Part shown: in pieces, positions 1-64,000 of the stretch
Layout: every line of letters starts with the position of its first letter
Numbering within the stretch: the first letter of the stretch is position 1
Source of the DNA: Oscillibacter sp.
Lineage (GTDB): Bacteria; Bacillota; Clostridia; Oscillospirales; Oscillospiraceae
NCBI RefSeq assembly: GCF_028693505.1
Contig: NZ_JAQUVF010000013.1
Location: forward strand, 1-64,000
DNA length: 64,000 bases
Reading direction: 5' to 3'
Position numbers and translations under genes: made by a program
Notes under the pieces: generated by a model
The model's input: only the letters and a program-made list of their open reading frames with translations
What the model was told of the DNA's origin: nothing
Databases searched by the model: none

Positions 1-29
1 CGCCCAGGGCTGTCGGCGTCGGATTTTGG

Positions 30-59
30 TTGCACAAAGGTCGACCCTTGTGGTATAAT
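30..59 (+). promoter_or_regulatory. Promoter for tagA-tmk
   Basis: A TTGCAC -35 element (30-35) and a perfect TATAAT -10 element (54-59) are separated by 18 bases, just upstream of the glycosyltransferase gene. This is a sigma-A type promoter by sequence. The first 29 bases of the window hold nothing I can assign. Confidence 0.6.
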
Positions 60-96
60 ATAAAACTGTATGAGTATGTGATTGGTAGGTGATTCC

Positions 97-816
97 ATGC
101 GTATCGACGTGCTTGGCGTCGGTTTTGACAACGTGACTATGGAAGAAGCCGTCGCCCGGGGCGTGGAATTGCTCCACAGCGATGGCGCGCATTACGTGGT
201 GACGCCCAACCCGGAAATTGTGGAGGTCTGCCGGGAGGACCCGGCCGCCGCGGAGGCGGTCAACGGCGCGGATCTGGTGCTGCCGGACGGCGTCGGCGTG
301 GTCAAAGGCGCCCGGATGCTGGGGACCCCTCTGAAAGAAAAAGTGCCGGGCATTGAATTTGCCGCCCATTTCATGGAAAGAATGGCAGAGGAAGGAAAGT
401 CCCTCTACCTGCTGGGGGCAAAACCGGATGTTGCGGCGCAGGCGGCGGAGAATTTGCGTCGGCAGTATGCCGGACTGCGGATCGCCGGCGTCCACGACGG
501 GTATTTTCACGAGGATGCTCCCGTTGTGGAGGAGATTGCGCAAAGCGGCGCGGATGTGGTGTTTGTGTGTTTGGGCGCGCCCAAACAGGAAAAATGGATG
601 CGAAAAAACGGCGCGGCCACCGGCGCCCGTGTGCTGTGCGGACTGGGCGGAAGTCTGGACGTGTTTGCCGGCGTTGTGGAGCGGGCGCCTAAATTTTGGT
701 CCGACCACGGACTTGAATGGTTTTACCGACTGTGCAAGGAACCGCGGCGCATCGGCCGCATGATGAAGCTGCCGCTGTTTTTGGTGCATGTAAAACAGGA
801 GAGACGTAAAAAATGA
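97..816 (+). CDS. WecG/TagA/CpsF family glycosyltransferase
   Basis: Member of the WecG/TagA/CpsF family, which transfers N-acetylmannosamine or a related sugar to a lipid-linked acceptor at the cytoplasmic membrane for teichoic acid or polysaccharide synthesis. Family hallmarks seen are the TPNPEIVE block near the N-terminus, DLVLPDGVGVV, and the C-terminal half with VCLGAPKQEKWM and GLGGSLDVFAG. The 239-residue length is normal. I prefer ATG 97 over an in-frame TTG at 82 because AGGTGA lies 6 bases upstream and the protein then begins MRIDVLGVGF, as relatives do. The stop overlaps the start of tmk by four bases (ATGA), so the two genes are translationally coupled. The exact sugar and acceptor cannot be read from sequence. 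Confidence 0.9.
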   Translation: MRIDVLGVGFDNVTMEEAVARGVELLHSDGAHYVVTPNPEIVEVCREDPAAAEAVNGADLVLPDGVGVVKGARMLGTPLKEKVPGIEFAAHFMERMAEEGKSLYLLGAKPDVAAQAAENLRRQYAGLRIAGVHDGYFHEDAPVVEEIAQSGADVVFVCLGAPKQEKWMRKNGAATGARVLCGLGGSLDVFAGVVERAPKFWSDHGLEWFYRLCKEPRRIGRMMKLPLFLVHVKQERRKK

Positions 817-1478
817 GGGGAAAGCTGATCGTATTCGAGGGGACCGACGGATCGGGAAAGGCCACGCAGGCCAATCTGCTGTGCCGTCATTTGCAGGCGG
901 AGGGCATCCCGTATCAGGAGATCGACTTTCCGCGGTATGGGAACCCCTTCGCTGAGCCTGCAAAGCTGTATCTGGAGGGCGTTTTGGGCAAGAAACCGGG
1001 AGACGTCAACGCCTATGCGGCGTCCATGCTGTTTGCCGTGGACCGCTTTACTTCCTTCAAGCAGGATTGGGGAGCGTTTTACGAGGCGGGCGGACTGATC
1101 GTCGCCAACCGGTATACCACCTCCAATGCCGTGCATCAGGCGTCCAAGCTGCCCGAGAAGGAGCGGCAGGCGTATCTTGCGTGGCTTTTTGATTTGGAGT
1201 ATAACCGCCTGGACCTGCCGCAGCCGGATTTGGTGATCTATCTGGACATGCCCACGGAAATCACAGAGCGGATGATGCGCACACGGGAGAAGGAAACCGG
1301 CACCCACGCCGATATTCACGAGCAGGACGAGACCTATTTGAAGCAGTGCCGGGCCAACGCGGCGGAGATCGTCCGCCAGTGCGGCTGGACTGTGATTGAT
1401 TGCGCGGCGGACGGGCAGCCCCGCACACCGGAGGAAATCCACCGGCAGGTGTACGAAATCGCAGGGAAGGTGCTGTAA
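813..1478 (+). CDS. tmk: Thymidylate kinase (dTMP kinase)
   Basis: Phosphorylates dTMP to dTDP for DNA synthesis in the cytoplasm. The P-loop GTDGSGKAT is at residues 10-18, the DR motif at 77-78 and the NRYTTSNA segment near residue 99. The 221-residue length and the DFPRYGNPFAEPAKLYL block fit the longer thymidylate kinase subgroup found in many Clostridia rather than the short E. coli type. The start ATG overlaps the upstream stop as ATGA. A GC-rich hairpin (1495-1511) follows the gene. Function is confident from family motifs. Confidence 0.93.
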   Translation: MRGKLIVFEGTDGSGKATQANLLCRHLQAEGIPYQEIDFPRYGNPFAEPAKLYLEGVLGKKPGDVNAYAASMLFAVDRFTSFKQDWGAFYEAGGLIVANRYTTSNAVHQASKLPEKERQAYLAWLFDLEYNRLDLPQPDLVIYLDMPTEITERMMRTREKETGTHADIHEQDETYLKQCRANAAEIVRQCGWTVIDCAADGQPRTPEEIHRQVYEIAGKVL

Positions 1479-1494
1479 GCGCAAAGCAAAGGAC

Positions 1495-1511
1495 GGGACG
1501 CTTCGCGTCCC
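1495..1511. terminator. Hairpin between convergent tmk and Cys-rich gene
   Basis: GGGACGC and GCGTCCC form a perfect 7-bp stem around a TTC loop, placed between two convergent genes. There is no good T-tract on the plus strand. On the minus strand it is followed by a weak T-rich stretch. It probably terminates one or both transcripts. Confidence 0.45.
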
Positions 1512-1526
1512 GCCCCGTGCCTGCAA

Positions 1527-1700
1527 TTAGCAGCAGGTGCCGCAGTTGTCGTTGCAGCCGCAGCTGTTTCCGCAACCGCAGTTGTTTCCGCAGCTGTTGC
1601 CGAAACCGCCCCAGGAACCACCGCAGCAGCAGCAAATCAGGATGACGATGATGATGAGCCACAGGCAGGAACCTTCGTTGTTTCCGTTGTTAAAGCACAT
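1527..1700 (-). CDS. Cys/Gly-rich small membrane peptide
   Basis: A 57-residue protein starting MCFNNGNNEG. A strongly hydrophobic segment (about residues 13-23, LWLIIIVILI) runs into CCCC and then a Gly/Asn/Cys tail with 13 further cysteines or so in CG and NCG repeats. I chose the ATG at 1698-1700 because a good AGGTGA ribosome binding site sits 7 bases upstream on the minus strand; the longer upstream open frame has no such support. Similar tiny Cys-rich proteins in Clostridia are often mis-annotated as chorion-like proteins. The function is unknown: metal binding, spore coat and membrane roles are all possible. The composition is unlike any neighbour. Confidence 0.65.
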   Translation of the reverse strand: MCFNNGNNEGSCLWLIIIVILICCCCGGSWGGFGNSCGNNCGCGNSCGCNDNCGTCC

Positions 1701-1843
1701 GATTGTCACCTCACTTTGAGACATTCTATGCGTCAGGAAGCGGGAAGCGGGCCTGACCATCGAAAAAAAACAGTTGGACAAGGAAAAAAGATAATTGGGC
1801 CCGCTTCGTGCAGATGATCGAGGCGGAGAACAGGGAGGTTTCA

Positions 1844-2995
1844 ATGGCTGATTTTAAAAAAGGGGATACCGCCAATTGGAATGCCGGAGAGGTGCGCCGC
1901 GCCCATGCGGAGCAACAGCGTCCCCGGCAGACGACCCGGCGGAAGCGGAAGCGCCGGGTGAATCCGGTGGCCTATATCCTGTTTGTGGTCATTGCTTCGG
2001 CGATTTTGGCCGGGGTTGGCTGGCTTTTGCTTTCGGATCTTTGCGCGTTTAACCGGGCCTCATCCGCCACGGCCACCGTGGAAGTGACGGCGGAGGATAC
2101 CGTGAGCACCATTGCCGATAAGCTGCAGGATGCGGGCCTCATCAAGTACAAGTGGTTTTTCCGTCTGTTTGCGGGCGTGGCGGACGCCAAGGAGAAGATC
2201 GGCATCGGTACCTATGAGCTGAATGCCGATATGGACTATCGCGCGCTGATCACCGGCATGCGCAACGCCTCCGGCAACATGAATGCCGCCACGGTCCGCG
2301 TGACGATTCCGGAGGGCTACACCGTGGCCCAGACCATTGCGCTGCTGGCGAAAAACGGCGTCAACACAGAGGATGCTTTGCTGGAAGCCGCCAAGACCGG
2401 GACGTTTGACTATCCGTATATCGACAACGATTCCGAGGACCTCAGCCGCCTGGAGGGCTTTTTGTTCCCGGATACCTACGAGTTCTATAAAAATGAGAAG
2501 CCTGTCAGCGCACTGGAGCGGCTTATCAGCAACTTCGACCGGAAGATGGATGAGGACCGGCTGGCGCTGGTGGAAAGCTCTGGCTACAACATCAAGGAGA
2601 TTCTCACCATCGCCTCCCTGATCGAAAAGGAGACTGACGGCACGGACCAGCGGCAGATCGCTTCGGTGATCTATAACCGTCTGAGCGACAACGGCAGCCA
2701 CGGCACGTACAAGATGCTCAATATTGATGCGTCCTTGCTCTACGCGCTGCCTGACCACCAAGGAGCCCTCACCAACGAGGATAAGAAGGTGGACTCCCGG
2801 TATAACCTCTATAAATATGCGGGTCTGCCGCCCACGCCCATTGCAAACCCCGGCCTTGCCTCCATTGAGGCAGCGCTGGAGCCGGATACCACAGACTACT
2901 ACTATTATGCGCTGGGCAAGGATGGGAAGCACCGCTTCTCCAAGACGCTGCAAGAGCATAACGCCTTTTTGAAGAGTGCGGACTATGCCGGATAA
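1844..2995 (+). CDS. mltG: Endolytic murein transglycosylase MltG
   Basis: Membrane-anchored lytic transglycosylase that cleaves nascent peptidoglycan strands and sets glycan length. A Lys/Arg-rich cytoplasmic N-terminus (about residues 25-40) precedes one transmembrane helix (about 42-64). A LysM-like region and the YceG catalytic domain follow, with the catalytic glutamate in ASLIEKET and the diagnostic GLPPTPIANPG near the C-terminus. The 383 residues fit the family. ATG 1844 has GGGAGG 5 bases upstream; an in-frame GTG at 1808 does not. The gene overlaps the following U32 gene, as mltG (yrrL) and U32 genes neighbour each other in Bacillus. Confidence 0.95.
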   Translation: MADFKKGDTANWNAGEVRRAHAEQQRPRQTTRRKRKRRVNPVAYILFVVIASAILAGVGWLLLSDLCAFNRASSATATVEVTAEDTVSTIADKLQDAGLIKYKWFFRLFAGVADAKEKIGIGTYELNADMDYRALITGMRNASGNMNAATVRVTIPEGYTVAQTIALLAKNGVNTEDALLEAAKTGTFDYPYIDNDSEDLSRLEGFLFPDTYEFYKNEKPVSALERLISNFDRKMDEDRLALVESSGYNIKEILTIASLIEKETDGTDQRQIASVIYNRLSDNGSHGTYKMLNIDASLLYALPDHQGALTNEDKKVDSRYNLYKYAGLPPTPIANPGLASIEAALEPDTTDYYYYALGKDGKHRFSKTLQEHNAFLKSADYAG

Positions 2996-4217
2996 GAGGA
3001 AACCCATTCCGGAGCTTTTGGCGCCCGCCGGGGATATGGAGCGGCTGCGCATGGCGGTTTTATACGGGGCAGACGCGGTGTATCTTGCCGGCACTGCCTT
3101 TGGAATGCGAGCATTTGCCGGGAATTTTGCGCCGGAAGAGCTGCGCGAGGCGGTGTCGTTTGCCCACAGCCACGGCGCTCACGTCCACTGCACCATCAAC
3201 ACCATGCCCCGCAACGATGAGATATCTGGCCTTCCGGCGTATCTGGAGCTGCTGGAGGGCGCAGGCGTGGACGCGCTGATCGTGGCGGATCTGGGAGCCT
3301 TTACCCTGGCCGGGAAGTATGCCCCCCGCTGTCGGCGGCATATCTCCACCCAAGCCAGCATTTCCAACTATGAGACCGCCCGGGCGTGGTACGATCTGGG
3401 CGCTTCCCGGGTGATTTTGGCCCGGGAGGTGGGGTTGGAGGAAATTCGGACCATTCGGGAAAAGACGCCGTCAGAGCTGGAGATCGAGGCGTTTGTGCAC
3501 GGGTCCATGTGCGTCAGCTACTCCGGGCGTTGCCTTTTGAGCAACTATATGACGGGCAGAGACGCCAACCGGGGCGCCTGCGCCCAGCCCTGCCGCTATC
3601 ACTACGCGCTGATGGAGGAAAAACGCCCCGGGGAGTATTTTCCCATAGAGGAGGATGCCGGGGGCGCCTACATCCTCAATTCCCGGGATATGTGCATGAT
3701 CGACCATCTGGACGATCTGGTGGATGTGGGGCTCTCCAGCCTGAAGATCGAGGGGCGGGCCAAGTCCGCCTACTATGCCGCTGTGGTCACCGGCGCCTAC
3801 CGCCACGGGCTGGACGCGGTGGCCTCCGGCGAGGAGCTGGAAGTGCTGTGGCGGGACGAGGTGGAGCACGTGAGCCACCGTCCCTATTCCACCGGGTTCT
3901 ATTACGGCGCGCCGGGGCAGTATTATGACAACTCCCGGTACATTCGAGAGTGGCAAGTGGTTGCACTTGTCAAAGACTGCGATGAAAAGGGAAATGCCAC
4001 GCTGTCCTTGCGCAATAAGTTCCGCACCGGCGACACCGTGGAGCTGGTTGGACCAAACCTGAAGCCCTTTGCCATGCAGGTTCCCACCATGACGGACGAT
4101 GCGGGGGACGTGGTGGAGGAGCCCCGGAACCCCCAGATGATGTTTCACATGAAGCTGCCGCAGGCCGTACCGGCGGATACGCTGGTGCGCCGCGCGGTGG
4201 AATTATCAGCGAAGTAA
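2985..4217 (+). CDS. U32 family protein (TrhP/YrrO-like tRNA hydroxylation)
   Basis: Peptidase U32 family. Characterised relatives (TrhP/YegQ of E. coli, YrrN/YrrO of Bacillus) act in prephenate-dependent 5-hydroxylation of tRNA uridine 34 rather than as proteases. Family marks are PELLAPAGD at the N-terminus and the block EAFVHGSMCVSYSGRC followed by ACAQPCR, whose cysteines are conserved. SLKIEGRAKS is also diagnostic. The start overlaps the end of mltG. ATG 2985 is used here; GTG 2976 is the in-frame alternative. Bacillus has two paralogues in this place and this genome shows one. Confidence 0.85.
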   Translation: MPDKRKPIPELLAPAGDMERLRMAVLYGADAVYLAGTAFGMRAFAGNFAPEELREAVSFAHSHGAHVHCTINTMPRNDEISGLPAYLELLEGAGVDALIVADLGAFTLAGKYAPRCRRHISTQASISNYETARAWYDLGASRVILAREVGLEEIRTIREKTPSELEIEAFVHGSMCVSYSGRCLLSNYMTGRDANRGACAQPCRYHYALMEEKRPGEYFPIEEDAGGAYILNSRDMCMIDHLDDLVDVGLSSLKIEGRAKSAYYAAVVTGAYRHGLDAVASGEELEVLWRDEVEHVSHRPYSTGFYYGAPGQYYDNSRYIREWQVVALVKDCDEKGNATLSLRNKFRTGDTVELVGPNLKPFAMQVPTMTDDAGDVVEEPRNPQMMFHMKLPQAVPADTLVRRAVELSAK

Positions 4218-4228
4218 GGAGAAAAAAG

Positions 4229-5626
4229 ATGAACGCGGACGTTGTTATTGTCGGCGCCGGCCCCGCCGGTATTTTCACCGCTCTGGAGATGATTCGCAAG
4301 GGCAGCGGTCAGAAGATCGTGATGGTGGAGAAGGGTCAGTCGGTGGAAAACCGCCACTGCCCCAAGGATAAGACCCACAAGTGTGTCAACTGCAAGCCCT
4401 ACTGCCATATCACCACCGGGTTTTCCGGCGCGGGCGCCTTCTCGGACGGGAAGCTGTCCCTCAGCTACGAGGTGGGCGGCGACCTGCCCACGCTGATCGG
4501 AGAGGAACTGGCGCAGGAGACCATCCATTACGCCGATCAGATCTATCTGGAGTTTGGCGCGGACGAGCATATCGAGGGCCTTGGCCATGAGGAGGAGCGG
4601 AAGGAAATCCGCCGCCGGTCCATTCAGGCGGGGCTGAAGCTGGTGGATTGTCCCATCCGCCACATGGGCACCGAACGGGCGCAGGACATTTATCTTGCCA
4701 TTGAGCGGTACTTACAAGAGCATGGCGTGGAGATGTATTTTGGCTACGAGTGTAGCAATTTGATCTTGGAAAATGACATCTGTAAAGGTGTTTCCATTTC
4801 CAACGGAAAGGTCGATTTGGAGATTGAGGCAAGCCATGTGGTGGTGGCCACCGGCCGCCGCGGCGCGGATTGGCTGGAGAAGCTGTGCGCTGAGCACAGC
4901 ATTGCCCACGCACCGGGTACCGTGGACATCGGCGTCCGGGTGGAGGTGCGCAACGAGGTGATGGAGACCGTCAATCGGGTGCTGTATGAATCCAAGCTGG
5001 TGGGCTATCCCCGGCCCTTTAAGAATAAGGTCCGCACCTTCTGCCAGAACCCCGGCGGCTTTGTCTCCCAGGAGAACTACGACAACAATCTGGCGGTGGT
5101 GAACGGGCATTCCTACAAGGAGATGAAGAGCGACAATACGAACCTCTCCATTCTCTGCTCCCATAATTTCAGCGTTCCCTTCAACCAGCCCATCGCCTAC
5201 GCCCAGAAGGTGGGCGAGCTGACCAATATGCTGGCAAACGGCCAGATTCTGGTCCAGCGCTTTGGCGACATTCTGGACGGCAAGCGCACCTGGCAAAAGG
5301 AGCTGGCCCAGTCCAACATCCGGCCCACCCTGCCGGATGCCGTGGCGGGAGACATCACCGCCGCCATGCCCTATCGGGCCATGATGAACATTATTAACTT
5401 CATTCAGGCCATGGACTATGTGGTGCCGGGCTTCGCCTCCTACGAGACGCTGCTCTATTCTCCCGAGCTGAAGTTTTACTCCAACCGGGTGAAGATGGAC
5501 ACAAGTTTCAACACCAGCCTGCGGGGGCTTCACTGCCTGGGGGACAGCTCCGGCTGGACCCGCGGACTGATGATGGCCTCCGTGATGGGTGTCCTCATGG
5601 GCCGCAAGATCGCCGAGGAAGGCTAA
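4229..5626 (+). CDS. FAD-dependent oxidoreductase (COG2509-type)
   Basis: A 465-residue flavoprotein opening with the dinucleotide-binding motif VIVGAGPAGI (residues 5-14). A Cys-rich block follows near residues 34-55 (HCPKDKTHKCVNCKPYC) and then TTGFSGAGAFSDGKL. The central region has VVVATGRRGADWL, and the C-terminus has CLGDSSGWTRGLMMA, which closes the FAD site. The family is widespread in Firmicutes and usually annotated only as a dehydrogenase. The substrate is not established, and the cysteines could hold a metal or take part in redox chemistry. It follows the U32 gene by 11 bases with AAGGAG upstream, so it is probably in the same transcript. Confidence 0.85.
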   Translation: MNADVVIVGAGPAGIFTALEMIRKGSGQKIVMVEKGQSVENRHCPKDKTHKCVNCKPYCHITTGFSGAGAFSDGKLSLSYEVGGDLPTLIGEELAQETIHYADQIYLEFGADEHIEGLGHEEERKEIRRRSIQAGLKLVDCPIRHMGTERAQDIYLAIERYLQEHGVEMYFGYECSNLILENDICKGVSISNGKVDLEIEASHVVVATGRRGADWLEKLCAEHSIAHAPGTVDIGVRVEVRNEVMETVNRVLYESKLVGYPRPFKNKVRTFCQNPGGFVSQENYDNNLAVVNGHSYKEMKSDNTNLSILCSHNFSVPFNQPIAYAQKVGELTNMLANGQILVQRFGDILDGKRTWQKELAQSNIRPTLPDAVAGDITAAMPYRAMMNIINFIQAMDYVVPGFASYETLLYSPELKFYSNRVKMDTSFNTSLRGLHCLGDSSGWTRGLMMASVMGVLMGRKIAEEG

Positions 5627-5634
5627 TCAACAAA

Positions 5635-5672
5635 AAGCGGACTGCCGGAACCCCGGCAGTCCGCCTTATTTC
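5635..5672 (+). terminator. Rho-independent terminator
   Basis: A 12-bp perfect stem (GCGGACTGCCGG, 5637-5648, with its complement 5653-5664) with an AACC loop, then a T-rich stretch. It closes the mltG-U32-FAD transcript. Confidence 0.8.
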
Positions 5673-5775
5673 AGTGGGGCAACCAGAGGTTGACAAACTT
5701 CCATCCGCTGCGTTCTTGCCATTTGGCGGGGAGCGGCGTAGGATGATGCCATCTTAAAAGGAAGCGAGCGCAGAT

Positions 5776-6525
5776 ATGGAGTTTTCAGAGAAGCTGATGG
5801 ATTTGAGGCGGCGGGCGGGCCTGTCGCAGGAGCAACTGGCACAGCGGCTGGGCGTTACCCGGCAGTCTGTCAGCAAGTGGGAGAGCGGCTGCGCAATGCC
5901 GGAGCTTGTGAAGCTGATTGCCTTGTCAGATATGTTTAGCGTAAGCCTTGACGATCTGGTGAGAGGGCAGTCGCCGGAGAAGCAGGAGAGCGTGGACACC
6001 ACTCGGCTGGAGGAGAAGATCGACACGCTGGCCCGGGAATGTCGGGGCAGCTATTTCCGTTATACCAGCCCCGTTCGGCTGTTGGGCCTTCCATTGCTGG
6101 ACATCCGCTTTGGGAGAGACCGCAGTCCCACCCGCTATAATACCGCAGTGGGGATCGTTGCCGTGGGAAATTTCTCTGTGGGCGTTGTCAGCGTGGGACT
6201 GATTTCCGCAGGCGGCATTTCCCTGGGAATGTTGGCATTCGGCGGCGTCGCGCTGGGGATGGTGGCAGTGGGATATCTGGCGCTGGGCATGACCGCCGTC
6301 GGCGTCTACGCGGCGGGGGCGGCGGCATTAGGGGCAAAGGTGGCGGTGGGGACGGCGGCCAGCGGCGCTGTCGCCATCGGGCGGGACGCACAGGGCGCCG
6401 ACACCCTGGCGCTTACCCGTGGGCTGACCGCCGCCAAGGCAGAATCATTTCTCCTGACCCACCAAAGCGGTCTTTGGCGGCCCATGGCTCGGCTTTTTGC
6501 CGCGCTTGCCGCTTGGATTGCGTAA
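5776..6525 (+). CDS. XRE-type regulator with glycine-pentad repeat tail
   Basis: Residues 5-60 are a clear XRE/Cro helix-turn-helix (LSQEQLAQRLGVTRQSVSKW). After a linker and a short hydrophobic patch (SPVRLLGLPLLDI), residues 122-207 form about 17 tandem five-residue units ending in glycine. Glycine occurs at 126, 131, 136 and every fifth residue to 186, then after one six-residue slip at 192, 197, 202 and 207. The unit is roughly x-hydrophobic-(A/S)-hydrophobic-G. This could fold as a small beta-solenoid or associate with the membrane; it does not look like a ligand-binding domain I know. It is a lone gene between two terminators. DNA binding is confident, target and signal unknown. Confidence 0.8.
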   Translation: MEFSEKLMDLRRRAGLSQEQLAQRLGVTRQSVSKWESGCAMPELVKLIALSDMFSVSLDDLVRGQSPEKQESVDTTRLEEKIDTLARECRGSYFRYTSPVRLLGLPLLDIRFGRDRSPTRYNTAVGIVAVGNFSVGVVSVGLISAGGISLGMLAFGGVALGMVAVGYLALGMTAVGVYAAGAAALGAKVAVGTAASGAVAIGRDAQGADTLALTRGLTAAKAESFLLTHQSGLWRPMARLFAALAAWIA

Positions 6526-6535
6526 AAGCGGGCAT

Positions 6536-6573
6536 AAAAGGACCGTGGCGCAAATTGTGCCACGGTCCTTTTT
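6536..6573. terminator. Bidirectional terminator
   Basis: A GGACCGTGGC stem and its complement, flanked by A-runs on the left and T-runs on the right, lies between convergent genes and can serve both strands. Confidence 0.8.
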
Positions 6574-6580
6574 GATGCCA

Positions 6581-7156
6581 TTATTTTTTGTGCAGGACCT
6601 CGTGCCGGATATAGGAGAACGCCGCGTCCTCGCCCTCGTCCTTCAGCTTGCGCAGCATGGCTTCCAGCAGGTCTGCGGTGGCGGGGTGGAGCAGCAGCCG
6701 CTTTTGCTTGCCCCGCTGAAAGAAGAGGTAGGGGTCGGCGGGATCAAACGCTTCGCCGCGATAGACCTTGCTGGCGGCCAGACGGTCGCAGAACATCTCC
6801 GCCACATATTTTTTCGGCATTTCCACGCCCACGATGCCCTCTCCGGTGAGGCTGTAATCGGTCCAAAATTCAAAATGGTGGCGGTTGCGGCCCTTGTGAT
6901 GCATCCAGGAGGCACTGTATCCCTGCTGACGGCGCTGGGCGTCGTTGGGGCTGTGATCTCCCTGAAAGTATTTGACGCCCGCCCAAAACTCCACAGGCGC
7001 GTATTTCGAGAGATCGTGCAGCAAGCCCTGCCGGTACAATCCCAGACGGAAGCAGTACCTGCGAACCAGCGCCCGGTGATGGTTGATGGTTTTTAAATGA
7101 TCCCAAAAGTGCAAGCGTGTCACCTCGTCCTCAAACTCCGGTTCTCGGTATCGCAT
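6581..7156 (-). CDS. DUF5662 family protein (HD-like)
   Basis: A 191-residue protein of the DUF5662 type. It contains LLHDLSKY near residue 45 and a WMHHKGRNRHH segment near residue 83. Paired HD and HH motifs of this kind suggest a metal-dependent HD-like phosphohydrolase fold, but that is inference. The N-terminal HFWDHLKTINHHR adds more histidines. A TATAAT-like element (7177-7182 on the minus strand) lies about 20 bases before the start ATG. It stands alone on this strand. The biochemical role is unknown. Confidence 0.75.
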   Translation of the reverse strand: MRYREPEFEDEVTRLHFWDHLKTINHHRALVRRYCFRLGLYRQGLLHDLSKYAPVEFWAGVKYFQGDHSPNDAQRRQQGYSASWMHHKGRNRHHFEFWTDYSLTGEGIVGVEMPKKYVAEMFCDRLAASKVYRGEAFDPADPYLFFQRGKQKRLLLHPATADLLEAMLRKLKDEGEDAAFSYIRHEVLHKK

Positions 7157-7259
7157 CGTTGATCGCGTAGATACTCATTATAGCATGGCACGGCGAAAAA
7201 AACGAGAAAAATTTGCATGGAATTTCTCAGCGGAGAGAGACTAGGCGGGAGGTGTTGGG

Positions 7260-7703
7260 ATGGAGAATGCACTGTTTGCCTGCCCGGCTTGCTGGGAAGC
7301 CCTGCTGCCCGCAGGCGTTGTGCCGCTCCGGTTTGCATCGGAGATGGCAAAAAAACCGTGGGAGCTGCTGGCGCTGACGCCGGAGGGCTGCCGCCGTCTG
7401 GGAAATGGGACGATCCGCTGCCGGGCGCTGCTGGTGCCGGGGGAGTGCCGGGGGGAGCTTTTGGAGCATGTAGAGGCCCAGAGCGTGGTGACCTACGGAC
7501 TGTCGCCCCGGGACAGTCTCACGTTTTCCAGTTTGACCGAGCCGGTGCTGTGCGTGCAGCGGGCGCTGCCCCGGCCGGACGGCGGCGTGGTGGAGCCGCA
7601 GGAATATCCGCTGCCGCCCCTTTTAAAGCCTGCGGAGCTTCTGCCGCTGCTGGGCCTTTGGCTGTTGCAGATGCCACTGACGGAGCATCCCTTTCCGTGG
7701 TAG
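7260..7703 (+). CDS. Hypothetical protein, 147 aa
   Basis: A real gene by its strong ribosome binding site (GGGAGGTG, 7 bases before ATG 7260) and tight packing with the next gene. The protein begins with a CPAC pair and has a cluster of leucine/proline-rich sequence at the C-terminus. A central stretch, VVTYGLSPRDSLTFSSL, is reminiscent of the turn motifs of Mur ligase C-terminal domains, but no ATP-binding motif is present, so I do not claim homology. Function unknown. It may be transcribed with the small membrane protein that follows. Confidence 0.6.
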   Translation: MENALFACPACWEALLPAGVVPLRFASEMAKKPWELLALTPEGCRRLGNGTIRCRALLVPGECRGELLEHVEAQSVVTYGLSPRDSLTFSSLTEPVLCVQRALPRPDGGVVEPQEYPLPPLLKPAELLPLLGLWLLQMPLTEHPFPW

Positions 7704-7731
7704 CCTTTTCCAAAAGGGGGGTGGCGCGGAA

Positions 7732-8019
7732 ATGTGGTACGGATGGCTGGCGCTGGCACTGGTTATCGGCGCGACGGCGTGGCTGTGCAGGGTCCTTTAT
7801 GGCGACAGGGGCGGCGGAATGCACTGCATTGGCTGCGGTGCGTGCGCGGCGACGGGCGCTTGCGTCTTAAAACGACAACCCTACAAGAAAGCGGACAAAA
7901 AAAGCGCGGCGTCCCTTGACAAAACATATGAAAAGGATATAATAAATCCGTTCAAACAGCAAAATGCTGGGAAAAAGTCAGCTTTGCAAAGCGGGTCTAA
8001 GCGAGAGGGGAGACGGTGA
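7732..8019 (+). CDS. Small Cys-motif membrane protein
   Basis: 95 residues: one N-terminal membrane helix (about 3-21), a short loop, then CIGCGACAATGAC (about residues 32-44), and a basic Lys/Ser-rich tail. The arrangement resembles FeoB-associated Cys-rich membrane proteins, but no feo genes are nearby. GGGGGG upstream supports the ATG. Oddly, the last third of the reading frame covers the alaS promoter and the first 70 bases of its T-box leader, so the tail sequence may be dictated by those elements or may reflect a lost stop codon. Function unknown. Confidence 0.5.
   Translation: MWYGWLALALVIGATAWLCRVLYGDRGGGMHCIGCGACAATGACVLKRQPYKKADKKSAASLDKTYEKDIINPFKQQNAGKKSALQSGSKREGRR
7916..7943 (+). 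promoter_or_regulatory. Promoter for the T-box/alaS transcript
   Basis: Consensus TTGACA (7916-7921) and TATAAT (7938-7943) with a 16-base spacer. It lies inside the 3' part of the small membrane protein gene and drives the alaS leader. Confidence 0.8.
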
Positions 8020-8184
8020 AAGCCCCTTGTCCACGCCGCAAAGCAGCCGCTTTGGAGCAGTCCGCGAGGAGCGGAACGATTCATCTTCGTTACCGGATGG
8101 CTAAGACGTCCCTGCAAAGGGAATAATTAGGGTGGTACCGTGAAGCAAGTCTTCGCCCCTATCGCAAGGGGCGGAGACTTTTTT
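7950..8184 (+). promoter_or_regulatory. T-box leader controlling alaS
   Basis: A tRNA-sensing leader. The stem I apical motif GGTGAAAGCC is at 8015-8024, and the T-box sequence AGGGTGGTACCG at 8129-8140 would form the antiterminator. A 13-bp terminator stem (8147-8159 with 8168-8180) and a T-run come next. Uncharged tRNA-Ala should favour antitermination and alaS expression. I could not fix the specifier triplet with certainty; a GCN alanine codon is expected. Confidence 0.9.
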
Positions 8185-8229
8185 AATTTTCCAATTCAAA
8201 AAATGGACAATACAGGAGGAAGAACAATT

Positions 8230-10869
<2,640 letters not shown>

Positions 10870-10905
10870 TAAAAAGCCATTATTTTGAAAAAGGGAGGGC
10901 TTTCC

Positions 10906-11244
10906 GTGTCTGATTGTCTGTTTTGCAAAATTGCCGCAGGGGAGATCCCCAGCAACAAGGTCTATGAGGACGCACTCTGTTACGCCTTTTACGACATTGC
11001 CCCGCAGGCTCCCACGCATTTTCTGGTGATCCCCAAGGTGCATATCGGCTCCGTGTCCGAGATCGACGGGACCAACAGCGGCGTGGTGGCCCACATCTTT
11101 GAGGTGATTGCAAAGCTCGCCGGGGACTTGGGCCTTACGAGCTACCGCGTGGTGTCCAACATCGGGGAGCAGGCGGGACAAAGCGTCCTCCACCTGCACT
11201 TCCACGTCCTGTCCGGACGGGACATGACTTGGCCGCCGGGCTGA
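10906..11244 (+). CDS. HIT family nucleotide hydrolase
   Basis: A 112-residue histidine-triad protein of the HinT branch, which hydrolyses nucleoside phosphoramidates and adenylates such as lysyl-AMP. It has the N-terminal DCLFCKIAAGEIPS signature and the active-site triad HLHFHVL near residue 97. The GTG at 10906 is chosen because GGGAGG lies 7 bases upstream and the protein then starts just before CLFCKI, as in relatives. It follows alaS by 36 bases and is likely cotranscribed, a pairing that makes sense for an enzyme acting on aminoacyl-adenylates. Confidence 0.9.
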   Translation: MSDCLFCKIAAGEIPSNKVYEDALCYAFYDIAPQAPTHFLVIPKVHIGSVSEIDGTNSGVVAHIFEVIAKLAGDLGLTSYRVVSNIGEQAGQSVLHLHFHVLSGRDMTWPPG

Positions 11245-11253
11245 TAGAAAACG

Positions 11254-11327
11254 CTCCCGTATGCAAGCGGGAGAAAACGGCGCGGTCCCGCCCCACAGGG
11301 GTTTTTCCCCCGCGGGGCGGGACCGCT
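11254..11327 (+). terminator. Two consecutive hairpins after the HIT gene
   Basis: A 6-bp stem (CTCCCG, 11254-11259, with 11268-11273) is followed by a strong 13-bp GC stem (GCGGTCCCGCCCC, 11282-11294, with 11314-11326) and a short T-stretch. Together they likely end the alaS transcript. Confidence 0.65.
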
Positions 11328-11406
11328 TTACCAATCAATGAACCGTTTGGTTCGTTTTCTGCACAAAGAAGCAATCAAATGATAATCTCTATATGAGGTG
11401 ACTTGA

Positions 11407-11625
11407 TTGTATTTTCGCAAAATTTATGACTTGCGGAAGGACCGCAATAAAACCCAGCAGGACGTTGCCACTTTTTTAAATATGCACCGTGGTGTCTATT
11501 GCCGCTATGAGAGCGGGGAACGGGAAATGCCGGTATGGGTGGTGAATCAGCTGGCGGACTATTACCATGTCAGCACCGATTACCTGCTGGGCCGCACGGA
11601 CGATCCCACGCCGCCCAAGAGATAA
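11407..11625 (+). CDS. Mini XRE/HTH protein, copy 1
   Basis: A 72-residue protein that is almost only a Cro/XRE helix-turn-helix (DRNKTQQDVATFLNMHRGVY) followed by LADYYHVSTDYLLGRTDDPTPPKR. TTG 11407 is the start, with GAGGTG 7 bases upstream. A paralogue lies 347 bp downstream and is nearly identical at the DNA level over the last 69 bp. A dyad GAACC-N4-GGTTC (11340-11353) upstream could be its operator. Such minimal proteins usually act as autorepressors; the targets here are unknown. Confidence 0.75.
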   Translation: MYFRKIYDLRKDRNKTQQDVATFLNMHRGVYCRYESGEREMPVWVVNQLADYYHVSTDYLLGRTDDPTPPKR

Positions 11626-11753
11626 CCCCTTAGGCAGTTTTTCGGGTGGCTTCGCGTAAGCCACCACTTTATCTTTCTATAAATTGGCCCCAAATGGGCA
11701 CAATATCATCCAAAGAATGTCTCCGTTTGGTAACATTTTTTGGGGTGATATGA

Positions 11754-11975
11754 ATGGAAATCAAACGCGTGAGAGATTTGCGGGAGGACCGGGATAAAAC
11801 ACAGCAGGCGGTTGCCGCATTTTTGAACATGCACCGCAGTGTCTATCGCCGCTACGAGAGCGGGGAACGGGAAACACCGGCATGGGTCGTTAATAAGCTG
11901 GCGGACTATTACCATGTCAGCACCGATTATCTACTGGGCCGCACGGACGATCCCACGCCGCCCAAGGGCAGATGA
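11754..11975 (+). CDS. Mini XRE/HTH protein, copy 2
   Basis: A 73-residue paralogue of the gene at 11407. Helix-turn-helix residues differ at several positions (DRDKTQQAVAAFLNMHRSVY), while the C-terminal HVSTDYLLGRTDDPTPPKGR is conserved. The start is ATG 11754 with GGGGTGAT upstream. Its stop overlaps the comEC start (ATGA), so the two are translationally coupled and this regulator may control, or be dosed with, the DNA-uptake channel. A shared CCGTTTGG motif lies upstream of both copies (11343-11350 and 11723-11730). Confidence 0.75.
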   Translation: MEIKRVRDLREDRDKTQQAVAAFLNMHRSVYRRYESGERETPAWVVNKLADYYHVSTDYLLGRTDDPTPPKGR

Positions 11976-14203
11976 GGGTTCTGGCGGTTTTCTGCGGCGC
12001 GTTCGCGCTGGGGATTTTCCTCTCCCAATATCTGCTTTCCGGGGCGTGGTTGCTGCCCTGCGCCTTCGCGTGCTTGGCGCTTGCCGCACTGGCGCTGGCC
12101 CTGCCGCCGTGGTGGCGGCGCAGATGCGTGCTCATCGGCGCGGCGCTGGCTTTGGCGCTGGGATACGACTGGCTGTACCTGCGAACTGCTTGGCGGCCCA
12201 TGGAGGCGCTCTCGGAGAGCGAAGCGGTGGTCTCCATGACGCTCCTCGACTATCCGCTCCCCACCGGCTATGGAGCGAAAGCAACTGTAAAGCTGGATGA
12301 CTTGCCGGGGAAAGCGGTTTATTACGGCGATGAAACGCTGCTTTCCTGCGTGCCGGGACAGCGGCTTATCGGCCCCGTCCGCTTTCAAAGCGCGGGCCGC
12401 ATCCGGGACGACGACGTCACCGCGTTTACCTCCAAGGGCGTTTTCCTGCTGGCCTACCAGCGAGGAGAACTCACCGTGGGACAGGGGGATGCGGGAGGGC
12501 TTCGATGGTGGCCCGCCCGGGTGGGCCATGCCATGAAGGCGGAGATTGCCGCGCTTTTTGAGGGCGACACCGCCGGATTTCTCACCGCCATTTTGACGGG
12601 GGACAAGTCGGGCCTTTCTGAGTCCGCCGCGGCGGACCTCTCCGAGGCGGGACTTTACCACATTCTGGCGGTATCGGGAATGCACTGCGGCTTTTTGCTG
12701 ACTATGGTGTACCTGCTGACTGGAAAACAGCGCCGCCGTCTTACGGCCCTTTGCGTCATTCCGCTGCTCTGCTTTTATGCGCTGCTCACCGGCGGCGCTC
12801 CGTCGGTTTTGCGCTCGTGCGTCATGCTGTCGCTGCTGGTGGCGGCGCCCCTGTTCCGCCGGGACAGCGACGGCCCAACGGCGCTTTGCCTTGCGCTCTT
12901 TCTCATCCTGCTGGCGAATCCCTTCGCCGCCGCGTCCATCAGCTTGCAGCTGTCCTTTGCCGCCATGTCCGGCATCCTGTTTCTGACGCCGCGGCTGTAC
13001 AAGCTGCTGAGGGGCACAAAAAAGCATGGCAAGGTATTCACCTTTATAGCGACTGGATTTTCAGCAACCATGGGCGCTCTGGTGTTCACGGTTCCTCTTT
13101 CCGCCCTGTATTTCGGAACGCTGGTGCTGATCTCGCCTTTGAGAAACCTCCTTTGCCTCTGGGCCGCCGGGATCGTGTTTCTTGGCGGATTGGCGGCGGT
13201 GGTTCTGGGCTTTTGCGCTCCGCCGCTGGGCGCGGCTGTGGGCGTGGTGCCGGGGCTTCTGGCCCGGTATATTTTGCTGGCTGCCCATGGGTTGGCCCGC
13301 GTCCCGTACCACGCGGTCTATTTGAAAAATTCGTATCTTGTCTACTGGCTGGTATTTGCCTACGCGCTGTTTGCGGCGGTGTACCTGCTGCGCGCCGGGG
13401 GACGGCGCTCTTACGCGCTGGCGGCGGTGCTGGCGTCGGCCACGCTGGCGCTGACCGTTTTTCTGGGCGCTGCCCGATATGGGAGCGCTCTGGACGCGGT
13501 GGTGCTGGACGTGGGGCAGGGGGAGAGCGTGGTTCTTGCGTCCCACGGCGCCTATGCGCTGGTGGACTGCGGCAGCGCCAACGGCTGGTATGCTCCGGGG
13601 GAGGACGCCGCCCATCAGCTGCGCACCATGGGGTGCGGCCGTCTGGACTATTTGATCCTCACCCATTACGATTTCGACCATATCTCCGGCGTCACCGCGC
13701 TGCTGGCACGGCTGGAGGTGGCGAAGCTGCTGGTACCAAGGGATGGGGAGAACGAGGCGCTTTGCGCCGCCGCCCGCGATTGCGGCGTGGAGGTGGCGTA
13801 CATCACGGAGAAAGCGACCCTCCCGCTGGGGGACGCCCACTTGACGGTTTATCCGCCCCTTGGAAAGCGGGATGACAACGAGCGGGGCCTTTCCGTGCTG
13901 GCCTCCGCCGGGGAGCGGGACGTGCTCATCACCGGCGATATGGACGCCGCCACGGAGCAAGCGCTGCTTTCCACATACTCCCTGGCGGACATCGAGGCGC
14001 TGGTGGCGGGGCATCACGGCTCGAAAAATTCCACTTCTGCGGCGCTTCTGGACGCCCTGACGCCGGAGACGGTGGCAATCAGCGTAGGCGCTGCCAACCG
14101 CTACGGACATCCCGCGCAGGAGACACTGCGCCGGCTGGCGGAGCAAGGCTGCGCCGTCTATCGCACAGACCTGCAGGGTGACATCCATTTATCAATGAAT
14201 TGA
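11972..14203 (+). CDS. comEC: ComEC/Rec2 DNA uptake channel
   Basis: A 743-residue polytopic membrane protein. An N-terminal pair of helices with a small extracellular OB-like domain is followed by the Competence domain, which contains LYHILAVSGMHCGFLL (about residues 228-243) and many membrane helices. The C-terminal part is a metallo-beta-lactamase-like domain with VLDVGQGESVVL, LTHYDFDHISG and GHHGSKNS. In competent bacteria it conducts single-stranded DNA into the cell. No other competence genes are in the window, so active transformation is not shown. It is coupled to the HTH gene upstream and followed 10 bases later by holA, the usual Firmicutes order. Confidence 0.92.
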   Translation: MRVLAVFCGAFALGIFLSQYLLSGAWLLPCAFACLALAALALALPPWWRRRCVLIGAALALALGYDWLYLRTAWRPMEALSESEAVVSMTLLDYPLPTGYGAKATVKLDDLPGKAVYYGDETLLSCVPGQRLIGPVRFQSAGRIRDDDVTAFTSKGVFLLAYQRGELTVGQGDAGGLRWWPARVGHAMKAEIAALFEGDTAGFLTAILTGDKSGLSESAAADLSEAGLYHILAVSGMHCGFLLTMVYLLTGKQRRRLTALCVIPLLCFYALLTGGAPSVLRSCVMLSLLVAAPLFRRDSDGPTALCLALFLILLANPFAAASISLQLSFAAMSGILFLTPRLYKLLRGTKKHGKVFTFIATGFSATMGALVFTVPLSALYFGTLVLISPLRNLLCLWAAGIVFLGGLAAVVLGFCAPPLGAAVGVVPGLLARYILLAAHGLARVPYHAVYLKNSYLVYWLVFAYALFAAVYLLRAGGRRSYALAAVLASATLALTVFLGAARYGSALDAVVLDVGQGESVVLASHGAYALVDCGSANGWYAPGEDAAHQLRTMGCGRLDYLILTHYDFDHISGVTALLARLEVAKLLVPRDGENEALCAAARDCGVEVAYITEKATLPLGDAHLTVYPPLGKRDDNERGLSVLASAGERDVLITGDMDAATEQALLSTYSLADIEALVAGHHGSKNSTSAALLDALTPETVAISVGAANRYGHPAQETLRRLAEQGCAVYRTDLQGDIHLSMN

Positions 14204-14213
14204 GGAGACGACC

Positions 14214-15269
14214 ATGGCATACGCAAAGAAAGCGCCCAAGAGCAACGAGGCATTTCAAAAGCTGAAGGCGGACCTCTCCGCCGGGACGCCGGGATGCGCC
14301 TACCTTTTTTACGGAGAGGAGAGCTATCTGCGGGAATATTATCTGGGGGAGCTGCGCAAAGGACTGGTGCCCGCCGGATTTGAAGAGTTCAACTACCACC
14401 ATATGGAGGGGAAGGACCTGACGGTCCAGAGCCTTTCCGAGATGGCGGAGGCGATGCCCATGATGGCGGAGCGGACGCTGATTGTGGTGACGGACTTTGA
14501 CCTTTTCAAGCTGGGGGAGGAGCAGCGGGAAAAGCTGATTGCCCTACTGGACGATATTCCGCCCTACTGCTGTCTGGTATTCGTGTATGATACCGTGGAG
14601 TATAAGCCCAACAAGACCATGAAGCGGCTTTGGAAGGCGCTTTCCGACCATGTGGAGGCAGTGGAGTTCCGGGCGGCGGAGAGCAGCGACCTCGTCGCGT
14701 GGATTACCCGGCGGTTCCGGGCGCTGGACAAGGAGATCGACCGCCAGACGGCGGAGTATCTGATTTTCACCTGCGGCGGTCTGATGACGGGGCTGGTGCC
14801 GGAAATTTCCAAAATTGCCGCCTTTGCCAAGGGAAAGACCGTCACGCAAAAGGAGATCGACGCCGTGGCGGACCCGGTGCTTTCGGCAGAGGTGTTCAAG
14901 CTCTCCGACGCGGTGGCGCAGGGCAGCTACGATCTCGCCGCGTCCATTCTGGGAGACCTTTTGAAAATGCAGACGGAGCCGATCATGATTCTGGCCGCGC
15001 TGGGCAGTCAGCTCCGCCGCATTTACACCGCCCGCCTGGCCATCGACAGCGGACGGGATAAATACTGGCTGATGGAGCTGTGGGACATGAAGTCCGACTA
15101 TCCGGCAAAGCTGCTGCTCACAGCGGCCAAGCGCACCACCGTGGGCTGGTGCGCGGACGCGGTGGTGATGTGTCAGGTGCTGGACCGCAGAATGAAGAGC
15201 GAAAAGGGCATCGACGCGGTGGGCGAGCTGAAGCTGCTTTTGGTGCGTCTGGGAGCGCGGAGAAAATGA
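14214..15269 (+). CDS. holA: DNA polymerase III subunit delta
   Basis: Clamp-loader delta subunit, which opens the beta clamp during replication. The 351 residues have the family layout: an N-terminal region with YLFYGEESYLREYYL (about residues 24-38), a central RFRALDKEID segment, and a helical C-terminal collar with [20 protein letters not shown] precedes ATG 14214. The stop overlaps the next start as ATGA. Confidence 0.93.
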   Translation: MAYAKKAPKSNEAFQKLKADLSAGTPGCAYLFYGEESYLREYYLGELRKGLVPAGFEEFNYHHMEGKDLTVQSLSEMAEAMPMMAERTLIVVTDFDLFKLGEEQREKLIALLDDIPPYCCLVFVYDTVEYKPNKTMKRLWKALSDHVEAVEFRAAESSDLVAWITRRFRALDKEIDRQTAEYLIFTCGGLMTGLVPEISKIAAFAKGKTVTQKEIDAVADPVLSAEVFKLSDAVAQGSYDLAASILGDLLKMQTEPIMILAALGSQLRRIYTARLAIDSGRDKYWLMELWDMKSDYPAKLLLTAAKRTTVGWCADAVVMCQVLDRRMKSEKGIDAVGELKLLLVRLGARRK

Positions 15270-15868
15270 GGAAGATCAAGGAAGTCATTGTGGTGGAAGG
15301 CCGCTACGATAAAAATACCATTGCCCAGGCGGTGGAGGCCTCTGTTGTGACGCTGGGTGGCTTTTCCGTATTCAATGACAGGGAAAAACTGGCCTTTCTC
15401 CGCCGTCTTGCGCAAAAGCAGGGCCTCATCGTCCTGACGGACAGCGACGGCGCCGGCTTTGTCATCCGCAATTACCTCAAGGGCGCACTGCCCAAGGAGT
15501 GCGTGAAGCAGGCCTATATCCCCGATATTTTCGGCAAGGAGCGCCGAAAGCGCGCCCCCGGCAAGGAAGGCAAGCTGGGCGTGGAGGGGATGCGTCCGGA
15601 GGTGCTGGTGGAGGCGCTGCGCCGCGCGGGCGCTACGTTTTTGGACGAGAGCGGGGAAGTGGCTGCCGAAAAAGAGCCCATTACGAAGGCGGATCTTTTC
15701 GAGCTGGGCCTCACCGGCAGGCCGGACAGCGCCGGGCGGCGGCAGGCACTGCTGGAGCATCTGGAGCTGCCCCGGCATTTGACAACCAACGGCCTTTTGG
15801 AGGCGCTGAACCTGCTGTATGGGCGGGCGGATTTTCTGAATTTTGCGGGAAATTGGTCGAATTTGTAG
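15266..15868 (+). CDS. rnmV: Ribonuclease M5 homologue (TOPRIM protein)
   Basis: A 200-residue protein with an N-terminal TOPRIM domain: the catalytic glutamate in VVEGRYDKNTI (residues 9-19) and the acidic pair in LTDSDGAGFVIR. A DUF4093-like C-terminal domain follows. RNase M5 matures 5S rRNA precursors in Gram-positive bacteria. The start ATG 15266 overlaps the holA stop. In Bacillus the gene sits beside ksgA, so the holA neighbourhood is a different arrangement. Family assignment is good; activity on 5S rRNA is inferred. Confidence 0.82.
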   Translation: MRKIKEVIVVEGRYDKNTIAQAVEASVVTLGGFSVFNDREKLAFLRRLAQKQGLIVLTDSDGAGFVIRNYLKGALPKECVKQAYIPDIFGKERRKRAPGKEGKLGVEGMRPEVLVEALRRAGATFLDESGEVAAEKEPITKADLFELGLTGRPDSAGRRQALLEHLELPRHLTTNGLLEALNLLYGRADFLNFAGNWSNL

Positions 15869-15913
15869 AAATAAATAAATATTTCAGGAAATAAAAAAAT
15901 TATTTATGGAAAA

Positions 15914-16252
15914 TTGCGCAAATTCGACAGGATTCGACAAATTATTTTTGTGTCCGGTGCTATTCTGCAATGGAAAGATGTTTGCAGTTGGGAGGCGGAC
16001 ACTCTGGAAAAACGGTTATTTTGTACCGCGGAGTGCGAAGGGTTGTCGATTCAGTATTACCTTTTGGTGCAGGAGTCTACCGGGGGAATGGAGACTTATG
16101 GCGTATCAGTGGAGTGTGGGGAGGAGCAGGATCTGCTTCCGGATCTCACAATCTCCAAGTGGCGTGTGAGCGCGCTTCTGGAGATGCTTGCCCGTGGAAG
16201 CGTGACACCGGTGACACTCCGGGACATCGTGGAGGACTGGCTTCTCGCATGA
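15914..16252 (+). CDS. DUF6514-like hypothetical protein
   Basis: About 112 residues if TTG 15914 is used; GTG 15950 would give 100. Neither has a good ribosome binding site, so the start is unsure. The C-terminus, VTPVTLRDIVEDWLL, matches the pattern of a Clostridial family I recall as DUF6514 (an L-D-V-V-E-D motif after a short beta-rich region containing YGVSVE). No catalytic motif is visible. The region upstream is AT-rich, and the gene stands between rnmV and the glnS promoter. Function unknown. Confidence 0.55.
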   Translation: MRKFDRIRQIIFVSGAILQWKDVCSWEADTLEKRLFCTAECEGLSIQYYLLVQESTGGMETYGVSVECGEEQDLLPDLTISKWRVSALLEMLARGSVTPVTLRDIVEDWLLA

Positions 16253-16283
16253 AGCGTAAAAGCCGGGAAAGCCGTGATTTTCC

Positions 16284-16312
16284 TTGCAATTTCCACTGGG
16301 ATTCGGTATAAT
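16284..16312 (+). promoter_or_regulatory. Promoter for glnS
   Basis: TTGCAA (16284-16289) and TATAAT (16307-16312) with a 17-base spacer, 44 bases before the glnS start. No T-box is visible in the short leader. Confidence 0.75.
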
Positions 16313-16355
16313 ACAATCCTATGTTGAAAAACTTGCACAGGAAGGATTGACGGCT

Positions 16356-18053
16356 ATGGCTGACGAAATCAAGATCACGCAGGAGGAGACCTCCGAGAGC
16401 CGGAATTTTATTCACTCCTTTATTGAAGAGGATATTGGCCCCGGCGGGCAGTACGAGGGAAAGCGCGTGCATACTCGTTTTCCTCCCGAACCCAACGGCT
16501 ATCTGCACATCGGCCATTGCAAGGCGCTGACCATTGATTTTGGCACCGCCGAGAAATACGGCGGCGTCTGCAACCTGCGGATGGACGATACCAACCCCGC
16601 CAAAGAGGACGAGGAATTCGTAGAGGCCATCAAGGAGGACATCCACTGGCTGGGTTTTGACTGGGGCGACCGCTTTTTCTATGGGTCCGACTATTTTGAG
16701 GAGGACTACCGTCAGGCGGTGGGCCTGATCCAAAAGGGCCTTGCCTATGTGTGTGAGCTGAGTCCGGAGGAGTTCCGTTCCCACCGGGGTGAGATTGGCG
16801 TGCCCGCCACCTCGCCCTATCGGGACCGGCCTGTGGAGGAGAGCCTGGACCTCTTTGCCCGGATGCGGGCGGGGGAGTTCCCCAACGGCGCTATGACGCT
16901 GCGGGCCAAGATTGATCTTAGCAGCGGCAACTTCAATATGCGGGACCCGGTGATTTACCGCATCAATCATATGCACCACCACCGTCAGGGGGACAAGTGG
17001 TGCATCTATCCCATGTACGACTTTGCCCATCCCATTCAGGACGCGCTGGAGGGCATTACCCACAGCCTTTGCTCGCTGGAATTTGAGGCGCACCGCCCGC
17101 TGTACAACTGGGTGGTAGAGCATTGCGAATTGCCCGCCAAGCCCCGCCAGATCGAGTTTGCCCGCCTTGGCATCGACCACACGGTCATGAGCAAGCGCAA
17201 GCTCCGCGCGCTGGTGGAGGGCGGAAAGGTTTCCGGCTGGGATGATCCCCGGATGCCCACCCTCTGCGGTCTGCGCCGCCGGGGCTACACGCCGCGGTCC
17301 ATCCGCAATTTCTGCGACCGCATCGGCGTTGCCAAGTCCGCCAACGTGGTGGAGTATGGCTTTTTGGAGCATTGCCTGCGGGAGGACCTGAATGAGACCG
17401 CGCCCCGGGTGATGGCCGTTCTGCGGCCCATCAAGCTCACCATTACCAACTATCCTCTGGAGAAGCACGAGACGGTCACGGTGGAAAATAATCCGCTGGA
17501 CGACGCCTCCGGCACCCGGGAGGTGGCCTTTTCCAGAAGCCTCTATATCGAGGCTGATGATTTTCTGGAAACCCCCGTGCCCAAGTATAAGCGGCTGTTC
17601 CCCGGTGGCCCCGAGTGCCGCCTCAAGGGCGCGTATCTCATCACCTGCACCGGCTGCGTGAAGGATGCCGAGGGCAACGTCACCGAGGTGCTGGCGGAGT
17701 ACGATCCGGATAGCCGCGGCGGCGAGAGCGCCGACGGGCGGAAGGTGAAGGGCGCAACCATCCACTGGGTGGACGCCGAGGCTGCCGTGGACGCTGAGGT
17801 GCGCCTGTACGACAATCTCTTTACCGACGCTGACCCCGACGGGGCGGACAAGGATTTTATGGACTGCCTGAATCCCGACTCGCTGGAGATCCTCAATGGC
17901 TGCAAGGTGGAAGCGAGCTTGCAGACCGCCGCCGTACCCGCCGGCTTCCAGTTTATGCGCCTTGGCTATTTCTGCCTGGACAGCAAGGATTCCGCGCCGG
18001 GCCATTTGGTGTTTAACCGCAGCGTCAGCTTGAAGGACAGCTTTAAAAAGTAA
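16356..18053 (+). CDS. glnS: Glutaminyl-tRNA synthetase
   Basis: Class I synthetase that charges tRNA-Gln. HIGH is at residues 51-54 (YLHIGHCKA) and the KMSKS-equivalent VMSKR at 277-281. The catalytic core is followed by the two C-terminal beta-barrel domains. The 565 residues are typical. ATG 16356 is preceded by AGGAAGG; the open frame extends upstream into the promoter and is not coding there. Many Firmicutes instead use Glu-tRNA amidation by GatCAB. A GlnRS is common in Clostridia and was probably acquired by transfer long ago. Confidence 0.95.
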   Translation: MADEIKITQEETSESRNFIHSFIEEDIGPGGQYEGKRVHTRFPPEPNGYLHIGHCKALTIDFGTAEKYGGVCNLRMDDTNPAKEDEEFVEAIKEDIHWLGFDWGDRFFYGSDYFEEDYRQAVGLIQKGLAYVCELSPEEFRSHRGEIGVPATSPYRDRPVEESLDLFARMRAGEFPNGAMTLRAKIDLSSGNFNMRDPVIYRINHMHHHRQGDKWCIYPMYDFAHPIQDALEGITHSLCSLEFEAHRPLYNWVVEHCELPAKPRQIEFARLGIDHTVMSKRKLRALVEGGKVSGWDDPRMPTLCGLRRRGYTPRSIRNFCDRIGVAKSANVVEYGFLEHCLREDLNETAPRVMAVLRPIKLTITNYPLEKHETVTVENNPLDDASGTREVAFSRSLYIEADDFLETPVPKYKRLFPGGPECRLKGAYLITCTGCVKDAEGNVTEVLAEYDPDSRGGESADGRKVKGATIHWVDAEAAVDAEVRLYDNLFTDADPDGADKDFMDCLNPDSLEILNGCKVEASLQTAAVPAGFQFMRLGYFCLDSKDSAPGHLVFNRSVSLKDSFKK

Positions 18054-18058
18054 AGGAA

Positions 18059-18090
18059 AAGGGCGCTCCTGTGCGGAGCGTCCTTTTTTT
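18059..18090 (+). terminator. Terminator of glnS
   Basis: A stem of GGGCGCTCC with GGAGCGTCC, a 5-base loop, then seven T residues (18084-18090). It closes the glnS transcript. Confidence 0.85.
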
Positions 18091-18124
18091 GCCATGCGCC
18101 GCAGGGCGCTGAGAAAACCGACGG

Positions 18125-18153
18125 TTGACCTGCGGCGGATTTTAGCCTAAAAT
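18125..18153 (+). promoter_or_regulatory. Promoter for the UvrD/PcrA helicase gene
   Basis: TTGACC (18125-18130) and TAAAAT (18148-18153) with a 17-base spacer, 32 bases upstream of the start codon. Confidence 0.6.
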
Positions 18154-18185
18154 AGATGTCGAGATTATAGAAAACTGGTGAACAT

Positions 18186-20705
18186 ATGACCGATTTTGAA
18201 GCACGTTACATTGCCGCCCGCAAGGCGGTCATCGCCGGGGACCTCCGGCGGCTGAACCCCATGCAGCGCGAAGCCGCCATGGCGACGGAGGGACCGCTGC
18301 TGCTGCTGGCCGGAGCGGGCAGTGGCAAGACCACCGTCCTCATCCAGCGGGTGTATAACCTGTTGACCTACGGTCGCGGCAGCGACTCGGATGAGGTGCC
18401 CGAGGGCGCGACGGAGGAGGATTTGCAGTTTCTGGAGCGCTTTGTGGAACGGAACGCGCCGGAGGAGGTTGCCCGCGCCCGGCGTCTTTGCGCCGTGGAC
18501 GTCCCCCGGCCGTGGGAGATCATCGCCATCACCTTTACCAACAAGGCGGCGGGGGAGCTGAAGGACCGTCTGGCGGCGCGGCTTGGCCCCATGGCCAACG
18601 ACATCTGGGCCTCCACCTTCCACTCCGCCTGCGTGCGCATCCTGCGCCGGGACATCGACCGCATCGGCCTTGAAAAGGACTTTACCATTTACGATACCGA
18701 CGACGCCAAGCGGGTCATCAAGGATCTGGTGAAGGAACTGAATCTGGATGAAAAGGCCTTCCAGCCCCGGATGGTCCTCTCCGTCATTTCCAGCGCCAAG
18801 GATAAGTACGAAGGACCCGAGGCGTTCGCCAAGAAGCACGATAGCGAAAACGACTGGAAGATGAGCCGCATCGCCAAAATCTACGCCCGGTATACCCAAA
18901 AGCTGCGCGCGGCCAACGCTCTGGATTTCGACGACATCATCTACCATACGGTCACGCTGCTGCAAAAGGAGCCGGAGGTTTTGCAGTACTATCAAAATAA
19001 ATTCCGCTACGTGCTGGTGGACGAGTATCAGGACACGAACCACCTCCAGTACCTGCTGACCTCGCTGCTCTCCGGCGGGCGGAAGAACCTCTGCGTGGTG
19101 GGCGACGACGACCAGTCCATTTACCGCTTCCGGGGCGCCAACATTGAAAATATCCTGAACTTTGAAAAGCAGTACCCGGCGGCGCGTACCATCCGGCTGG
19201 AGCAGAACTACCGCTCCACCCAGAACATTCTGGACGCCGCCAACGCCGTCATCAAAAACAATACCGGCCGGAAGGGCAAGACCCTCTGGACGGACAACGG
19301 CGGCGGCGAGCTTTTGACGGTGAAAACCACCTTCAACGAAAGTGACGAGGCCAACTACGTGGTGGGGGACATTCTGATGGGCGTGAACCGGGGCAGAAAC
19401 TTCCGGGACACCGCCGTGCTCTACCGCATGAACGCCCAGTCCAACGCGCTGGAATACGCCATGAAACGCAACGCCATTCCCTACAAGGTCGTGGGCGGCA
19501 TGAAGTTCTTCGACCGGGCGGAGGTGAAGGACATGCTGGCTTACCTCTGCGTTTTGAATAACCCCATGGACGATTTGCGGCTGCGCCGCATCGTCAACAA
19601 CCCGCCCCGGGGCATCGGCGCCACCACGCTGGACAAAGTCTCCGCGCTGGCGGAGGGGCAGGGTGCGTCCCTCTACGAGGTGCTGCGCAACGCGGATTTG
19701 TTTCCGGAGCTGAAGGCGGCCTCCGCCAAGCTTTTGAAATTTGCGGACCTGATCGATACGCTCCGCCGCGCCGGGGCGGAGCTGGCGCTGCCGGAGTTTT
19801 ATGACGCAGTGTGCGAGCAAAGCGGCTATGTGAAGGCGCTGGAGGAAAAAAACGACATCGAAAGCCGGGGACGCGTGGAAAACGTGCAGGAGCTCAAATC
19901 CAACATTCTTGGCTTTTTGGAGCAGAATCCGGAGGACGCGACGCTCTCGGGCTTCCTCAATGAGATTGCCCTCTATACGGATTTGGACAGTGTGGAAGCG
20001 GACGACAACTGCGTCACCATGATGACCGTCCACTCCGCCAAGGGTCTGGAATTCCCCACGGTTTACGTGGTGGGCATGGAGGAGGGGATTTTCCCCGGCA
20101 CCTCCGCCCAGTACGACATGGACGAGCTGGAGGAGGAGCGGCGGCTTTGCTATGTGGCCATGACCCGGGCCAAGGAAAAGCTGACCATGACCAACGCCCG
20201 CCAGCGAATGCTTTACGGCCGCACCTCGGCCAACCGGCCCTCCCGCTTTCTGGAGGAGGTGCCGGAGGAGAACATGCGCTGGGAGAGCAGACCCGACCGG
20301 GCATTTGCCAATCTGGAGCGGGAGGACGCCCCGGGCGGCGAGCGCAGCTTTGGCGGCGGGAGCTACGGCGATTTCGGCGGGGGCGTCGCCCCACGTACGG
20401 CCCGCCCTGTTACCGGCAGCTATACCAGCGGGGGACCCAGAGAAAACAGCAGCGTGCGCGCCTATCAGGCGGCGGTGCAGCCCCCGCGGCGGCCCATGGC
20501 CGCGCAAAACGCCCCGGCGGCTTCCGCCGCATCGCTCTTGCAGCTTCAACAGGGCGACATGGTGGAGCATACCGCCTTCGGAAAGGGCATGGTGCTCTCC
20601 GTGCGGGCCATGGGCGGCGACTGCCTGGCGGAGGTGGCGTTCGACAAGGTGGGCGCCAAGAAGCTGATGCTCAAGTCTGCGGGCAGCCATATGAAAAAGC
20701 TTTGA
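18186..20705 (+). CDS. pcrA: ATP-dependent 3'-5' DNA helicase, UvrD/PcrA family
   Basis: Superfamily 1 helicase for repair and for clearing RecA or RNA polymerase from DNA. Motifs run in order: the Q-motif region LNPMQREA, Walker A AGAGSGKTT (about residue 41), ITFTNKAAGELK, VDEYQDTN, VGDDDQSIYRFRGA, EQNYRSTQNIL, and late TVHSAKGLEFP and VAMTRAKEKL. Between Walker A and motif Ia there is an extra acidic stretch (about residues 62-100). The C-terminus has a Gly/Arg/Ala-rich linker and then a small Tudor-like domain (GDMVEHTAFGKGMVLSV). In PcrA that domain contacts RNA polymerase. At 839 residues it is slightly long because of the insert and linker. Confidence 0.93.
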   Translation: MTDFEARYIAARKAVIAGDLRRLNPMQREAAMATEGPLLLLAGAGSGKTTVLIQRVYNLLTYGRGSDSDEVPEGATEEDLQFLERFVERNAPEEVARARRLCAVDVPRPWEIIAITFTNKAAGELKDRLAARLGPMANDIWASTFHSACVRILRRDIDRIGLEKDFTIYDTDDAKRVIKDLVKELNLDEKAFQPRMVLSVISSAKDKYEGPEAFAKKHDSENDWKMSRIAKIYARYTQKLRAANALDFDDIIYHTVTLLQKEPEVLQYYQNKFRYVLVDEYQDTNHLQYLLTSLLSGGRKNLCVVGDDDQSIYRFRGANIENILNFEKQYPAARTIRLEQNYRSTQNILDAANAVIKNNTGRKGKTLWTDNGGGELLTVKTTFNESDEANYVVGDILMGVNRGRNFRDTAVLYRMNAQSNALEYAMKRNAIPYKVVGGMKFFDRAEVKDMLAYLCVLNNPMDDLRLRRIVNNPPRGIGATTLDKVSALAEGQGASLYEVLRNADLFPELKAASAKLLKFADLIDTLRRAGAELALPEFYDAVCEQSGYVKALEEKNDIESRGRVENVQELKSNILGFLEQNPEDATLSGFLNEIALYTDLDSVEADDNCVTMMTVHSAKGLEFPTVYVVGMEEGIFPGTSAQYDMDELEEERRLCYVAMTRAKEKLTMTNARQRMLYGRTSANRPSRFLEEVPEENMRWESRPDRAFANLEREDAPGGERSFGGGSYGDFGGGVAPRTARPVTGSYTSGGPRENSSVRAYQAAVQPPRRPMAAQNAPAASAASLLQLQQGDMVEHTAFGKGMVLSVRAMGGDCLAEVAFDKVGAKKLMLKSAGSHMKKL

Positions 20706-20729
20706 GTCAGCTGGCTTTCCATAAAAAAA

Positions 20730-20770
20730 CGCGACGCCGGAGAATTTCTCCGGCGTCGCGATGCTTTTTG
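20730..20770. terminator. Bidirectional terminator
   Basis: A perfect 15-bp inverted repeat (20730-20744 and 20746-20760) flanked by A7 on the left and T5 on the right, between convergent genes. It serves the helicase gene and the minus-strand aldolase gene. Confidence 0.9.
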
Positions 20771-20777
20771 AAAGAGC

Positions 20778-21554
20778 TTACAGCTTTTCGTGAATGTCCT
20801 TCACCAGCTTCTGATAGCCCTGCAGGACCATCAGGATGTCCAGACCCACGGTGATGGAGTCGAAGCCCAGCGCCGCCATCCGGGCGGCGTCCTCCGCGCC
20901 GTTGGCGTAGACCAGAGCCAGCTTGCCGTTTTTGCGGCAGGCGTCCAGCACCCGCTTCTTGGCGGCGGTCACCTCTGCGCACTCCATTTCCATGGGGCGG
21001 CCCAGCGCGATGGAAAGGTCCATGGGGCCGACGAAAATACCGTCCACGCCGTCCATGGCCATGATCTCCTCGATGTGCTCCAGACAGCCCCGGGTCTCGC
21101 ACTGGGGCATCAGCAGCGTCTCGCGGTTGCAGTTTTCCATATAGGCGGTCCCGCCCTGCATGGAAATCTCGTCGGTGCCCCATTTCCCGTCCCGGGTGGG
21201 GGCGAAGCCGCGGTTGCCCAGCGGGGCAAATTTGGCGTATTGAATCAGGGTGCGGACCTCGTCCACAGTCTCCACGGCGGGGACGATCAGCCCCTTAGCG
21301 CCTGCGTCCAGCGGATGCAGCACGGCACGGCGGGAGATTTCGTTGATGCGGACCAAGGGCGTAATCCCGGCGGCGTCCGCTGCGGTGATTGCGGAACTGA
21401 TGAACTCCGTGCCCATGGAGCTGTGCTCGGAGTCGATCAGGATGTAGTCCAAACCGGAACGGGCCATGCTCTCCACGGCGACAGTGGTTTTCAGCTGTGT
21501 AAAGCTGCCGATGGATACTTCGTTGCGCTTTTTCTTTTCCAAGAGAATGTTCAT
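20778..21554 (-). CDS. HpcH/HpaI family aldolase
   Basis: A 258-residue class II metal-dependent aldolase of the HpcH/HpaI family, which cleaves or forms 2-keto-3-deoxy acids to yield pyruvate. Family marks are YILIDSEHSSMG, PLVRINEI, the APLGNRG segment, MPQCETRGCLEHIEEI (metal and pyruvate site) and FVGPMDLSIALG. ATG at 21552-21554 has AGGAG 10 bases upstream. It is the last gene of a minus-strand set with a HAD phosphatase and a DNA glycosylase. The substrate is not defined; relatives use 2-keto-3-deoxyglucarate, -rhamnonate or 4-hydroxy-2-oxoheptanedioate. Confidence 0.88.
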   Translation of the reverse strand: MNILLEKKKRNEVSIGSFTQLKTTVAVESMARSGLDYILIDSEHSSMGTEFISSAITAADAAGITPLVRINEISRRAVLHPLDAGAKGLIVPAVETVDEVRTLIQYAKFAPLGNRGFAPTRDGKWGTDEISMQGGTAYMENCNRETLLMPQCETRGCLEHIEEIMAMDGVDGIFVGPMDLSIALGRPMEMECAEVTAAKKRVLDACRKNGKLALVYANGAEDAARMAALGFDSITVGLDILMVLQGYQKLVKDIHEKL

Positions 21555-21568
21555 ACGTTGCTCACTCC

Positions 21569-22222
21569 TTATTTTTTCCGAGCTTTCTGCTCGGGTAACC
21601 ACAATAACTCTTCAAAGCTGCGGATATAAACGTCGCAAAAGCCGCGCATTTCCCGCTCATCCCCGGCAAAAAAGCTGTCGTACACGCCCACCACCCGCAT
21701 TTTTGCACTCCGGGCACCCTGACAGGCGGAGAGACTGTCGTCAAACACGGTGCACCGCTCCGGTGAAACGCCGTTTTCCTTTGCCGCTGCCAGCCACACG
21801 TCCGCCCGCTTTTTTTCCAGCCCCAGCTGGTGGGCAAAGGTAATATGGTCGAAGTATTTTTCAAGGTCCAGCGTTTTGAGCGCGGTGTGGCAATGCTCCG
21901 GTACGCAGCTGGTCACCACCGCCATCCGCCGACCCTCCGCGCGGCACTGCTTCAGGTAAGCCCGGACGCCGTTTTTGACGCCGACGTGGGCGTAGGCGTC
22001 CTTGGCAAGGTCCATCCATTCGGCGATAATTTCCTCACAGCTCTCGTCCAAATGGCAAAATTCCCTGGTAAACGCAGCGGCAAGGGGCAAGATCGTGTGG
22101 GCCACGCCCTCGTAATAGGCGTGGGTGTACGGCAGGCCCCGACGGGATAAAAACGTCCGGTCCACTTCCTTCCAAACGCCGTTGGAATCGATCAGCGTGC
22201 CGTCCAGATCAAAGAAAAACAT
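21569..22222 (-). CDS. HAD superfamily hydrolase
   Basis: A 217-residue HAD-type phosphatase or phosphoglucomutase-like protein. The nucleophile motif FFFDLDGTLIDSNG begins at residue 2, motif II is VVTSC, and the distal CTVFDDSLSACQGARSAKMRVVGVY provides the Asp pair. A helical cap lies between motifs I and II, as in subfamily I. It ends 14 bases before the aldolase gene and starts 10 bases after the glycosylase gene, so all three are probably one transcript. The substrate is unknown; a small phosphosugar is likely. Confidence 0.85.
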   Translation of the reverse strand: MFFFDLDGTLIDSNGVWKEVDRTFLSRRGLPYTHAYYEGVAHTILPLAAAFTREFCHLDESCEEIIAEWMDLAKDAYAHVGVKNGVRAYLKQCRAEGRRMAVVTSCVPEHCHTALKTLDLEKYFDHITFAHQLGLEKKRADVWLAAAKENGVSPERCTVFDDSLSACQGARSAKMRVVGVYDSFFAGDEREMRGFCDVYIRSFEELLWLPEQKARKK

Positions 22223-22232
22223 CGTGCTGCGA

Positions 22233-22847
22233 TCACTCCTTTACCAGTTGAAAGCGCCATGGAAAGTCCTTGGCCTCCTCGGCGTAGTCCACACCGATCC
22301 GAGGACCCGCGCAGATGCGCTCCGCCGCCGGAGGGGGGCAGGGAAGGCCGATGTCGGCAAGGGATTCGCAAACGAACAGCTCTTCTCCCGTGAGGTCCAG
22401 CCCATTGTCCGCCGTGGTGAGGGCAAAGCCCTTGCAGACTTTGCCGGGGCCGTTGAGGAAATTTTTCTCGCGGTACGGCGTCATGGGCTTTTCCCCAAAC
22501 CGCAGGCGGCGGATGGTCTCCTCGCCCGCCGCGCTCTCCACCGCGCGAATCAGCACCGCCGCCGGTTCGCCCTCCGGCTCCGTCACGAAGTTCAGGCAGT
22601 GGTACATCCCGTAAATCAGGTAGAGGTAGGCGTGGCCGGGGGCCATGAACAAGGTGGAGGTGCGGGCCGTTTTGCGGTAGCCGTAGGCGTGGCAGGCCTT
22701 GTCGCACCGGCCGATATAGGCCTCCGTCTCCGTGATGCGGCCCACCAGAAATTCGCCGTTTAGCCGCCGCACCAAATACGTGCCCAAAAGCTTTTGGGCC
22801 ACGGTTAGCGTGTCGCGCGCATAGAATTCCCGGGAAAGCCTTGCCAT
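22233..22847 (-). CDS. DNA-3-methyladenine glycosylase (AAG/MPG family)
   Basis: Base-excision repair enzyme removing alkylated and deaminated purines. The 204 residues match the human-AAG-like bacterial family: LSREFYARDTLTVAQKLLG at the N-terminus, ITETEAYIG with the catalytic glutamate, the HAYGYRKTARTSTLFMAPG block, YLYLIYGMYHCLNFV, and PGKVCKGFALT near the end. AGGTGGG precedes the start. It is the first gene of the minus-strand trio; its link to the aldolase and phosphatase looks incidental. Confidence 0.92.
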   Translation of the reverse strand: MARLSREFYARDTLTVAQKLLGTYLVRRLNGEFLVGRITETEAYIGRCDKACHAYGYRKTARTSTLFMAPGHAYLYLIYGMYHCLNFVTEPEGEPAAVLIRAVESAAGEETIRRLRFGEKPMTPYREKNFLNGPGKVCKGFALTTADNGLDLTGEELFVCESLADIGLPCPPPAAERICAGPRIGVDYAEEAKDFPWRFQLVKE

Positions 22848-22942
22848 TTTCCCACCTCAATGTTAAAATATCACTCAATTCTGCTTTTTTCTCAAGTACG
22901 CGTCGATTAGTATACCATGAAATGAATACTGGAGCAAGTAAA

Positions 22943-23869
22943 ATGAAAACAAATCGCATTCGTCAAAATGTATTTCCGATGCTGGCGGCCCTGATCTGGG
23001 GCACGGCGTTTGTGGCGCAGAGCGTGGGGGCCAATTATGTGGAGCCCTTCACGTTTAACGCCGCCCGGTCGGGGATTGCCTTCTTATTTTTACTGGCGCT
23101 GTGCGCCGTGTTCCGCTTTTTGCGCAAGCGGGACTTTTACGGCGAGGCTGAGGTCCGCCCCGCTTCCCGGCGGGATCTGGCGATCGGCGGCATCTGCTGC
23201 GGCGTGGCGCTGACCGTTGCAACCAATTTGCAGCAAAAAGGACTGGAGACCACCACCTCCGGCAAGGCGGGCTTCATCACCGCCCTCTACATTGTCATTG
23301 TGCCCGTTGCGGACCTCTTTTTTCACAAAAAAGCGCCCCGGATCATCTGGGTCAGCGTGGCGCTGGCGGTGGCGGGCCTTTACTGCCTGTGCATCACGGA
23401 AAATTTCTCTGTGACCGGCGGCGACCTTTACATTTTGGCGTGCGCGTTCTGCTTTTCCGCCCACATTCTCCTCATCGACCACTTTACGCAAAAGGTGGAT
23501 GGGGTGGCGCTTTCCTGCGTGCAGTTTTTGGTGGTGACGGTGCTCTCCGGCGTGGGAATGCTCGCCACGGAGTCGCCGTCGCTTTCGGCAATCCGTCAGT
23601 GCATCGGGCCAATTTTGTATGTGGGCATCTTGTCCAGCGGCGTGGCGTATACGCTGCAAATCCTTGCCCAGAAGGACTCCAACCCCACGGTGGTGTCCCT
23701 GCTTTTGAGCTTGGAATCCGTGTTCGCCACGCTGGCGGGCGCCGTGGTGCTCCACGACCGGATGAATGGGCGGGAGTATTTCGGCTGCCTTTTGATGCTG
23801 GCCGCGGTGGTGCTGGCGCAGCTGCCACAGCGAAAGCGCTCCGCCGGGAAAGTCCAAGAGACGCTGTGA
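22943..23869 (+). CDS. EamA/DMT family transporter
   Basis: A 308-residue, ten-helix drug/metabolite transporter with two EamA repeats. It begins VFPMLAALIWGTAFVAQ, and the second half has VGILSSGVAYTLQILAQK and LLSLESVFATLAGAVVL, the usual EamA signatures. It exports or imports small metabolites such as amino acids; the substrate is not readable. ATG 22943 with GGAG upstream is chosen over an upstream in-frame start at 22841 that would overlap the divergent glycosylase gene. A terminator follows. Confidence 0.87.
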   Translation: MKTNRIRQNVFPMLAALIWGTAFVAQSVGANYVEPFTFNAARSGIAFLFLLALCAVFRFLRKRDFYGEAEVRPASRRDLAIGGICCGVALTVATNLQQKGLETTTSGKAGFITALYIVIVPVADLFFHKKAPRIIWVSVALAVAGLYCLCITENFSVTGGDLYILACAFCFSAHILLIDHFTQKVDGVALSCVQFLVVTVLSGVGMLATESPSLSAIRQCIGPILYVGILSSGVAYTLQILAQKDSNPTVVSLLLSLESVFATLAGAVVLHDRMNGREYFGCLLMLAAVVLAQLPQRKRSAGKVQETL

Positions 23870-23871
23870 TA

Positions 23872-23910
23872 AAAAAACTCCCCGGTCCCTTGTGGAACGG
23901 GGAGTTTTTT
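23872..23910 (+). terminator. Terminator after the EamA gene
   Basis: A 13-bp perfect repeat (AAAAAACTCCCCG, 23872-23884, with 23898-23910) with T6 at the end. The A-run on the left could also allow use from the minus strand. Confidence 0.9.
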
Positions 23911-23911
23911 G

Positions 23912-23938
23912 TTATAATAATACATTAGGTTATTATAA
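23912..23938. repeat. AT-rich inverted repeat upstream of lepB
   Basis: TTATAATAA (23912-23920) and TTATTATAA (23930-23938) are perfect inverted copies separated by 9 bases. They contain TATAAT-like -10 elements on both strands and lie 88 bases upstream of lepB. They may be a promoter/operator region; the role is unproven. Confidence 0.4.
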
Positions 23939-24025
23939 TATCTGCGAAAAATTGCGCTGCGGCTGATTCATGGGGAAGCGCAGACGAAATGGAACTTAAC
24001 AAAAAGACTTGAGGAGAAAAGCGCC

Positions 24026-24616
24026 ATGCAGGAAAACGAACAGAAAAACGAACGGGAGCAGGGCGGCCGGGACCTGTACGAATGGGTGCAGGCGCTGGTT
24101 TGCTCCGTGCTGGCGGTGGTGGTGGTGTTTACCTTCGCCATCCGGCTGATCGGAGTGGACGGACACTCCATGGTGCCCACGCTGCAGGATGGGGACCGGC
24201 TGCTGGTGCTCAACTCTCTTCTGTACGGCGATTATCGCTATGGCGACATCGTGGTTTTGCGCAAAGAGGCCTTTTTAGAGGAGCCGATCGTAAAGCGGGT
24301 CATCGCCACGGCGGGCCAGACGGTGGATATCGACTTTACCACCGGCGGCGTCTACGTGGACGGCGCGCTGCTCAAGGAGAACTATATCAACGAGCTGACC
24401 TTTGTGGAGGAGGGAACGGAGTTTCCGCTGACGGTGCCGGAGGGCTCCATTTTCGTCATGGGCGATAACCGCAACCACTCCAGCGACAGCCGGGACTCCC
24501 GGCTTGGCACCGTGGACGCTCGCTACGTCATCGGAAAGGCCGTCTTTTTGGCCTTCCCGGGCAAGGACGAGGACACCGAAAAGCGCAGCTTTGGCCGTAT
24601 TGGGGTGATTGCGTGA
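24026..24616 (+). CDS. lepB: Signal peptidase I
   Basis: Membrane serine protease that removes signal peptides from secreted proteins. A charged N-terminus is followed by one membrane helix (about residues 20-43), the nucleophile Ser48 in GHSMVPTL, and the general base Lys90 in IVKRVIATAGQ. The C-terminal GDNRNHSSDSR box is conserved. The 196 residues are the usual Gram-positive length. GAGGAG lies upstream. The stop overlaps the rbgA start as GTGA. It heads the conserved lepB-rbgA-rnhB-yraN order. Confidence 0.95.
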   Translation: MQENEQKNEREQGGRDLYEWVQALVCSVLAVVVVFTFAIRLIGVDGHSMVPTLQDGDRLLVLNSLLYGDYRYGDIVVLRKEAFLEEPIVKRVIATAGQTVDIDFTTGGVYVDGALLKENYINELTFVEEGTEFPLTVPEGSIFVMGDNRNHSSDSRDSRLGTVDARYVIGKAVFLAFPGKDEDTEKRSFGRIGVIA

Positions 24617-25476
24617 ATATACAATGGTATCCGGGTCATATGACCAAGACCCGGCGGATGATCGTCGAACAGATCAAAAATGTAGACGCCGTGTGTGAGA
24701 TTCTGGACGCCAGAATCCCCATTTCCAGCCGGAATCCGGATGTGGACGAGCTGACGGCGGGAAAACCCCGGCTGGTGGTTTTGAATCGGGTGGATCAGGC
24801 CGACCGGGCCGCCACGGAGCAGTGGAGCGCGTGGTTTCGCGCCCAGGGCTATGCCGTGCTGGAGTCCGACGCCAAAAGCGGCAGCGGGACCAAACGGTTT
24901 GCCGGCGCCGTCCGGGAGCTGCTGGCGGATAAGATCCGCGCCTACGCGGAAAAGGGACAAAACCGGGTGCTGCGGGTGATGATCCTCGGCATCCCGAACG
25001 TGGGGAAATCCACCTTCATCAATCAGGTGGCGGGCCGCAAGACCGCAAGAACGGAGGACCGCCCCGGCGTCACCCGGTCCAAGCAGTGGGTGCCCATCGA
25101 CAAGGGGCTGGAGCTTTTGGACACCCCGGGCATCCTGTGGCCGAAGTTTGAGGACCAGAGCGTGGGACTGAACCTTGCCTTTACCGGCGCGGTGAAGGAC
25201 GACATTCTGGATGTGGAGACGCTGGGCTGCCACCTGATGGCATATCTCGCCACCCACTATCCCCAGGCGCTGATGAGCGCCTATAAGCTGACAGCTTTGC
25301 CGGAGGCGGAGGAAAATGAGATCGCCTGGGGGTTTCGACTGCTGGAAGCAGCGGGAAAAAAGCGGGGCTTTTTGGTTTCCGGCGGCGGTGTGGACACGGA
25401 GCGGATGGCAAAAATTCTGCTGGATGAGTTTCGCGGTGGAAAGCTTGGAAACTTTACACTGGAACTGCCGGAATGA
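24613..25476 (+). CDS. rbgA: Ribosome biogenesis GTPase RbgA (YlqF)
   Basis: Circularly permuted GTPase needed for late assembly of the 50S subunit. The G motifs come in permuted order: G4 NRVD at residues 58-61 (usually NKxD, so a conservative variant), G1 GIPNVGKST at 126-134, and G3 DTPG at 170-173. The N-terminus, IQWYPGHMTKTRRMI, is diagnostic. It starts with GTG overlapping the lepB stop, and 287 residues is standard. Confidence 0.95.
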   Translation: MNIQWYPGHMTKTRRMIVEQIKNVDAVCEILDARIPISSRNPDVDELTAGKPRLVVLNRVDQADRAATEQWSAWFRAQGYAVLESDAKSGSGTKRFAGAVRELLADKIRAYAEKGQNRVLRVMILGIPNVGKSTFINQVAGRKTARTEDRPGVTRSKQWVPIDKGLELLDTPGILWPKFEDQSVGLNLAFTGAVKDDILDVETLGCHLMAYLATHYPQALMSAYKLTALPEAEENEIAWGFRLLEAAGKKRGFLVSGGGVDTERMAKILLDEFRGGKLGNFTLELPE

Positions 25477-25487
25477 GGTGGGACGAA

Positions 25488-26111
25488 ATGGACCTTTGGA
25501 TTTATGAACGGGCGCAGTGGGAGCGGGGCGTTTCCACCCTCTGCGGCGTGGACGAGGCGGGCGCGGGGCCGTTGGCGGGTCCGGTGTATGCCGCTGCCGT
25601 CATTTTGCCTCGGGAGGCGGACATCCCCGGTCTCAACGACTCCAAAAAGCTGACGGAGAAGAAGCGGGAAGCGCTGTTCGACATCATTTGCCGGGAAGCG
25701 TCGGCGTGGAGCGTTGCCCGGGTGGAGGCGGCGGAGATCGACGAGATGGACATTCTCAATGCCCGGATGCTGGCAATGCAGCGGGCCATCGACGGCCTTT
25801 CCATCCCTCCGGACCTCTGCCTCATCGACGGAAACCGGGACCACGGCAGCCGGTATGAAATTTCCGCGCCCCACGAGACCATCGTGGGCGGAGACGGGAA
25901 AAGCGCATCCATCGCGGCGGCGTCCATTCTCGCCAAGGTCAGCCGGGACCGCTACGCGGCGGGAGAGCTGGACGCGCAGTATCCCCAGTATCAGTTCGCA
26001 AAGCACAAGGGCTACGGGACCAAGCTGCACTATGCACTGCTGGACCAGTACGGCCCCTGCCCGGCGCACCGCGTGACCTTCCTGAAAAAATGGGAGGCAA
26101 GGCGACCGTGA
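25488..26111 (+). CDS. rnhB: Ribonuclease HII
   Basis: Cleaves RNA in RNA-DNA hybrids and initiates removal of misincorporated ribonucleotides. GVDEAGAGPLAGPVYAA contains the catalytic Asp22-Glu23 pair; LCLIDG and ASILAKVSRDR supply further active-site positions. The last G of the usual DEAGRGPLAGPV has A-G here (DEAGAGP), a tolerated change. ATG 25488 is preferred, with GAGGTGGG spaced correctly; ATG 25473, overlapping rbgA, is the alternative and adds 5 residues. Confidence 0.93.
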   Translation: MDLWIYERAQWERGVSTLCGVDEAGAGPLAGPVYAAAVILPREADIPGLNDSKKLTEKKREALFDIICREASAWSVARVEAAEIDEMDILNARMLAMQRAIDGLSIPPDLCLIDGNRDHGSRYEISAPHETIVGGDGKSASIAAASILAKVSRDRYAAGELDAQYPQYQFAKHKGYGTKLHYALLDQYGPCPAHRVTFLKKWEARRP

Positions 26112-26467
26112 GCACCACAAAAGCCGCCGGGGACCGGGGCGAGGCGGAGACGGCCCGGTATCTGCGCGCAAGGGGGTACACGCTGCTGGCAAGCCAGTGG
26201 CGCTGTCGGTTCGGAGAGCTGGATCTGGTGGCCAGAAGCCGCCGGGGAACGATCTGCTTTGTGGAGGTCAAGCTCCGCAGCGCCGGCACCATCGCGCTGC
26301 CCCGGGAATTCGTGGATGCGCGCAAGCAATCCCGTCTGCGATCGGCGGCATCGGCCTATCTCGCCGCCCATGAGCTGGATGCGCCCGCCCGTTTCGACGT
26401 GGCGGAGGTCTACGAGGAAAAGGACGGCAGTCTCCGGGTGAACTATCTGGAAAACGCCTTTGAATAG
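26108..26467 (+). CDS. YraN family protein (UPF0102)
   Basis: A 119-residue member of UPF0102, a predicted small endonuclease-fold protein of unknown role that regularly sits beside rnhB. Nuclease-fold positions visible are GELDLVAR and ICFVEVKLRS, the D-ExK pattern of the restriction-endonuclease superfamily. GTG 26108 overlaps the rnhB stop (GTGA) and has GGGAGG upstream; ATG 26090 is an alternative with a poorer context. Confidence 0.88.
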   Translation: MSTTKAAGDRGEAETARYLRARGYTLLASQWRCRFGELDLVARSRRGTICFVEVKLRSAGTIALPREFVDARKQSRLRSAASAYLAAHELDAPARFDVAEVYEEKDGSLRVNYLENAFE

Positions 26468-26498
26468 AGAATGACCACTGGAAAGTGAGGAAAAGAAG

Positions 26499-27986
26499 AT
26501 GAAATATTACAGCACACGGGACAAGTCCCTGCGCATCAGCGCGGCGGAGGCCATTCAAATGGGGCTTTCCCGGGACGGCGGGCTGCTGACGCCCGAGACC
26601 ATCCCGCAGATCGACGCGCCGTTTCTGAGCCGTTTGGTAAGCGTCTCCTATCAGGAGCGGGCGGCTGCGGTGATGTCTCTGTATCTCACGGACTATACGA
26701 CTGAGGAGCTGCGCACCTTCGCGGAGAATGCCTACGGCCCCGAAAAATTCGATACCCCCGCCGTGGCGCCGCTGCGGAGGGTGGATGAGACGACCCAGTG
26801 TCTGGAGCTGTGGCACGGGCCTACCTCCGCATTCAAGGACATGGCCCTCCAAATGCTGCCCCAGCTGCTCTCCGCCGCATTGCGCAAGACCGGGGAGAAA
26901 AAGACGGCCTGCATTCTGGTGGCCACCTCCGGCGATACCGGCAAGGCCGCTATGGAGGGCTTTGCCGACGTGCCCCAGACCAAGATCATGGTGTTCTATC
27001 CCAAAAACGGCGTCTCCGCCGTGCAGGAGGCCCAGATGGTGACGCAGGAGGGCGGCAACGTCGGCGTATGCGCCGTGGTTGGCAATTTCGACGATGCCCA
27101 GTCCGGCGTGAAGCGGATCTTTTCCGATGAGACCCTGCGGCAAACCCTGGCGGAGCGGGGCTATTTCCTCTCCTCCGCCAACTCCATTAACTGGGGCCGC
27201 ATTCTGCCCCAGGTGGTGTATTACATCTCCGCGTACTGCGATTTGCTGCGGGGCGGGGAGATCGCCATGGGCGACAAGGTGAATTTCTGCGTCCCCACCG
27301 GCAACTTCGGCGACATTCTGGCGGCGTACTACGCAAAGCGCATGGGGCTGCCTGTGGGCAGGCTGATCTGCGCCTCCAACCGCAACGACGTGCTGACGGA
27401 TTTCCTGCGCACCGGCGTGTACGACCGGAACCGGACCTTCCACACCACCATGAGTCCCTCTATGGATATCCTCGTTTCCTCCAATCTGGAGCGGCTGCTC
27501 TTCGACCTTTCCGGGGAGAATGACGAAGAGGTCCGGGGCTATATGGCGGCGCTGGCGAAGGACGGACGGTACGAGGTGAGCGGGAAAATCAAGGCGGCGC
27601 TGGATGCGCAGTACTGGGGCGGCTTCTGCGACGAGGCCCAAACTGCCCAAACCATTGCGGCGTATGACAAAAAATACGGCTACCTTATCGATACCCACAC
27701 CGCCGTGGCCGCCAACGTGCTGGAGCAGTACCGCGCCGCCACGGGGGATGAGACGATCACCGTCTTTGCCTCCACCGCCTCGCCCTACAAGTTCTGCAAC
27801 CACGTGCTCAAGGCCCTTGGAAAGACGCCCGATGCCGACGGCGTGGCGCTTTTGGACGCGTTGCACGAGGTTTCCGGCGTGGCGGTGCCCCGGCGTCTGG
27901 CGGCGCTGCGGGGCAAGGAGCGCCGCTTCGATCTCACGGCGGAAAAGCAGGAGATGGACCGCGTGGTGCTGGACTTTCTGTCCTGA
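26499..27986 (+). CDS. thrC: Threonine synthase
   Basis: PLP enzyme converting O-phosphohomoserine to threonine. It is the long type (495 residues) with the N-terminal MKYYSTRDKS segment, the PLP lysine Lys113 in GPTSAFKDMAL, the phosphate loop ATSGDTGKAAMEGF, and NSINWGRILPQVVYY. It follows yraN by 31 bases with GAGGAAAAG upstream and may be cotranscribed. No attenuator or riboswitch is seen, and no other threonine genes are in the window. Confidence 0.95.
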   Translation: MKYYSTRDKSLRISAAEAIQMGLSRDGGLLTPETIPQIDAPFLSRLVSVSYQERAAAVMSLYLTDYTTEELRTFAENAYGPEKFDTPAVAPLRRVDETTQCLELWHGPTSAFKDMALQMLPQLLSAALRKTGEKKTACILVATSGDTGKAAMEGFADVPQTKIMVFYPKNGVSAVQEAQMVTQEGGNVGVCAVVGNFDDAQSGVKRIFSDETLRQTLAERGYFLSSANSINWGRILPQVVYYISAYCDLLRGGEIAMGDKVNFCVPTGNFGDILAAYYAKRMGLPVGRLICASNRNDVLTDFLRTGVYDRNRTFHTTMSPSMDILVSSNLERLLFDLSGENDEEVRGYMAALAKDGRYEVSGKIKAALDAQYWGGFCDEAQTAQTIAAYDKKYGYLIDTHTAVAANVLEQYRAATGDETITVFASTASPYKFCNHVLKALGKTPDADGVALLDALHEVSGVAVPRRLAALRGKERRFDLTAEKQEMDRVVLDFLS

Positions 27987-28048
27987 CGCGGAGACTGGAA
28001 CGCCCCTTTTGGGGAAACACGAAAATAAACAGGAGAAGGAGGGGTCCC

Positions 28049-28729
28049 ATGGCCCTGTACGCAATCGGGGATCTGCACCTCTCCCTGACAGCCGATAAGT
28101 CGATGGAGGTGTTCGGCCCTGCGTGGGAAAACTACGTCGCACGCATCGAGGAGGGGCTGAGCATCCTGCGCCCGGAGGACACGCTGGTGCTGGCGGGAGA
28201 TACGTCCTGGGGCATCGACCTTGCGGAGGCGGAGGCGGATTTCCGCTTTTTGGACCGGTTTCCCGGGCGGAAGCTGCTCATTAAGGGCAACCACGATTAC
28301 TGGTGGACCACGGCGGCCAAGCTCCATCGTTTTTTTGACGAGAAGGGGATTCACTCGCTGGACATCCTCCACAATACCTGCGCCTTCTATGAGGAGTTTG
28401 CCATCTGCGGGACCCGGGGCTGGTTTTTGGAGGAGGACGCCCACAACGTCAAGGTGCTGAGCCGGGAAGTGGGGCGGCTGGAGACCTCGCTGCAGGCGGC
28501 GGGGGAGCATCCGATCCTGTGCTTTCTCCACTATCCGCCTATCTATCAGGGGTATCAGTGCCCGGAAATTCTGGAGATGCTGGAAAAATACGAGGTGCGC
28601 AATTGCTGTTATGGGCATCTCCACGGACCCACCATCAAGCGGAGAATGGAGGGGCAGCGGGGGAAAACCGCGTTTTCCCTCATCTCGGCGGACTATTTGG
28701 GCTTTCTTCCAAAAAAAATTTGCGATTAA
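28049..28729 (+). CDS. Metallophosphoesterase
   Basis: A 226-residue calcineurin-like phosphoesterase. Metal ligands appear in order: IGDLHL (D and H at residues 7-9), LAGDTSWG, KGNHDYWW, HYPP and YGHLHGP. The family member is common in Firmicutes as an uncharacterised phosphohydrolase; the substrate is unknown. GAAGGAGGGG gives a strong ribosome binding site. It lies 62 bases after thrC and is followed by a short A/T-flanked palindrome near 28735-28750 that may be a weak terminator. Confidence 0.87.
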   Translation: MALYAIGDLHLSLTADKSMEVFGPAWENYVARIEEGLSILRPEDTLVLAGDTSWGIDLAEAEADFRFLDRFPGRKLLIKGNHDYWWTTAAKLHRFFDEKGIHSLDILHNTCAFYEEFAICGTRGWFLEEDAHNVKVLSREVGRLETSLQAAGEHPILCFLHYPPIYQGYQCPEILEMLEKYEVRNCCYGHLHGPTIKRRMEGQRGKTAFSLISADYLGFLPKKICD

Positions 28730-28819
28730 GTGAAAAAAAGCTAGCTTTTTCTAGATTTTTCTGTTAAAATATCAATTCGCATGGGCGTTTAGCCAGCGAT
28801 GAACGGAGGAGTTAACATA

Positions 28820-30214
28820 ATGAGTGTGAAGAACTGCGAAAAGCTTGAAAAGAGTCAGGTCGCGCTGACGATTGAGATCGGTGCGGCTGAGTTTGAGGCG
28901 GCAATCGAAAAGGCATATCAGAAGATGCGCAAGAAGGTCAATGTGCCGGGCTTCCGCCCTGGCAAGGCCCCCCGCAAGGTGATTGAGGGGATGTACGGCG
29001 CAGAGGTGTTTTTCGAGGAGGCCATTAATGTTGCGTTCCCCGATGCCTATGAGGCTGCTGTGAAGGAACAGGATCTCCAGGTCGTGGGGTATCCCTCCGT
29101 GGAGCTGGTGGGCGAGTGCACGAAGGACGGATTCACCTTCAAGGCCACCGCACCCGTGTATCCCGAGGTGACTTTGGGCGAGTATAAGGGCCTTTCCGCC
29201 CCCAAGGACGAGGTGAAGGTTTCCGCCGCCGATGTGGACGAGCGTCTCAAGCAGCTGACGGACCGCAATACCCGTCTTGTGAGCGTGGAGCGCGAGGCCA
29301 AGGAAGGCGACACTGCGGTGATCGACTTTGAAGGGTTCCTGGGCGGCAAGCCCTTTGATGGCGGCAAGGGTGAAAACCACAGCCTGGAGCTGGGTTCCAA
29401 CAGCTTTGTTCCCGGCTTTGAGGAGCAGATCGTCGGCATGAAGGCCGGCGAGGAGAAGGAAATTGACATCACCTTCCCGGAGGACTATCACGCGGACCTG
29501 GCCGGCAAGGCCGTGGTGTTCAAGGTGAAGGTCCACGAGGTGAAGGAGAAGGAAGTTCCCGAGCTGGACGACGAGTTTGCCAAGGACGTCAGCGAGTTTG
29601 ATACGCTCAAGGACCTGAAGGCAGACCTGAAGAAGAAGATCGCCGAAGAGCGCCAGAAGGCCGCTGACCGCGCCTTCGAGGACGCTTTGATGGAGCAGGT
29701 CGCCGCCGGACTCACCGCCGAGGTGCCCGACGCCATGGTGGAGGCCCAGTGCCATCAGTTCCTTGACAACTTCAAAATGCAGATCTCCCAGCAGGGCATC
29801 CCCTACGAGCAGTACCTCCAGATGACCGGCATGGACGAAGCCAAGCTGATCGAGGACGCCAAGGAGCCTGCCGCCCGTCAGGTGCGGACGGATCTGGCCG
29901 TCGCCGCCATCATCAAGGCGGAGAACCTCGAGGCCACCGACGAGGAAGTGGAGGCCGAATTCCAGAAGATGGCCGAGCAGTACGGCATGGAGATTGAGAC
30001 GGTGAAGAAGTATCTGCAAATCCCGCAGGTGAAGGACCAGCTGGTAAGCCGGAAGGCCGTGGAGACGGTGGTGAACAGCGCGGTTGCCGTGAAGGCCGAG
30101 AAGAAGGCTGCCGCCAAGAAGTCTTCTAAGAAGGACGACGAGGCGGGGGAAACCGAAGGCGTGAAAAAGACGGCGAAGAAGCCTGCCAAGAAGGCGGAGA
30201 AGGAAGCCGAATAA
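28820..30214 (+). CDS. tig: Trigger factor
   Basis: Ribosome-bound chaperone and peptidyl-prolyl isomerase. The N-terminal ribosome-binding loop carries GFRPGKAPRKV (the GFRxGxxP signature, about residues 45-55). The FKBP-type PPIase domain occupies about 150-245 (DTAVIDFEGFLGGKPFDGG), and the helical chaperone domain follows. A Lys/Ala-rich tail of about 30 residues (about 435-464) is longer than in E. coli. ATG 28820 with GGAGG upstream is chosen. It begins the tig-clpP-clpX-lon-engB cluster. Confidence 0.95.
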   Translation: MSVKNCEKLEKSQVALTIEIGAAEFEAAIEKAYQKMRKKVNVPGFRPGKAPRKVIEGMYGAEVFFEEAINVAFPDAYEAAVKEQDLQVVGYPSVELVGECTKDGFTFKATAPVYPEVTLGEYKGLSAPKDEVKVSAADVDERLKQLTDRNTRLVSVEREAKEGDTAVIDFEGFLGGKPFDGGKGENHSLELGSNSFVPGFEEQIVGMKAGEEKEIDITFPEDYHADLAGKAVVFKVKVHEVKEKEVPELDDEFAKDVSEFDTLKDLKADLKKKIAEERQKAADRAFEDALMEQVAAGLTAEVPDAMVEAQCHQFLDNFKMQISQQGIPYEQYLQMTGMDEAKLIEDAKEPAARQVRTDLAVAAIIKAENLEATDEEVEAEFQKMAEQYGMEIETVKKYLQIPQVKDQLVSRKAVETVVNSAVAVKAEKKAAAKKSSKKDDEAGETEGVKKTAKKPAKKAEKEAE

Positions 30215-30255
30215 CCCACCAATCTTTTCCCACGGCACATTTTACAGATTCGACA

Positions 30256-30292
30256 CATTCTCTCATGGTGCCTGTGGTATCATGAGAGAATG
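30256..30292. repeat. 12-bp dyad between tig and clpP
   Basis: CATTCTCTCATG (30256-30267) and CATGAGAGAATG (30281-30292) are perfect inverted copies with a 13-base spacer. There is no T-run after it, so a simple terminator is unlikely. It may be an operator or an RNA processing hairpin. It does not match the CtsR or CIRCE consensus. Confidence 0.55.
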
Positions 30293-30353
30293 GTTTATTG
30301 GGCGGTCCTGTCCTTTTGCGGGGCGGGAGCACAAATGATTGGAGGTTTTTAAA

Positions 30354-30938
30354 GTGAGCTTAGTCCCTTATGTTGTGGAGCAGACCAATCGCGGAGAACG
30401 TTCTTACGATATTTTTTCCCGTCTGCTGAACGACCGCATCATTTTCCTTGGTGAAGAGGTCAATGCGACCACCGCCAGTCTGGTTGTGGCGCAGCTTTTG
30501 TATCTGGAGGCGCAGGACCCGGATAAGGATATTCAATTGTATATCAACAGCCCCGGCGGTTCTGTCACCGACGGCATGGCGATTTACGACACCATGCAGT
30601 ACGTCAAGTGCGACGTCTCCACCATCTGCGTGGGCATGGCTGCCAGCATGGGCGCGTTTTTGCTCTCTGCCGGCGCCAAGGGAAAGCGCATTGCGCTGCC
30701 CAACGCGGAGATCATGATTCACCAGCCCTCCGCCGGGGCCCAGGGCCAGATCACGGATATGGCCATTCACCTCAAGCGGTTGGAAATTATCAAAAAACGT
30801 ATGAACCGGATTCTCTCGGAAAATACCGGCAAGTCCTTGGAAGAGGTCACTGCCGCCTGCGAGCGGGACAACTTCATGAGTGCCGAGGAAGCGCAGGAAT
30901 TCGGACTGATCGATAAGATCATCACCGGAAAAAAATAA
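30354..30938 (+). CDS. clpP: ATP-dependent Clp protease proteolytic subunit
   Basis: Barrel-forming serine protease working with ClpX. The catalytic serine is in [14 protein letters not shown], histidine in [12 protein letters not shown], and aspartate near [21 protein letters not shown] 30354 is the start, with GGAGG 8 bases upstream; the protein then begins [11 protein letters not shown] as relatives do, 194 residues. clpX follows 39 bases later. Confidence 0.96.
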
Positions 30939-30977
30939 GGAATTTATCTGGAAATTCCCGGAAACAGAGGTATAAGC

Positions 30978-32297
30978 ATGAGTGACGACGGCAAAAAGAC
31001 ACTGCGGTGTTCCTTCTGCGGAAAACATGAAAATCAGGTTCACCGCATGATCCAAGGGCCCGGTGTGCGCATCTGCGACGAGTGTGTCCGGCTGTGCATG
31101 AGCATTTTGAGCGACGGCTTCGATGAGGAGGATACGCTTGCACTGGAGGACGCGCCGGATCAATTGCCGACCCCGCGGGAAATGAAGTCGGTGCTGGACC
31201 AGTATGTGATTGGGCAGGATGAGGCCAAGGTGGCGTTGTCCGTGGCCGTTTACAATCATTACAAGCGTATTTTCTTCGGCGGCGGCGAGGATGTGGAGCT
31301 GCAAAAGAGCAACATTCTGATGCTGGGCCCCACCGGCTCCGGCAAGACGCTGTTCGCCCAGACGCTGGCCCGCATTTTGAAGGTGCCGTTTGCCATTGCC
31401 GATGCAACAACCCTGACAGAGGCGGGATATGTGGGCGACGATGTGGAAAATATTCTGCTGCGTCTGCTGCAAGCCGCCGACTTTGACGTGGAGCGGGCGG
31501 AGCACGGCATCATCTATGTGGATGAGGTCGATAAGATTGCCCGGAAAAGCGAGAATACCTCCATCACCCGCGACGTCTCCGGCGAAGGCGTGCAGCAGGC
31601 CCTTTTGAAAATTGTGGAGGGTACGGTTGCCAACGTGCCGCCCCAGGGCGGCCGCAAGCACCCTCATCAGGAGTTCATTCAGCTGAACACGAAAAATATC
31701 CTCTTCATCTGCGGCGGCGCCTTCGAGGGTCTGGACAAGATCATCGAGCATCGTCTCGATCAAAAGAGCATCGGCTTCGGCGCGGATGTGCAGGGAAAGA
31801 AGGATAAGGACCTTTCCAAGATTTTGCGGGAGGTCCAGCCCCATGACATTTTGAAGTTCGGCATCATTCCCGAGCTGGTTGGGCGTCTGCCGGTGATTGC
31901 GCCGCTGGACGCGCTGCGCCGGGAGGATTTGGTGCGGATTTTGCAGGAACCCAAGAACGCATTGGTGCGCCAGTATAAAAAACTGCTGGAATACGACGAT
32001 GTGGAACTGGAGTTTGAGCCGGAAGCGCTGGAGGCGATTGCCGATAAGGCCATTGCCCGCAACATCGGCGCCCGGGGCCTGCGGGCCGTCATGGAAGGTC
32101 TCCTGACGGAGATCATGTATGAGATTCCGTCCGATCCCACCGTGACCAAGGTGACGATCAGCCGGGATTGCGTGGACGGAAAAGAAAAGCCCGTTGTGAA
32201 ACGGGACCCCGAGAAGATTAACTATTCTGTGAAATTGAACACCGGTAAGGGAGAAAAGCAGGATAACGGCGATTCCACTCCCAAGTCGGCGTCTTAA
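30978..32297 (+). CDS. clpX: ATP-dependent Clp protease ATP-binding subunit ClpX
   Basis: AAA+ unfoldase that feeds ClpP. The N-terminal zinc-binding domain has Cys11, Cys14, Cys33 and Cys36. Walker A is GPTGSGKT, Walker [10 protein letters not shown], the pore loop region is AGYVGDDVE, and the C-terminal [10 protein letters not shown] is diagnostic. The 439 residues are normal. Its TAA stop codon is the first bases of a 17-bp hairpin shared with the lon leader. Confidence 0.96.
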
Positions 32298-32341
32298 GAT
32301 CAGAGGAAGGGACGCCGACGGCGCCCCTTCCTCTGATCTTA
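32295..32341 (+). repeat. 17-bp perfect hairpin between clpX and lon
   Basis: TAAGATCAGAGGAAGGG (32295-32311) and its exact complement (32325-32341) enclose 13 bases that can add a 4-bp inner stem. The stem starts at the clpX stop codon and ends 25 bases before the lon ATG. There is no T-run, so it may set mRNA stability or partial termination rather than full termination. Confidence 0.75.
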
Positions 32342-32365
32342 CACCCAAGAAAGGAACAAATTTCC

Positions 32366-34783
32366 ATGGAGCCGATTACTTTGAATATTCCCGTTTTGGC
32401 CCTGCGCGGCCTGACGGTTTTTCCCCATATGAATCTGACCTTCGACGTGGAGCGCGCCATTTCCATCACGGCTCTGGAGCGCGCCATGGAGGCCGATCAG
32501 CAGATTTTTCTCGTGACCCAGCGGGAGATCGGCGTGAACGAGCCGGAGGAAAAAGACCTGTACCAAATCGGTACGGTATCACATATCAGTCAGGTGCTGC
32601 GCCTTTCCAAGACCTCCGTCCGCGTGATGGTGGAGGGGCGTCAGCGCGCCCGTATGCGCCGCCTTTGGCAGACGGCGCCGTTTTTGCAGGCCAATGTGGA
32701 GCTGCTGGAGGAGGAGACCCCTTCCGAGGCGTTTCGTGCCAGCCCGCGGACAGAGGCACTGCTCCGCCAGACGTGGAATCTCTTTGGCGACTATGCCGAG
32801 CTTGCCACCGGAGTTGCGGAGGAAGTTGTCTCCACAGTGATGGACTGCCGCGACGTGGGGTATCTGGCGGATTTTATCACCCAGAATATTGCCCTGCGGC
32901 ACACGGATAAACAGGAGATTTTGGAGGAAATGGCGCCGTTTCTCCGACTGCGCAAGCTCAACGGCTTCCTTGCCCGGGAATCGAATGTGCTGGGCTTTGA
33001 GCACGAACTGGAAGGGAAGGTCCGCGATCAGCTGGCCAGAACCCAGCGGGATCAGATTTTAAGAACGCAGATCCGCGTCCTTCAAAATGAGCTGGGCGAG
33101 GGCGAGGATGTCGATGACGAAATTGACGATTACCGCCAGAAGATCGCGGCGCTGGGGCTGGATGAGGAGACGGAAAAGCATCTTCTCAAGGAGGTCAACA
33201 AGCTGACCAAGCAGCCCTTCGGCAGCGCCGAGGGCGCCGTGATCCGCAATTATCTGGATGTTTGTCTGGAAATGCCGTGGAACACCGCCACGAAGGAGCG
33301 GGTCAGCGTGGAAGTGGCCCGCAAGGTGCTTGAGCGCGACCATTTCGGCTTGGAAAAGGTCAAGGAGCGCATTTTGGAGACCATTGCCGTCCGGCAGATG
33401 AACCCGGAGGGACGGGGGCAGATTCTTTGTCTGGTTGGCCCTCCCGGCGTGGGCAAGACCTCCATCGCCATCTCCGTGGCCAAGGCGCTGAACCGGAAGA
33501 TTGCCCGCCTTTCGCTGGGCGGCGTCCGGGACGAGGCGGATATTCGCGGACATCGCAAGACCTACATAGGCGCGATGCCCGGGCGCATTATTGAGGCGAT
33601 CAGCCACAGCGGTTCCATGAACCCGCTTCTGCTGCTGGACGAGATCGATAAGCTGGGCAGCGACTATCGGGGCGATCCGGCCTCCGCCTTGCTGGAGGTG
33701 CTGGACGGCGAGCAGAACAACAGCTTCCGAGACCATTTTTTGGAAATTCCCGTGGACCTGTCCAAAATTATGTTCATCACCACCGCCAATACGACGGACA
33801 CCATTCCACGGCCCCTGCTAGACCGGATGGAGGTGCTTCAGCTTTCCAGCTACACCGATGAGGAAAAACTCCAGATCGCCCGGCAGCATTTGCTGGGAAA
33901 GCAGATGACCGAGCACGGGCTCAAGCGGGGCGCGCTGCGCATGGGAGATGATGTGCTCCGCGCCATCATCCGGGACTACACCCGGGAATCCGGCGTCCGC
34001 CAGCTGGAACGCCGGCTGGGAGCCGTCTGCCGCAAGACTGATATGCGCCTTTTGAAAGGCGATGTAAAGAGGATTACCATTACAGAAGCGGATCTCCCTA
34101 AGCTGCTGGATTGCCAGCCGTTTCCCCCTGCCCTCCATACGGAGAAGGAGGAGATCGGCGTGGTGAACGGTCTTGCGTGGACCGAGGCCGGCGGTGAAAT
34201 CCTTGAGGTGGAAGTCAATGTGATGGAAGGCTCCGGGAAGCTGGAGCTCACCGGTAATCTGGGAGACGTGATGAAGGAATCCGCCCAGGCGGCGCTTTCC
34301 TGCCTGCGGAGCCGGGCAGCGGTGCTGGGTATCGAGGCGGACTTCTACAAGACGAAGGACATCCACGTCCACTTCCCGGAGGGGGCCGTGCCCAAGGACG
34401 GTCCGTCCGCCGGGATTGCCATGGCCACCGCGATGCTGTCCGCCTTGACAGAACGAAAAATCAAGGCTGGATACGCCATGACAGGTGAAATTACTTTACG
34501 GGGCAGAGTGCTGCCCATCGGCGGTCTGAAGGAAAAAACCATGGCGGCAAAGCGGAACGGCCTCCACTCCGTGCTGATTCCGAAGGACAACGTGCGGGAT
34601 CTGGAGGAGATCGACCAGACCGTTCGGGCCGCGCTGCGGTTTGTTCCGGTAGAGACGGTGGACGAAGTGTTTGCCGAGATGTTTGCACCCGCAGCGCCGG
34701 TAGCCCGGGAGGAACTTCCCACCGTGGCCGCGTTTGCGCCGGTGGTGCGGGAGACAATGGGCGACGCCGCATTGCGGCAGTGA
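32366..34783 (+). CDS. lon: Endopeptidase La (Lon protease)
   Basis: ATP-dependent protease for damaged and regulatory proteins. The N-terminal LON substrate domain (about residues 6-200) begins ITLNIPVLALRGLTVFPHM. The AAA+ module has GPPGVGKTS and LLLLDEIDKLG. The C-terminal protease domain has catalytic Ser in KDGPSAGIAMAT and Lys in PIGGLKEKTMAA. The 805 residues match the LonA type. AAGAAAGGAAC precedes the ATG. Confidence 0.96.
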   Translation: MEPITLNIPVLALRGLTVFPHMNLTFDVERAISITALERAMEADQQIFLVTQREIGVNEPEEKDLYQIGTVSHISQVLRLSKTSVRVMVEGRQRARMRRLWQTAPFLQANVELLEEETPSEAFRASPRTEALLRQTWNLFGDYAELATGVAEEVVSTVMDCRDVGYLADFITQNIALRHTDKQEILEEMAPFLRLRKLNGFLARESNVLGFEHELEGKVRDQLARTQRDQILRTQIRVLQNELGEGEDVDDEIDDYRQKIAALGLDEETEKHLLKEVNKLTKQPFGSAEGAVIRNYLDVCLEMPWNTATKERVSVEVARKVLERDHFGLEKVKERILETIAVRQMNPEGRGQILCLVGPPGVGKTSIAISVAKALNRKIARLSLGGVRDEADIRGHRKTYIGAMPGRIIEAISHSGSMNPLLLLDEIDKLGSDYRGDPASALLEVLDGEQNNSFRDHFLEIPVDLSKIMFITTANTTDTIPRPLLDRMEVLQLSSYTDEEKLQIARQHLLGKQMTEHGLKRGALRMGDDVLRAIIRDYTRESGVRQLERRLGAVCRKTDMRLLKGDVKRITITEADLPKLLDCQPFPPALHTEKEEIGVVNGLAWTEAGGEILEVEVNVMEGSGKLELTGNLGDVMKESAQAALSCLRSRAAVLGIEADFYKTKDIHVHFPEGAVPKDGPSAGIAMATAMLSALTERKIKAGYAMTGEITLRGRVLPIGGLKEKTMAAKRNGLHSVLIPKDNVRDLEEIDQTVRAALRFVPVETVDEVFAEMFAPAAPVAREELPTVAAFAPVVRETMGDAALRQ

Positions 34784-34792
34784 GGAGAGAGA

Positions 34793-35389
34793 ATGAATTT
34801 AGATTTCGGTAAGGCGGAGTTTATCCGCTCAGCCGCCGCCCCCGAGCAGTTTCTGCGGGACGGTTTTCCGCAGTTTGCGTTTGCGGGCCGTTCCAACGTT
34901 GGAAAATCCTCTGTGATTAACCGTCTGCTGGGGCGGAAGAATATGGCCTATGTGGGTGCGGCACCGGGGAAAACCACCCAGATCAATTACTTTCTGGTCT
35001 CCCGCAAGGCTTATCTGGTGGACCTGCCCGGTTACGGCTACGCCAAGGTCAGCCGCACGGAGAAGGAGCGGTGGGGTCAGCTGATGGAAAGCTATTTCCA
35101 GGAGGAGAGAAATCTCATCACCGTGGGCGTTTTGATCGTGGATATCCGCCATAAGCCCACGGCGGACGACGTCATCATGCACAATTGGTTCCGGGAGACC
35201 GGCTGCCCGGAGATCGTGGTAGCCAACAAGCTGGATAAGCTGAAAAAGAGCGAGGTGGAACCGGCGCTGTCGCTGATTCGGCAGACGCTGGAGCTGGATA
35301 CGGAGGAGACGCTGCTGCCTTTTTCCGCGGAAAAGGGCGTTGGCCGAGAGGAACTGATCCGGCTGCTGGACGAAGCGTGCGCAAGGTAA
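34793..35389 (+). CDS. engB: Ribosome biogenesis GTP-binding protein EngB (YsxC)
   Basis: Essential GTPase for 50S assembly. G1 is GRSNVGKSS (about residues 31-39), G3 DLPGYGYAKV, and G4 ANKLDKLKK. The 198 residues are standard. It follows lon by 9 bases with GAGGAG upstream, the classic lon-ysxC order. Confidence 0.95.
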   Translation: MNLDFGKAEFIRSAAAPEQFLRDGFPQFAFAGRSNVGKSSVINRLLGRKNMAYVGAAPGKTTQINYFLVSRKAYLVDLPGYGYAKVSRTEKERWGQLMESYFQEERNLITVGVLIVDIRHKPTADDVIMHNWFRETGCPEIVVANKLDKLKKSEVEPALSLIRQTLELDTEETLLPFSAEKGVGREELIRLLDEACAR

Positions 35390-35450
35390 GGGAAAGCACC
35401 GTGAACCATAAGCGGAAAATCTTTTTTGAGGACGCCTTTACAATCAGAAC

Positions 35451-35494
35451 AAAAAAAGTCGGTCTGCGCCATATCGCGCAGACCGACTTTTTTT
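35451..35494. terminator. Bidirectional terminator
   Basis: A perfect 19-bp inverted repeat (35451-35469 and 35476-35494) with A7 and T7 ends and a 6-base loop, between convergent engB and gdhA. Confidence 0.93.
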
Positions 35495-35549
35495 AATAGG
35501 CTGAAAAGGGCAGGGGGCTGTTGATCGGGCCTTTGAGAATGGGAAACGA

Positions 35550-36950
<1,401 letters not shown>

Positions 36951-37044
36951 CTATAAGAATATCCAACTTGACTGGATTTGTACAGAATCTAATTTTCCTA
37001 AAAACAACAGGAGAAATTCCGGGTGTTTTACTGCAAATTCAACA

Positions 37045-37089
37045 AAAAATCGATTAAACCATCAAAACACGGACGGTTTAACCGATTTT
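37045..37089 (-). terminator. Terminator of the TIGR04255 gene
   Basis: A 15-16 bp stem (37045-37060 with 37075-37089, one G-U pair) that on the minus strand runs into a T-rich end. It lies just downstream of the minus-strand gene at 37101. Confidence 0.65.
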
Positions 37090-37100
37090 GTGCGCGAAAA

Positions 37101-37895
37101 TCAGACGCCCTCCATGGCGGAACGAAGCCGCTGAGAAACGGCGCCTTCAAAGATGCGGGTTGCGTGGGCGTGCAGCGTCTCCAGCGCGCCTGCGGAAAGC
37201 GTGCAGGGGGTATTGCCGCCCATGGACAGGTCCATGTCGAAAATAAACTTCATTTCCGGGTCCTGGGGGGCGTTTGGAGCGGACGATTGCAAACGGCCGG
37301 GGCCGGCATGGATCTTGGACTGGCAGCTGGAATCCAGCTTGAACAGCAGATCGCAGCCGCAGCTGAGAAAATTCTCCTCCGTGACGTCAGGCTCCTGCAA
37401 AGGGCCGGTGTACGCCGGAGCAATCAGCTCTGCCCAGGGCGTTTTGCCAAGGCCCAGAGCCGACCGGGAGATGATGTTTACATAACGCAGGCCAACGCGC
37501 TGGAAATAGGCGGGTTGGTAAATCTTGATAAAGGAAGCCAGCGGCTTGTCAAGATGATGGGCAAACTCCTCCCACCCGGGATAAGTCAGCGTGGAAAGGG
37601 CAATAAAGTCCCGGGTCAGGTTCAGCTTCCAGCGCCCGTCCGCGGAGAGAAAGTGATAGTTGGTAACAGGCGGCTGCTGCTCGACATGGGGGTCCGAACC
37701 GCCAAGACCGGAGATTTTGGGAGCGGCGACGTCCTGCCGCCGGGCGTACTGCGGAAACGCCTCCCGAACAGCCTCCTGAAAATCAGCGGGCTCGACATTG
37801 TTGATGGCGAGAATCGTTGGAAAGCGCAGCTGGCAAATGACCTCGTGGATCGGCGCGTGGGCATAGTGTGCTCTGGGCTGATTAGAAAACAGCAT
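37101..37895 (-). CDS. TIGR04255 family protein
   Basis: A 264-residue member of the sporadically distributed TIGR04255 family. It shows the characteristic N-terminal APIHEVICQLRFP and a later RVGLRYVNIIS segment. Members are found patchily in bacteria and archaea, and their function is not established; some occur near toxin or defence genes. No such genes are next to it here. AAAGGAG lies upstream of the ATG and a consensus promoter sits in front, so it is its own transcription unit. Confidence 0.82.
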   Translation of the reverse strand: MLFSNQPRAHYAHAPIHEVICQLRFPTILAINNVEPADFQEAVREAFPQYARRQDVAAPKISGLGGSDPHVEQQPPVTNYHFLSADGRWKLNLTRDFIALSTLTYPGWEEFAHHLDKPLASFIKIYQPAYFQRVGLRYVNIISRSALGLGKTPWAELIAPAYTGPLQEPDVTEENFLSCGCDLLFKLDSSCQSKIHAGPGRLQSSAPNAPQDPEMKFIFDMDLSMGGNTPCTLSAGALETLHAHATRIFEGAVSQRLRSAMEGV

Positions 37896-37927
37896 GTGTG
37901 ACGCTCCTTTGCTGACAGGATGTTTCT

Positions 37928-37956
37928 ATTGTAGACCTCGTCCTTGAAAATGTCAA
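37928..37956 (-). promoter_or_regulatory. Promoter for the TIGR04255 gene
   Basis: On the minus strand, TTGACA (37951-37956) and TACAAT (37928-37933) have a 17-base spacer, 33 bases before the start codon. Confidence 0.8.
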
Positions 37957-38708
37957 TTAAAGGTAGAAACGGTGGCAGCCGATGGTGGTGAAGTACGTTC
38001 GGCTCTCGTTGATCCAGACGCCGCCGGAGAGGGCGGGGGCGTAAAAGTAAAGGGCGTCGCCCACGGTGCTTTCCCCGTCCAGCGCCCGCATTGCCGCCTC
38101 CACGGACTGGTCCGTGGGGAGATCGTACACGGTGCCGTTTGCCACCGGCTCAAACTGTACCGCATCCGTTTTGTCAAAGACGACGGAGGGGATGCTTGCG
38201 GGAAAGTCGGTGCTGTCCACCCGGTTGAGCACCACGTTGCCCACGGCGATCTGGCCTTCCAGCGGTTCACCCCGGCTTTCCGCGCTGATGATGCGGGAGA
38301 GCCAGTAGAGTTCCACGGCGTCATAGCTTGCGTCGGCGGAGGTCACCGCCGCGCCGCCCAGAAGGTTGGATACCAGCCGCAGCGGGACAAAGGTCCGGCC
38401 GCTTTCTACATACACGGTGGCGGGGTACGTCATGCCGTCCAGCGTGACGGTATTTGTGCCGGGGTCTGCCCTCAGGCGGCGGCTGCCGCCCTCGGCTACC
38501 GCTGTCCCGGTCCCGCTGTCCCAGCGTACTTTCCAGCCGCCGAGGGTATCCAGCAGCGTGCGCAGGGGGCATATGTAACGCCCTGGTCCAAGCGGGCGGT
38601 GCCGGGCAGCAGCTTGCCATCCACCTGAACGGGGACCGTCCGGGCCGCCTGTGCCGACACAGACAGGGAAGCGGCGGCCAGCAGACCGCACAGAAGTTTT
38701 CGTTTCAT
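37957..38708 (-). pseudogene. SleB-type cell wall hydrolase, frameshifted
   Basis: The N-terminus begins at ATG 38706-38708 (AAGGAAG upstream): a signal peptide MKRKLLCGLLAAASLSVSAQ and the start of a copper-amine-oxidase-N-like domain up to LDQGVTYAP. The rest of that domain (PLRTLLDTLGGWKVRW) and a SleB hydrolase domain with the catalytic-region SAESRGEP and GNVVLNRVDS lie in another frame. The switch falls at a run of five G residues on the plus strand (38565-38569); six would restore one frame of about 250 residues. This is either a real inactivation or phase variation, or a sequencing slip. SleB-type enzymes cleave spore cortex or wall peptidoglycan. A plausible promoter lies at 38743-38772. 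Confidence 0.82.
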
Positions 38709-38823
38709 GGTGTTTCTTCCTTTCTGTGGTCGTTTCCGTACTAGCATACAAAAAACCAAGGAGAGGAAGCAACCCTCAAAATTTGCCGCCTCAGCAAAAT
38801 CTTGCCAGACCGGCAAAGAGGCC

Positions 38824-38880
38824 TTGACAATATCGTAAGACGATATTATAGTAAAACCAGTAATATCGCCTTACGATATT
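38824..38880 (+). promoter_or_regulatory. padR promoter with two dyad operators
   Basis: TTGACA (38824-38829) and TATAGT (38847-38852) are 17 bases apart. The dyad AATATCG-N5-CGATATT occurs twice: at 38829-38847, filling the spacer exactly, and at 38862-38880, directly before the ribosome binding site. The centres are 33 bp apart, about three helical turns. This is the expected layout for autorepression by the PadR protein encoded next. Confidence 0.85.
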
Positions 38881-38891
38881 GGGAGGATGAC

Positions 38892-39233
38892 ATGGCGCGA
38901 GAAGCCTTGAAGGTGCTGACGGAGAGCATGTTTTATGTGCTGGTGTCCCTGCTGGGGCAGGAGCGGTGCGGCACGGAGATCGTGCAGGATGTGGACGATA
39001 CCACGGCGGGCCGGGTGCGGCTTGGCCCGGGGACGCTGTATACGATTCTGGCAAAATTTGAGGAGGAAGGTCTCGCCCGGGAGACGGCGGTGGAGGGACG
39101 GAAGCGGACCTACGCCATCACGGATCGGGGCCGCGCCCTGTTCCGGCAGGAATTAAGCCGGTTAAAGCTCTGCGTGGCGGACGGCGAGCGGGCGGGCGGA
39201 GCGCAGGCAGGCGCTGGAAGAGAAGGAAACTGA
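38892..39233 (+). CDS. PadR family transcriptional regulator
   Basis: A 113-residue winged-helix repressor of the PadR family: LTESMFYVLVSLLGQE, then the recognition region VRLGPGTLYTILAKFEEEGL and the wing RKRTYAITDRG. ATG 38892 has GGGAGG at an ideal distance. It is followed 19 bases later by a DUF2812 membrane protein, a partner seen repeatedly with PadR in Firmicutes. Two dyads in the promoter are likely its operators. The inducer is unknown. Confidence 0.92.
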   Translation: MAREALKVLTESMFYVLVSLLGQERCGTEIVQDVDDTTAGRVRLGPGTLYTILAKFEEEGLARETAVEGRKRTYAITDRGRALFRQELSRLKLCVADGERAGGAQAGAGREGN

Positions 39234-39252
39234 CTGAGAAGGAGGAGCGCGG

Positions 39253-40455
39253 ATGTCGGAGACGCTGAGGGAAGAAAAAGCGGAGCTGCGGGCGCTGTGC
39301 CCCGCAGGCGCTTATGACGTGGTGGCCACGGAAACGTGGCTGGAGGATATGGCCCGGGAGGGATGGCGTCTTGTTGGCTTTCGGGGCGGACGGGCCGTTT
39401 TCACACAGGAGGCGCCCTGCGCGTGCCGGTACCGCCTGCAGCCCCTCTCCCGCGGGAAAGAGACGCCGGACGCGCAGCGAGTGGAGCTGTACGCGGCGCT
39501 GGGCTGGACCCATGTTGGAGTCCTGAACGGTATGTTTCATGTCTGGCGGTGCGACGATCCCGATGGAACGGAACTGGACACGGACCCGGTGGTGCAGGGG
39601 GAGGGCTACCGCTATCTCAAGGGGCGCATGGTGCGGGGCGCGGCGGTGAACCTTACGATGCTTGCGGTGCTGGCGGCGCTACTGGCGTGGGGTGGGTACC
39701 ACAGTAAAACGCCGCTGCTGGACGCGCTGGAGGATGTGCCGGGGCGGCTCGCGCTGTGCCTGCTGTGCATTGTTCTAGGCATGGTGGTGTGGCTGCGGGA
39801 CATACAACAAATGCGAAGGCTGCTGCGCTCGCTGTCGGCGGGGGTCCCGCTGGAGCGGCCAAAGCATTATCGACGGCAACTGTGGCTTGCGCGGACTGCC
39901 ACGACGCTGATTTTTTTGCTGCTGGTGGTGATGCCGTTTGCCTCCACTGGGCACAGCATCGACGGGTCCAGCCTTTCCGGCGGCTGGAACGCACGGGACA
40001 GGAAAACCGGGGAGCCAAAGGCGGGAAGCGTGTATCTGGACCTGCGGGAGGTGGATGGCGGCGTGGGTGCGCCGAAGTATTTCACCGTCAGAACGAAGGT
40101 CCACGAGCTCGCCCCACGGATTGACCACGTGAGGCAGACCTTGTCGCTGTCCGGCGATTTTTCCGCATGGGTGGACAGCACCTACTTTGAACTGCGCACA
40201 AAGCCGCTGGCCCGGCGTCTGGCGGCGGAATGGTCCGCAGTGCGGCCGGGCGCCTTGGGCGTTTCTCCCCATGGCGCGTTGGAGCGGACGCCCTCCGCGG
40301 CGCTGGATGAATTCTGGTGGTGCAGGGAGAAGTCTGGCGGACAGTGCGCCGTGGCCGTTTTGGGACGGCGGGTATTGACTGTGCAGTACGAGGGCCCCAC
40401 GAACCTGCGGGAAGCGGACGGGATTATGGCAAATGTGCTGGAAAGCAAACACTGA
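39253..40455 (+). CDS. DUF2812 domain membrane protein
   Basis: A 400-residue protein. The N-terminal DUF2812 domain (about residues 20-130) has the ETWLEDMAREGWRLVGF pattern. Three membrane helices follow (near residues 135-155, 170-185 and 212-232), then a C-terminal domain of about 165 residues, probably outside the cell. The family is regularly encoded with a PadR repressor and may sense or respond to envelope stress, which is inference. GGAGGAG gives a strong ribosome binding site, and it is surely cotranscribed with padR. Confidence 0.82.
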   Translation: MSETLREEKAELRALCPAGAYDVVATETWLEDMAREGWRLVGFRGGRAVFTQEAPCACRYRLQPLSRGKETPDAQRVELYAALGWTHVGVLNGMFHVWRCDDPDGTELDTDPVVQGEGYRYLKGRMVRGAAVNLTMLAVLAALLAWGGYHSKTPLLDALEDVPGRLALCLLCIVLGMVVWLRDIQQMRRLLRSLSAGVPLERPKHYRRQLWLARTATTLIFLLLVVMPFASTGHSIDGSSLSGGWNARDRKTGEPKAGSVYLDLREVDGGVGAPKYFTVRTKVHELAPRIDHVRQTLSLSGDFSAWVDSTYFELRTKPLARRLAAEWSAVRPGALGVSPHGALERTPSAALDEFWWCREKSGGQCAVAVLGRRVLTVQYEGPTNLREADGIMANVLESKH

Positions 40456-40533
40456 CAAGCTATATTACTTCACATGTTTTCAAGGGCAGAACGCCGTCTG
40501 AAAGTAAAAAATGGTCTGACAAAAAAGGAAAGC

Positions 40534-40606
40534 GCGCAAAAAGGGCGCCGCGCACACTGTGCGCGGCGCCCTTTTGCGCTTTAGTACGTTCCGCGAAAGC
40601 GGAACG
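40534..40606. terminator. Bidirectional terminator hairpins
   Basis: A long stem (40534-40556 with 40559-40580, one unpaired A) and a second 8-bp stem with a GAAA tetraloop (40587-40606), between convergent genes. On the minus strand the first stem is followed by a T-run, ending the AraC-type regulator transcript. Confidence 0.75.
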
Positions 40607-40628
40607 AGCGGCTGCCCGATGATACGGT

Positions 40629-42929
40629 TTAAAGGTCTCCTGTGTCCTGATCGTCCGCAAGCTTATACTGTTTCCGATAATCACCGGGGGTAATTCCAAC
40701 AATCTTCTTAAAAACGCGATTGAAATTTTGAACAGTGTTAAACCCTGCCTTATACCCGATTTCTTTAATCATAATACGGGTCTTGATCAGAAGGTCCTTT
40801 GCAATCCGAATACGATACGTGTTTAGATAGGTAATCAGATTTTCTTTTGTGTACTCCGTAAAAATACTGCTTAAATATGTTTCGCTGATACCGATTGCAT
40901 CGGCGATCTGGCGAATGGACAGGTTGCTGTCACTGTAATTTTGCTGCATATATTCTTTGGCCTGTATAATCAAACGGAGTTGCCTGCTTTTTAATCCTTT
41001 CTTAATCGAATCGAGTAAGCAGGAGGTCTCTTCCAACATAAAGAGATAAATTTTCTTTGGATCGGACAGACTGTCCAACTGCCGGAACATAGAGGCGCTG
41101 CCTGTTTGATTTCGCCCAGTTGAATCCGCAGGGGTGTCCAATGTCCGTTCCACGAGAAGATCAAGAATTCGGGCGCAGACCTTTCGTATCAAGGCGAGTT
41201 CATTGGAAGAAACACATACATCCTTCAAAATTTGAGTCAACAGTGTTTCCGCCATGACCAAGTCGTGTTTGCATAAACAGGAGGAAAACAATTCCGTCTG
41301 TGAGATAAAGTAGGCTTCCTGACTGTCGTTGGAATCCTCCCCCGAAGCAGAGGGAGTGCTTTCACCTACGTTTTCCGCCGCATAATAAAGCGTTTTGCGG
41401 AGAGTTTCTTTCGCCTCGCTATAAGAGTGGCAAAGGTTTTCCAGCGTCACACAGACGTCTCCCCAGGAGAGTAAAATTCCTTCACTGACAGAATGCAGCT
41501 GGCGCTGCGCATCTGATAAAAACTGCTTTTTGATCTGGTTTATTTTTGTGCTGGAAAGACCGTCGGCATATTGCAGCACAAATGTATCCGTGTCGTTTTC
41601 CGGACGTAAAAAATACAGCATTCCCCAATCGAGGCGAATAATTTTTTGAAGAATAGATTGTACCTGCTTAAAGAAAATGTAGTTCACGAGATTTCCGCTT
41701 TCGACCGTATGTGTGGATTTCATAATGAAACACTGATATGTTCCGCCGGAAATCAGTGAACTTTGCATGGCTTTCAACTGCTGTTCCAGATCGTCCTCCT
41801 GGGAAGCCTTTCCTGCGATTAAATCCAGCAACAGATTTGATTCCAACTCCGGACGGGCCTGTATGATGAAGTCTTGGGCGGCCTTCTGGTCGCTTTGCAT
41901 TTGCCGGTAAGTCATGGTCAGCATTTCAACCTCACTGCCCGCCGCGCCCTTGCACAATGCGGCGTCGCCCTTGGACGGCGGCCGGTTTCTGGAAACCGAC
42001 AGAAATAGCTGGTTGATGGGGCGATAAAACTGCTGCGCAATCAGGAAGGAACAAATTAGCCCGACTGCCAACAAAATCAGGAGAAATGGCAGAATGCTTT
42101 TGAAATAAGTGCCGACGGAAATGTTCATCGGCTGAGGATAGGACAAAATGTAGTTCCATTCGGAATAATCGGACCGCAATGTCACCTTTCCGCGGCCAAA
42201 GTCGAGGGGTGAACGGCTGGTGAACAGCGGGTCGCTCTGCGCGGTTTGAATTTCTACGGTATATGGAGTATCTGCGACAGTCTGTCCCAGTTGTGAAAAT
42301 AGTCGTTCCCGATTCACCTGGGCAACCAGAACGCCTAAAAAAGCACCGTTGCCGGAAATAAAGCCGTGTGTCAGAAATATTTTATCCTGATAGACAACCA
42401 AACCGGAGGAGTAGCGATTTTTTTCGTAATTGAGCAGAGTCCAATTGCTTTCGTCCAGACAATACGTCAAAACATCTGTATAGTAAGAGTCTGTTGACGG
42501 CTGGAGCGCGTAGCGCGATGTAAGCAATAACTGGTTGGTTGCCTCGTAGAGACAGACGTAATCAATGTATGCGGAATTTTCCACAGTGGCGCGCAGGAAA
42601 GATACGATCTGAGCGTTCCGCTCAATGTCAGTGTCCTTTGGAACAATGATGGCATTTACAACGCGGTCGTTTCTGGACAAGGTAATCACGGAATCGTTCA
42701 AAAAGTAAAGGGAGTTGTCCAGCTTTTCTGAGATCTGAGACAGGTAGGAGTTCAAAGTCAATTCCTGCGTTTTTGAAAAGTTTTGAAAGTATATATGATA
42801 AATATAGGCAGAAAAGATTCCGATAAATAACATGGAAAACAAAATCAAAAGTAAATAAAAGAGGAAAAAGACACTTTTGAATTTAAACTGTTTGATCGTG
42901 TTAATTGTGTCGAGATATCGACGGTTCAT
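40629..42929 (-). CDS. Membrane-anchored AraC-type sensor-regulator
   Basis: 766 residues. An N-terminal membrane helix (about 18-45, KSVFFLFYLLLILFSML), a long extracellular region of Cache type (about 46-290), a second helix (about 295-320, LPFLLILLAVGLICSFLIAQ), a cytoplasmic linker, and a C-terminal AraC/XylS DNA-binding domain (about 660-760, LSIRQIADAIGISETYLSSIF and KEIGYKAGFNTVQNFNRVFKK). One-protein sensors of this design are common in Clostridia for sensing extracellular nutrients. ATG at 42927-42929 has GGAGG upstream. It is divergent from the glycyl radical operon and very likely activates it. Confidence 0.88.
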   Translation of the reverse strand: MNRRYLDTINTIKQFKFKSVFFLFYLLLILFSMLFIGIFSAYIYHIYFQNFSKTQELTLNSYLSQISEKLDNSLYFLNDSVITLSRNDRVVNAIIVPKDTDIERNAQIVSFLRATVENSAYIDYVCLYEATNQLLLTSRYALQPSTDSYYTDVLTYCLDESNWTLLNYEKNRYSSGLVVYQDKIFLTHGFISGNGAFLGVLVAQVNRERLFSQLGQTVADTPYTVEIQTAQSDPLFTSRSPLDFGRGKVTLRSDYSEWNYILSYPQPMNISVGTYFKSILPFLLILLAVGLICSFLIAQQFYRPINQLFLSVSRNRPPSKGDAALCKGAAGSEVEMLTMTYRQMQSDQKAAQDFIIQARPELESNLLLDLIAGKASQEDDLEQQLKAMQSSLISGGTYQCFIMKSTHTVESGNLVNYIFFKQVQSILQKIIRLDWGMLYFLRPENDTDTFVLQYADGLSSTKINQIKKQFLSDAQRQLHSVSEGILLSWGDVCVTLENLCHSYSEAKETLRKTLYYAAENVGESTPSASGEDSNDSQEAYFISQTELFSSCLCKHDLVMAETLLTQILKDVCVSSNELALIRKVCARILDLLVERTLDTPADSTGRNQTGSASMFRQLDSLSDPKKIYLFMLEETSCLLDSIKKGLKSRQLRLIIQAKEYMQQNYSDSNLSIRQIADAIGISETYLSSIFTEYTKENLITYLNTYRIRIAKDLLIKTRIMIKEIGYKAGFNTVQNFNRVFKKIVGITPGDYRKQYKLADDQDTGDL

Positions 42930-43410
42930 GCGGCATCCTCCGTTGTGCTGTTTTCTGTTCAATTTAAAATACCTGTTTTGCAAGTGTAACACAAAATAAA
43001 GGGTTTTACAAATTTACCAACGGCACAGCCCGCGTGACCGGGAAAATACGTTTATTTGCCCAAAGCGATGGGGATGCGCGGCAAAGTCATCAAGGGAACC
43101 GTAATATTGTGGAAAACTGAACGGATTCTTCACAATGAAATGAAAAATATTTTCTGAATCTGAAGGTTCTTCCCCAAAAACGCAAAAAATGCGTAGAATC
43201 ACAGAATAAGACTCTATGCAAAATTTACAGATTCGATTATGCTAAAGCGACAACGAAACAAAAAATAAATTCGATTCAATTGTGTAACTTGACAAACGGG
43301 CGTGACTGGTTCAGAAATTGAGACTCTCGCAAACTCCCGATGGGCGCGTCTGGCCTAGTGCAAAAAAACGGGGTAAAACTTAACATACAACATAAAGGAG
43401 TGCCTACATC
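42930..43410. promoter_or_regulatory. Divergent control region, 481 bp
   Basis: The only gene-free stretch above 300 bases. It is AT-rich compared with its neighbours. ATTCGATT occurs as a direct repeat at 43231-43238 and 43269-43276, followed by a TTGACA at 43289-43294 with no good -10 element at the proper distance. That layout suits an activator-dependent promoter with AraC-type half sites. For the minus strand, TTGTGT and TATTTT 17 bases apart near 42970-43000 are a possible promoter. No RNA gene is seen. Confidence 0.45.
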
Positions 43411-44427
43411 ATGACGGATGATATGGTTCGCTGGGGAATGATCGGCTGCGGCGACGTTACGGAAGAAAAGAACGGCCCGGGGCTTTACCGCGCATCGCAT
43501 TCCACTCTGGCAGGCGTTGCAAACCGAACCGAAGCGCGGGCGGAGGATTGGGTGAAGCGGCATGGGGCAGGCAAAGTCTATGACAGTGCCGAAGCGCTTC
43601 TTGCCGATCCCCAGATTGACATTGTATATGTTGCAACGACGCCGAATTGCCACAAAAAGTATGCCATCGCCTGCGCAGAGGCGGGAAAGCACTGCTATCT
43701 TGAAAAGCCAATTGCGCTTTCCTATGAGGAAGCAGAGGAGATCCGGGAAGCGTTTCAAGCCAGCGGCACAAAAATTTATGTCGCACATTATCGCCGCGGA
43801 ATGGGCCGGTATAAGGAGCTGCGCAGATTGCTGAACGAGGGCGTCATCGGCAAGGTGCGGGGCGTGCAGATTCTTCGCACGCAGATGCTGACGAGGGAGG
43901 AACGCCTGCCAGAGGAAGAAAAGCCGTGGCGAGTCCGCAGCACGATTTCCGGCGGCAGTTATTTCTTTGAGGCGGATATTCACATGCTGGATCTGATCGA
44001 TTATTTGGTAGGTGCGGCGGCGGATTTTAAGCTGGAGATTTCCAACGAGACCGGGTGCTATCAGGGAGAGGATGTGGTATCGCTCTCAATGCTGACGGAA
44101 ACGGGCGTCATGGTGAGCGGCCTTTGGTGTTATGCGGCCTGGCGGGAACTGGATCAGATTCTCATTTTTGGGGACAGGGGCACGGTGACGTTCCAGTACG
44201 GAAAGAACACGGAACCCATCACCATTGAAACGCCGGATGGCATCCGCCAAATCTGTCCCCCGGTCAACCCGAACATCGGCACGGAGCAGATTCAGGATAT
44301 TGTAGACGAGCTGAGAGGCTGCGGAGTTTGCCACAGCACCTTGGAATCAGCAATGCGTTCCCTGAAAATTACCGACGCCGCGGTAAAGCAATGGACTGCG
44401 TGTAAGAATGGGCTTAAAACGCTTTGA
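43411..44427 (+). CDS. Gfo/Idh/MocA family oxidoreductase
   Basis: A 338-residue NAD(P)-dependent sugar or polyol dehydrogenase. The Rossmann motif GMIGCGDVTEEKNGPGLYRA (about residues 10-29), the catalytic-lysine motif EKPIAL (near residue 98), and GGSYFFEADIHMLDLIDYL with the active-site Asp/His define the family. The GCGDVTE-x-x-x-GP start recalls the 1,5-anhydro-D-fructose reductase-like branch, which is suggestive only. AAGGAG lies upstream. It is the first gene of the glycyl radical operon and probably oxidises or reduces the substrate before, or the product after, the radical step. Confidence 0.88.
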   Translation: MTDDMVRWGMIGCGDVTEEKNGPGLYRASHSTLAGVANRTEARAEDWVKRHGAGKVYDSAEALLADPQIDIVYVATTPNCHKKYAIACAEAGKHCYLEKPIALSYEEAEEIREAFQASGTKIYVAHYRRGMGRYKELRRLLNEGVIGKVRGVQILRTQMLTREERLPEEEKPWRVRSTISGGSYFFEADIHMLDLIDYLVGAAADFKLEISNETGCYQGEDVVSLSMLTETGVMVSGLWCYAAWRELDQILIFGDRGTVTFQYGKNTEPITIETPDGIRQICPPVNPNIGTEQIQDIVDELRGCGVCHSTLESAMRSLKITDAAVKQWTACKNGLKTL

Positions 44428-44475
44428 CAAAAAGTCGGACCGGATACACGGTGGAGAAGAAGGAGTGAGCCAAGT

Positions 44476-46824
44476 ATGAATGATCGTCTGCGGCGTCTGC
44501 GGCAAAAGAATTTGGCGCAGACCCCGGAAATTTGCAGTGAGCGCGCGCGAATCGTGACGGAGGCGTACGAGCAGTTTCAGGATCTTCCCGCAGCGCTTCT
44601 GCGGGCCAGGACCCTTGAAAAGATTTTGAGAGAAATGTCGATCTGGATTGCGGACGACGAGCTGATCGTGGGCAATCAGGCCAGCATGGCAAAAGGAACG
44701 CCTGTTTTTCCGGAGTTCTCAGTGGACTGGATCATGCGGGAACTGGACCAATTTGAAATGCGGCGTTCCAGCAAGTACAAGCTATCGGCAGAAAACAAGG
44801 CTGTGCTCAAAGAAGTGCTTCCCAAGTGGAAGGGCAGGACCGTGAAGGAGCGGGCGCTCAGCGTGATCCCGGACGAGGCGAAGGAGGCCATGGCCTGTCA
44901 GGCGTTTTTGCTCTCGCCGCTTTCCTGCGGCCTTGGTCACATCAGCGTGCAATATGAAAAGCTGATTGATCGGGGGCTGGAGTATCTCATTGATGAGCTG
45001 ACGGAAAAAAAGGCGCACTGCCGCCCGGAAAACGCGGCGGACCTGGAGCGGGGAATCTTCTACGACTCCTGCCTGATCGTATGCAACGCCCTGATCGCGT
45101 TTGCCGAGCGGTTTGCGGCTTTGGCGGAGCAGAAGGCGGCTGCATCAGAGGAACCCCGCAGGGCAGAACTGCTGGAAATTGCGCGGGTATGCCGTAAGGT
45201 TCCCCGCCAAAGGGCAGAGACGTTTCAGGAGGCCCTGCAAAGCTTCTGGTTCCTGCATCTTTGCCTGCAAATCGAGTCCAACGGGCACAGCATGTCGCCC
45301 GGGCGGTTTGATCAATATACCATTCGGAGCTACAACGCCGATATGGAGCGCGGCATTTCCCCCCAGCGGGAGGAGGAGCTCCTTGGCTGCCTGTGGGTCA
45401 AATTTGCGGAGATCAGCAAGCTGCGGGACTATACAGGCTCCTTGGCGTTTGGCGGGTATCCCATGTTTCAAAATCTGATTGTGGGCGGCATGGACGCCGA
45501 CGGCCGCGACGTGACCAACGCGGTGTCCCTGCTTTGCTGCAAGGTCACGGCGGAATTGAAGCTGTCTCAACCGTCCCTTTCCATGAGATGGCACAAAGGT
45601 ACGCCAGAGTCTATGAAACGCTCCGCTGCCGAGGTCGCCCGGGCGGGGATCGGTATGCCGGCATATTTCAACGATGAGGCCATCATTCCCATTCTGCGCA
45701 ACATCGGCTGTTCACTGGAGGAGGCCCGCAACTACTGCGAGGTGGGCTGTGTGGAACCGCATGTGGCCGGAAAAATGGAGGGCATGTACTCCACAGGCTT
45801 TACAAATCTGTGCAAGGTTTTGGAATTGGCCATTTTCAACGGCGAGGACCCCGTCAGCGGTAAGAAGATCGGAATTCCCGTGGGCGAAGCGTTTGAGGAC
45901 TTCCATGATTTTTATAACGCCTACCGGAAGGAACAGCGCTACATCATGGATCTTCACGCGTTTTGCGTCAATGCCGTTGAGTATGCCCACAGCGCGATGT
46001 GTCCCACCCCGCTGGTGTCCTGCTTTGTAGAGGACTGCATTGAACGTGGAAAAGACATCCGTTGCGGGGGCGCCCACTATAACTACACCTCTCCCAACGC
46101 GGTGGGGCTGGCCAATCTGGGCGATTCCATGCTGGTCATCAAGAAAAAAGTATTTGAAAATCACAAGTATTCCATGGAGGAGATGCGAAAGATGCTTCGC
46201 TGTAATTTTCATGGGTACGAGACGGTGCGTCAGGAATTTTTGCACAATGTGCCTAAATACGGCAATGACGACGACGAGGCCGATCTCATGACAAGAATTT
46301 GCGGCGAGGACTATTGCAGGGACTTCAAGCGGTATACCGGGTATCGCAGCGCATCCTTCCAGCCGGGACTGCAAAGCATTTCCGCCCACGCGCTGTTTGT
46401 GGGCAGTCTGGGAGCCACGCCGGACGGACGCACAAAAGAGATGCTGGTTTCCGACGGCGGCGTATCTCCGGCGCAGGGGCGCGACGTCTGCGGTCCCACG
46501 GCAGAGATGCTGTCCGTGGCGAAGCTGAACCATTTTGAAGCCACCAACGGAGCGCTTTTAAATGTGAAATTCCATCCTTCCACAGTGCAGGGAGAAAAGG
46601 GACTCCAGAATCTGTGTGCGCTGACGGACGCCTTTTTTAACCTTGGCGCCCAGCACGTGCAGTACAACGTGGTGGACAGCGAAGTGCTGCGGGACGCGCA
46701 GAAGCATCCGGAAAAATACAGCGATCTGGTGGTTCGCGTCGCCGGCTTCAGCGTGCTTTTCACAACGCTGGATGTGGTGCTCCAAAATGATATTATTGAG
46801 CGGACCCAGCACGCTTGCTGCTAA
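44476..46824 (+). CDS. Glycyl radical enzyme of unknown substrate
   Basis: 782 residues of the pyruvate formate-lyase-like superfamily. The thiyl site is GCVEP with Cys425 and Glu427, the Cys-x-Glu pattern of dehydratase and lyase members (glycerol, choline, hydroxyproline, isethionate enzymes) rather than the Cys-Cys pair of PFL. The radical site is RVAGFSVLF with Gly757, followed by the usual hydrophobic tail. LSPLSCGLGHISVQYEKLI and SPGRFDQY line the barrel. The activase follows 15 bases later. No microcompartment genes are present, so it acts free in the cytosol. Sequence resembles glycerol-dehydratase/HypD relatives generally but the active-site surroundings do not let me name a substrate. 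Confidence 0.9.
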   Translation: MNDRLRRLRQKNLAQTPEICSERARIVTEAYEQFQDLPAALLRARTLEKILREMSIWIADDELIVGNQASMAKGTPVFPEFSVDWIMRELDQFEMRRSSKYKLSAENKAVLKEVLPKWKGRTVKERALSVIPDEAKEAMACQAFLLSPLSCGLGHISVQYEKLIDRGLEYLIDELTEKKAHCRPENAADLERGIFYDSCLIVCNALIAFAERFAALAEQKAAASEEPRRAELLEIARVCRKVPRQRAETFQEALQSFWFLHLCLQIESNGHSMSPGRFDQYTIRSYNADMERGISPQREEELLGCLWVKFAEISKLRDYTGSLAFGGYPMFQNLIVGGMDADGRDVTNAVSLLCCKVTAELKLSQPSLSMRWHKGTPESMKRSAAEVARAGIGMPAYFNDEAIIPILRNIGCSLEEARNYCEVGCVEPHVAGKMEGMYSTGFTNLCKVLELAIFNGEDPVSGKKIGIPVGEAFEDFHDFYNAYRKEQRYIMDLHAFCVNAVEYAHSAMCPTPLVSCFVEDCIERGKDIRCGGAHYNYTSPNAVGLANLGDSMLVIKKKVFENHKYSMEEMRKMLRCNFHGYETVRQEFLHNVPKYGNDDDEADLMTRICGEDYCRDFKRYTGYRSASFQPGLQSISAHALFVGSLGATPDGRTKEMLVSDGGVSPAQGRDVCGPTAEMLSVAKLNHFEATNGALLNVKFHPSTVQGEKGLQNLCALTDAFFNLGAQHVQYNVVDSEVLRDAQKHPEKYSDLVVRVAGFSVLFTTLDVVLQNDIIERTQHACC

Positions 46825-46839
46825 GGGCAGGTACATACG

Positions 46840-47739
46840 ATGAACGGCATTATATTTGATATTCAGCGCTTTTCCGTACATGACGGGGAGGGCATCCGGA
46901 CCAATGTGTTTTTTAAGGGGTGTCCGCTGCACTGCGATTGGTGCAGCAACCCGGAATCGCAGAGTACGCACCCCCAGCCCATGTACGACGCGCAAAAGTG
47001 CATCCACTGTGGGCGCTGCGCGCTCGATTGTCCGTCCGGGGCGATTCAGACCAGTCCCGCATATCAAATCGATCTTTCAAAGTGTTTGACCTGCCGGGAC
47101 CTTACCTGCGCGGCGGCGTGTTGTTCCACGGCGCTGACGATGGTGGGAAAGCGCTATACAGCAGATGAGATTGTCCGAATTGTCAAAAGAGACGCTGTGT
47201 TTTATGGGCACTCACAAGGGGGCATTACCATTTCCGGCGGTGAAGCGGTGGTGCAGATCGACTTCCTGATGGAACTTTTGCAAAAGTGCAGGGAGGAGGG
47301 CCTGAACACCGCCATGGAAACCTGCAGCGCCTGCGGCTGGGAGCAGATCCGGCGCACCATGCCGTATATCGACACCTATTTGTGCGATGTGAAACACACC
47401 AATGCGCAAAAGCTGAAGGCGGAGACGGGGGGCGATGCAAAAATTTTGCTTGGGAACATTAGAAAGCTGGCGGAAAACGGCGGGAACATCATTGCCCGCA
47501 TCCCCATGATTCCCGGCTTTAACACAGATCTGGACGAGGTCCTTGCAATCGGTCAATTGATTGCCGGCTGTGGGATTCGCAAGGTAGAGCTTTTGAACTT
47601 TCACAGGCTGGGCGTTCCCAAATACGGGAAATGCTTCCTGAACCGAGCGCCAAAGGATCGGACGCCGCTGACGGCGCAGGAGCTGGAGGGGCGCATGGAG
47701 ATTTTACGGCAGCTTTCACTGGATGTGACGGTTGGTTAG
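46840..47739 (+). CDS. Glycyl radical enzyme activase (radical SAM)
   Basis: A 299-residue radical SAM protein that installs the glycyl radical on its partner. The cluster motif is Cys28-x3-Cys32-x2-Cys35 (GCPLHCDWC) after DGEGIRTNVFFKG. Two ferredoxin-like 4Fe-4S sites follow: Cys54, 57, 60, 64 and Cys82, 85, 90, 94. These are typical of activases for dehydratase-type enzymes and absent from PflA. ITISGGEAVVQ binds SAM. It is 15 bases downstream of the enzyme gene and clearly its partner. Confidence 0.95.
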   Translation: MNGIIFDIQRFSVHDGEGIRTNVFFKGCPLHCDWCSNPESQSTHPQPMYDAQKCIHCGRCALDCPSGAIQTSPAYQIDLSKCLTCRDLTCAAACCSTALTMVGKRYTADEIVRIVKRDAVFYGHSQGGITISGGEAVVQIDFLMELLQKCREEGLNTAMETCSACGWEQIRRTMPYIDTYLCDVKHTNAQKLKAETGGDAKILLGNIRKLAENGGNIIARIPMIPGFNTDLDEVLAIGQLIAGCGIRKVELLNFHRLGVPKYGKCFLNRAPKDRTPLTAQELEGRMEILRQLSLDVTVG

Positions 47740-47792
47740 AGAAATGAATTAGGCAATCACAAGCCTGATCAATAAATTTGGGAGGATTCGAC

Positions 47793-48836
47793 ATGAAAAA
47801 ACTGATTTCTTTGATTCTGGCATTGGGAATGGCGCTCAGCCTTGCGGCCTGCGGTGGGTCCGGCAGTTCCGCCGGCAGCACGGCTCCGGCGGATTCCGGC
47901 GGAAGTGACGCCGGTGCGCAGAGCGGCAAGCAGATTGTTTTGAAGTTCGCCTGTGATGACACAACGACTTCCTCTTACTACATTGCGCTGGAAGAATTCA
48001 AGAAGGAAGTAGAAGAAAAGTCCAACGGTTCGATTGCCGTGGAGCTGTATGGAGACGCGGCACTGGGCAATGCAACGGATACCATTGAAGGAATGCAGCT
48101 GGGCACCATCGAGTGTGTGTTTGCGTCCACTGCGGCCGTCTCCGCGTTTGTCCCAGAGTTTTACTATGTGGATGCGCCGTTTATCTTCCGCGATGCGGAT
48201 CACGCCCACGCCGTGGTGGATGGCGAGGTCGGCAATACCATTGCCGAGGCCTGCCTGAATCAGCAGGGAATCAGAATCCTGGGCTGGTATGACACCGGGT
48301 TCCGTAATATTTACACCACCAAGGCCATTCGCTCCATCAGTGATCTGAAGGGCCTGAAGATTCGGACCATGCAGTCCGACCTGCACACAGCGACCTTCGA
48401 GGCGCTGGGCTGTCTGCCTACCCCGATGTCCTCCTCTGAGGTCTACACGTCGCTCTCTCAGGGCACCATTGATGCCGCAGAAAACTGCTATTCCTATGTT
48501 GTGAACCAGTCCATGTATGAGGTCTGCCCTTACATCATCAACACGGGCCACTTCTTCGGCTTCTGCGTGATCATGATCTCCGACAGCGTCTATCAGGCTA
48601 TGACGCCTGAGCAGCAGGAAATTGTCACGGCTGCGGCCACGAACAGCGTCACATTCCAGAGAGATCTGATGGAACAGCAGAACACGGACGCGGTTTCCAC
48701 GCTGAAAGATAAGGGAATCGAGTTCATCGATCTGAACCGTGATGAGCTAAAAGAAGCGGTGCAAAGCGTGTACAGCAGTTACAGCGACAAGCTGGACCCC
48801 GCTGTCATGAAGACAATTGAGGATACGAAGGGATAA
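47793..48836 (+). CDS. TRAP transporter substrate-binding lipoprotein (DctP type)
   Basis: A 347-residue solute-binding protein. The signal peptide ends in a lipobox (LSLAAC), so the mature protein is lipid-anchored. A Gly/Ser/Ala linker precedes the DctP domain, which contains GLKIRTMQSDLHTATFEALG. The arginine in KIRTM is the residue that in this family usually pairs with a substrate carboxylate, so an organic acid is the likely cargo (inference). The conserved YTSLSQGTIDAAE segment follows. ATG 47793 has GGGAGGA upstream. The gene lies 53 bases after the activase. Confidence 0.9.
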   Translation: MKKLISLILALGMALSLAACGGSGSSAGSTAPADSGGSDAGAQSGKQIVLKFACDDTTTSSYYIALEEFKKEVEEKSNGSIAVELYGDAALGNATDTIEGMQLGTIECVFASTAAVSAFVPEFYYVDAPFIFRDADHAHAVVDGEVGNTIAEACLNQQGIRILGWYDTGFRNIYTTKAIRSISDLKGLKIRTMQSDLHTATFEALGCLPTPMSSSEVYTSLSQGTIDAAENCYSYVVNQSMYEVCPYIINTGHFFGFCVIMISDSVYQAMTPEQQEIVTAAATNSVTFQRDLMEQQNTDAVSTLKDKGIEFIDLNRDELKEAVQSVYSSYSDKLDPAVMKTIEDTKG

Positions 48837-48907
48837 AAGCATACGCGCCATGGTGTGTCTGCCGCGTGGGGGCACACCATGGCGTGATAGGGATGGGAGC
48901 CTTACAC

Positions 48908-49417
48908 ATGAAAAAAATAATGAAATTCTTGTCCGACTTTGAATCAATCATTTGTGTGATCTGCTTCATTGTGATGGCCTGCGGATGCTTTTTTCAGGTA
49001 GTGAATCGTAATATTTTCAAAATTCCCCTGAGCTGGACGGAAGAGCTGTCTCGTTTTGCGATGGTCTGGATGGCGCTGCTTGGCTCCGAAATCGGATTGC
49101 GGCAGGGAAAGCAGATGAGCGTTGATGCAGTTGTGAATCACCTTCCGTTCATGCCTAAGAAAATCGTTGAATGCTTCGGCTGCCTTATCAGCGCTGCGTT
49201 TGCAGGTGTTTCCGGGTTTTATGCCATTCAGTTCGTCATAACGACCTATCGAAACGGACAGCTTTCCAGCGCAATGGACTGGCCCATGTGGGCGGTTTAT
49301 CTGATTCTTCCGTTGAGCCTGCTGCTCATGGCGGCCTATGAGGTGTGGGAGCTTGTCCACACGCTGCTTCGAAAGAGAGAAAGCGGAGACGCAAAAGACG
49401 AAGGAGGCAGCTTGTGA
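48908..49417 (+). CDS. TRAP transporter small permease (DctQ type)
   Basis: A 169-residue protein with four membrane helices: one near residues 10-32, then a helix with SWTEELSRFAMVWMALLGSEIGLRQGKQ, the most conserved DctQ stretch, and two more before a charged C-terminus. It couples with DctM to import substrate using a sodium gradient. ATG 48908 with GGGAG upstream is used; a GTG 42 bases earlier is open but less likely. The stop overlaps the dctM start region. Confidence 0.9.
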   Translation: MKKIMKFLSDFESIICVICFIVMACGCFFQVVNRNIFKIPLSWTEELSRFAMVWMALLGSEIGLRQGKQMSVDAVVNHLPFMPKKIVECFGCLISAAFAGVSGFYAIQFVITTYRNGQLSSAMDWPMWAVYLILPLSLLLMAAYEVWELVHTLLRKRESGDAKDEGGSL

Positions 49418-50694
49418 TGTCAACAGGAACGCTTGCCCTGCTCTTATTCGGACTTTTTGTGGTGCTGATGATTTTAAAGGTGCCGGTTTCTTATTGCCTT
49501 GGTATTGCCAGCACGGTCTGTTTAATTGTATTGGGTTATCCGCTGACGGTGGTCAGCCAGAAGATTTTTAACGCGCTGAATTCGTTTTCGATTATGGCGA
49601 TCCCGCTGTTTATCCTCGGCGGCAACATCATGTCGGAGGGTGGCATTTCAAAACGGCTGATCGAATTTTGCGAGTCGTTGGTTGGTAATATCCGCGGCGG
49701 CTTGGCGCTTGTGGTGATTTTGGCCTGCGCGTTCTTTGCCGCGCTCTCCGGCTCCGGCCCCGCAACCGTGGTTGCAATCGGAAGCATGATGTATCCTGAA
49801 ATGGTAAAGCGCGGATACCCCAAGTATCAGGTGGCCGGACTGGTGTCCGTGGCCGGAGGCCTGGGGCCCATTATTCCGCCCAGCATCATCATGGTCGTGT
49901 ACTGCACCATCACACAGACCAACATTGCCAGCCTGTTTTCTGCCGGTTTTGTGGTTGGCGCGCTTTTGGTTATCGCCATGTGCCTCATTTCCTGGGTAAT
50001 GTCCAGAAAATATGCGTGGCCCATTGCCGAAGAAAAATTTACAATTAAAAAGGTCCTGCGCTCCTTCAAGCACTCGATTCTGGCACTTTTAATGCCGGTC
50101 CTTGTCCTGGGCGGCATTTATTCCGGACTGTTTACCGCCACGGAGGCCGGTGCGGTTTCTGTGTTTTACTCACTGGGAGTTGCTGTGTTCATTTACAAAA
50201 CCCTGAAATGGAGAGATCTGCTGAAAATTTTTAAGACCTCCGCAGTGTCCTGCTCCGTTATTCTGTTTATTATGGGAACCTCCACCGTGTTCTCCTGGCT
50301 GTTTACAGTCAGCGGTATTTCCGGCTGGATCGTCTCCACTGTGCAGGAGGCGGGCCTTGGGTATTACCCGGTGCTGCTGATCATTACGGTGGTACTGCTG
50401 ATCTTCGGCTTTTTCCTGGAGGGCATTGCCACGGTAACCATGCTGATTCCGCTTTTTCTGCCCATCGCGCTTGCCGTCGGCATCCATCCGCTGCATCTTG
50501 GTATGATTGTGACCATGACCAATGTGATGGGCTGCATGACCCCGCCCGTCGCCAACAACATCTTTGCGTGCAGCACATTCACCGGACTGCCCATGGGAGA
50601 GATCAGCAAGGGCGAGCTTCCGTATCTTGGCTGCTTCTTCGTGGTTTTGATGATCGTTGTTTTCTGCCCGACGCTGGTAACGATGTTTGCCTGA
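49417..50694 (+). CDS. TRAP transporter large permease (DctM type)
   Basis: A 425-residue, roughly twelve-helix permease, the ion-coupled channel of the TRAP system. Marks include NSFSIMAIPLFILGGNIM, SGSGPATVVAIGSMMYPEM, GGLGPIIPPSIIMVVY and the C-terminal MTPPVANNIFACST. ATG 49417 with GGAGG 10 bases upstream shares a base with the dctQ stop; GTG 49414 is possible. Order P-Q-M is standard. Confidence 0.92.
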   Translation: MSTGTLALLLFGLFVVLMILKVPVSYCLGIASTVCLIVLGYPLTVVSQKIFNALNSFSIMAIPLFILGGNIMSEGGISKRLIEFCESLVGNIRGGLALVVILACAFFAALSGSGPATVVAIGSMMYPEMVKRGYPKYQVAGLVSVAGGLGPIIPPSIIMVVYCTITQTNIASLFSAGFVVGALLVIAMCLISWVMSRKYAWPIAEEKFTIKKVLRSFKHSILALLMPVLVLGGIYSGLFTATEAGAVSVFYSLGVAVFIYKTLKWRDLLKIFKTSAVSCSVILFIMGTSTVFSWLFTVSGISGWIVSTVQEAGLGYYPVLLIITVVLLIFGFFLEGIATVTMLIPLFLPIALAVGIHPLHLGMIVTMTNVMGCMTPPVANNIFACSTFTGLPMGEISKGELPYLGCFFVVLMIVVFCPTLVTMFA

Positions 50695-50787
50695 GCACGT
50701 TACAGGGTTGAGTTGAGTCTGTAAATCAAACGGCTGTGTTTAGCGCAGAATGTGCCAAACGAAAAGGTAAAAGGAAGGATTGATCGT

Positions 50788-51264
50788 ATGATGAAGCTTG
50801 CAATCGCTTCGGATTTCGCGGGTTTTTCTCTCAAGGAGGAGGTCAAGGCGCACCTCGTTCAACTGGGCCATGAGGTGATCGACGTGGGCCAGCAAACGGC
50901 GGAGGACACGGTCGTCTACGTGGACGCCGCGGCAAACGTGGCCAGGGCGGTGCAAAACGGTTCCTGCCAGCGCGGAGTCGTGATGTGCGGCACCGGCGGA
51001 GGCGTCAGCGTTTTGGCCAATAAATTCAAAGGTATTTATTGCGTGGCCTGTGAGAGCCTTTTTACGGCTCCCAAGTCTGCCGTGCTCAATCACGCCAACG
51101 TGCTGGCCATGGGCGGGCGCGTCATTGCCCCGGCAAATGCCTGCGAAATGGTGGACGCATGGCTGGAGGCAGGCTTTTGCGGCGGTTTCGAGCCGGAGCG
51201 GGCAAACTTTGTGGGAGGTCTTTTCGCCCGCTTACAGCAAATAGAAGCGGAAAATTTCAAATAA
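50788..51264 (+). CDS. RpiB/LacA/LacB family protein, divergent
   Basis: 158 residues of the RpiB/LacAB sugar-phosphate isomerase fold: LAIASDFAGFSLKEEVKAHL at the N-terminus, VVMCGTGGGVSVLANKFKGI with the family cysteine, and ANVLAMGGRVI. Several residues usual in RpiB are changed: DH-x-GF is DFAGF, the TDYPxYA strand is TVVYVDAAA, the SRxHN histidine position is leucine (VLNHANVL), and GGRH is GGFE. It may isomerise a different, perhaps unphosphorylated, substrate. It is the last gene of the glycyl radical operon, before a terminator. Confidence 0.82.
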   Translation: MMKLAIASDFAGFSLKEEVKAHLVQLGHEVIDVGQQTAEDTVVYVDAAANVARAVQNGSCQRGVVMCGTGGGVSVLANKFKGIYCVACESLFTAPKSAVLNHANVLAMGGRVIAPANACEMVDAWLEAGFCGGFEPERANFVGGLFARLQQIEAENFK

Positions 51265-51282
51265 GTCCGTGGAGAAACCACA

Positions 51283-51329
51283 AAATAAAGTCAGGACCAC
51301 CCGTATAACGGGTGGTCCTGATTTTATTT
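51283..51329. terminator. Bidirectional terminator overlapping the icd stop
   Basis: A 21-bp stem (51283-51303 with 51309-51329, one G-U pair) around a TATAA loop, with T-rich right end and A-rich left end. The right arm includes the icd stop codon (51324-51326). It ends both the glycyl radical operon and the acn-icd transcript. Confidence 0.88.
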
Positions 51330-52541
51330 CAGCGCCGCTTTTAAGCGGGCGGCTACCGCGTCCAAAAATTCCTCGCTGTTGACGGCGGTGGCGTGGAAGC
51401 CGGGTTCCGCCAACTCCGCCAGGTCCTTTGTCATCACGCCCGCGTTCAGCGTTTCAAAGCAGGCGCGCTCCAGCGTTTCGCCAAAGGCGGTGAGGTCTTT
51501 CAATCCGTCCAGCGCGCCCCGCTTTTTCAGCGCGCCGGACCAGGCGAAAATGGTGGCCATGGGATTGGTGGAGGTCACCTCGCCGTTCAGGTAGCGGTAG
51601 TAGTGGCGGGTGACGGTGCCGTGGGCGGCTTCAAACTCCGTGGTGCCGTCCGGCGATACCAGCACGCTGGTCATCATGGCGAGGGAGCCGAAGGCGGTGG
51701 AGACCATGTCGCTCATCACGTCGCCGTCATAGTTCTTGCACGCCCAGATATACCCGCCCTCGCTGCGGATGACTCGGGCCACGGCGTCGTCGATGAGGGT
51801 GTAGAAATAGGAGATGCCCAATTCCTTGAAGCGCGCTTGGTAAGAGGCCTCAAATTCCTCTTCAAAAATCCGCTTGAAAACGCCGTCATAGACCTTGGCG
51901 ATGGTGTCCTTGGTGGAAAACCACAGGTCCTGCCGGGTGTCGATGGCGTACTGGAAGCAGGAACGGGCGAAGGAGCGGATGGAAGCTTCCTTGTTGTGGG
52001 CGGCCTGCCACACGGCGGGTCCGTCCACATGCTGCACGGTGAGGGTCTTGCTTTCGCCGCTTTCGCCGGTGAAGGTCAAGGTGGCGGTGCCCGGCTCCCC
52101 GGTCTCCAGATCCACCGCCTTGTAAACGTCGCCGTAGGCATGGCGGGCAATGGTGATGGGGCGCTTCCAGTTCTTCACCACCGGCTTCACCGCGTCGATG
52201 CAGATGGGGGCGCGGAACACCGTGCCGTCCAAAATGGAGCGGATGGTGCCGTTGGGGGATTTCCACATTTCCGTCAGCACGGGATACTCTTTCATGCGCT
52301 GCTGGTTCGGTGTAATGGTTGCACACTTCACAGCAACTCCCAGCCGTTTGGCGGCGTTGGCGGCGTCCACCGTCACCTGATCGCGCGTCTCGTTCCGGTG
52401 CAGCAGGCCCAGATCGTAATATTCCGTTTTCAAGTCCACGAAGGGGAGCAGCAGCTTTTCCTTGATCATGGCCCACAAAACGCGGGTCATCTCGTCGCCG
52501 TCCATCTCCACCAGCGGGGTGGTCATTTGAATTTTTTCCAT
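51324..52541 (-). CDS. icd: NADP-dependent isocitrate dehydrogenase
   Basis: Oxidative decarboxylation of isocitrate to 2-oxoglutarate. The 405 residues and sequences such as PLVEMDGDEMTRVLW, ATITPNQQRMKEY, SPNGTIRSILDGTVFR and AAHGTVTRHYYRY are those of the type II, eukaryote-like homodimeric family found in many Clostridia and Bacteroidetes. The start codon is only one base downstream of the aconitase stop, so the two enzymes are cotranscribed and probably coupled. Direction: acn first, icd second. Confidence 0.94.
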   Translation of the reverse strand: MEKIQMTTPLVEMDGDEMTRVLWAMIKEKLLLPFVDLKTEYYDLGLLHRNETRDQVTVDAANAAKRLGVAVKCATITPNQQRMKEYPVLTEMWKSPNGTIRSILDGTVFRAPICIDAVKPVVKNWKRPITIARHAYGDVYKAVDLETGEPGTATLTFTGESGESKTLTVQHVDGPAVWQAAHNKEASIRSFARSCFQYAIDTRQDLWFSTKDTIAKVYDGVFKRIFEEEFEASYQARFKELGISYFYTLIDDAVARVIRSEGGYIWACKNYDGDVMSDMVSTAFGSLAMMTSVLVSPDGTTEFEAAHGTVTRHYYRYLNGEVTSTNPMATIFAWSGALKKRGALDGLKDLTAFGETLERACFETLNAGVMTKDLAELAEPGFHATAVNSEEFLDAVAARLKAALK

Positions 52542-52542
52542 G

Positions 52543-54783
52543 TCAATTCGTCCTCTTTGCGTAGTAATTCATGAGGCAGCCGTCCAGAATGATCTGCTTT
52601 TCGTCGTCGGTCAGGCCCTTTACGTGGAGCAGCAGCGGCACTGTCGTGCCGTCTTTTTGAAGGACCGTGGCGGGAATATCCTCCGCGCCGGAGGCAATGG
52701 CCTGCCGAATTCCGGGAACGAACACGCAGTCGCCAGGGCCGTATGGGAAGGGGGAACTCTGGTCGATGGTGAAGGGCAGGATGCCCCAGTTGATGCAGTT
52801 GGAGCGATAGCGCTTTGTGGCAAATTCGTAGCAGATGTTGGCAAAGCCACCCAGCACCTTCTGGCAGGAGGCCGCCTGCTCCCGGGCGGAGCCGTCGCCG
52901 GGCTTGTTGGCGAATACGCAGGAGCCGAACTGGGTACTGCGAAGCAGAGCCGCGCCGTCGCCCACCCGGTCCAAAAGGCCCTTCAGCGCTTCCGGTGCGC
53001 CGCCGGACAGGCGCTGTGCTTCCAGTGCGGCCGCCGCCTTGGCCCGGCCCACATAGGCCGCGTCCCGGCGGGAGAGGGTGAATTCCGCCAGACGCAGGGG
53101 ATTGGAGCGGTAAGAGGAGGTCTCACCGGAGGGGATCAGCTCGTCCGTTGTGGTAACAGGGTCACGCAGCACCGCCGCCAGCTCCACCAGCAGGTTTTCG
53201 CTGAGGGGCGCTACCTTGGGCCAGTCGGTGATGTTTGGCCCCAAAATCAGCTCCGCGTCCCGTTCCGGCTTCCCAAAACCGTTGTAGACCCGCCGGTCGT
53301 AAACGCCCTGATCGAAGTGGTAGGGGCGGTGGACCGGGGCATACGCCACGTCGGTGGCGGCGGTGATTTTACCGCCATTGCGCGCCGTTGCCGCGATGGA
53401 CCGGGCGTCCATCAAACAGACCCCGGCAAACTGCCCCTCGGCGGGCTTGGAGCCTTCCCGGTTGGGGAAGTTGCGGGTGGTGTGCCGGAGACTGAGGCCA
53501 TTGTTGGCGGGCACGTCTCCCGCGCCAAAGCAGGGACCGCAGAAGCTGGGCTTCATCAGCGCGCCGCACGAGAGCAGGTCCGCCGTGGCGCCGGTTTTCG
53601 TCAGCTCCAGACTCACGGGCACGCTGGTGGGATAGACGTCCAGCGAGAAGTATCCGTTGCCGCAGCTGCCGCCCCGGAGGATATCCGCGGATTCCGTGAT
53701 GTTGTCGAACAGGCCGCCGGCGCAGCCGGCGATCACGCCCTGATCGGCCCAAACGCCGCCGTCGTGGATTTTGTCCGCCAGCTTCACGTGGGCCTTGGGG
53801 AAGCGGGCGCGGGCGTCGGCTTCCACCTGGGCCAGGATCTCCGGCGCGTTTTCCAGGAATTCGTGGATGGTCCAGGCGTTGGAGGGGTGGAAGGGGAGGG
53901 CGATCATGGACTCCACCCGGGAGAGGTCCAGCTCGATGTACCGGTCGTAGTACGCGCCGTCTCCGGGCCGCAGCGGCGCGAATTCCCCGGCACGGTGATG
54001 GGTCTTGTAGAAATCCTCCGTCACGGCGTCCGTTTCCCAGATGGAGGAAAGACAGGTGGTCTCGGTGGTCATGACGTCGATGCCGTTGCGGAAATCGATG
54101 GGCAGGTCCGCGATGCCGGGACCGGCAAATTCCAGCACGCAGTTGTTGGCAAACCCGCTTTCAAAGGTGGCCTTCACCAGCGCGATTGCCACGTCGTGGG
54201 GGCCGACGCCCCGCTTCGGCGCGCCGGTGAGATAGACCAGCACCACTTTGGGGTACTTGACGTCCCACGTGTTTTTCAGCAGCTGTTTGCAAAGCTCCGG
54301 TCCGCCCTCGCCCACAGCCATGGTGCCCAAAGCGCCGTAGCGCGTGTGGGAGTCGGAGCCGAGAATCATCTTTCCGCAGCCGGCGAGCTGCTCTCTTGCA
54401 TAGGAGTGGATCACGCTCTGGTTTGCGGGGACGTAGATGCCGCCGTATTTTTTGGCGGCGGAAAGGCCGAACACGTGGTCGTCCTCGTTGATGGTGCCGC
54501 CCACGGCGCAAAGGCTGTTGTGGCAGTTCGTCAGTGCGTAGGGCAGCGGGAACTCCTTCAGGCCGGAGGAGCGGGCCTGCTGGATGATACCGACATAGGT
54601 GATGTCATGAGACACCATGGCGTCAAAGCGGATGTGCAGCTGTTCGGGGTCGTGGGAGACGTTGTGGGACTGGAGAATGTTCCACGCCATCGTCCGCCGC
54701 CGCCCTTCCTCCGGAGAAATGGGGGCAGCGGCGCAGAGCGCGCCGTCCACCAAAAACACACCGTCGTCGTGGAGAGTGATCAT
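52543..54783 (-). CDS. acn: Aconitase family hydratase
   Basis: A 746-residue aconitase-superfamily enzyme. The three Fe-S ligand cysteines are visible, in IAGCAGGLFDN and FCGPCFG. Substrate loops include LGSDSHTRYGALGTMAVGEGG and RNFPNREGSKP, and the swivel domain has IPFTIDQSS-like sequence near the C-terminus. The sequence departs from classical AcnA/AcnB (GCAGG instead of GSCTN) and belongs to a Firmicutes branch often labelled only hydratase. Its pairing with icd makes citrate-isocitrate isomerisation the likely role. ATG at 54781-54783 has AGGAGG upstream. Confidence 0.88.
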   Translation of the reverse strand: MITLHDDGVFLVDGALCAAAPISPEEGRRRTMAWNILQSHNVSHDPEQLHIRFDAMVSHDITYVGIIQQARSSGLKEFPLPYALTNCHNSLCAVGGTINEDDHVFGLSAAKKYGGIYVPANQSVIHSYAREQLAGCGKMILGSDSHTRYGALGTMAVGEGGPELCKQLLKNTWDVKYPKVVLVYLTGAPKRGVGPHDVAIALVKATFESGFANNCVLEFAGPGIADLPIDFRNGIDVMTTETTCLSSIWETDAVTEDFYKTHHRAGEFAPLRPGDGAYYDRYIELDLSRVESMIALPFHPSNAWTIHEFLENAPEILAQVEADARARFPKAHVKLADKIHDGGVWADQGVIAGCAGGLFDNITESADILRGGSCGNGYFSLDVYPTSVPVSLELTKTGATADLLSCGALMKPSFCGPCFGAGDVPANNGLSLRHTTRNFPNREGSKPAEGQFAGVCLMDARSIAATARNGGKITAATDVAYAPVHRPYHFDQGVYDRRVYNGFGKPERDAELILGPNITDWPKVAPLSENLLVELAAVLRDPVTTTDELIPSGETSSYRSNPLRLAEFTLSRRDAAYVGRAKAAAALEAQRLSGGAPEALKGLLDRVGDGAALLRSTQFGSCVFANKPGDGSAREQAASCQKVLGGFANICYEFATKRYRSNCINWGILPFTIDQSSPFPYGPGDCVFVPGIRQAIASGAEDIPATVLQKDGTTVPLLLHVKGLTDDEKQIILDGCLMNYYAKRTN

Positions 54784-55066
54784 AGGGGAAACCTCCTGCA
54801 ATCCCGGCCCGGGGCCGGACTTTTCTTGCCCAACAATATAACACAGATTCTTCCTCTTGGAAAGTCATTTTGCAGGAAAAGAGAGTTCAACTTGCAAATT
54901 TGGAATACTTACCAAGAAAGAAGGGGGAAAATCCCGTTGGTTTTGCCGCTTCGCCGCAACGCGCTTCGCGCCGGAGAGGGACTCTGCGGAACGTAGGTTG
55001 CGCAAAGTCCGGCAAAAGGGTATTCTAAACATAACGAAACCACAGAGAAATTGAGGAGAGCGAAAC

Positions 55067-55651
55067 ATGAATCATTATGTAACAGGCACCGCCATCCGGG
55101 AGCTGCGGGAAAAGAAGAAGCTGACCCAGAGACAGCTTGCCGAAACACTCTGCGTCAGCGATAAAACGGTATCAAAATGGGAGACGGGCCGGGGGCTTCC
55201 CGACATTTCGCTGCTGGAACCGATCTCCGGCGCACTGGGCGTTTCCGTGGCCGAGCTGCTTTCGGGAGAGTGCGTGAAAAACGCAAACCGCTCCGCCAAC
55301 GTGCTGCGCAGCAAATTCTATGTGTGTCCGGTCTGCGGCAACGTGATCTGGTGTACGGGGGAGGGCGCTTTCTCCTGCTGCGGCGTCAGCCTTCCGCCAC
55401 TGGAGGCGGAGGAGCCGGACGAGGCCCATGCCATCCACGCGGAAGTGGTGGAAAACGAGTGGTACGTGACGGTGGACCATCCCATGGAAAAGAGCCACTC
55501 CGTGACATTTTTGGCCTTTGTCACCAGCGACCGCGCCCAAATCGTGCGGCTTTACCCCGAGCAGGACGCCCAGACACGGTTTTTCATCCGGGGACAGGGG
55601 TATCTGTATGCCTACTGCAACCGCCACGGCCTTTTCCGCGTGCGGATGTGA
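55067..55651 (+). CDS. HTH regulator fused to a desulfoferrodoxin-like module
   Basis: 194 residues. Residues 7-60 are an XRE helix-turn-helix (KKLTQRQLAETLCVSDKTVSKWE). Residues 85-107 match a desulforedoxin FeCys4 site: Cys87 and Cys90 in CPVC, Cys104-Cys105 in SCCG. The rest resembles superoxide reductase: His121 (or 124), His138 and His144 in DHPMEKSH, and Cys184 and His187 in YCNRHGLF, which together supply all five iron ligands. It could be a redox-responsive transcription factor or a bifunctional enzyme. GAGGAG precedes the ATG. The gene stands alone. Confidence 0.85.
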   Translation: MNHYVTGTAIRELREKKKLTQRQLAETLCVSDKTVSKWETGRGLPDISLLEPISGALGVSVAELLSGECVKNANRSANVLRSKFYVCPVCGNVIWCTGEGAFSCCGVSLPPLEAEEPDEAHAIHAEVVENEWYVTVDHPMEKSHSVTFLAFVTSDRAQIVRLYPEQDAQTRFFIRGQGYLYAYCNRHGLFRVRM

Positions 55652-55659
55652 AGAAGAAA

Positions 55660-55695
55660 AAAGGAGAGGACAGCCAAGCGGCTGTCCTCTCCTTT
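55660..55695. terminator. Bidirectional terminator
   Basis: A 16-bp stem (55660-55675 with 55680-55695) with an AAGC loop, A-run before and T-rich end, between convergent genes. Confidence 0.88.
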
Positions 55696-55700
55696 ATAGT

Positions 55701-57053
55701 TTAAAGAAGGCCCTGAATCAAAATGACCAAAATCAAAACGGGGAGTACGAACTGGAAATAGGGTTTCAGGCACTTGGGCATTTTCAGCCCCTTGCCGGTA
55801 TTGGCTTCTTTCAGGTAGTTCTCAAAGCCCCAGCCCCACTTGGTAACGCAAAAGAGCAGGTACACCAGAGAGCCGATGGGCAGCAGGAGGTTACTCACAA
55901 GGAAGTCCTCGCTGTCCAGCATGTCCTTGCCGGGGAGGGGATGGATGCCGCTCCACACGTTGTAGCCCAGCAGGCAGGGAAGGCTGGCGATGAGGACGAA
56001 CACGCAGTTGACGACAACGGCCTTCTTGCGGGTCCAACCGAAGTTGTCGATGCAGCTGGCCAGCAGGTTTTCAAACACGGCAATGACCGTGGAGAAGCTG
56101 GCAAACGTCATGAACAGGAAGAACAGCGCGCCCCACACACGCCCGCCTGCCATGTTCACAAACACCTGCGGCAGGGTGATGAAGATCAGGGAGGGGCCGG
56201 CGTCCGGCTGTACGCCGAAGGAGAAGCAGGCCGGGAAGATGATGAGGCCCGCCATTAGCGCCACGAAGGTGTCCAGGCAGCAGATGCGCACGGCCTCCCC
56301 AGTGAGACTGTGCTCTCGGGACATGTAGCTGCCGAAAATCTCCATCGCCGCGATGCCGAGGCTCAGGGTGAAGAAGGACTGATTCATGGCGGCGGTGATG
56401 ACCTTGCCGAGGCCGACCTCCGCCGCGCGCTGGAAGTCCGGCAGCAGGTAAAATTTGGCGCCTTCCAAAGCGCCGGGCAGCACCAGACTGTGGACGGCCA
56501 GAATCACGATGAGACCCAACAGGCCCAGCATCATCCATTTGGTGATGCGCTCCAAGCCCCTTTGCAGACCGAAGCTGCAAACGGCAAAGCCCGCCACCAC
56601 CGTCAAAACCATCCAGCCTGCCATCTCGCCGGGAGAGGAGAGCATGGCGCCAAACACACCGCCCACGGCGTCGCCGGAAAGGCCCGAAAAGGTGCCCGAG
56701 AGAAATTTAAAGAAATAACCCAGCATCCAGCCGGAGACCGTGGTATAATACATCATTAAAAGGTAGCAGCCGATCACGCAGAACCAGCCGTGGATATGCC
56801 ACTTGGAACCGGGCTTTTCCAGCGCCTGATAGCCCTGCACGGCACTTTTGCGGCTGGCGCGGCCCACGGCCAGCTCCATGGTGAGCACCGGGACGCCCAT
56901 AATAATTAAAAACAGCAGATAAAAAAGGACAAATACGCCGCCGCCGTTTTGACCGGTGACGTAGGGGAATTTCCAGACGTTTCCGATGCCGATGGCGCAC
57001 CCTGCGCTCACCAGCAGAAATCCCAGCCGGGATTGAAAGTTCTCTCGTTTCAT
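55701..57053 (-). CDS. Sodium-dependent transporter (NSS/SNF family)
   Basis: A 450-residue transporter of the neurotransmitter:sodium symporter family, usually importing amino acids with sodium. The N-terminal helix 1 with AGCAIGIGNVWKFPYVTGQN carries the sodium- and substrate-binding unwound segment. About eleven or twelve helices follow, including FFTLSLGIAAMEIFGSYM and ALFFLFMTFASFSTVIAVFE. No binding protein or accessory gene is near. Substrate cannot be told. A weak GAGAAGGAG ribosome binding site lies before the ATG. Confidence 0.9.
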   Translation of the reverse strand: MKRENFQSRLGFLLVSAGCAIGIGNVWKFPYVTGQNGGGVFVLFYLLFLIIMGVPVLTMELAVGRASRKSAVQGYQALEKPGSKWHIHGWFCVIGCYLLMMYYTTVSGWMLGYFFKFLSGTFSGLSGDAVGGVFGAMLSSPGEMAGWMVLTVVAGFAVCSFGLQRGLERITKWMMLGLLGLIVILAVHSLVLPGALEGAKFYLLPDFQRAAEVGLGKVITAAMNQSFFTLSLGIAAMEIFGSYMSREHSLTGEAVRICCLDTFVALMAGLIIFPACFSFGVQPDAGPSLIFITLPQVFVNMAGGRVWGALFFLFMTFASFSTVIAVFENLLASCIDNFGWTRKKAVVVNCVFVLIASLPCLLGYNVWSGIHPLPGKDMLDSEDFLVSNLLLPIGSLVYLLFCVTKWGWGFENYLKEANTGKGLKMPKCLKPYFQFVLPVLILVILIQGLL

Positions 57054-57266
57054 AAAATGCGACTCCTTCTCTTTTCCTCAAACATGCCCAAAGAGCGAAA
57101 AAGAGAACGGTTTCGCGCCGCTTCCAATTCCTTACCCTGGGATGTTTCTTATGGTAACGGACAAAAAATGGAAAGTCAACCGGTTTACTCCCCATTCTTC
57201 CGGTGAATATACAATACTAACATAAGAAAAAGTGATAATTTTGTCAGAAAAGAGGAGACGGGACCC

Positions 57267-57794
57267 ATGAACTATTTGATCGTTGTGGATATGCAAAATG
57301 ACTTTGTGAGCGGCGCGCTGGGGACGGCGGAAGCGGCGAGAATCGTACCCCGTGTGGCGCGGCGGATCGCGGAGTCCTCCACTGAGCGGCTGGTATTCAC
57401 CCGGGATACCCACGGGGCGGATTACCGAAAGACGCAGGAGGGGCGCAACTTGCCGGTGCCCCACTGCGTGGAGGGGACGTGGGGCTGGGAGATCGTCTCT
57501 GAACTCGCGGACTGCGCGGCGGGGGCGGCGGTTGTGGACAAGCCCACCTTTGGGAGCGCAAATCTTGGCGAAATTTTGCGGGAGGCCGACCGGGCGGAGC
57601 GGGTGGAAAAGGTGACGCTTATCGGGCTTTGCACGGATATCTGCGTGATTTCCAACGCGCTGCTGGTGAAGGCGTTTTTGCCGGAAGCGGAGGTCTGCGT
57701 GGACGCCGCCTGCTGCGCCGGCGTCACGCCGGAAAGTCACGCCACGGCGCTATCGGCCATGAAGATGTGCCAGATCACCGTGGAGAACGCGTAA
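57267..57794 (+). CDS. Isochorismatase-family hydrolase (nicotinamidase-like)
   Basis: A 175-residue cysteine hydrolase. Catalytic triad candidates are Asp8 (VVDMQNDFVSG), Lys92 (VDKPTFGS) and Cys126 (GLCTDICV). The TRDTHGADY segment supplies metal-ligand Asp/His as in nicotinamidases. Nicotinamidase (nicotinamide to nicotinate, NAD salvage) is the most likely role; another amide hydrolase is possible. GAGGAG lies upstream. It is a single gene. Confidence 0.83.
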   Translation: MNYLIVVDMQNDFVSGALGTAEAARIVPRVARRIAESSTERLVFTRDTHGADYRKTQEGRNLPVPHCVEGTWGWEIVSELADCAAGAAVVDKPTFGSANLGEILREADRAERVEKVTLIGLCTDICVISNALLVKAFLPEAEVCVDAACCAGVTPESHATALSAMKMCQITVENA

Positions 57795-57830
57795 AAAAAG
57801 ACCGGCCTCAGGCCGATGTCATGCAGTGAA

Positions 57831-57877
57831 ACAGCCGCTAAGGGGTAGAGGAAGGACCTCTATCCCTTAGCGGCTGT
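57831..57877. repeat. 21-bp hairpin between the hydrolase and sigma factor genes
   Basis: ACAGCCGCTAAGGGGTAGAGG (given only as arms 57831-57851 and 57857-57877) pairs with one G-U and a 5-base AAGGA loop. No T-run follows on the plus strand. A smaller GGCCTcAGGCC-type hairpin lies at 57803-57815. It may terminate, or protect the 3' end of, the hydrolase mRNA. Confidence 0.65.
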
Positions 57878-57968
57878 GCCGCATCCGTGCCAACCCGTTC
57901 GGCAGATTTTGAATCTTTGTAACGAATTGCGGATTGATGAGTCTTATGTAGGAAAGGGAGGTGAGAAA

Positions 57969-58445
57969 GTGGCTGAATTTGAAGAAGTGTACAATCTTTA
58001 CTTTAAAGATGTATACAGATACGCCCTGTCCTTATGTAAAAACGAGATGCTTGCAGAAGAACTGACACAGGAAACATTTTTTAAAGCGCTGAAAGGCATC
58101 GACAGTTTTGACGGAACATGCAAGCTGTATGTGTGGCTGTGCCAGATTGCAAAAAATACATATTTTTCAGTTTATAAAAAAGGACAGCGCACGGAAACCG
58201 ATGCGGATTTGGAGCGGCTTGCCTCTGCGGCTGGCCCTGAAGAAGATCAAATAAAAAAAGCGGAGGCCTTTGAACTCCACAAACGCCTGCATACCTTGGC
58301 GGAGCCTTACAAAGAGGTGTTTTCCTTGCGCCTTTTCGGAGAATTGTCCTTTGCCCAAATCGCGGAATTGTTCGGAAAAACGGAGAGCTGGGCCAGAGTC
58401 ACTTACCACCGCGCCAGATTAAAAATGAAGGAGGATTTGTCATGA
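57969..58445 (+). CDS. ECF-type RNA polymerase sigma factor
   Basis: 158 residues with sigma region 2 (YNLYFKDVYRYALSLCKN, then LAEELTQETFFKALKG) and region 4 (YKEVFSLRLFGELSFAQIA and TESWARVTYHRARLKMKE). GTG 57969 has GGGAGGTG 6 bases upstream; the frame is open earlier without support. The stop overlaps the next gene as ATGA, and that gene encodes a zinc-binding anti-sigma-like membrane protein, so the pair is a classical ECF sigma and anti-sigma module. Targets are unknown. Confidence 0.92.
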   Translation: MAEFEEVYNLYFKDVYRYALSLCKNEMLAEELTQETFFKALKGIDSFDGTCKLYVWLCQIAKNTYFSVYKKGQRTETDADLERLASAAGPEEDQIKKAEAFELHKRLHTLAEPYKEVFSLRLFGELSFAQIAELFGKTESWARVTYHRARLKMKEDLS

Positions 58446-59143
58446 AACTGCCTTGCCGTGTCATTGAAGATTTGCTTCCGCTGTACCACGACCATGTTTG
58501 CAGCCCGGAGAGCCGTGCCATGGTGGAGGAGCACCTGAGGGAGTGCGGCGCATGCGCAAAGATTCTCGCCGAAATGGAGGAGCCTGCCGAAAGCGCCGCC
58601 ATCAATGATACCGCGCCGTTAAAAGCGATTGGCTCCGCATGGAAAAAAAGCAAAAAGCAGTCGTTTTTGAAAGGTACCCTGATTGCCGTCCTTGTATGCG
58701 CCGATTTGTTTGGCGCGTATTACGGGATCACCCAGTGGAAGTGCATTCCGGTGTCCGCGGATGTTCTGGAGGTCACGGAGCTCTCTCAGCTTTCCGACGG
58801 AAGCATCTACTTCAATCTTTTCGTAAATGACAACAAAAATCTATATTTTTCAAAATTCACCACAACGGAGGACGGCTCTTTCTATATTACGCCCATGCAT
58901 TCCCTGTTTGAAACAACGCGTAAATATGATGTAGGTGGATTTGATCAGTTTTATGTGTTTTCCCAGCCGGGGGGCGAGAATGAAGATTCTAAATATCCCG
59001 TTATTTTCCTTTCGGAGAACGTTACCCAAATCTATGTAGGTCCTGTGGGCGAGGGAGCCTTGGTGTGGGAAGAGGGAATGGAGCTGCCGCCGGCAAGTGA
59101 AGCTTATGAGCGGCAGCTGATGCGTGGCAGCTCCGCAGGGTAA
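58442..59143 (+). CDS. Zinc-finger anti-sigma-like membrane protein
   Basis: 233 residues. The N-terminal ZAS domain has His31-x3-Cys35-x2-Cys38 (EEHLRECGACA), which in this family binds and sequesters the ECF sigma factor. One membrane helix follows (about 75-95) and then an extracytoplasmic domain of about 135 residues with beta-rich sequence and a CIPVSADVLEVTELSQ start. Coupled to the sigma gene through ATGA. The signal sensed outside is unknown; no protease or efflux gene is adjacent. Confidence 0.88.
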   Translation: MKLPCRVIEDLLPLYHDHVCSPESRAMVEEHLRECGACAKILAEMEEPAESAAINDTAPLKAIGSAWKKSKKQSFLKGTLIAVLVCADLFGAYYGITQWKCIPVSADVLEVTELSQLSDGSIYFNLFVNDNKNLYFSKFTTTEDGSFYITPMHSLFETTRKYDVGGFDQFYVFSQPGGENEDSKYPVIFLSENVTQIYVGPVGEGALVWEEGMELPPASEAYERQLMRGSSAG

Positions 59144-59250
59144 ATTCCGGTTGATCAGATAGCTTTATTCCCGCTTTATGGGAACAAAATTTTGCGCACA
59201 GTCTTGAACGATCCGCATAAAACAGGATGAACCTTGCAATCATAACGTCA

Positions 59251-59290
59251 AACGTACCCACCCCGTTTGGAATGGGGTGGGTACGTTTTC
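59251..59290. terminator. Terminator after the sigma/anti-sigma pair
   Basis: AACGTACCCACCCC (59251-59264) pairs perfectly with 59274-59287, 9-base loop, followed by TTTTC on the plus strand. Between it and the adenine deaminase gene lies only a 23-bp tandem duplication. Confidence 0.8.
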
Positions 59291-59340
59291 ATGCGCGCTC
59301 AAAGTTTCTCTCAATGACAGTGGCCACAGGAGCGGTCCTT

Positions 59341-59386
59341 TGTGGTTTACACGTAGCTTTGGGTGTGGTTTACACGTAGCTTTGGG
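59341..59386. repeat. 23-bp perfect tandem duplication over the ade stop codon
   Basis: The unit at 59341-59363 is repeated exactly at 59364-59386. The second copy contains the last codons and the stop of the minus-strand adenine deaminase gene; the first lies just after the stop. It looks like a recent slippage or duplication that left the protein unchanged. Confidence 0.9.
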
Positions 59387-61094
59387 TGCTGACGTCGAAC
59401 ACGCCTCGGGTCGTGATGCGCAGGGAGGGAATGACCGGCAGCGCCATGAAGCTCAGCGTCATAAAGGGGTCAATTCCTCGGCTGACGCCAAGCGTAAAGG
59501 CTTTTTCCTTCGCAGACTCCAGCTTCTCGTTCACAAGGACCAGCGGCTCGTCGCTCATGATGCCGGCAATGGACAGCGGGACCTCTGCCAAGGACTTGCC
59601 GCCGTCCCAGACCACGATGCCGCCGTTCAGGGCGACCACCCGGTTGACGGCGGCGGCCATGTCCGCTTCGTTGGTCCCCACCACAATGATGTTGTGGGAG
59701 TCGTGAGAGATGCTGGTGGCCACGGCGCCAGATTTCAGGCCGTAGCCCTGCAAAAAGCCGATGCCGATGTGACGGGTGTTCTTGTGGCGCTCCACCACGG
59801 CGATCTTCAAAATGTCGTATTCCACATCGATGCGGTCGGAGTACCCGGCGTCCACCGTGGTGATTTCGCCATCCACCATGCCGATGATGCCCCGGGGGCG
59901 GTGCTCCGTAAAATCCTCCGCGGTGAGTGTGCCCACATGGAAGGTGCTGTGGGCCCGGTCCACCAGATATTGCTCGATGGGCGGCTGGGGGAAAGCGCGC
60001 ACGACGCCGTTTTCCACCATCAGCTCGCCTTTTTTATAGACCTTCTCAATCTGGAAGTTTTCAAAATTGTCAATGACCACAAAGTCGCCAAGATAACCCG
60101 GGGCAATGGCGCCCCGGTTATTCAAAAGGAAGTACCGGGCGGCGTTGTGGCAGGCCACCTTCACCGCCACGATGGGGTCCACGCCCAGCGAAATGGCCCG
60201 TTTGACGATGTAGTCGATGTGGCCCTTTTCCAGAAGGTCGTTTGGATGCTTGTCGTCGGTGCAGAACATGCACCGCTCGGCGTATTTCTCGCACAGCAGC
60301 GGCGCCAAAGCCTCCAGATTCCGGGCGGCGGTGCCCTCCCGGATCATGATGAACTGCCCCCGCTCCAGCTTGGCCTTGGCGTCACGCAGGTCGTGACACT
60401 CGTGGTCGGAGTAGACCCCGGCGGCAATGTAGGCGTTGAGGTCGTTGCCCTGCAAATCCGGCGCGTGGCCGTCGATCTTTTTGTGGTGCGCCTGCGCCGC
60501 CACGATCTTTTCCACCGGCTGATCGTCCCCGGCGATGATGCCCACAAAGTTCATCATTTCCGCAAGACCCTGCACCCGGGGGTGCTCGTAGAAGGAATCG
60601 ATGGCCCGGTAATCCAGCACCGCGCCGGATTCGTCCAAGGGCGTTGCCGGGACGCAGGAGGGCAGCATGAACCGCACATCCACCGGCAGCCCCTCCGTGG
60701 CCTGGAGCATATACTCAATGCCGTCCGTCCCCATGACGTTGGCAATCTCGTGGGGGTCCGTGACCACCGTGGTGGTGCCGTGGGGCAGGACCGCCTTCAC
60801 AAACTCCGTGGGACTGACCAGAGAGCTTTCCAGATGGATGTGGGCGTCCAGAAAGCCGGGCAGAACGAGTTTCCCCGTCATGTCCTGCTCCGTGATCCCG
60901 GCGTACTGTCCGATGCCGACGATCAGTCCCTCCGCCACGGCAATATCGCCCCGGCAAAGCTCGTTGGAAAACACATTCACGTATGTGGCGTTTTTCAGTA
61001 CCAGATCCGCTTTCTCCCGACCGGCGGCCGCATTGATGATGCGCCGCTTTTTCAGCAGTTTTCGGTTGATCTTCCCCGCGTAGCTCTCAGACAT
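59370..61094 (-). CDS. ade: Adenine deaminase
   Basis: Converts adenine to hypoxanthine and ammonia in purine salvage. The 574 residues are typical of the amidohydrolase-type bacterial enzyme. Metal-site motifs are GFLDAHIHLESS, VTDPHEIANVMG, CMFCTDDKHPNDL and ISHDSHNIIVVG. GGAGTGATTCT precedes the ATG at 61092-61094. A good promoter lies upstream; no purine riboswitch structure was recognised in the 140-base leader. Confidence 0.94.
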   Translation of the reverse strand: MSESYAGKINRKLLKKRRIINAAAGREKADLVLKNATYVNVFSNELCRGDIAVAEGLIVGIGQYAGITEQDMTGKLVLPGFLDAHIHLESSLVSPTEFVKAVLPHGTTTVVTDPHEIANVMGTDGIEYMLQATEGLPVDVRFMLPSCVPATPLDESGAVLDYRAIDSFYEHPRVQGLAEMMNFVGIIAGDDQPVEKIVAAQAHHKKIDGHAPDLQGNDLNAYIAAGVYSDHECHDLRDAKAKLERGQFIMIREGTAARNLEALAPLLCEKYAERCMFCTDDKHPNDLLEKGHIDYIVKRAISLGVDPIVAVKVACHNAARYFLLNNRGAIAPGYLGDFVVIDNFENFQIEKVYKKGELMVENGVVRAFPQPPIEQYLVDRAHSTFHVGTLTAEDFTEHRPRGIIGMVDGEITTVDAGYSDRIDVEYDILKIAVVERHKNTRHIGIGFLQGYGLKSGAVATSISHDSHNIIVVGTNEADMAAAVNRVVALNGGIVVWDGGKSLAEVPLSIAGIMSDEPLVLVNEKLESAKEKAFTLGVSRGIDPFMTLSFMALPVIPSLRITTRGVFDVSTQSYV

Positions 61095-61177
61095 AGAATC
61101 ACTCCTTCTATTAAATTTTTAAATATTAATTATGATTATGATAGACATAAACAAACATAATGATTGATGTTAGGCAA

Positions 61178-61206
61178 AGTATACGCCAAAGGAATCCGTT
61201 TGTCCA
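61178..61206 (-). promoter_or_regulatory. Promoter for ade
   Basis: On the minus strand, TGGACA (61201-61206) and TATACT (61178-61183) with a 17-base spacer, 84 bases before the start codon. Confidence 0.7.
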
Positions 61207-61319
61207 CAGGTGAGAATAAATATTTTATCAGGCGCTGTGGTATTTGCCACGAAAGAAAAGGGAAAACTTTGGTATGATAACAATATAAATAAAAGAAATG
61301 ACCGGAAAGGATGACTGCC

Positions 61320-61943
61320 ATGAACTCGAAAGCGTATGAAAAACTGGATTATTCCCTGTGCCTGCTTTCCGCGGCGGCGGAGGGCAAGCGCCACGGCTGC
61401 ATTGTGAACTCCTTCCATCAGGTGACCAGCTCCTTCCCACCCAAATTTATTGTGGCGGTGAATCGGGACCACGAGACCTGTAAAACGGTTCAGGCGGCGG
61501 GCAGCTTCTGCGTGACGCTGCTGGCGGCAGACGCTGCGGCAGAGGTTGTAAGTGTCTTTGGGTATCGTTCTGGCCGGGTGACGGACAAATTTGACGGACG
61601 GACTGTGGAGACGGACGGGAACGGGAATCCGTACCTGACGGAGGATATGGTGGCCCGGATCTCCTGCAAGGTGGTGGACCGGCTGGAGATCGGCAACTAT
61701 GTGCTTTTTGTGGGACAGGCCGAGGAGGCGGAGACGCTTTCGGACGGCCCGGTCCTTACCCTCAAGGCGTTTACCGGCCGGGGCAAGGCCACGCCGCCCA
61801 GCGCCACGGTATACCGGGCCATGGAGGGCAATGGCTTTCGCTGCACGGTGTGCGGGTATATCTATGAAAGCGAGACGCTGCCGCCGGATTATGTGTGTCC
61901 CATCTGTCGGGCGCCAGCGGGGAAATTTGTCAGGCAGGAGTGA
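61320..61943 (+). CDS. Flavin reductase-rubredoxin fusion
   Basis: 207 residues. An FMN-binding flavin reductase domain (about 5-150, with SLCLLSAAAEGKRHGCIVNS and SFPPKFIVAVNRD) is followed by a rubredoxin domain whose iron ligands are Cys175, Cys178, Cys193 and Cys196 (CTVCGY and CPICRAP). This two-domain layout is known from high-molecular-weight rubredoxins of anaerobes, which pass electrons from NAD(P)H to oxygen- or NO-reducing flavoproteins. ATG 61320 is chosen because ATG 61311 lies too close to the AAAGG ribosome binding site. It stands alone, ended by a terminator. Confidence 0.9.
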   Translation: MNSKAYEKLDYSLCLLSAAAEGKRHGCIVNSFHQVTSSFPPKFIVAVNRDHETCKTVQAAGSFCVTLLAADAAAEVVSVFGYRSGRVTDKFDGRTVETDGNGNPYLTEDMVARISCKVVDRLEIGNYVLFVGQAEEAETLSDGPVLTLKAFTGRGKATPPSATVYRAMEGNGFRCTVCGYIYESETLPPDYVCPICRAPAGKFVRQE

Positions 61944-61983
61944 AGCGGCAAACGCCGCGGGACGTTTGAGTGCATTGGACCGC

Positions 61984-62017
61984 AAAAGCGCCGGGAGGGG
62001 ACTCCCGGTGCTTTTTT
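61984..62017 (+). terminator. Terminator of the flavin reductase-rubredoxin gene
   Basis: A 10-bp GC stem (GCGCCGGGAG with CTCCCGGTGC, one G-U pair) inside A4/T6 ends. Confidence 0.88.
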
Positions 62018-62019
62018 CG

Positions 62020-62048
62020 TTGCGGAATCGACAGGAATGGGGTATACT
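62020..62048 (+). promoter_or_regulatory. Promoter for polA
   Basis: TTGCGG (62020-62025) and TATACT (62043-62048), 17-base spacer, directly after the preceding terminator and 37 bases before the polA start. Confidence 0.65.
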
Positions 62049-62085
62049 AAAAAAACCTATGAAATGAATTCCAGGAGGCGCGCCC

Positions 62086-64000
62086 ATGAAACTTATGGTC
62101 ATCGACGGCAACAGCATCATCAACCGGGCCTATTACGGAATCCGGCCGCTCTCCACGCGGGACGGACTCTATACCCACGCGATTTTCGGCTTTCTCACCA
62201 CGCTTTTGCGTCTGGAAGGGGAGGAATCGCCGGATGCGGTGTGCGTTGCCTTCGATCTGCACGCGCCCACCTTCCGCCACCAGGCGGACGAGACCTATAA
62301 GGCCACCCGCAAGCCCATGCCGGAGGAGCTGCGGATGCAGGTGCCGGTTTTGAAGGACGTGCTGGACGCGCTGAACATCCCCCGCTACGAGCTGGAGGGG
62401 TGGGAGGCTGACGATCTCATCGGCACCATCTCCCGCCGGTGCGAGGCGGCGGGCTGGGAGTGCGTGGTGGTGACGGGAGACAAGGACAGTCTCCAGCTCA
62501 TCACGGAGCGCACGAAGGTGAAGCTGGTGTCCACCCGCATGGGACAGACCACCACCAAGGACATGACGGAGGAGGCGTTCCGGGAGCAGTATGGCTTCGC
62601 GCCCATCCATATGATCGACCTCAAGGCCCTCATGGGGGATGCCTCCGACAACATCCCCGGCGTGCCGGGGATCGGGGAAAAGACCGCCATGGACCTCATC
62701 CAGAGATATGAGAGCGTGGAGGCGCTCTATGCCAACTTGGAGGCGGTGGAGGCCAAGCCCGCCGCGCTGAAAAAATTGCAGGCGGGGGAGGAAAACGCCC
62801 GCCACTCCTACTGGCTGGCCACCATCGCCACCGACGTGCCCCTGCCCTTTGAGCCGGAGGAAAACCGTTTGCAAAAGCCGGGGCAGGCGGCCTATCCGCT
62901 GTTTTTACAGCTGGAGTTTACCAAGCTCATCGAAAAATTCGGCCTGACGGCGGCGGAAGCGCCGCCTGCGAAGCAGTCTGATTTCACCGTCACCGTCCGC
63001 TGCGTCACAGCGCCCGACGAGGCATCGGAGCTGCTGACCCTTTGGCGCTCGGCGGACCATGTGTCCCTTCTGGCGCTGGCGGACCTCTCCGGCGTTTCGG
63101 TGGTCTGCGAGACGGGGGAGAATACCGGTGTGACGGCGGAGCTGTTTTTTGAAAAGTATCAGGGGGACTGGAACGCCCTTTTGAAGGCGCTCTTTTCTGC
63201 GGACATCCGCAAGGTCTCCCACAACGTCAAGGACCTGATGCGTCTGCTGCTGGAAAACGGTCTGCCGACCGACGGGTTCGTGTTCGACACGGCGCTGGCG
63301 GCCTATCTGCTGGACGCCACGGCGGGGAGCTACGATTTGTCCCGGCTGTTCGTCGCCTACTTTAATACGGAGCTGCCAAAGCCCCTCTTTCAGGACCGGG
63401 ACGCCTTTTCTCTGCTGGGGGACACGGCGGCAGCGGAAGCATCTCTTGATAGCTACGCCGCAGCGGTAGACGCGCTTTACGAAATGCTTGCCAAAAAACT
63501 GCAAATGCAAGGCATGGAGGAGCTTTACCAAACGGCGGAGCTGCCCCTTTGCCGGGTGCTTGCGGAGATGGAAGTGGCCGGCTGCCGGGTGGACGCCCGG
63601 GCGCTGACGGACTTTGGCGAGGATTTGGCAGGGCGCAGCGCGGTGCTGGAGACGAAGGTCTGGGATCTGGCGGGGGAGCGCTTCAATCTCAACTCCCCCA
63701 AGCAGCTGGGGGAGATCCTGTTTGGAAAGCTGGGCCTGCCCCACGGGAAAAAGACCAAGACCGGCTGGTCCACCAATGTGGACGTGCTGGAAAAGCTGCG
63801 CTATGAAGCGCCCATCGTGGATGCGGTTTTGGAGTACCGCCAGTACGCAAAGCTCAAATCCACGTATGCCGACGGCCTACTAAAGGCGCTGTGCCCCGAC
63901 GGGAGAGTGCGCACCAGCTTCCAGATGACGGTGACCGCCACGGGACGCCTTTCCTCCACGGAGCCGAATCTCCAGAATATCCCCACCCGCACGGACCTTG
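62086..64000 (+). CDS. polA: DNA polymerase I, N-terminal part (truncated by window edge)
   Basis: Repair and Okazaki-fragment polymerase; the first 638 residues are in view with no stop. ATG 62086 has AGGAGG upstream. The 5'-3' exonuclease domain (about 1-290) shows MVIDGNSIINRAYYG, AFDLHAPTFRH, EGWEADDLIG, VTGDKDSLQLI and GDASDNIPGVPGIGEKTA. The central 3'-5' exonuclease-like domain (about 300-460) lacks the usual D-x-E at its first motif (LALADLSG), so proofreading is probably absent, as in other Firmicutes. The polymerase domain begins with LNSPKQLGEILF and TATGRLSSTEPNLQNIPTR. Confidence 0.95.
   Translation, partial: MKLMVIDGNSIINRAYYGIRPLSTRDGLYTHAIFGFLTTLLRLEGEESPDAVCVAFDLHAPTFRHQADETYKATRKPMPEELRMQVPVLKDVLDALNIPRYELEGWEADDLIGTISRRCEAAGWECVVVTGDKDSLQLITERTKVKLVSTRMGQTTTKDMTEEAFREQYGFAPIHMIDLKALMGDASDNIPGVPGIGEKTAMDLIQRYESVEALYANLEAVEAKPAALKKLQAGEENARHSYWLATIATDVPLPFEPEENRLQKPGQAAYPLFLQLEFTKLIEKFGLTAAEAPPAKQSDFTVTVRCVTAPDEASELLTLWRSADHVSLLALADLSGVSVVCETGENTGVTAELFFEKYQGDWNALLKALFSADIRKVSHNVKDLMRLLLENGLPTDGFVFDTALAAYLLDATAGSYDLSRLFVAYFNTELPKPLFQDRDAFSLLGDTAAAEASLDSYAAAVDALYEMLAKKLQMQGMEELYQTAELPLCRVLAEMEVAGCRVDARALTDFGEDLAGRSAVLETKVWDLAGERFNLNSPKQLGEILFGKLGLPHGKKTKTGWSTNVDVLEKLRYEAPIVDAVLEYRQYAKLKSTYADGLLKALCPDGRVRTSFQMTVTATGRLSSTEPNLQNIPTRTDL

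Follow-up and report, generated by a model that had tools for sequence, protein, structure and literature searches.

A glycyl radical enzyme operon with a TRAP transporter in Oscillibacter: a possible radical route into sugar acid catabolism

Introduction

Many abundant glycyl radical enzymes (GREs) of gut microbes have no known function, according to the part of a 2024 review cited here (PMC11574389). The solved structures nearest to the GRE described in this study, at about 42% identity, are those of diol dehydratases, of which the glycerol/1,2-propanediol dehydratases 1r8w, 5i2g, and 9rco served as references. A described system that combines a TRAP transporter with a GRE is that of isethionate, whose uptake by TRAP is mentioned in the cited section of PMC11668362 and which is split by the isethionate sulfite-lyase.

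Two routes for sugar acids are also close to the one considered below. In the UxaC-UxaB-UxaA route, an isomerase, a reductase, and a dehydratase act in that order. In the KduI-KduD and DhuI-DhuD systems, the reductase is of the SDR type, and KduI and DhuI, the latter from the RpiB family, are nonhomologous but isofunctional isomerases of 4-deoxy-5-hexosulose uronate, as given in the cited part of PMC12838403. Among the matches listed from open-licence PubMed Central, no sugar-acid GRE was described in the titles or abstract openings, which is weak evidence of novelty.

Results

The cluster lies in a contig of Oscillibacter sp., of which 64,000 nucleotides (the window) were analyzed, and occupies positions 40,629 to 51,264. 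The ORF check confirmed the eight genes of the first-pass annotation at their positions, and each encoded its Pfam domain over the cut-off. An AraC-type sensor-regulator of 787 amino acids with a C-terminal HTH_18 domain and membrane segments judged by eye (40,629 to 42,992, minus strand) is separated by a divergent intergenic region (42,993 to 43,410), with an AGGAG-like ribosome binding site, from a plus-strand operon. The latter encodes a Gfo/Idh/MocA oxidoreductase (43,411 to 44,427), the GRE with PFL-like and Gly_radical domains (44,476 to 46,824), which we propose to be a sugar-acid dehydratase, its radical SAM activase with a 4Fe-4S domain (46,840 to 47,739, over the TIGR02494 cut-off), the solute-binding protein DctP (47,778 to 48,836), the small permease DctQ (48,866 to 49,417), the large permease DctM (49,345 to 50,694), and an RpiB/LacAB-family protein with a LacAB_rpiB domain (50,752 to 51,264). 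DctP, DctQ, and DctM, encoded together, make up a TRAP transporter. The intergenic gaps are 15 to 57 bp, and DctQ and DctM overlap by 73 bp with the first in-frame starts; several of these are GTG or TTG and the true starts may be further in, that of DctM, as judged by eye, likely being near 49,420. Among the eight genes, Pfam detected none for diol, microcompartment, sulfite, amine, proline, or sulfonate metabolism.

A terminator had been thought to close the operon, which the scan did not support. The strongest hairpin past the last gene (14 pairs, 51,291 to 51,321) lies between convergent genes and was flagged only on the minus strand, where its T-rich tail suits the convergent isocitrate dehydrogenase gene. 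The scan of the region flagged no plus-strand terminator past the RpiB-like gene, and the region has 14 terminator-like sites, no more than its shuffled versions have on average (14.0). The GC content is 0.45 to 0.56 in the cluster versus 0.56 to 0.64 in the adjoining few kilobases, and falls to 0.52 to 0.53 again at 57 to 60 kb.

The PFL-like and Gly_radical domains, the Cys and Gly radical residues, and the cognate activase place the enzyme in the GRE superfamily. Cys425 and Gly757, the expected glycyl radical site (46,744 to 46,746), do not vary in alignment A1; the third residue of the Cys425-Val-Glu427 motif (45,748 to 45,756) is Glu in eight of the nine rows and Gln in the other (L012), which bears out the catalytic residues assigned earlier. 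The placement of the GRE outside the known clusters also stood, since it passed no NCBIfam equivalog cut-off and only a broad subfamily model; the best equivalog scores were 611 bits for PRK09983 (cut-off 1109) and 601 bits for HypD (cut-off 1100). On this basis HypD, CutC, HpfG/HpsG, indoleacetate or 4-hydroxyphenylacetate decarboxylase, PFL, and PRK09983 were rejected as identities. Isethionate sulfite-lyase (IslA/IseG) was also rejected: 5ymr and 7kq3 ranked 40 and 44 in the structure search, with 29% identity (29 to 30% for the enzyme in structural matches), and 7kq3 scored 365 bits in the sequence search versus 694 for the top match.

The structure model of the GRE (mean pLDDT 90.1) shares the fold of the three diol dehydratases (TM 0.96 to 0.97), and His164, His281, Ser282, Cys433, and Glu435 of glycerol dehydratase are all kept. 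However, Asp447 and Tyr640 of that enzyme, which we take to be active-site residues, are replaced by Ser439 (45,790 to 45,792) and Gln633 (46,372 to 46,374), so that the residue pattern of B12-independent diol dehydratases is absent. Identity to the three references is 42 to 44%, whereas they share 55 to 58% among themselves, and the window enzyme also differs from them in having TRAP and isomerase partners. In the tree, the GRE belongs to a clade of 11 members found (10 distinct) with a support of 0.999, although the branching within it is weak (0.402 and 0.228). Asp447 is lost in all 11 members and Tyr640 in 6; the 71 "diol" sequences of the tree were picked for having Asp447, Trp445, and Tyr640, and only the clade side of this comparison is therefore informative.

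A search of the phylum with A1 passed 15 of 398 genomes including that of the window, and regions were taken from 8 of the other 14. The apparent repeats of L012 and L015 were left out of the tree and that of L014 was kept; none of the six GREs so placed fell inside the clade, four going with the diol motif and two with others. The search of the order passed 3 of 384 genomes; one of them, G339, holds a clade member on a contig that ends upstream of the GRE, and another, G321, was left out of placement. The contig of L019 holds 202 bp upstream of the GRE. A plasmid search gave 47 records, all below 60% identity.

The operon is a rare one; five such clusters were found, and GRE, activase, and TRAP occur together in all of them, so that TRAP, listed earlier among the partners, is a constant one. 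The AraC-type sensor is present in all four clusters having upstream sequence, with homologues at about 29% identity adjoining the GRE in L004, L005, and L124. By contrast, the expectation that the same eight genes would recur, with the RpiB-like gene as a conserved neighbour, failed: the Gfo/Idh/MocA gene occurs in two of the four clusters having upstream sequence and the RpiB-like gene in one of five. A KduI/IolB-family protein takes the RpiB slot in two clusters from genomes of the same genus (L123 and L124), and neither protein is found in the two Lachnospiraceae clusters, which also lack a Gfo/Idh/MocA gene and consist of sensor, GRE, activase, and TRAP only. Considering these minimal relatives and the kinase and aldolase that we propose to act from elsewhere in the genome, "self-contained" was too strong a word for this island.

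The RpiB-like protein scored 142.7 bits with PF02502 and passed the ribose-5-phosphate isomerase B subfamily model NF004051 (139.7 versus 135 bits), but failed the equivalog TIGR01120 (117.6 versus 138.65 bits). In the alignment it retains the Cys, Thr, and last Arg of RpiB, but the four positions at which all seven RpiB proteins compared have His, Arg, His, and Arg, presumably phosphate-site residues, are occupied by Phe, Tyr, Leu, and Phe. Each of the five cluster genomes has a further RpiB of its own. Because of these four changes and the other RpiB proteins, a sugar-phosphate isomerase role was set aside as the first choice, even though the broad subfamily cut-off is passed; we propose from the sequence that the protein may be an isomerase of an unphosphorylated acid. 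It scored 23 bits with NF006753, which we take to be a DhuI-like model. The KduI/IolB proteins of the relatives are nearer IolB, yet under its cut-off. In the oxidoreductase the EKP motif, presumably functional, is kept, and Glu stands where the 2glx segment has Asp before x3-His; its top NCBIfam model is inositol 2-dehydrogenase, far below the cut-off (87 versus 355 bits). Beside the isomerase, Pfam found no SDR-family reductase in the window cluster, only the Gfo/Idh/MocA enzyme.

Arg176, Arg196, and Asn236 of DctP are invariant in five aligned sequences. The structure matches of its model, whose mean pLDDT is a modest 67.4, include the isethionate-binding IseP (rank 7), 7bbr, titled a sugar acid binding protein (rank 13), and many sialate-binding proteins. 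The cited section of PMC11668362 gives 2-keto-3-deoxy-gluconate, galacturonate, and glucuronate as the ligands of 7BBR, 4N8Y, and 4X8R, and pantoate or erythronate for other TRAP proteins, and notes that ligands in crystallized TRAP proteins have often been co-purified.

The clade stands apart from other GREs in its partners. In the sister loci L008, L009, and L053, the genes immediately upstream of the GRE code for an acylating acetaldehyde dehydrogenase and a 4-hydroxy-2-oxovalerate aldolase, and in L009 and L053 both proteins pass NCBIfam equivalog cut-offs. A GRE with these two partners comes from Desulfosporosinus. This pair is beside the GRE in none of 73 other GRE loci, 59 of which hold at least 2.3 kb upstream, and TRAP is within 5 kb in one of the 73. 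Fisher's test gave p = 0.0004 for 3/7 versus 0/73 with L008 and L009 counted separately; their GREs are 100% identical and their regulators identical too, so the aldolase link amounts to two independent loci, and with one copy (2/6 versus 0/73) p is about 0.005 by hand calculation. L008 and L009 also carry a sugar-diacid-recognition regulator, and the transporter of L009 is of the MFS type and not TRAP. Aldolases of the 4-hydroxy-2-oxovalerate type take 4-hydroxy-2-keto acids, and the sister GRE therefore probably makes such an acid.

A KDG-type kinase gene beside a KDPG-family aldolase gene occurs twice in the window genome, away from the cluster, and a KDPG-family aldolase is present in all five genomes searched. 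The three genus genomes that carry the cluster gave no UxaC match; absences in G725 and G683, which are 60% and 84% complete, are soft. Both Lachnospiraceae genomes have UxaC, with a tagaturonate reductase over the cut-off and a galactarate/altronate-dehydratase-family protein nearby, so the GRE fills no obvious gap there, which weakens the idea that GRE and UxaC cleanly complement each other. In these two genomes there is no KduI-family match and no second RpiB over the cut-off.

Discussion

The genes, conservation pattern, isomerase swap, residue changes, and sister-clade partners observed here could be accommodated by an anaerobic operon under AraC control that is devoted to a sugar acid and in which the GRE would form a 2-keto-3-deoxy acid by dehydrating a dihydroxy acid. 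We give this reading a probability of about 0.4, and infer every reaction and the substrate. TRAP would import a sugar acid of the uronate or aldonate type, and the radical SAM partner would activate the GRE. The RpiB-like protein, as an aldose-ketose isomerase, and the Gfo/Idh/MocA enzyme may interconvert uronate, keto acid, and aldonate; the thiyl radical at Cys425, together with Glu427, would then remove water from a vicinal dihydroxy acid to give the 2-keto-3-deoxy acid, and the kinase and aldolase encoded elsewhere would complete the route. The order isomerase, reductase, GRE would amount to a radical version of the route through uronate isomerase, reductase, and aldonate dehydratase; compared with UxaC-UxaB-UxaA, it would share the order and the type of end product, but all three steps would use unrelated protein families.

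We slightly favour this order over one in which the GRE acts first on a hexuronate, dehydrating it at C4/C5 to 4-deoxy-5-hexosulose uronate, which the isomerase and the oxidoreductase would convert to 2-keto-3-deoxygluconate as in the KduI-KduD and DhuI-DhuD systems. That alternative, which we regard as rather unlikely, draws on the interchange of the same two isomerase families in the window group, on the rank of DctP among uronate binders, as far as these are named in the cited section of PMC11668362, and on the KDPG-family aldolase in every genome searched. However, the window cluster has a Gfo/Idh/MocA enzyme and no SDR-type reductase, and the Lachnospiraceae pair has the GRE without either isomerase. 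As in those systems, an oxidoreductase accompanies the isomerase slot, in two of four clusters; GRE and TRAP are additional to them.

The low-scoring inositol 2-dehydrogenase match and the likeness of the swapped-in isomerase to IolB leave some room for a cyclitol route, in which a cyclic polyol acid or an inositol-like ring would be oxidized by the oxidoreductase and dehydrated by the GRE, and the opened product isomerized by the IolB- or RpiB-like protein. We think this improbable, as no ring-opening hydrolase is among the genes read in the five clusters, and the TRAP ligands named in the cited part of PMC11668362 are acids, with no cyclitol among them. There is less still to be said for a diverged glycerol/1,2-propanediol dehydratase acting on a small diol among unrelated genes: the nearest structures and the five kept residues agree with it, but the loss of Asp447 throughout the clade and of Tyr640 in part of it, the low identity, the TRAP present in all five clusters, and the lack of diol or microcompartment genes among the eight do not. 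A known eliminase cleaving C-S, C-N, or other bonds (isethionate, choline, hydroxyproline, or sulfopropanediol type) is very improbable, for although fold and motif are common to GREs and both TRAP uptake of isethionate and the IseP match would suit it, the equivalog scores are far under the cut-offs, such enzymes rank lower in both searches, and the eight genes include none for sulfite, sulfonate, amine, or proline.

Returning to the sugar-acid dehydratase, we suggest, a little more tentatively than for the operon itself, that such GREs may do, by oxygen-sensitive radical chemistry, the work of the known sugar-acid dehydratases, and form a small clade with different pathways around the GRE: TRAP with interchangeable nonhomologous isomerases, TRAP without isomerases, and an aldolase with an acylating aldehyde dehydrogenase. 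If true, this would establish a new class of reaction and give 2-keto-3-deoxy acid catabolism a radical entry point. The exchange of isomerases in a single slot of the operon is an independent clue to the intermediate.

It is worth mentioning that L012 has another arrangement, in which the TRAP genes precede the GRE gene, and that its GRE is the one in which Gln replaces the catalytic Glu.

Gene cluster and active site of the GRE

According to the window ORFs and their Pfam matches, the cluster (40629..51264) contains seven genes on the plus strand, encoding a Gfo/Idh/MocA oxidoreductase, a glycyl radical enzyme (GRE), an activase, the TRAP proteins DctP, DctQ, and DctM, and an RpiB-family protein, and a divergent gene for an AraC-type sensor-regulator. 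Its GC content is below that of the adjoining few kilobases of the window. We read it as a sugar-acid operon in which the GRE is a predicted dehydratase giving a 2-keto-3-deoxy acid. Convergent after the cluster, on the minus strand (51324-54801), one gene encodes an NADP-dependent isocitrate dehydrogenase and another an aconitase-family hydratase, each above its NCBIfam equivalog cut-off.

The residues Cys425, Glu427, and Gly757 proposed in the first-pass annotation were borne out in the alignment. That annotation had also raised the question of whether the GRE falls in a characterised subgroup. The enzyme scored above the cut-off of the broad PFL2-3 subfamily (751 vs 678 bits), passed none of the NCBIfam equivalog models, and was placed in its own clade of 11 members (support 0.999 in a tree of 125 sequences; an earlier tree held 124), among them the identical GREs of L008 and L009. 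Branch support within the clade is weak (0.402 in the 124-sequence tree and 0.228 in the 125-sequence tree), whereas the clade as a whole is strongly supported, and the window GRE represents a distinct GRE subgroup. With a support of 1.0, it groups with L123 and L124 from the same genus (78% and 76% identity) and L004 and L005 from Lachnospiraceae (both 73%). Among solved structures, its sequence is closest to glycerol dehydratase (1r8w), diol dehydratase (5i2a), and 9rco, whose title is 1,2-propanediol dehydratase; the GRE model (mean pLDDT 90.1) best matches 9rco, 1r8w, and 5i2g, with identities of 41-42%.

Compared with glycerol dehydratase, the window GRE retains the His, Ser, Cys, and Glu positions, but has Ser in place of Asp447 and Gln in place of Tyr640. 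Position 447 is Ser in five clade members, Thr in three, Pro in two (the identical pair L008/L009), and Asn in one. Given the active-site role of Asp447 in glycerol dehydratase, a substrate whose diol has a carboxylate nearby would be consistent with this loss of charge. Another clade GRE, from a Fermentithermobacillaceae MAG (L012, 3930-6314), has Cys-Val-Gln instead of Cys-Val-Glu and directly follows TRAP genes.

Sister loci and partner genes

In the Desulfosporosinus loci L008 and L009, whose GREs and regulators are identical, and in L053, from an Oscillospiraceae MAG, matches to an acetylating acetaldehyde dehydrogenase and a 4-hydroxy-2-oxovalerate aldolase lie directly upstream of the GRE; given the identity of L008 and L009, the aldolase evidence comes from two independent loci. 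Among the 80 GRE loci listed, this pair occurs in 3/7 clade loci vs 0/73 others, and TRAP genes within 5 kb in 3/7 vs 1/73. Of these 73 loci, 59 include 2.3 kb or more of upstream sequence and 60 include 3.5 kb or more downstream. Aldolases of this type take 4-hydroxy-2-keto acids, and the simplest link would therefore be that the sister GRE makes a 2-keto-3-deoxy group. L008 and L009 also have a divergently encoded regulator with a domain for sugar-diacid recognition, and the downstream transporter of L009 is of the MFS type.

Only five clusters make up the window group, two of them in incomplete genomes (G683, 84%, and G725, 60% complete). GRE, activase, and TRAP P-Q-M are present in all five. 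Excluding L123, which ends just upstream of the GRE, the AraC-type sensor (about 29% identity) is found in 4/4 clusters and the Gfo/Idh/MocA gene in two (window and L124). The last gene is RpiB-like only in the window, of the KduI/IolB family in L123 and L124, and of neither kind in L004 and L005. Of the eight-gene set whose recurrence the first-pass annotation had proposed to check, the TRAP genes are thus conserved neighbours but the RpiB-like gene is not.

RpiB-like and KduI/IolB families replace each other in one operon slot here, which matters because KduI and DhuI (RpiB family), although not homologous, both isomerise 4-deoxy-5-hexosulose uronate (PMC12838403, in part). A genome search gave no KduI/IolB-family match in the window genome; G683 and G725 each have a single RpiB-family match, outside the cluster, and a different contig of G683 carries a second KduI/IolB-family match. 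With the IolB model, the KduI/IolB proteins score below cut-off (93 and 79 vs 205 bits). The RpiB-like protein retains the Cys-Gly-Thr-Gly motif and the last Arg, and has Phe, Tyr, Leu, and Phe where all seven compared sequences (five from the searched genomes and two PDB segments) have His, Arg, His, and Arg. Because of these four changes, we read it as a putative aldose-ketose isomerase for an unphosphorylated acid. However, among the NCBIfam models for ribose-5-phosphate isomerase B, it scores above the cut-off of the subfamily model, although below that of the equivalog.

Transporter

By sequence and by model, DctP is nearest to 4nq8, 4pdh, 4pdd, and 4p9k/4pak, which we take to be pantoate or erythronate complexes. 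Further down the same lists are 7BBR, 4N8Y, and 4X8R, whose ligands are 2-keto-3-deoxy-gluconate, galacturonate, and glucuronate, respectively; the same source gives pantoate or erythronate as the ligand of other TRAP binding proteins and cautions that most ligands were co-purified (PMC11668362, in part). In the model search, the isethionate-binding IseP ranks seventh, followed by many sialate-binding proteins. Two Arg and one Asn are invariant across five aligned DctP sequences; we take them as putative carboxylate-binding residues, as in PMC11668362 (in part), and they leave the cargo unnamed.

Proposed pathway

In the proposed pathway, the AraC-type protein would sense an acid that the TRAP system imports, and the isomerase and oxidoreductase would turn this acid into an aldonate. 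Once activated, the GRE would take a hydrogen beside a hydroxyl, and Glu427 would help water leave the neighbouring carbon, giving a 2-keto-3-deoxy acid to be phosphorylated and split. A close rival is the alternative order, in which the GRE acts first, on the uronate.

Candidate genes for the later steps lie elsewhere in the genome. A KDPG-family aldolase is present in 5/5 searched genomes, with three copies in the window genome, where a KDG-type sugar kinase adjoins it in two of three fetched stretches. The KDG-type kinases match a kinase-aldolase fusion model below cut-off, and one shares its stretch with a galactonate dehydratase above the NCBIfam cut-off (L187, 730-1878). The Lachnospiraceae clusters (L004 and L005) have no isomerase or reductase gene; both genomes carry together UxaC, tagaturonate reductase (above cut-off), and a galactarate/altronate-dehydratase-family protein. 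Therefore, unless the acid imported there is an aldonate from the outset, the proposed scheme is wrong for these bacteria.

Distribution and other GREs

Orthologues of the GRE at 70% identity or above occur in 3/86 genus genomes, including the window genome. Beyond the latter, the best match listed for 300 family genomes was 40%. At E 1e-220, 1/394 order genomes passed (the window genome), and at E 1e-215, 1/397 genomes from the family of L005 (its own). A genome-contig scan gave at least 80 GRE loci, including L004 and L005 at 73%, and there may be more.

The window genome has two further GREs, both on another contig. They belong to a second island (L190) on the minus strand of contig C12 (1-15932), in which the activase gene separates the two GRE genes; the island also encodes an AraC-type regulator, an aldo/keto reductase, shikimate-dehydrogenase-family, SDR, and FAD-binding proteins, and TRAP P-Q-M. 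Both are about 35% identical to the window GRE and fall outside its clade; a quinate/shikimate-like acid may be the substrate of this island. Another GRE group (L079-L082, L086, L088, L089, L119, L121, and L122), which has a Trp-Gly-Tyr-Arg loop after Cys-Val-Glu, comes from records of Enterococcus, Tetragenococcus, and Atopobacter as well as from the family and genus of the window; L079-L082 have their activase gene divergent from that of the GRE. Two or three GRE-like ORFs adjoin each other in L112 and L113, also from the window's family.
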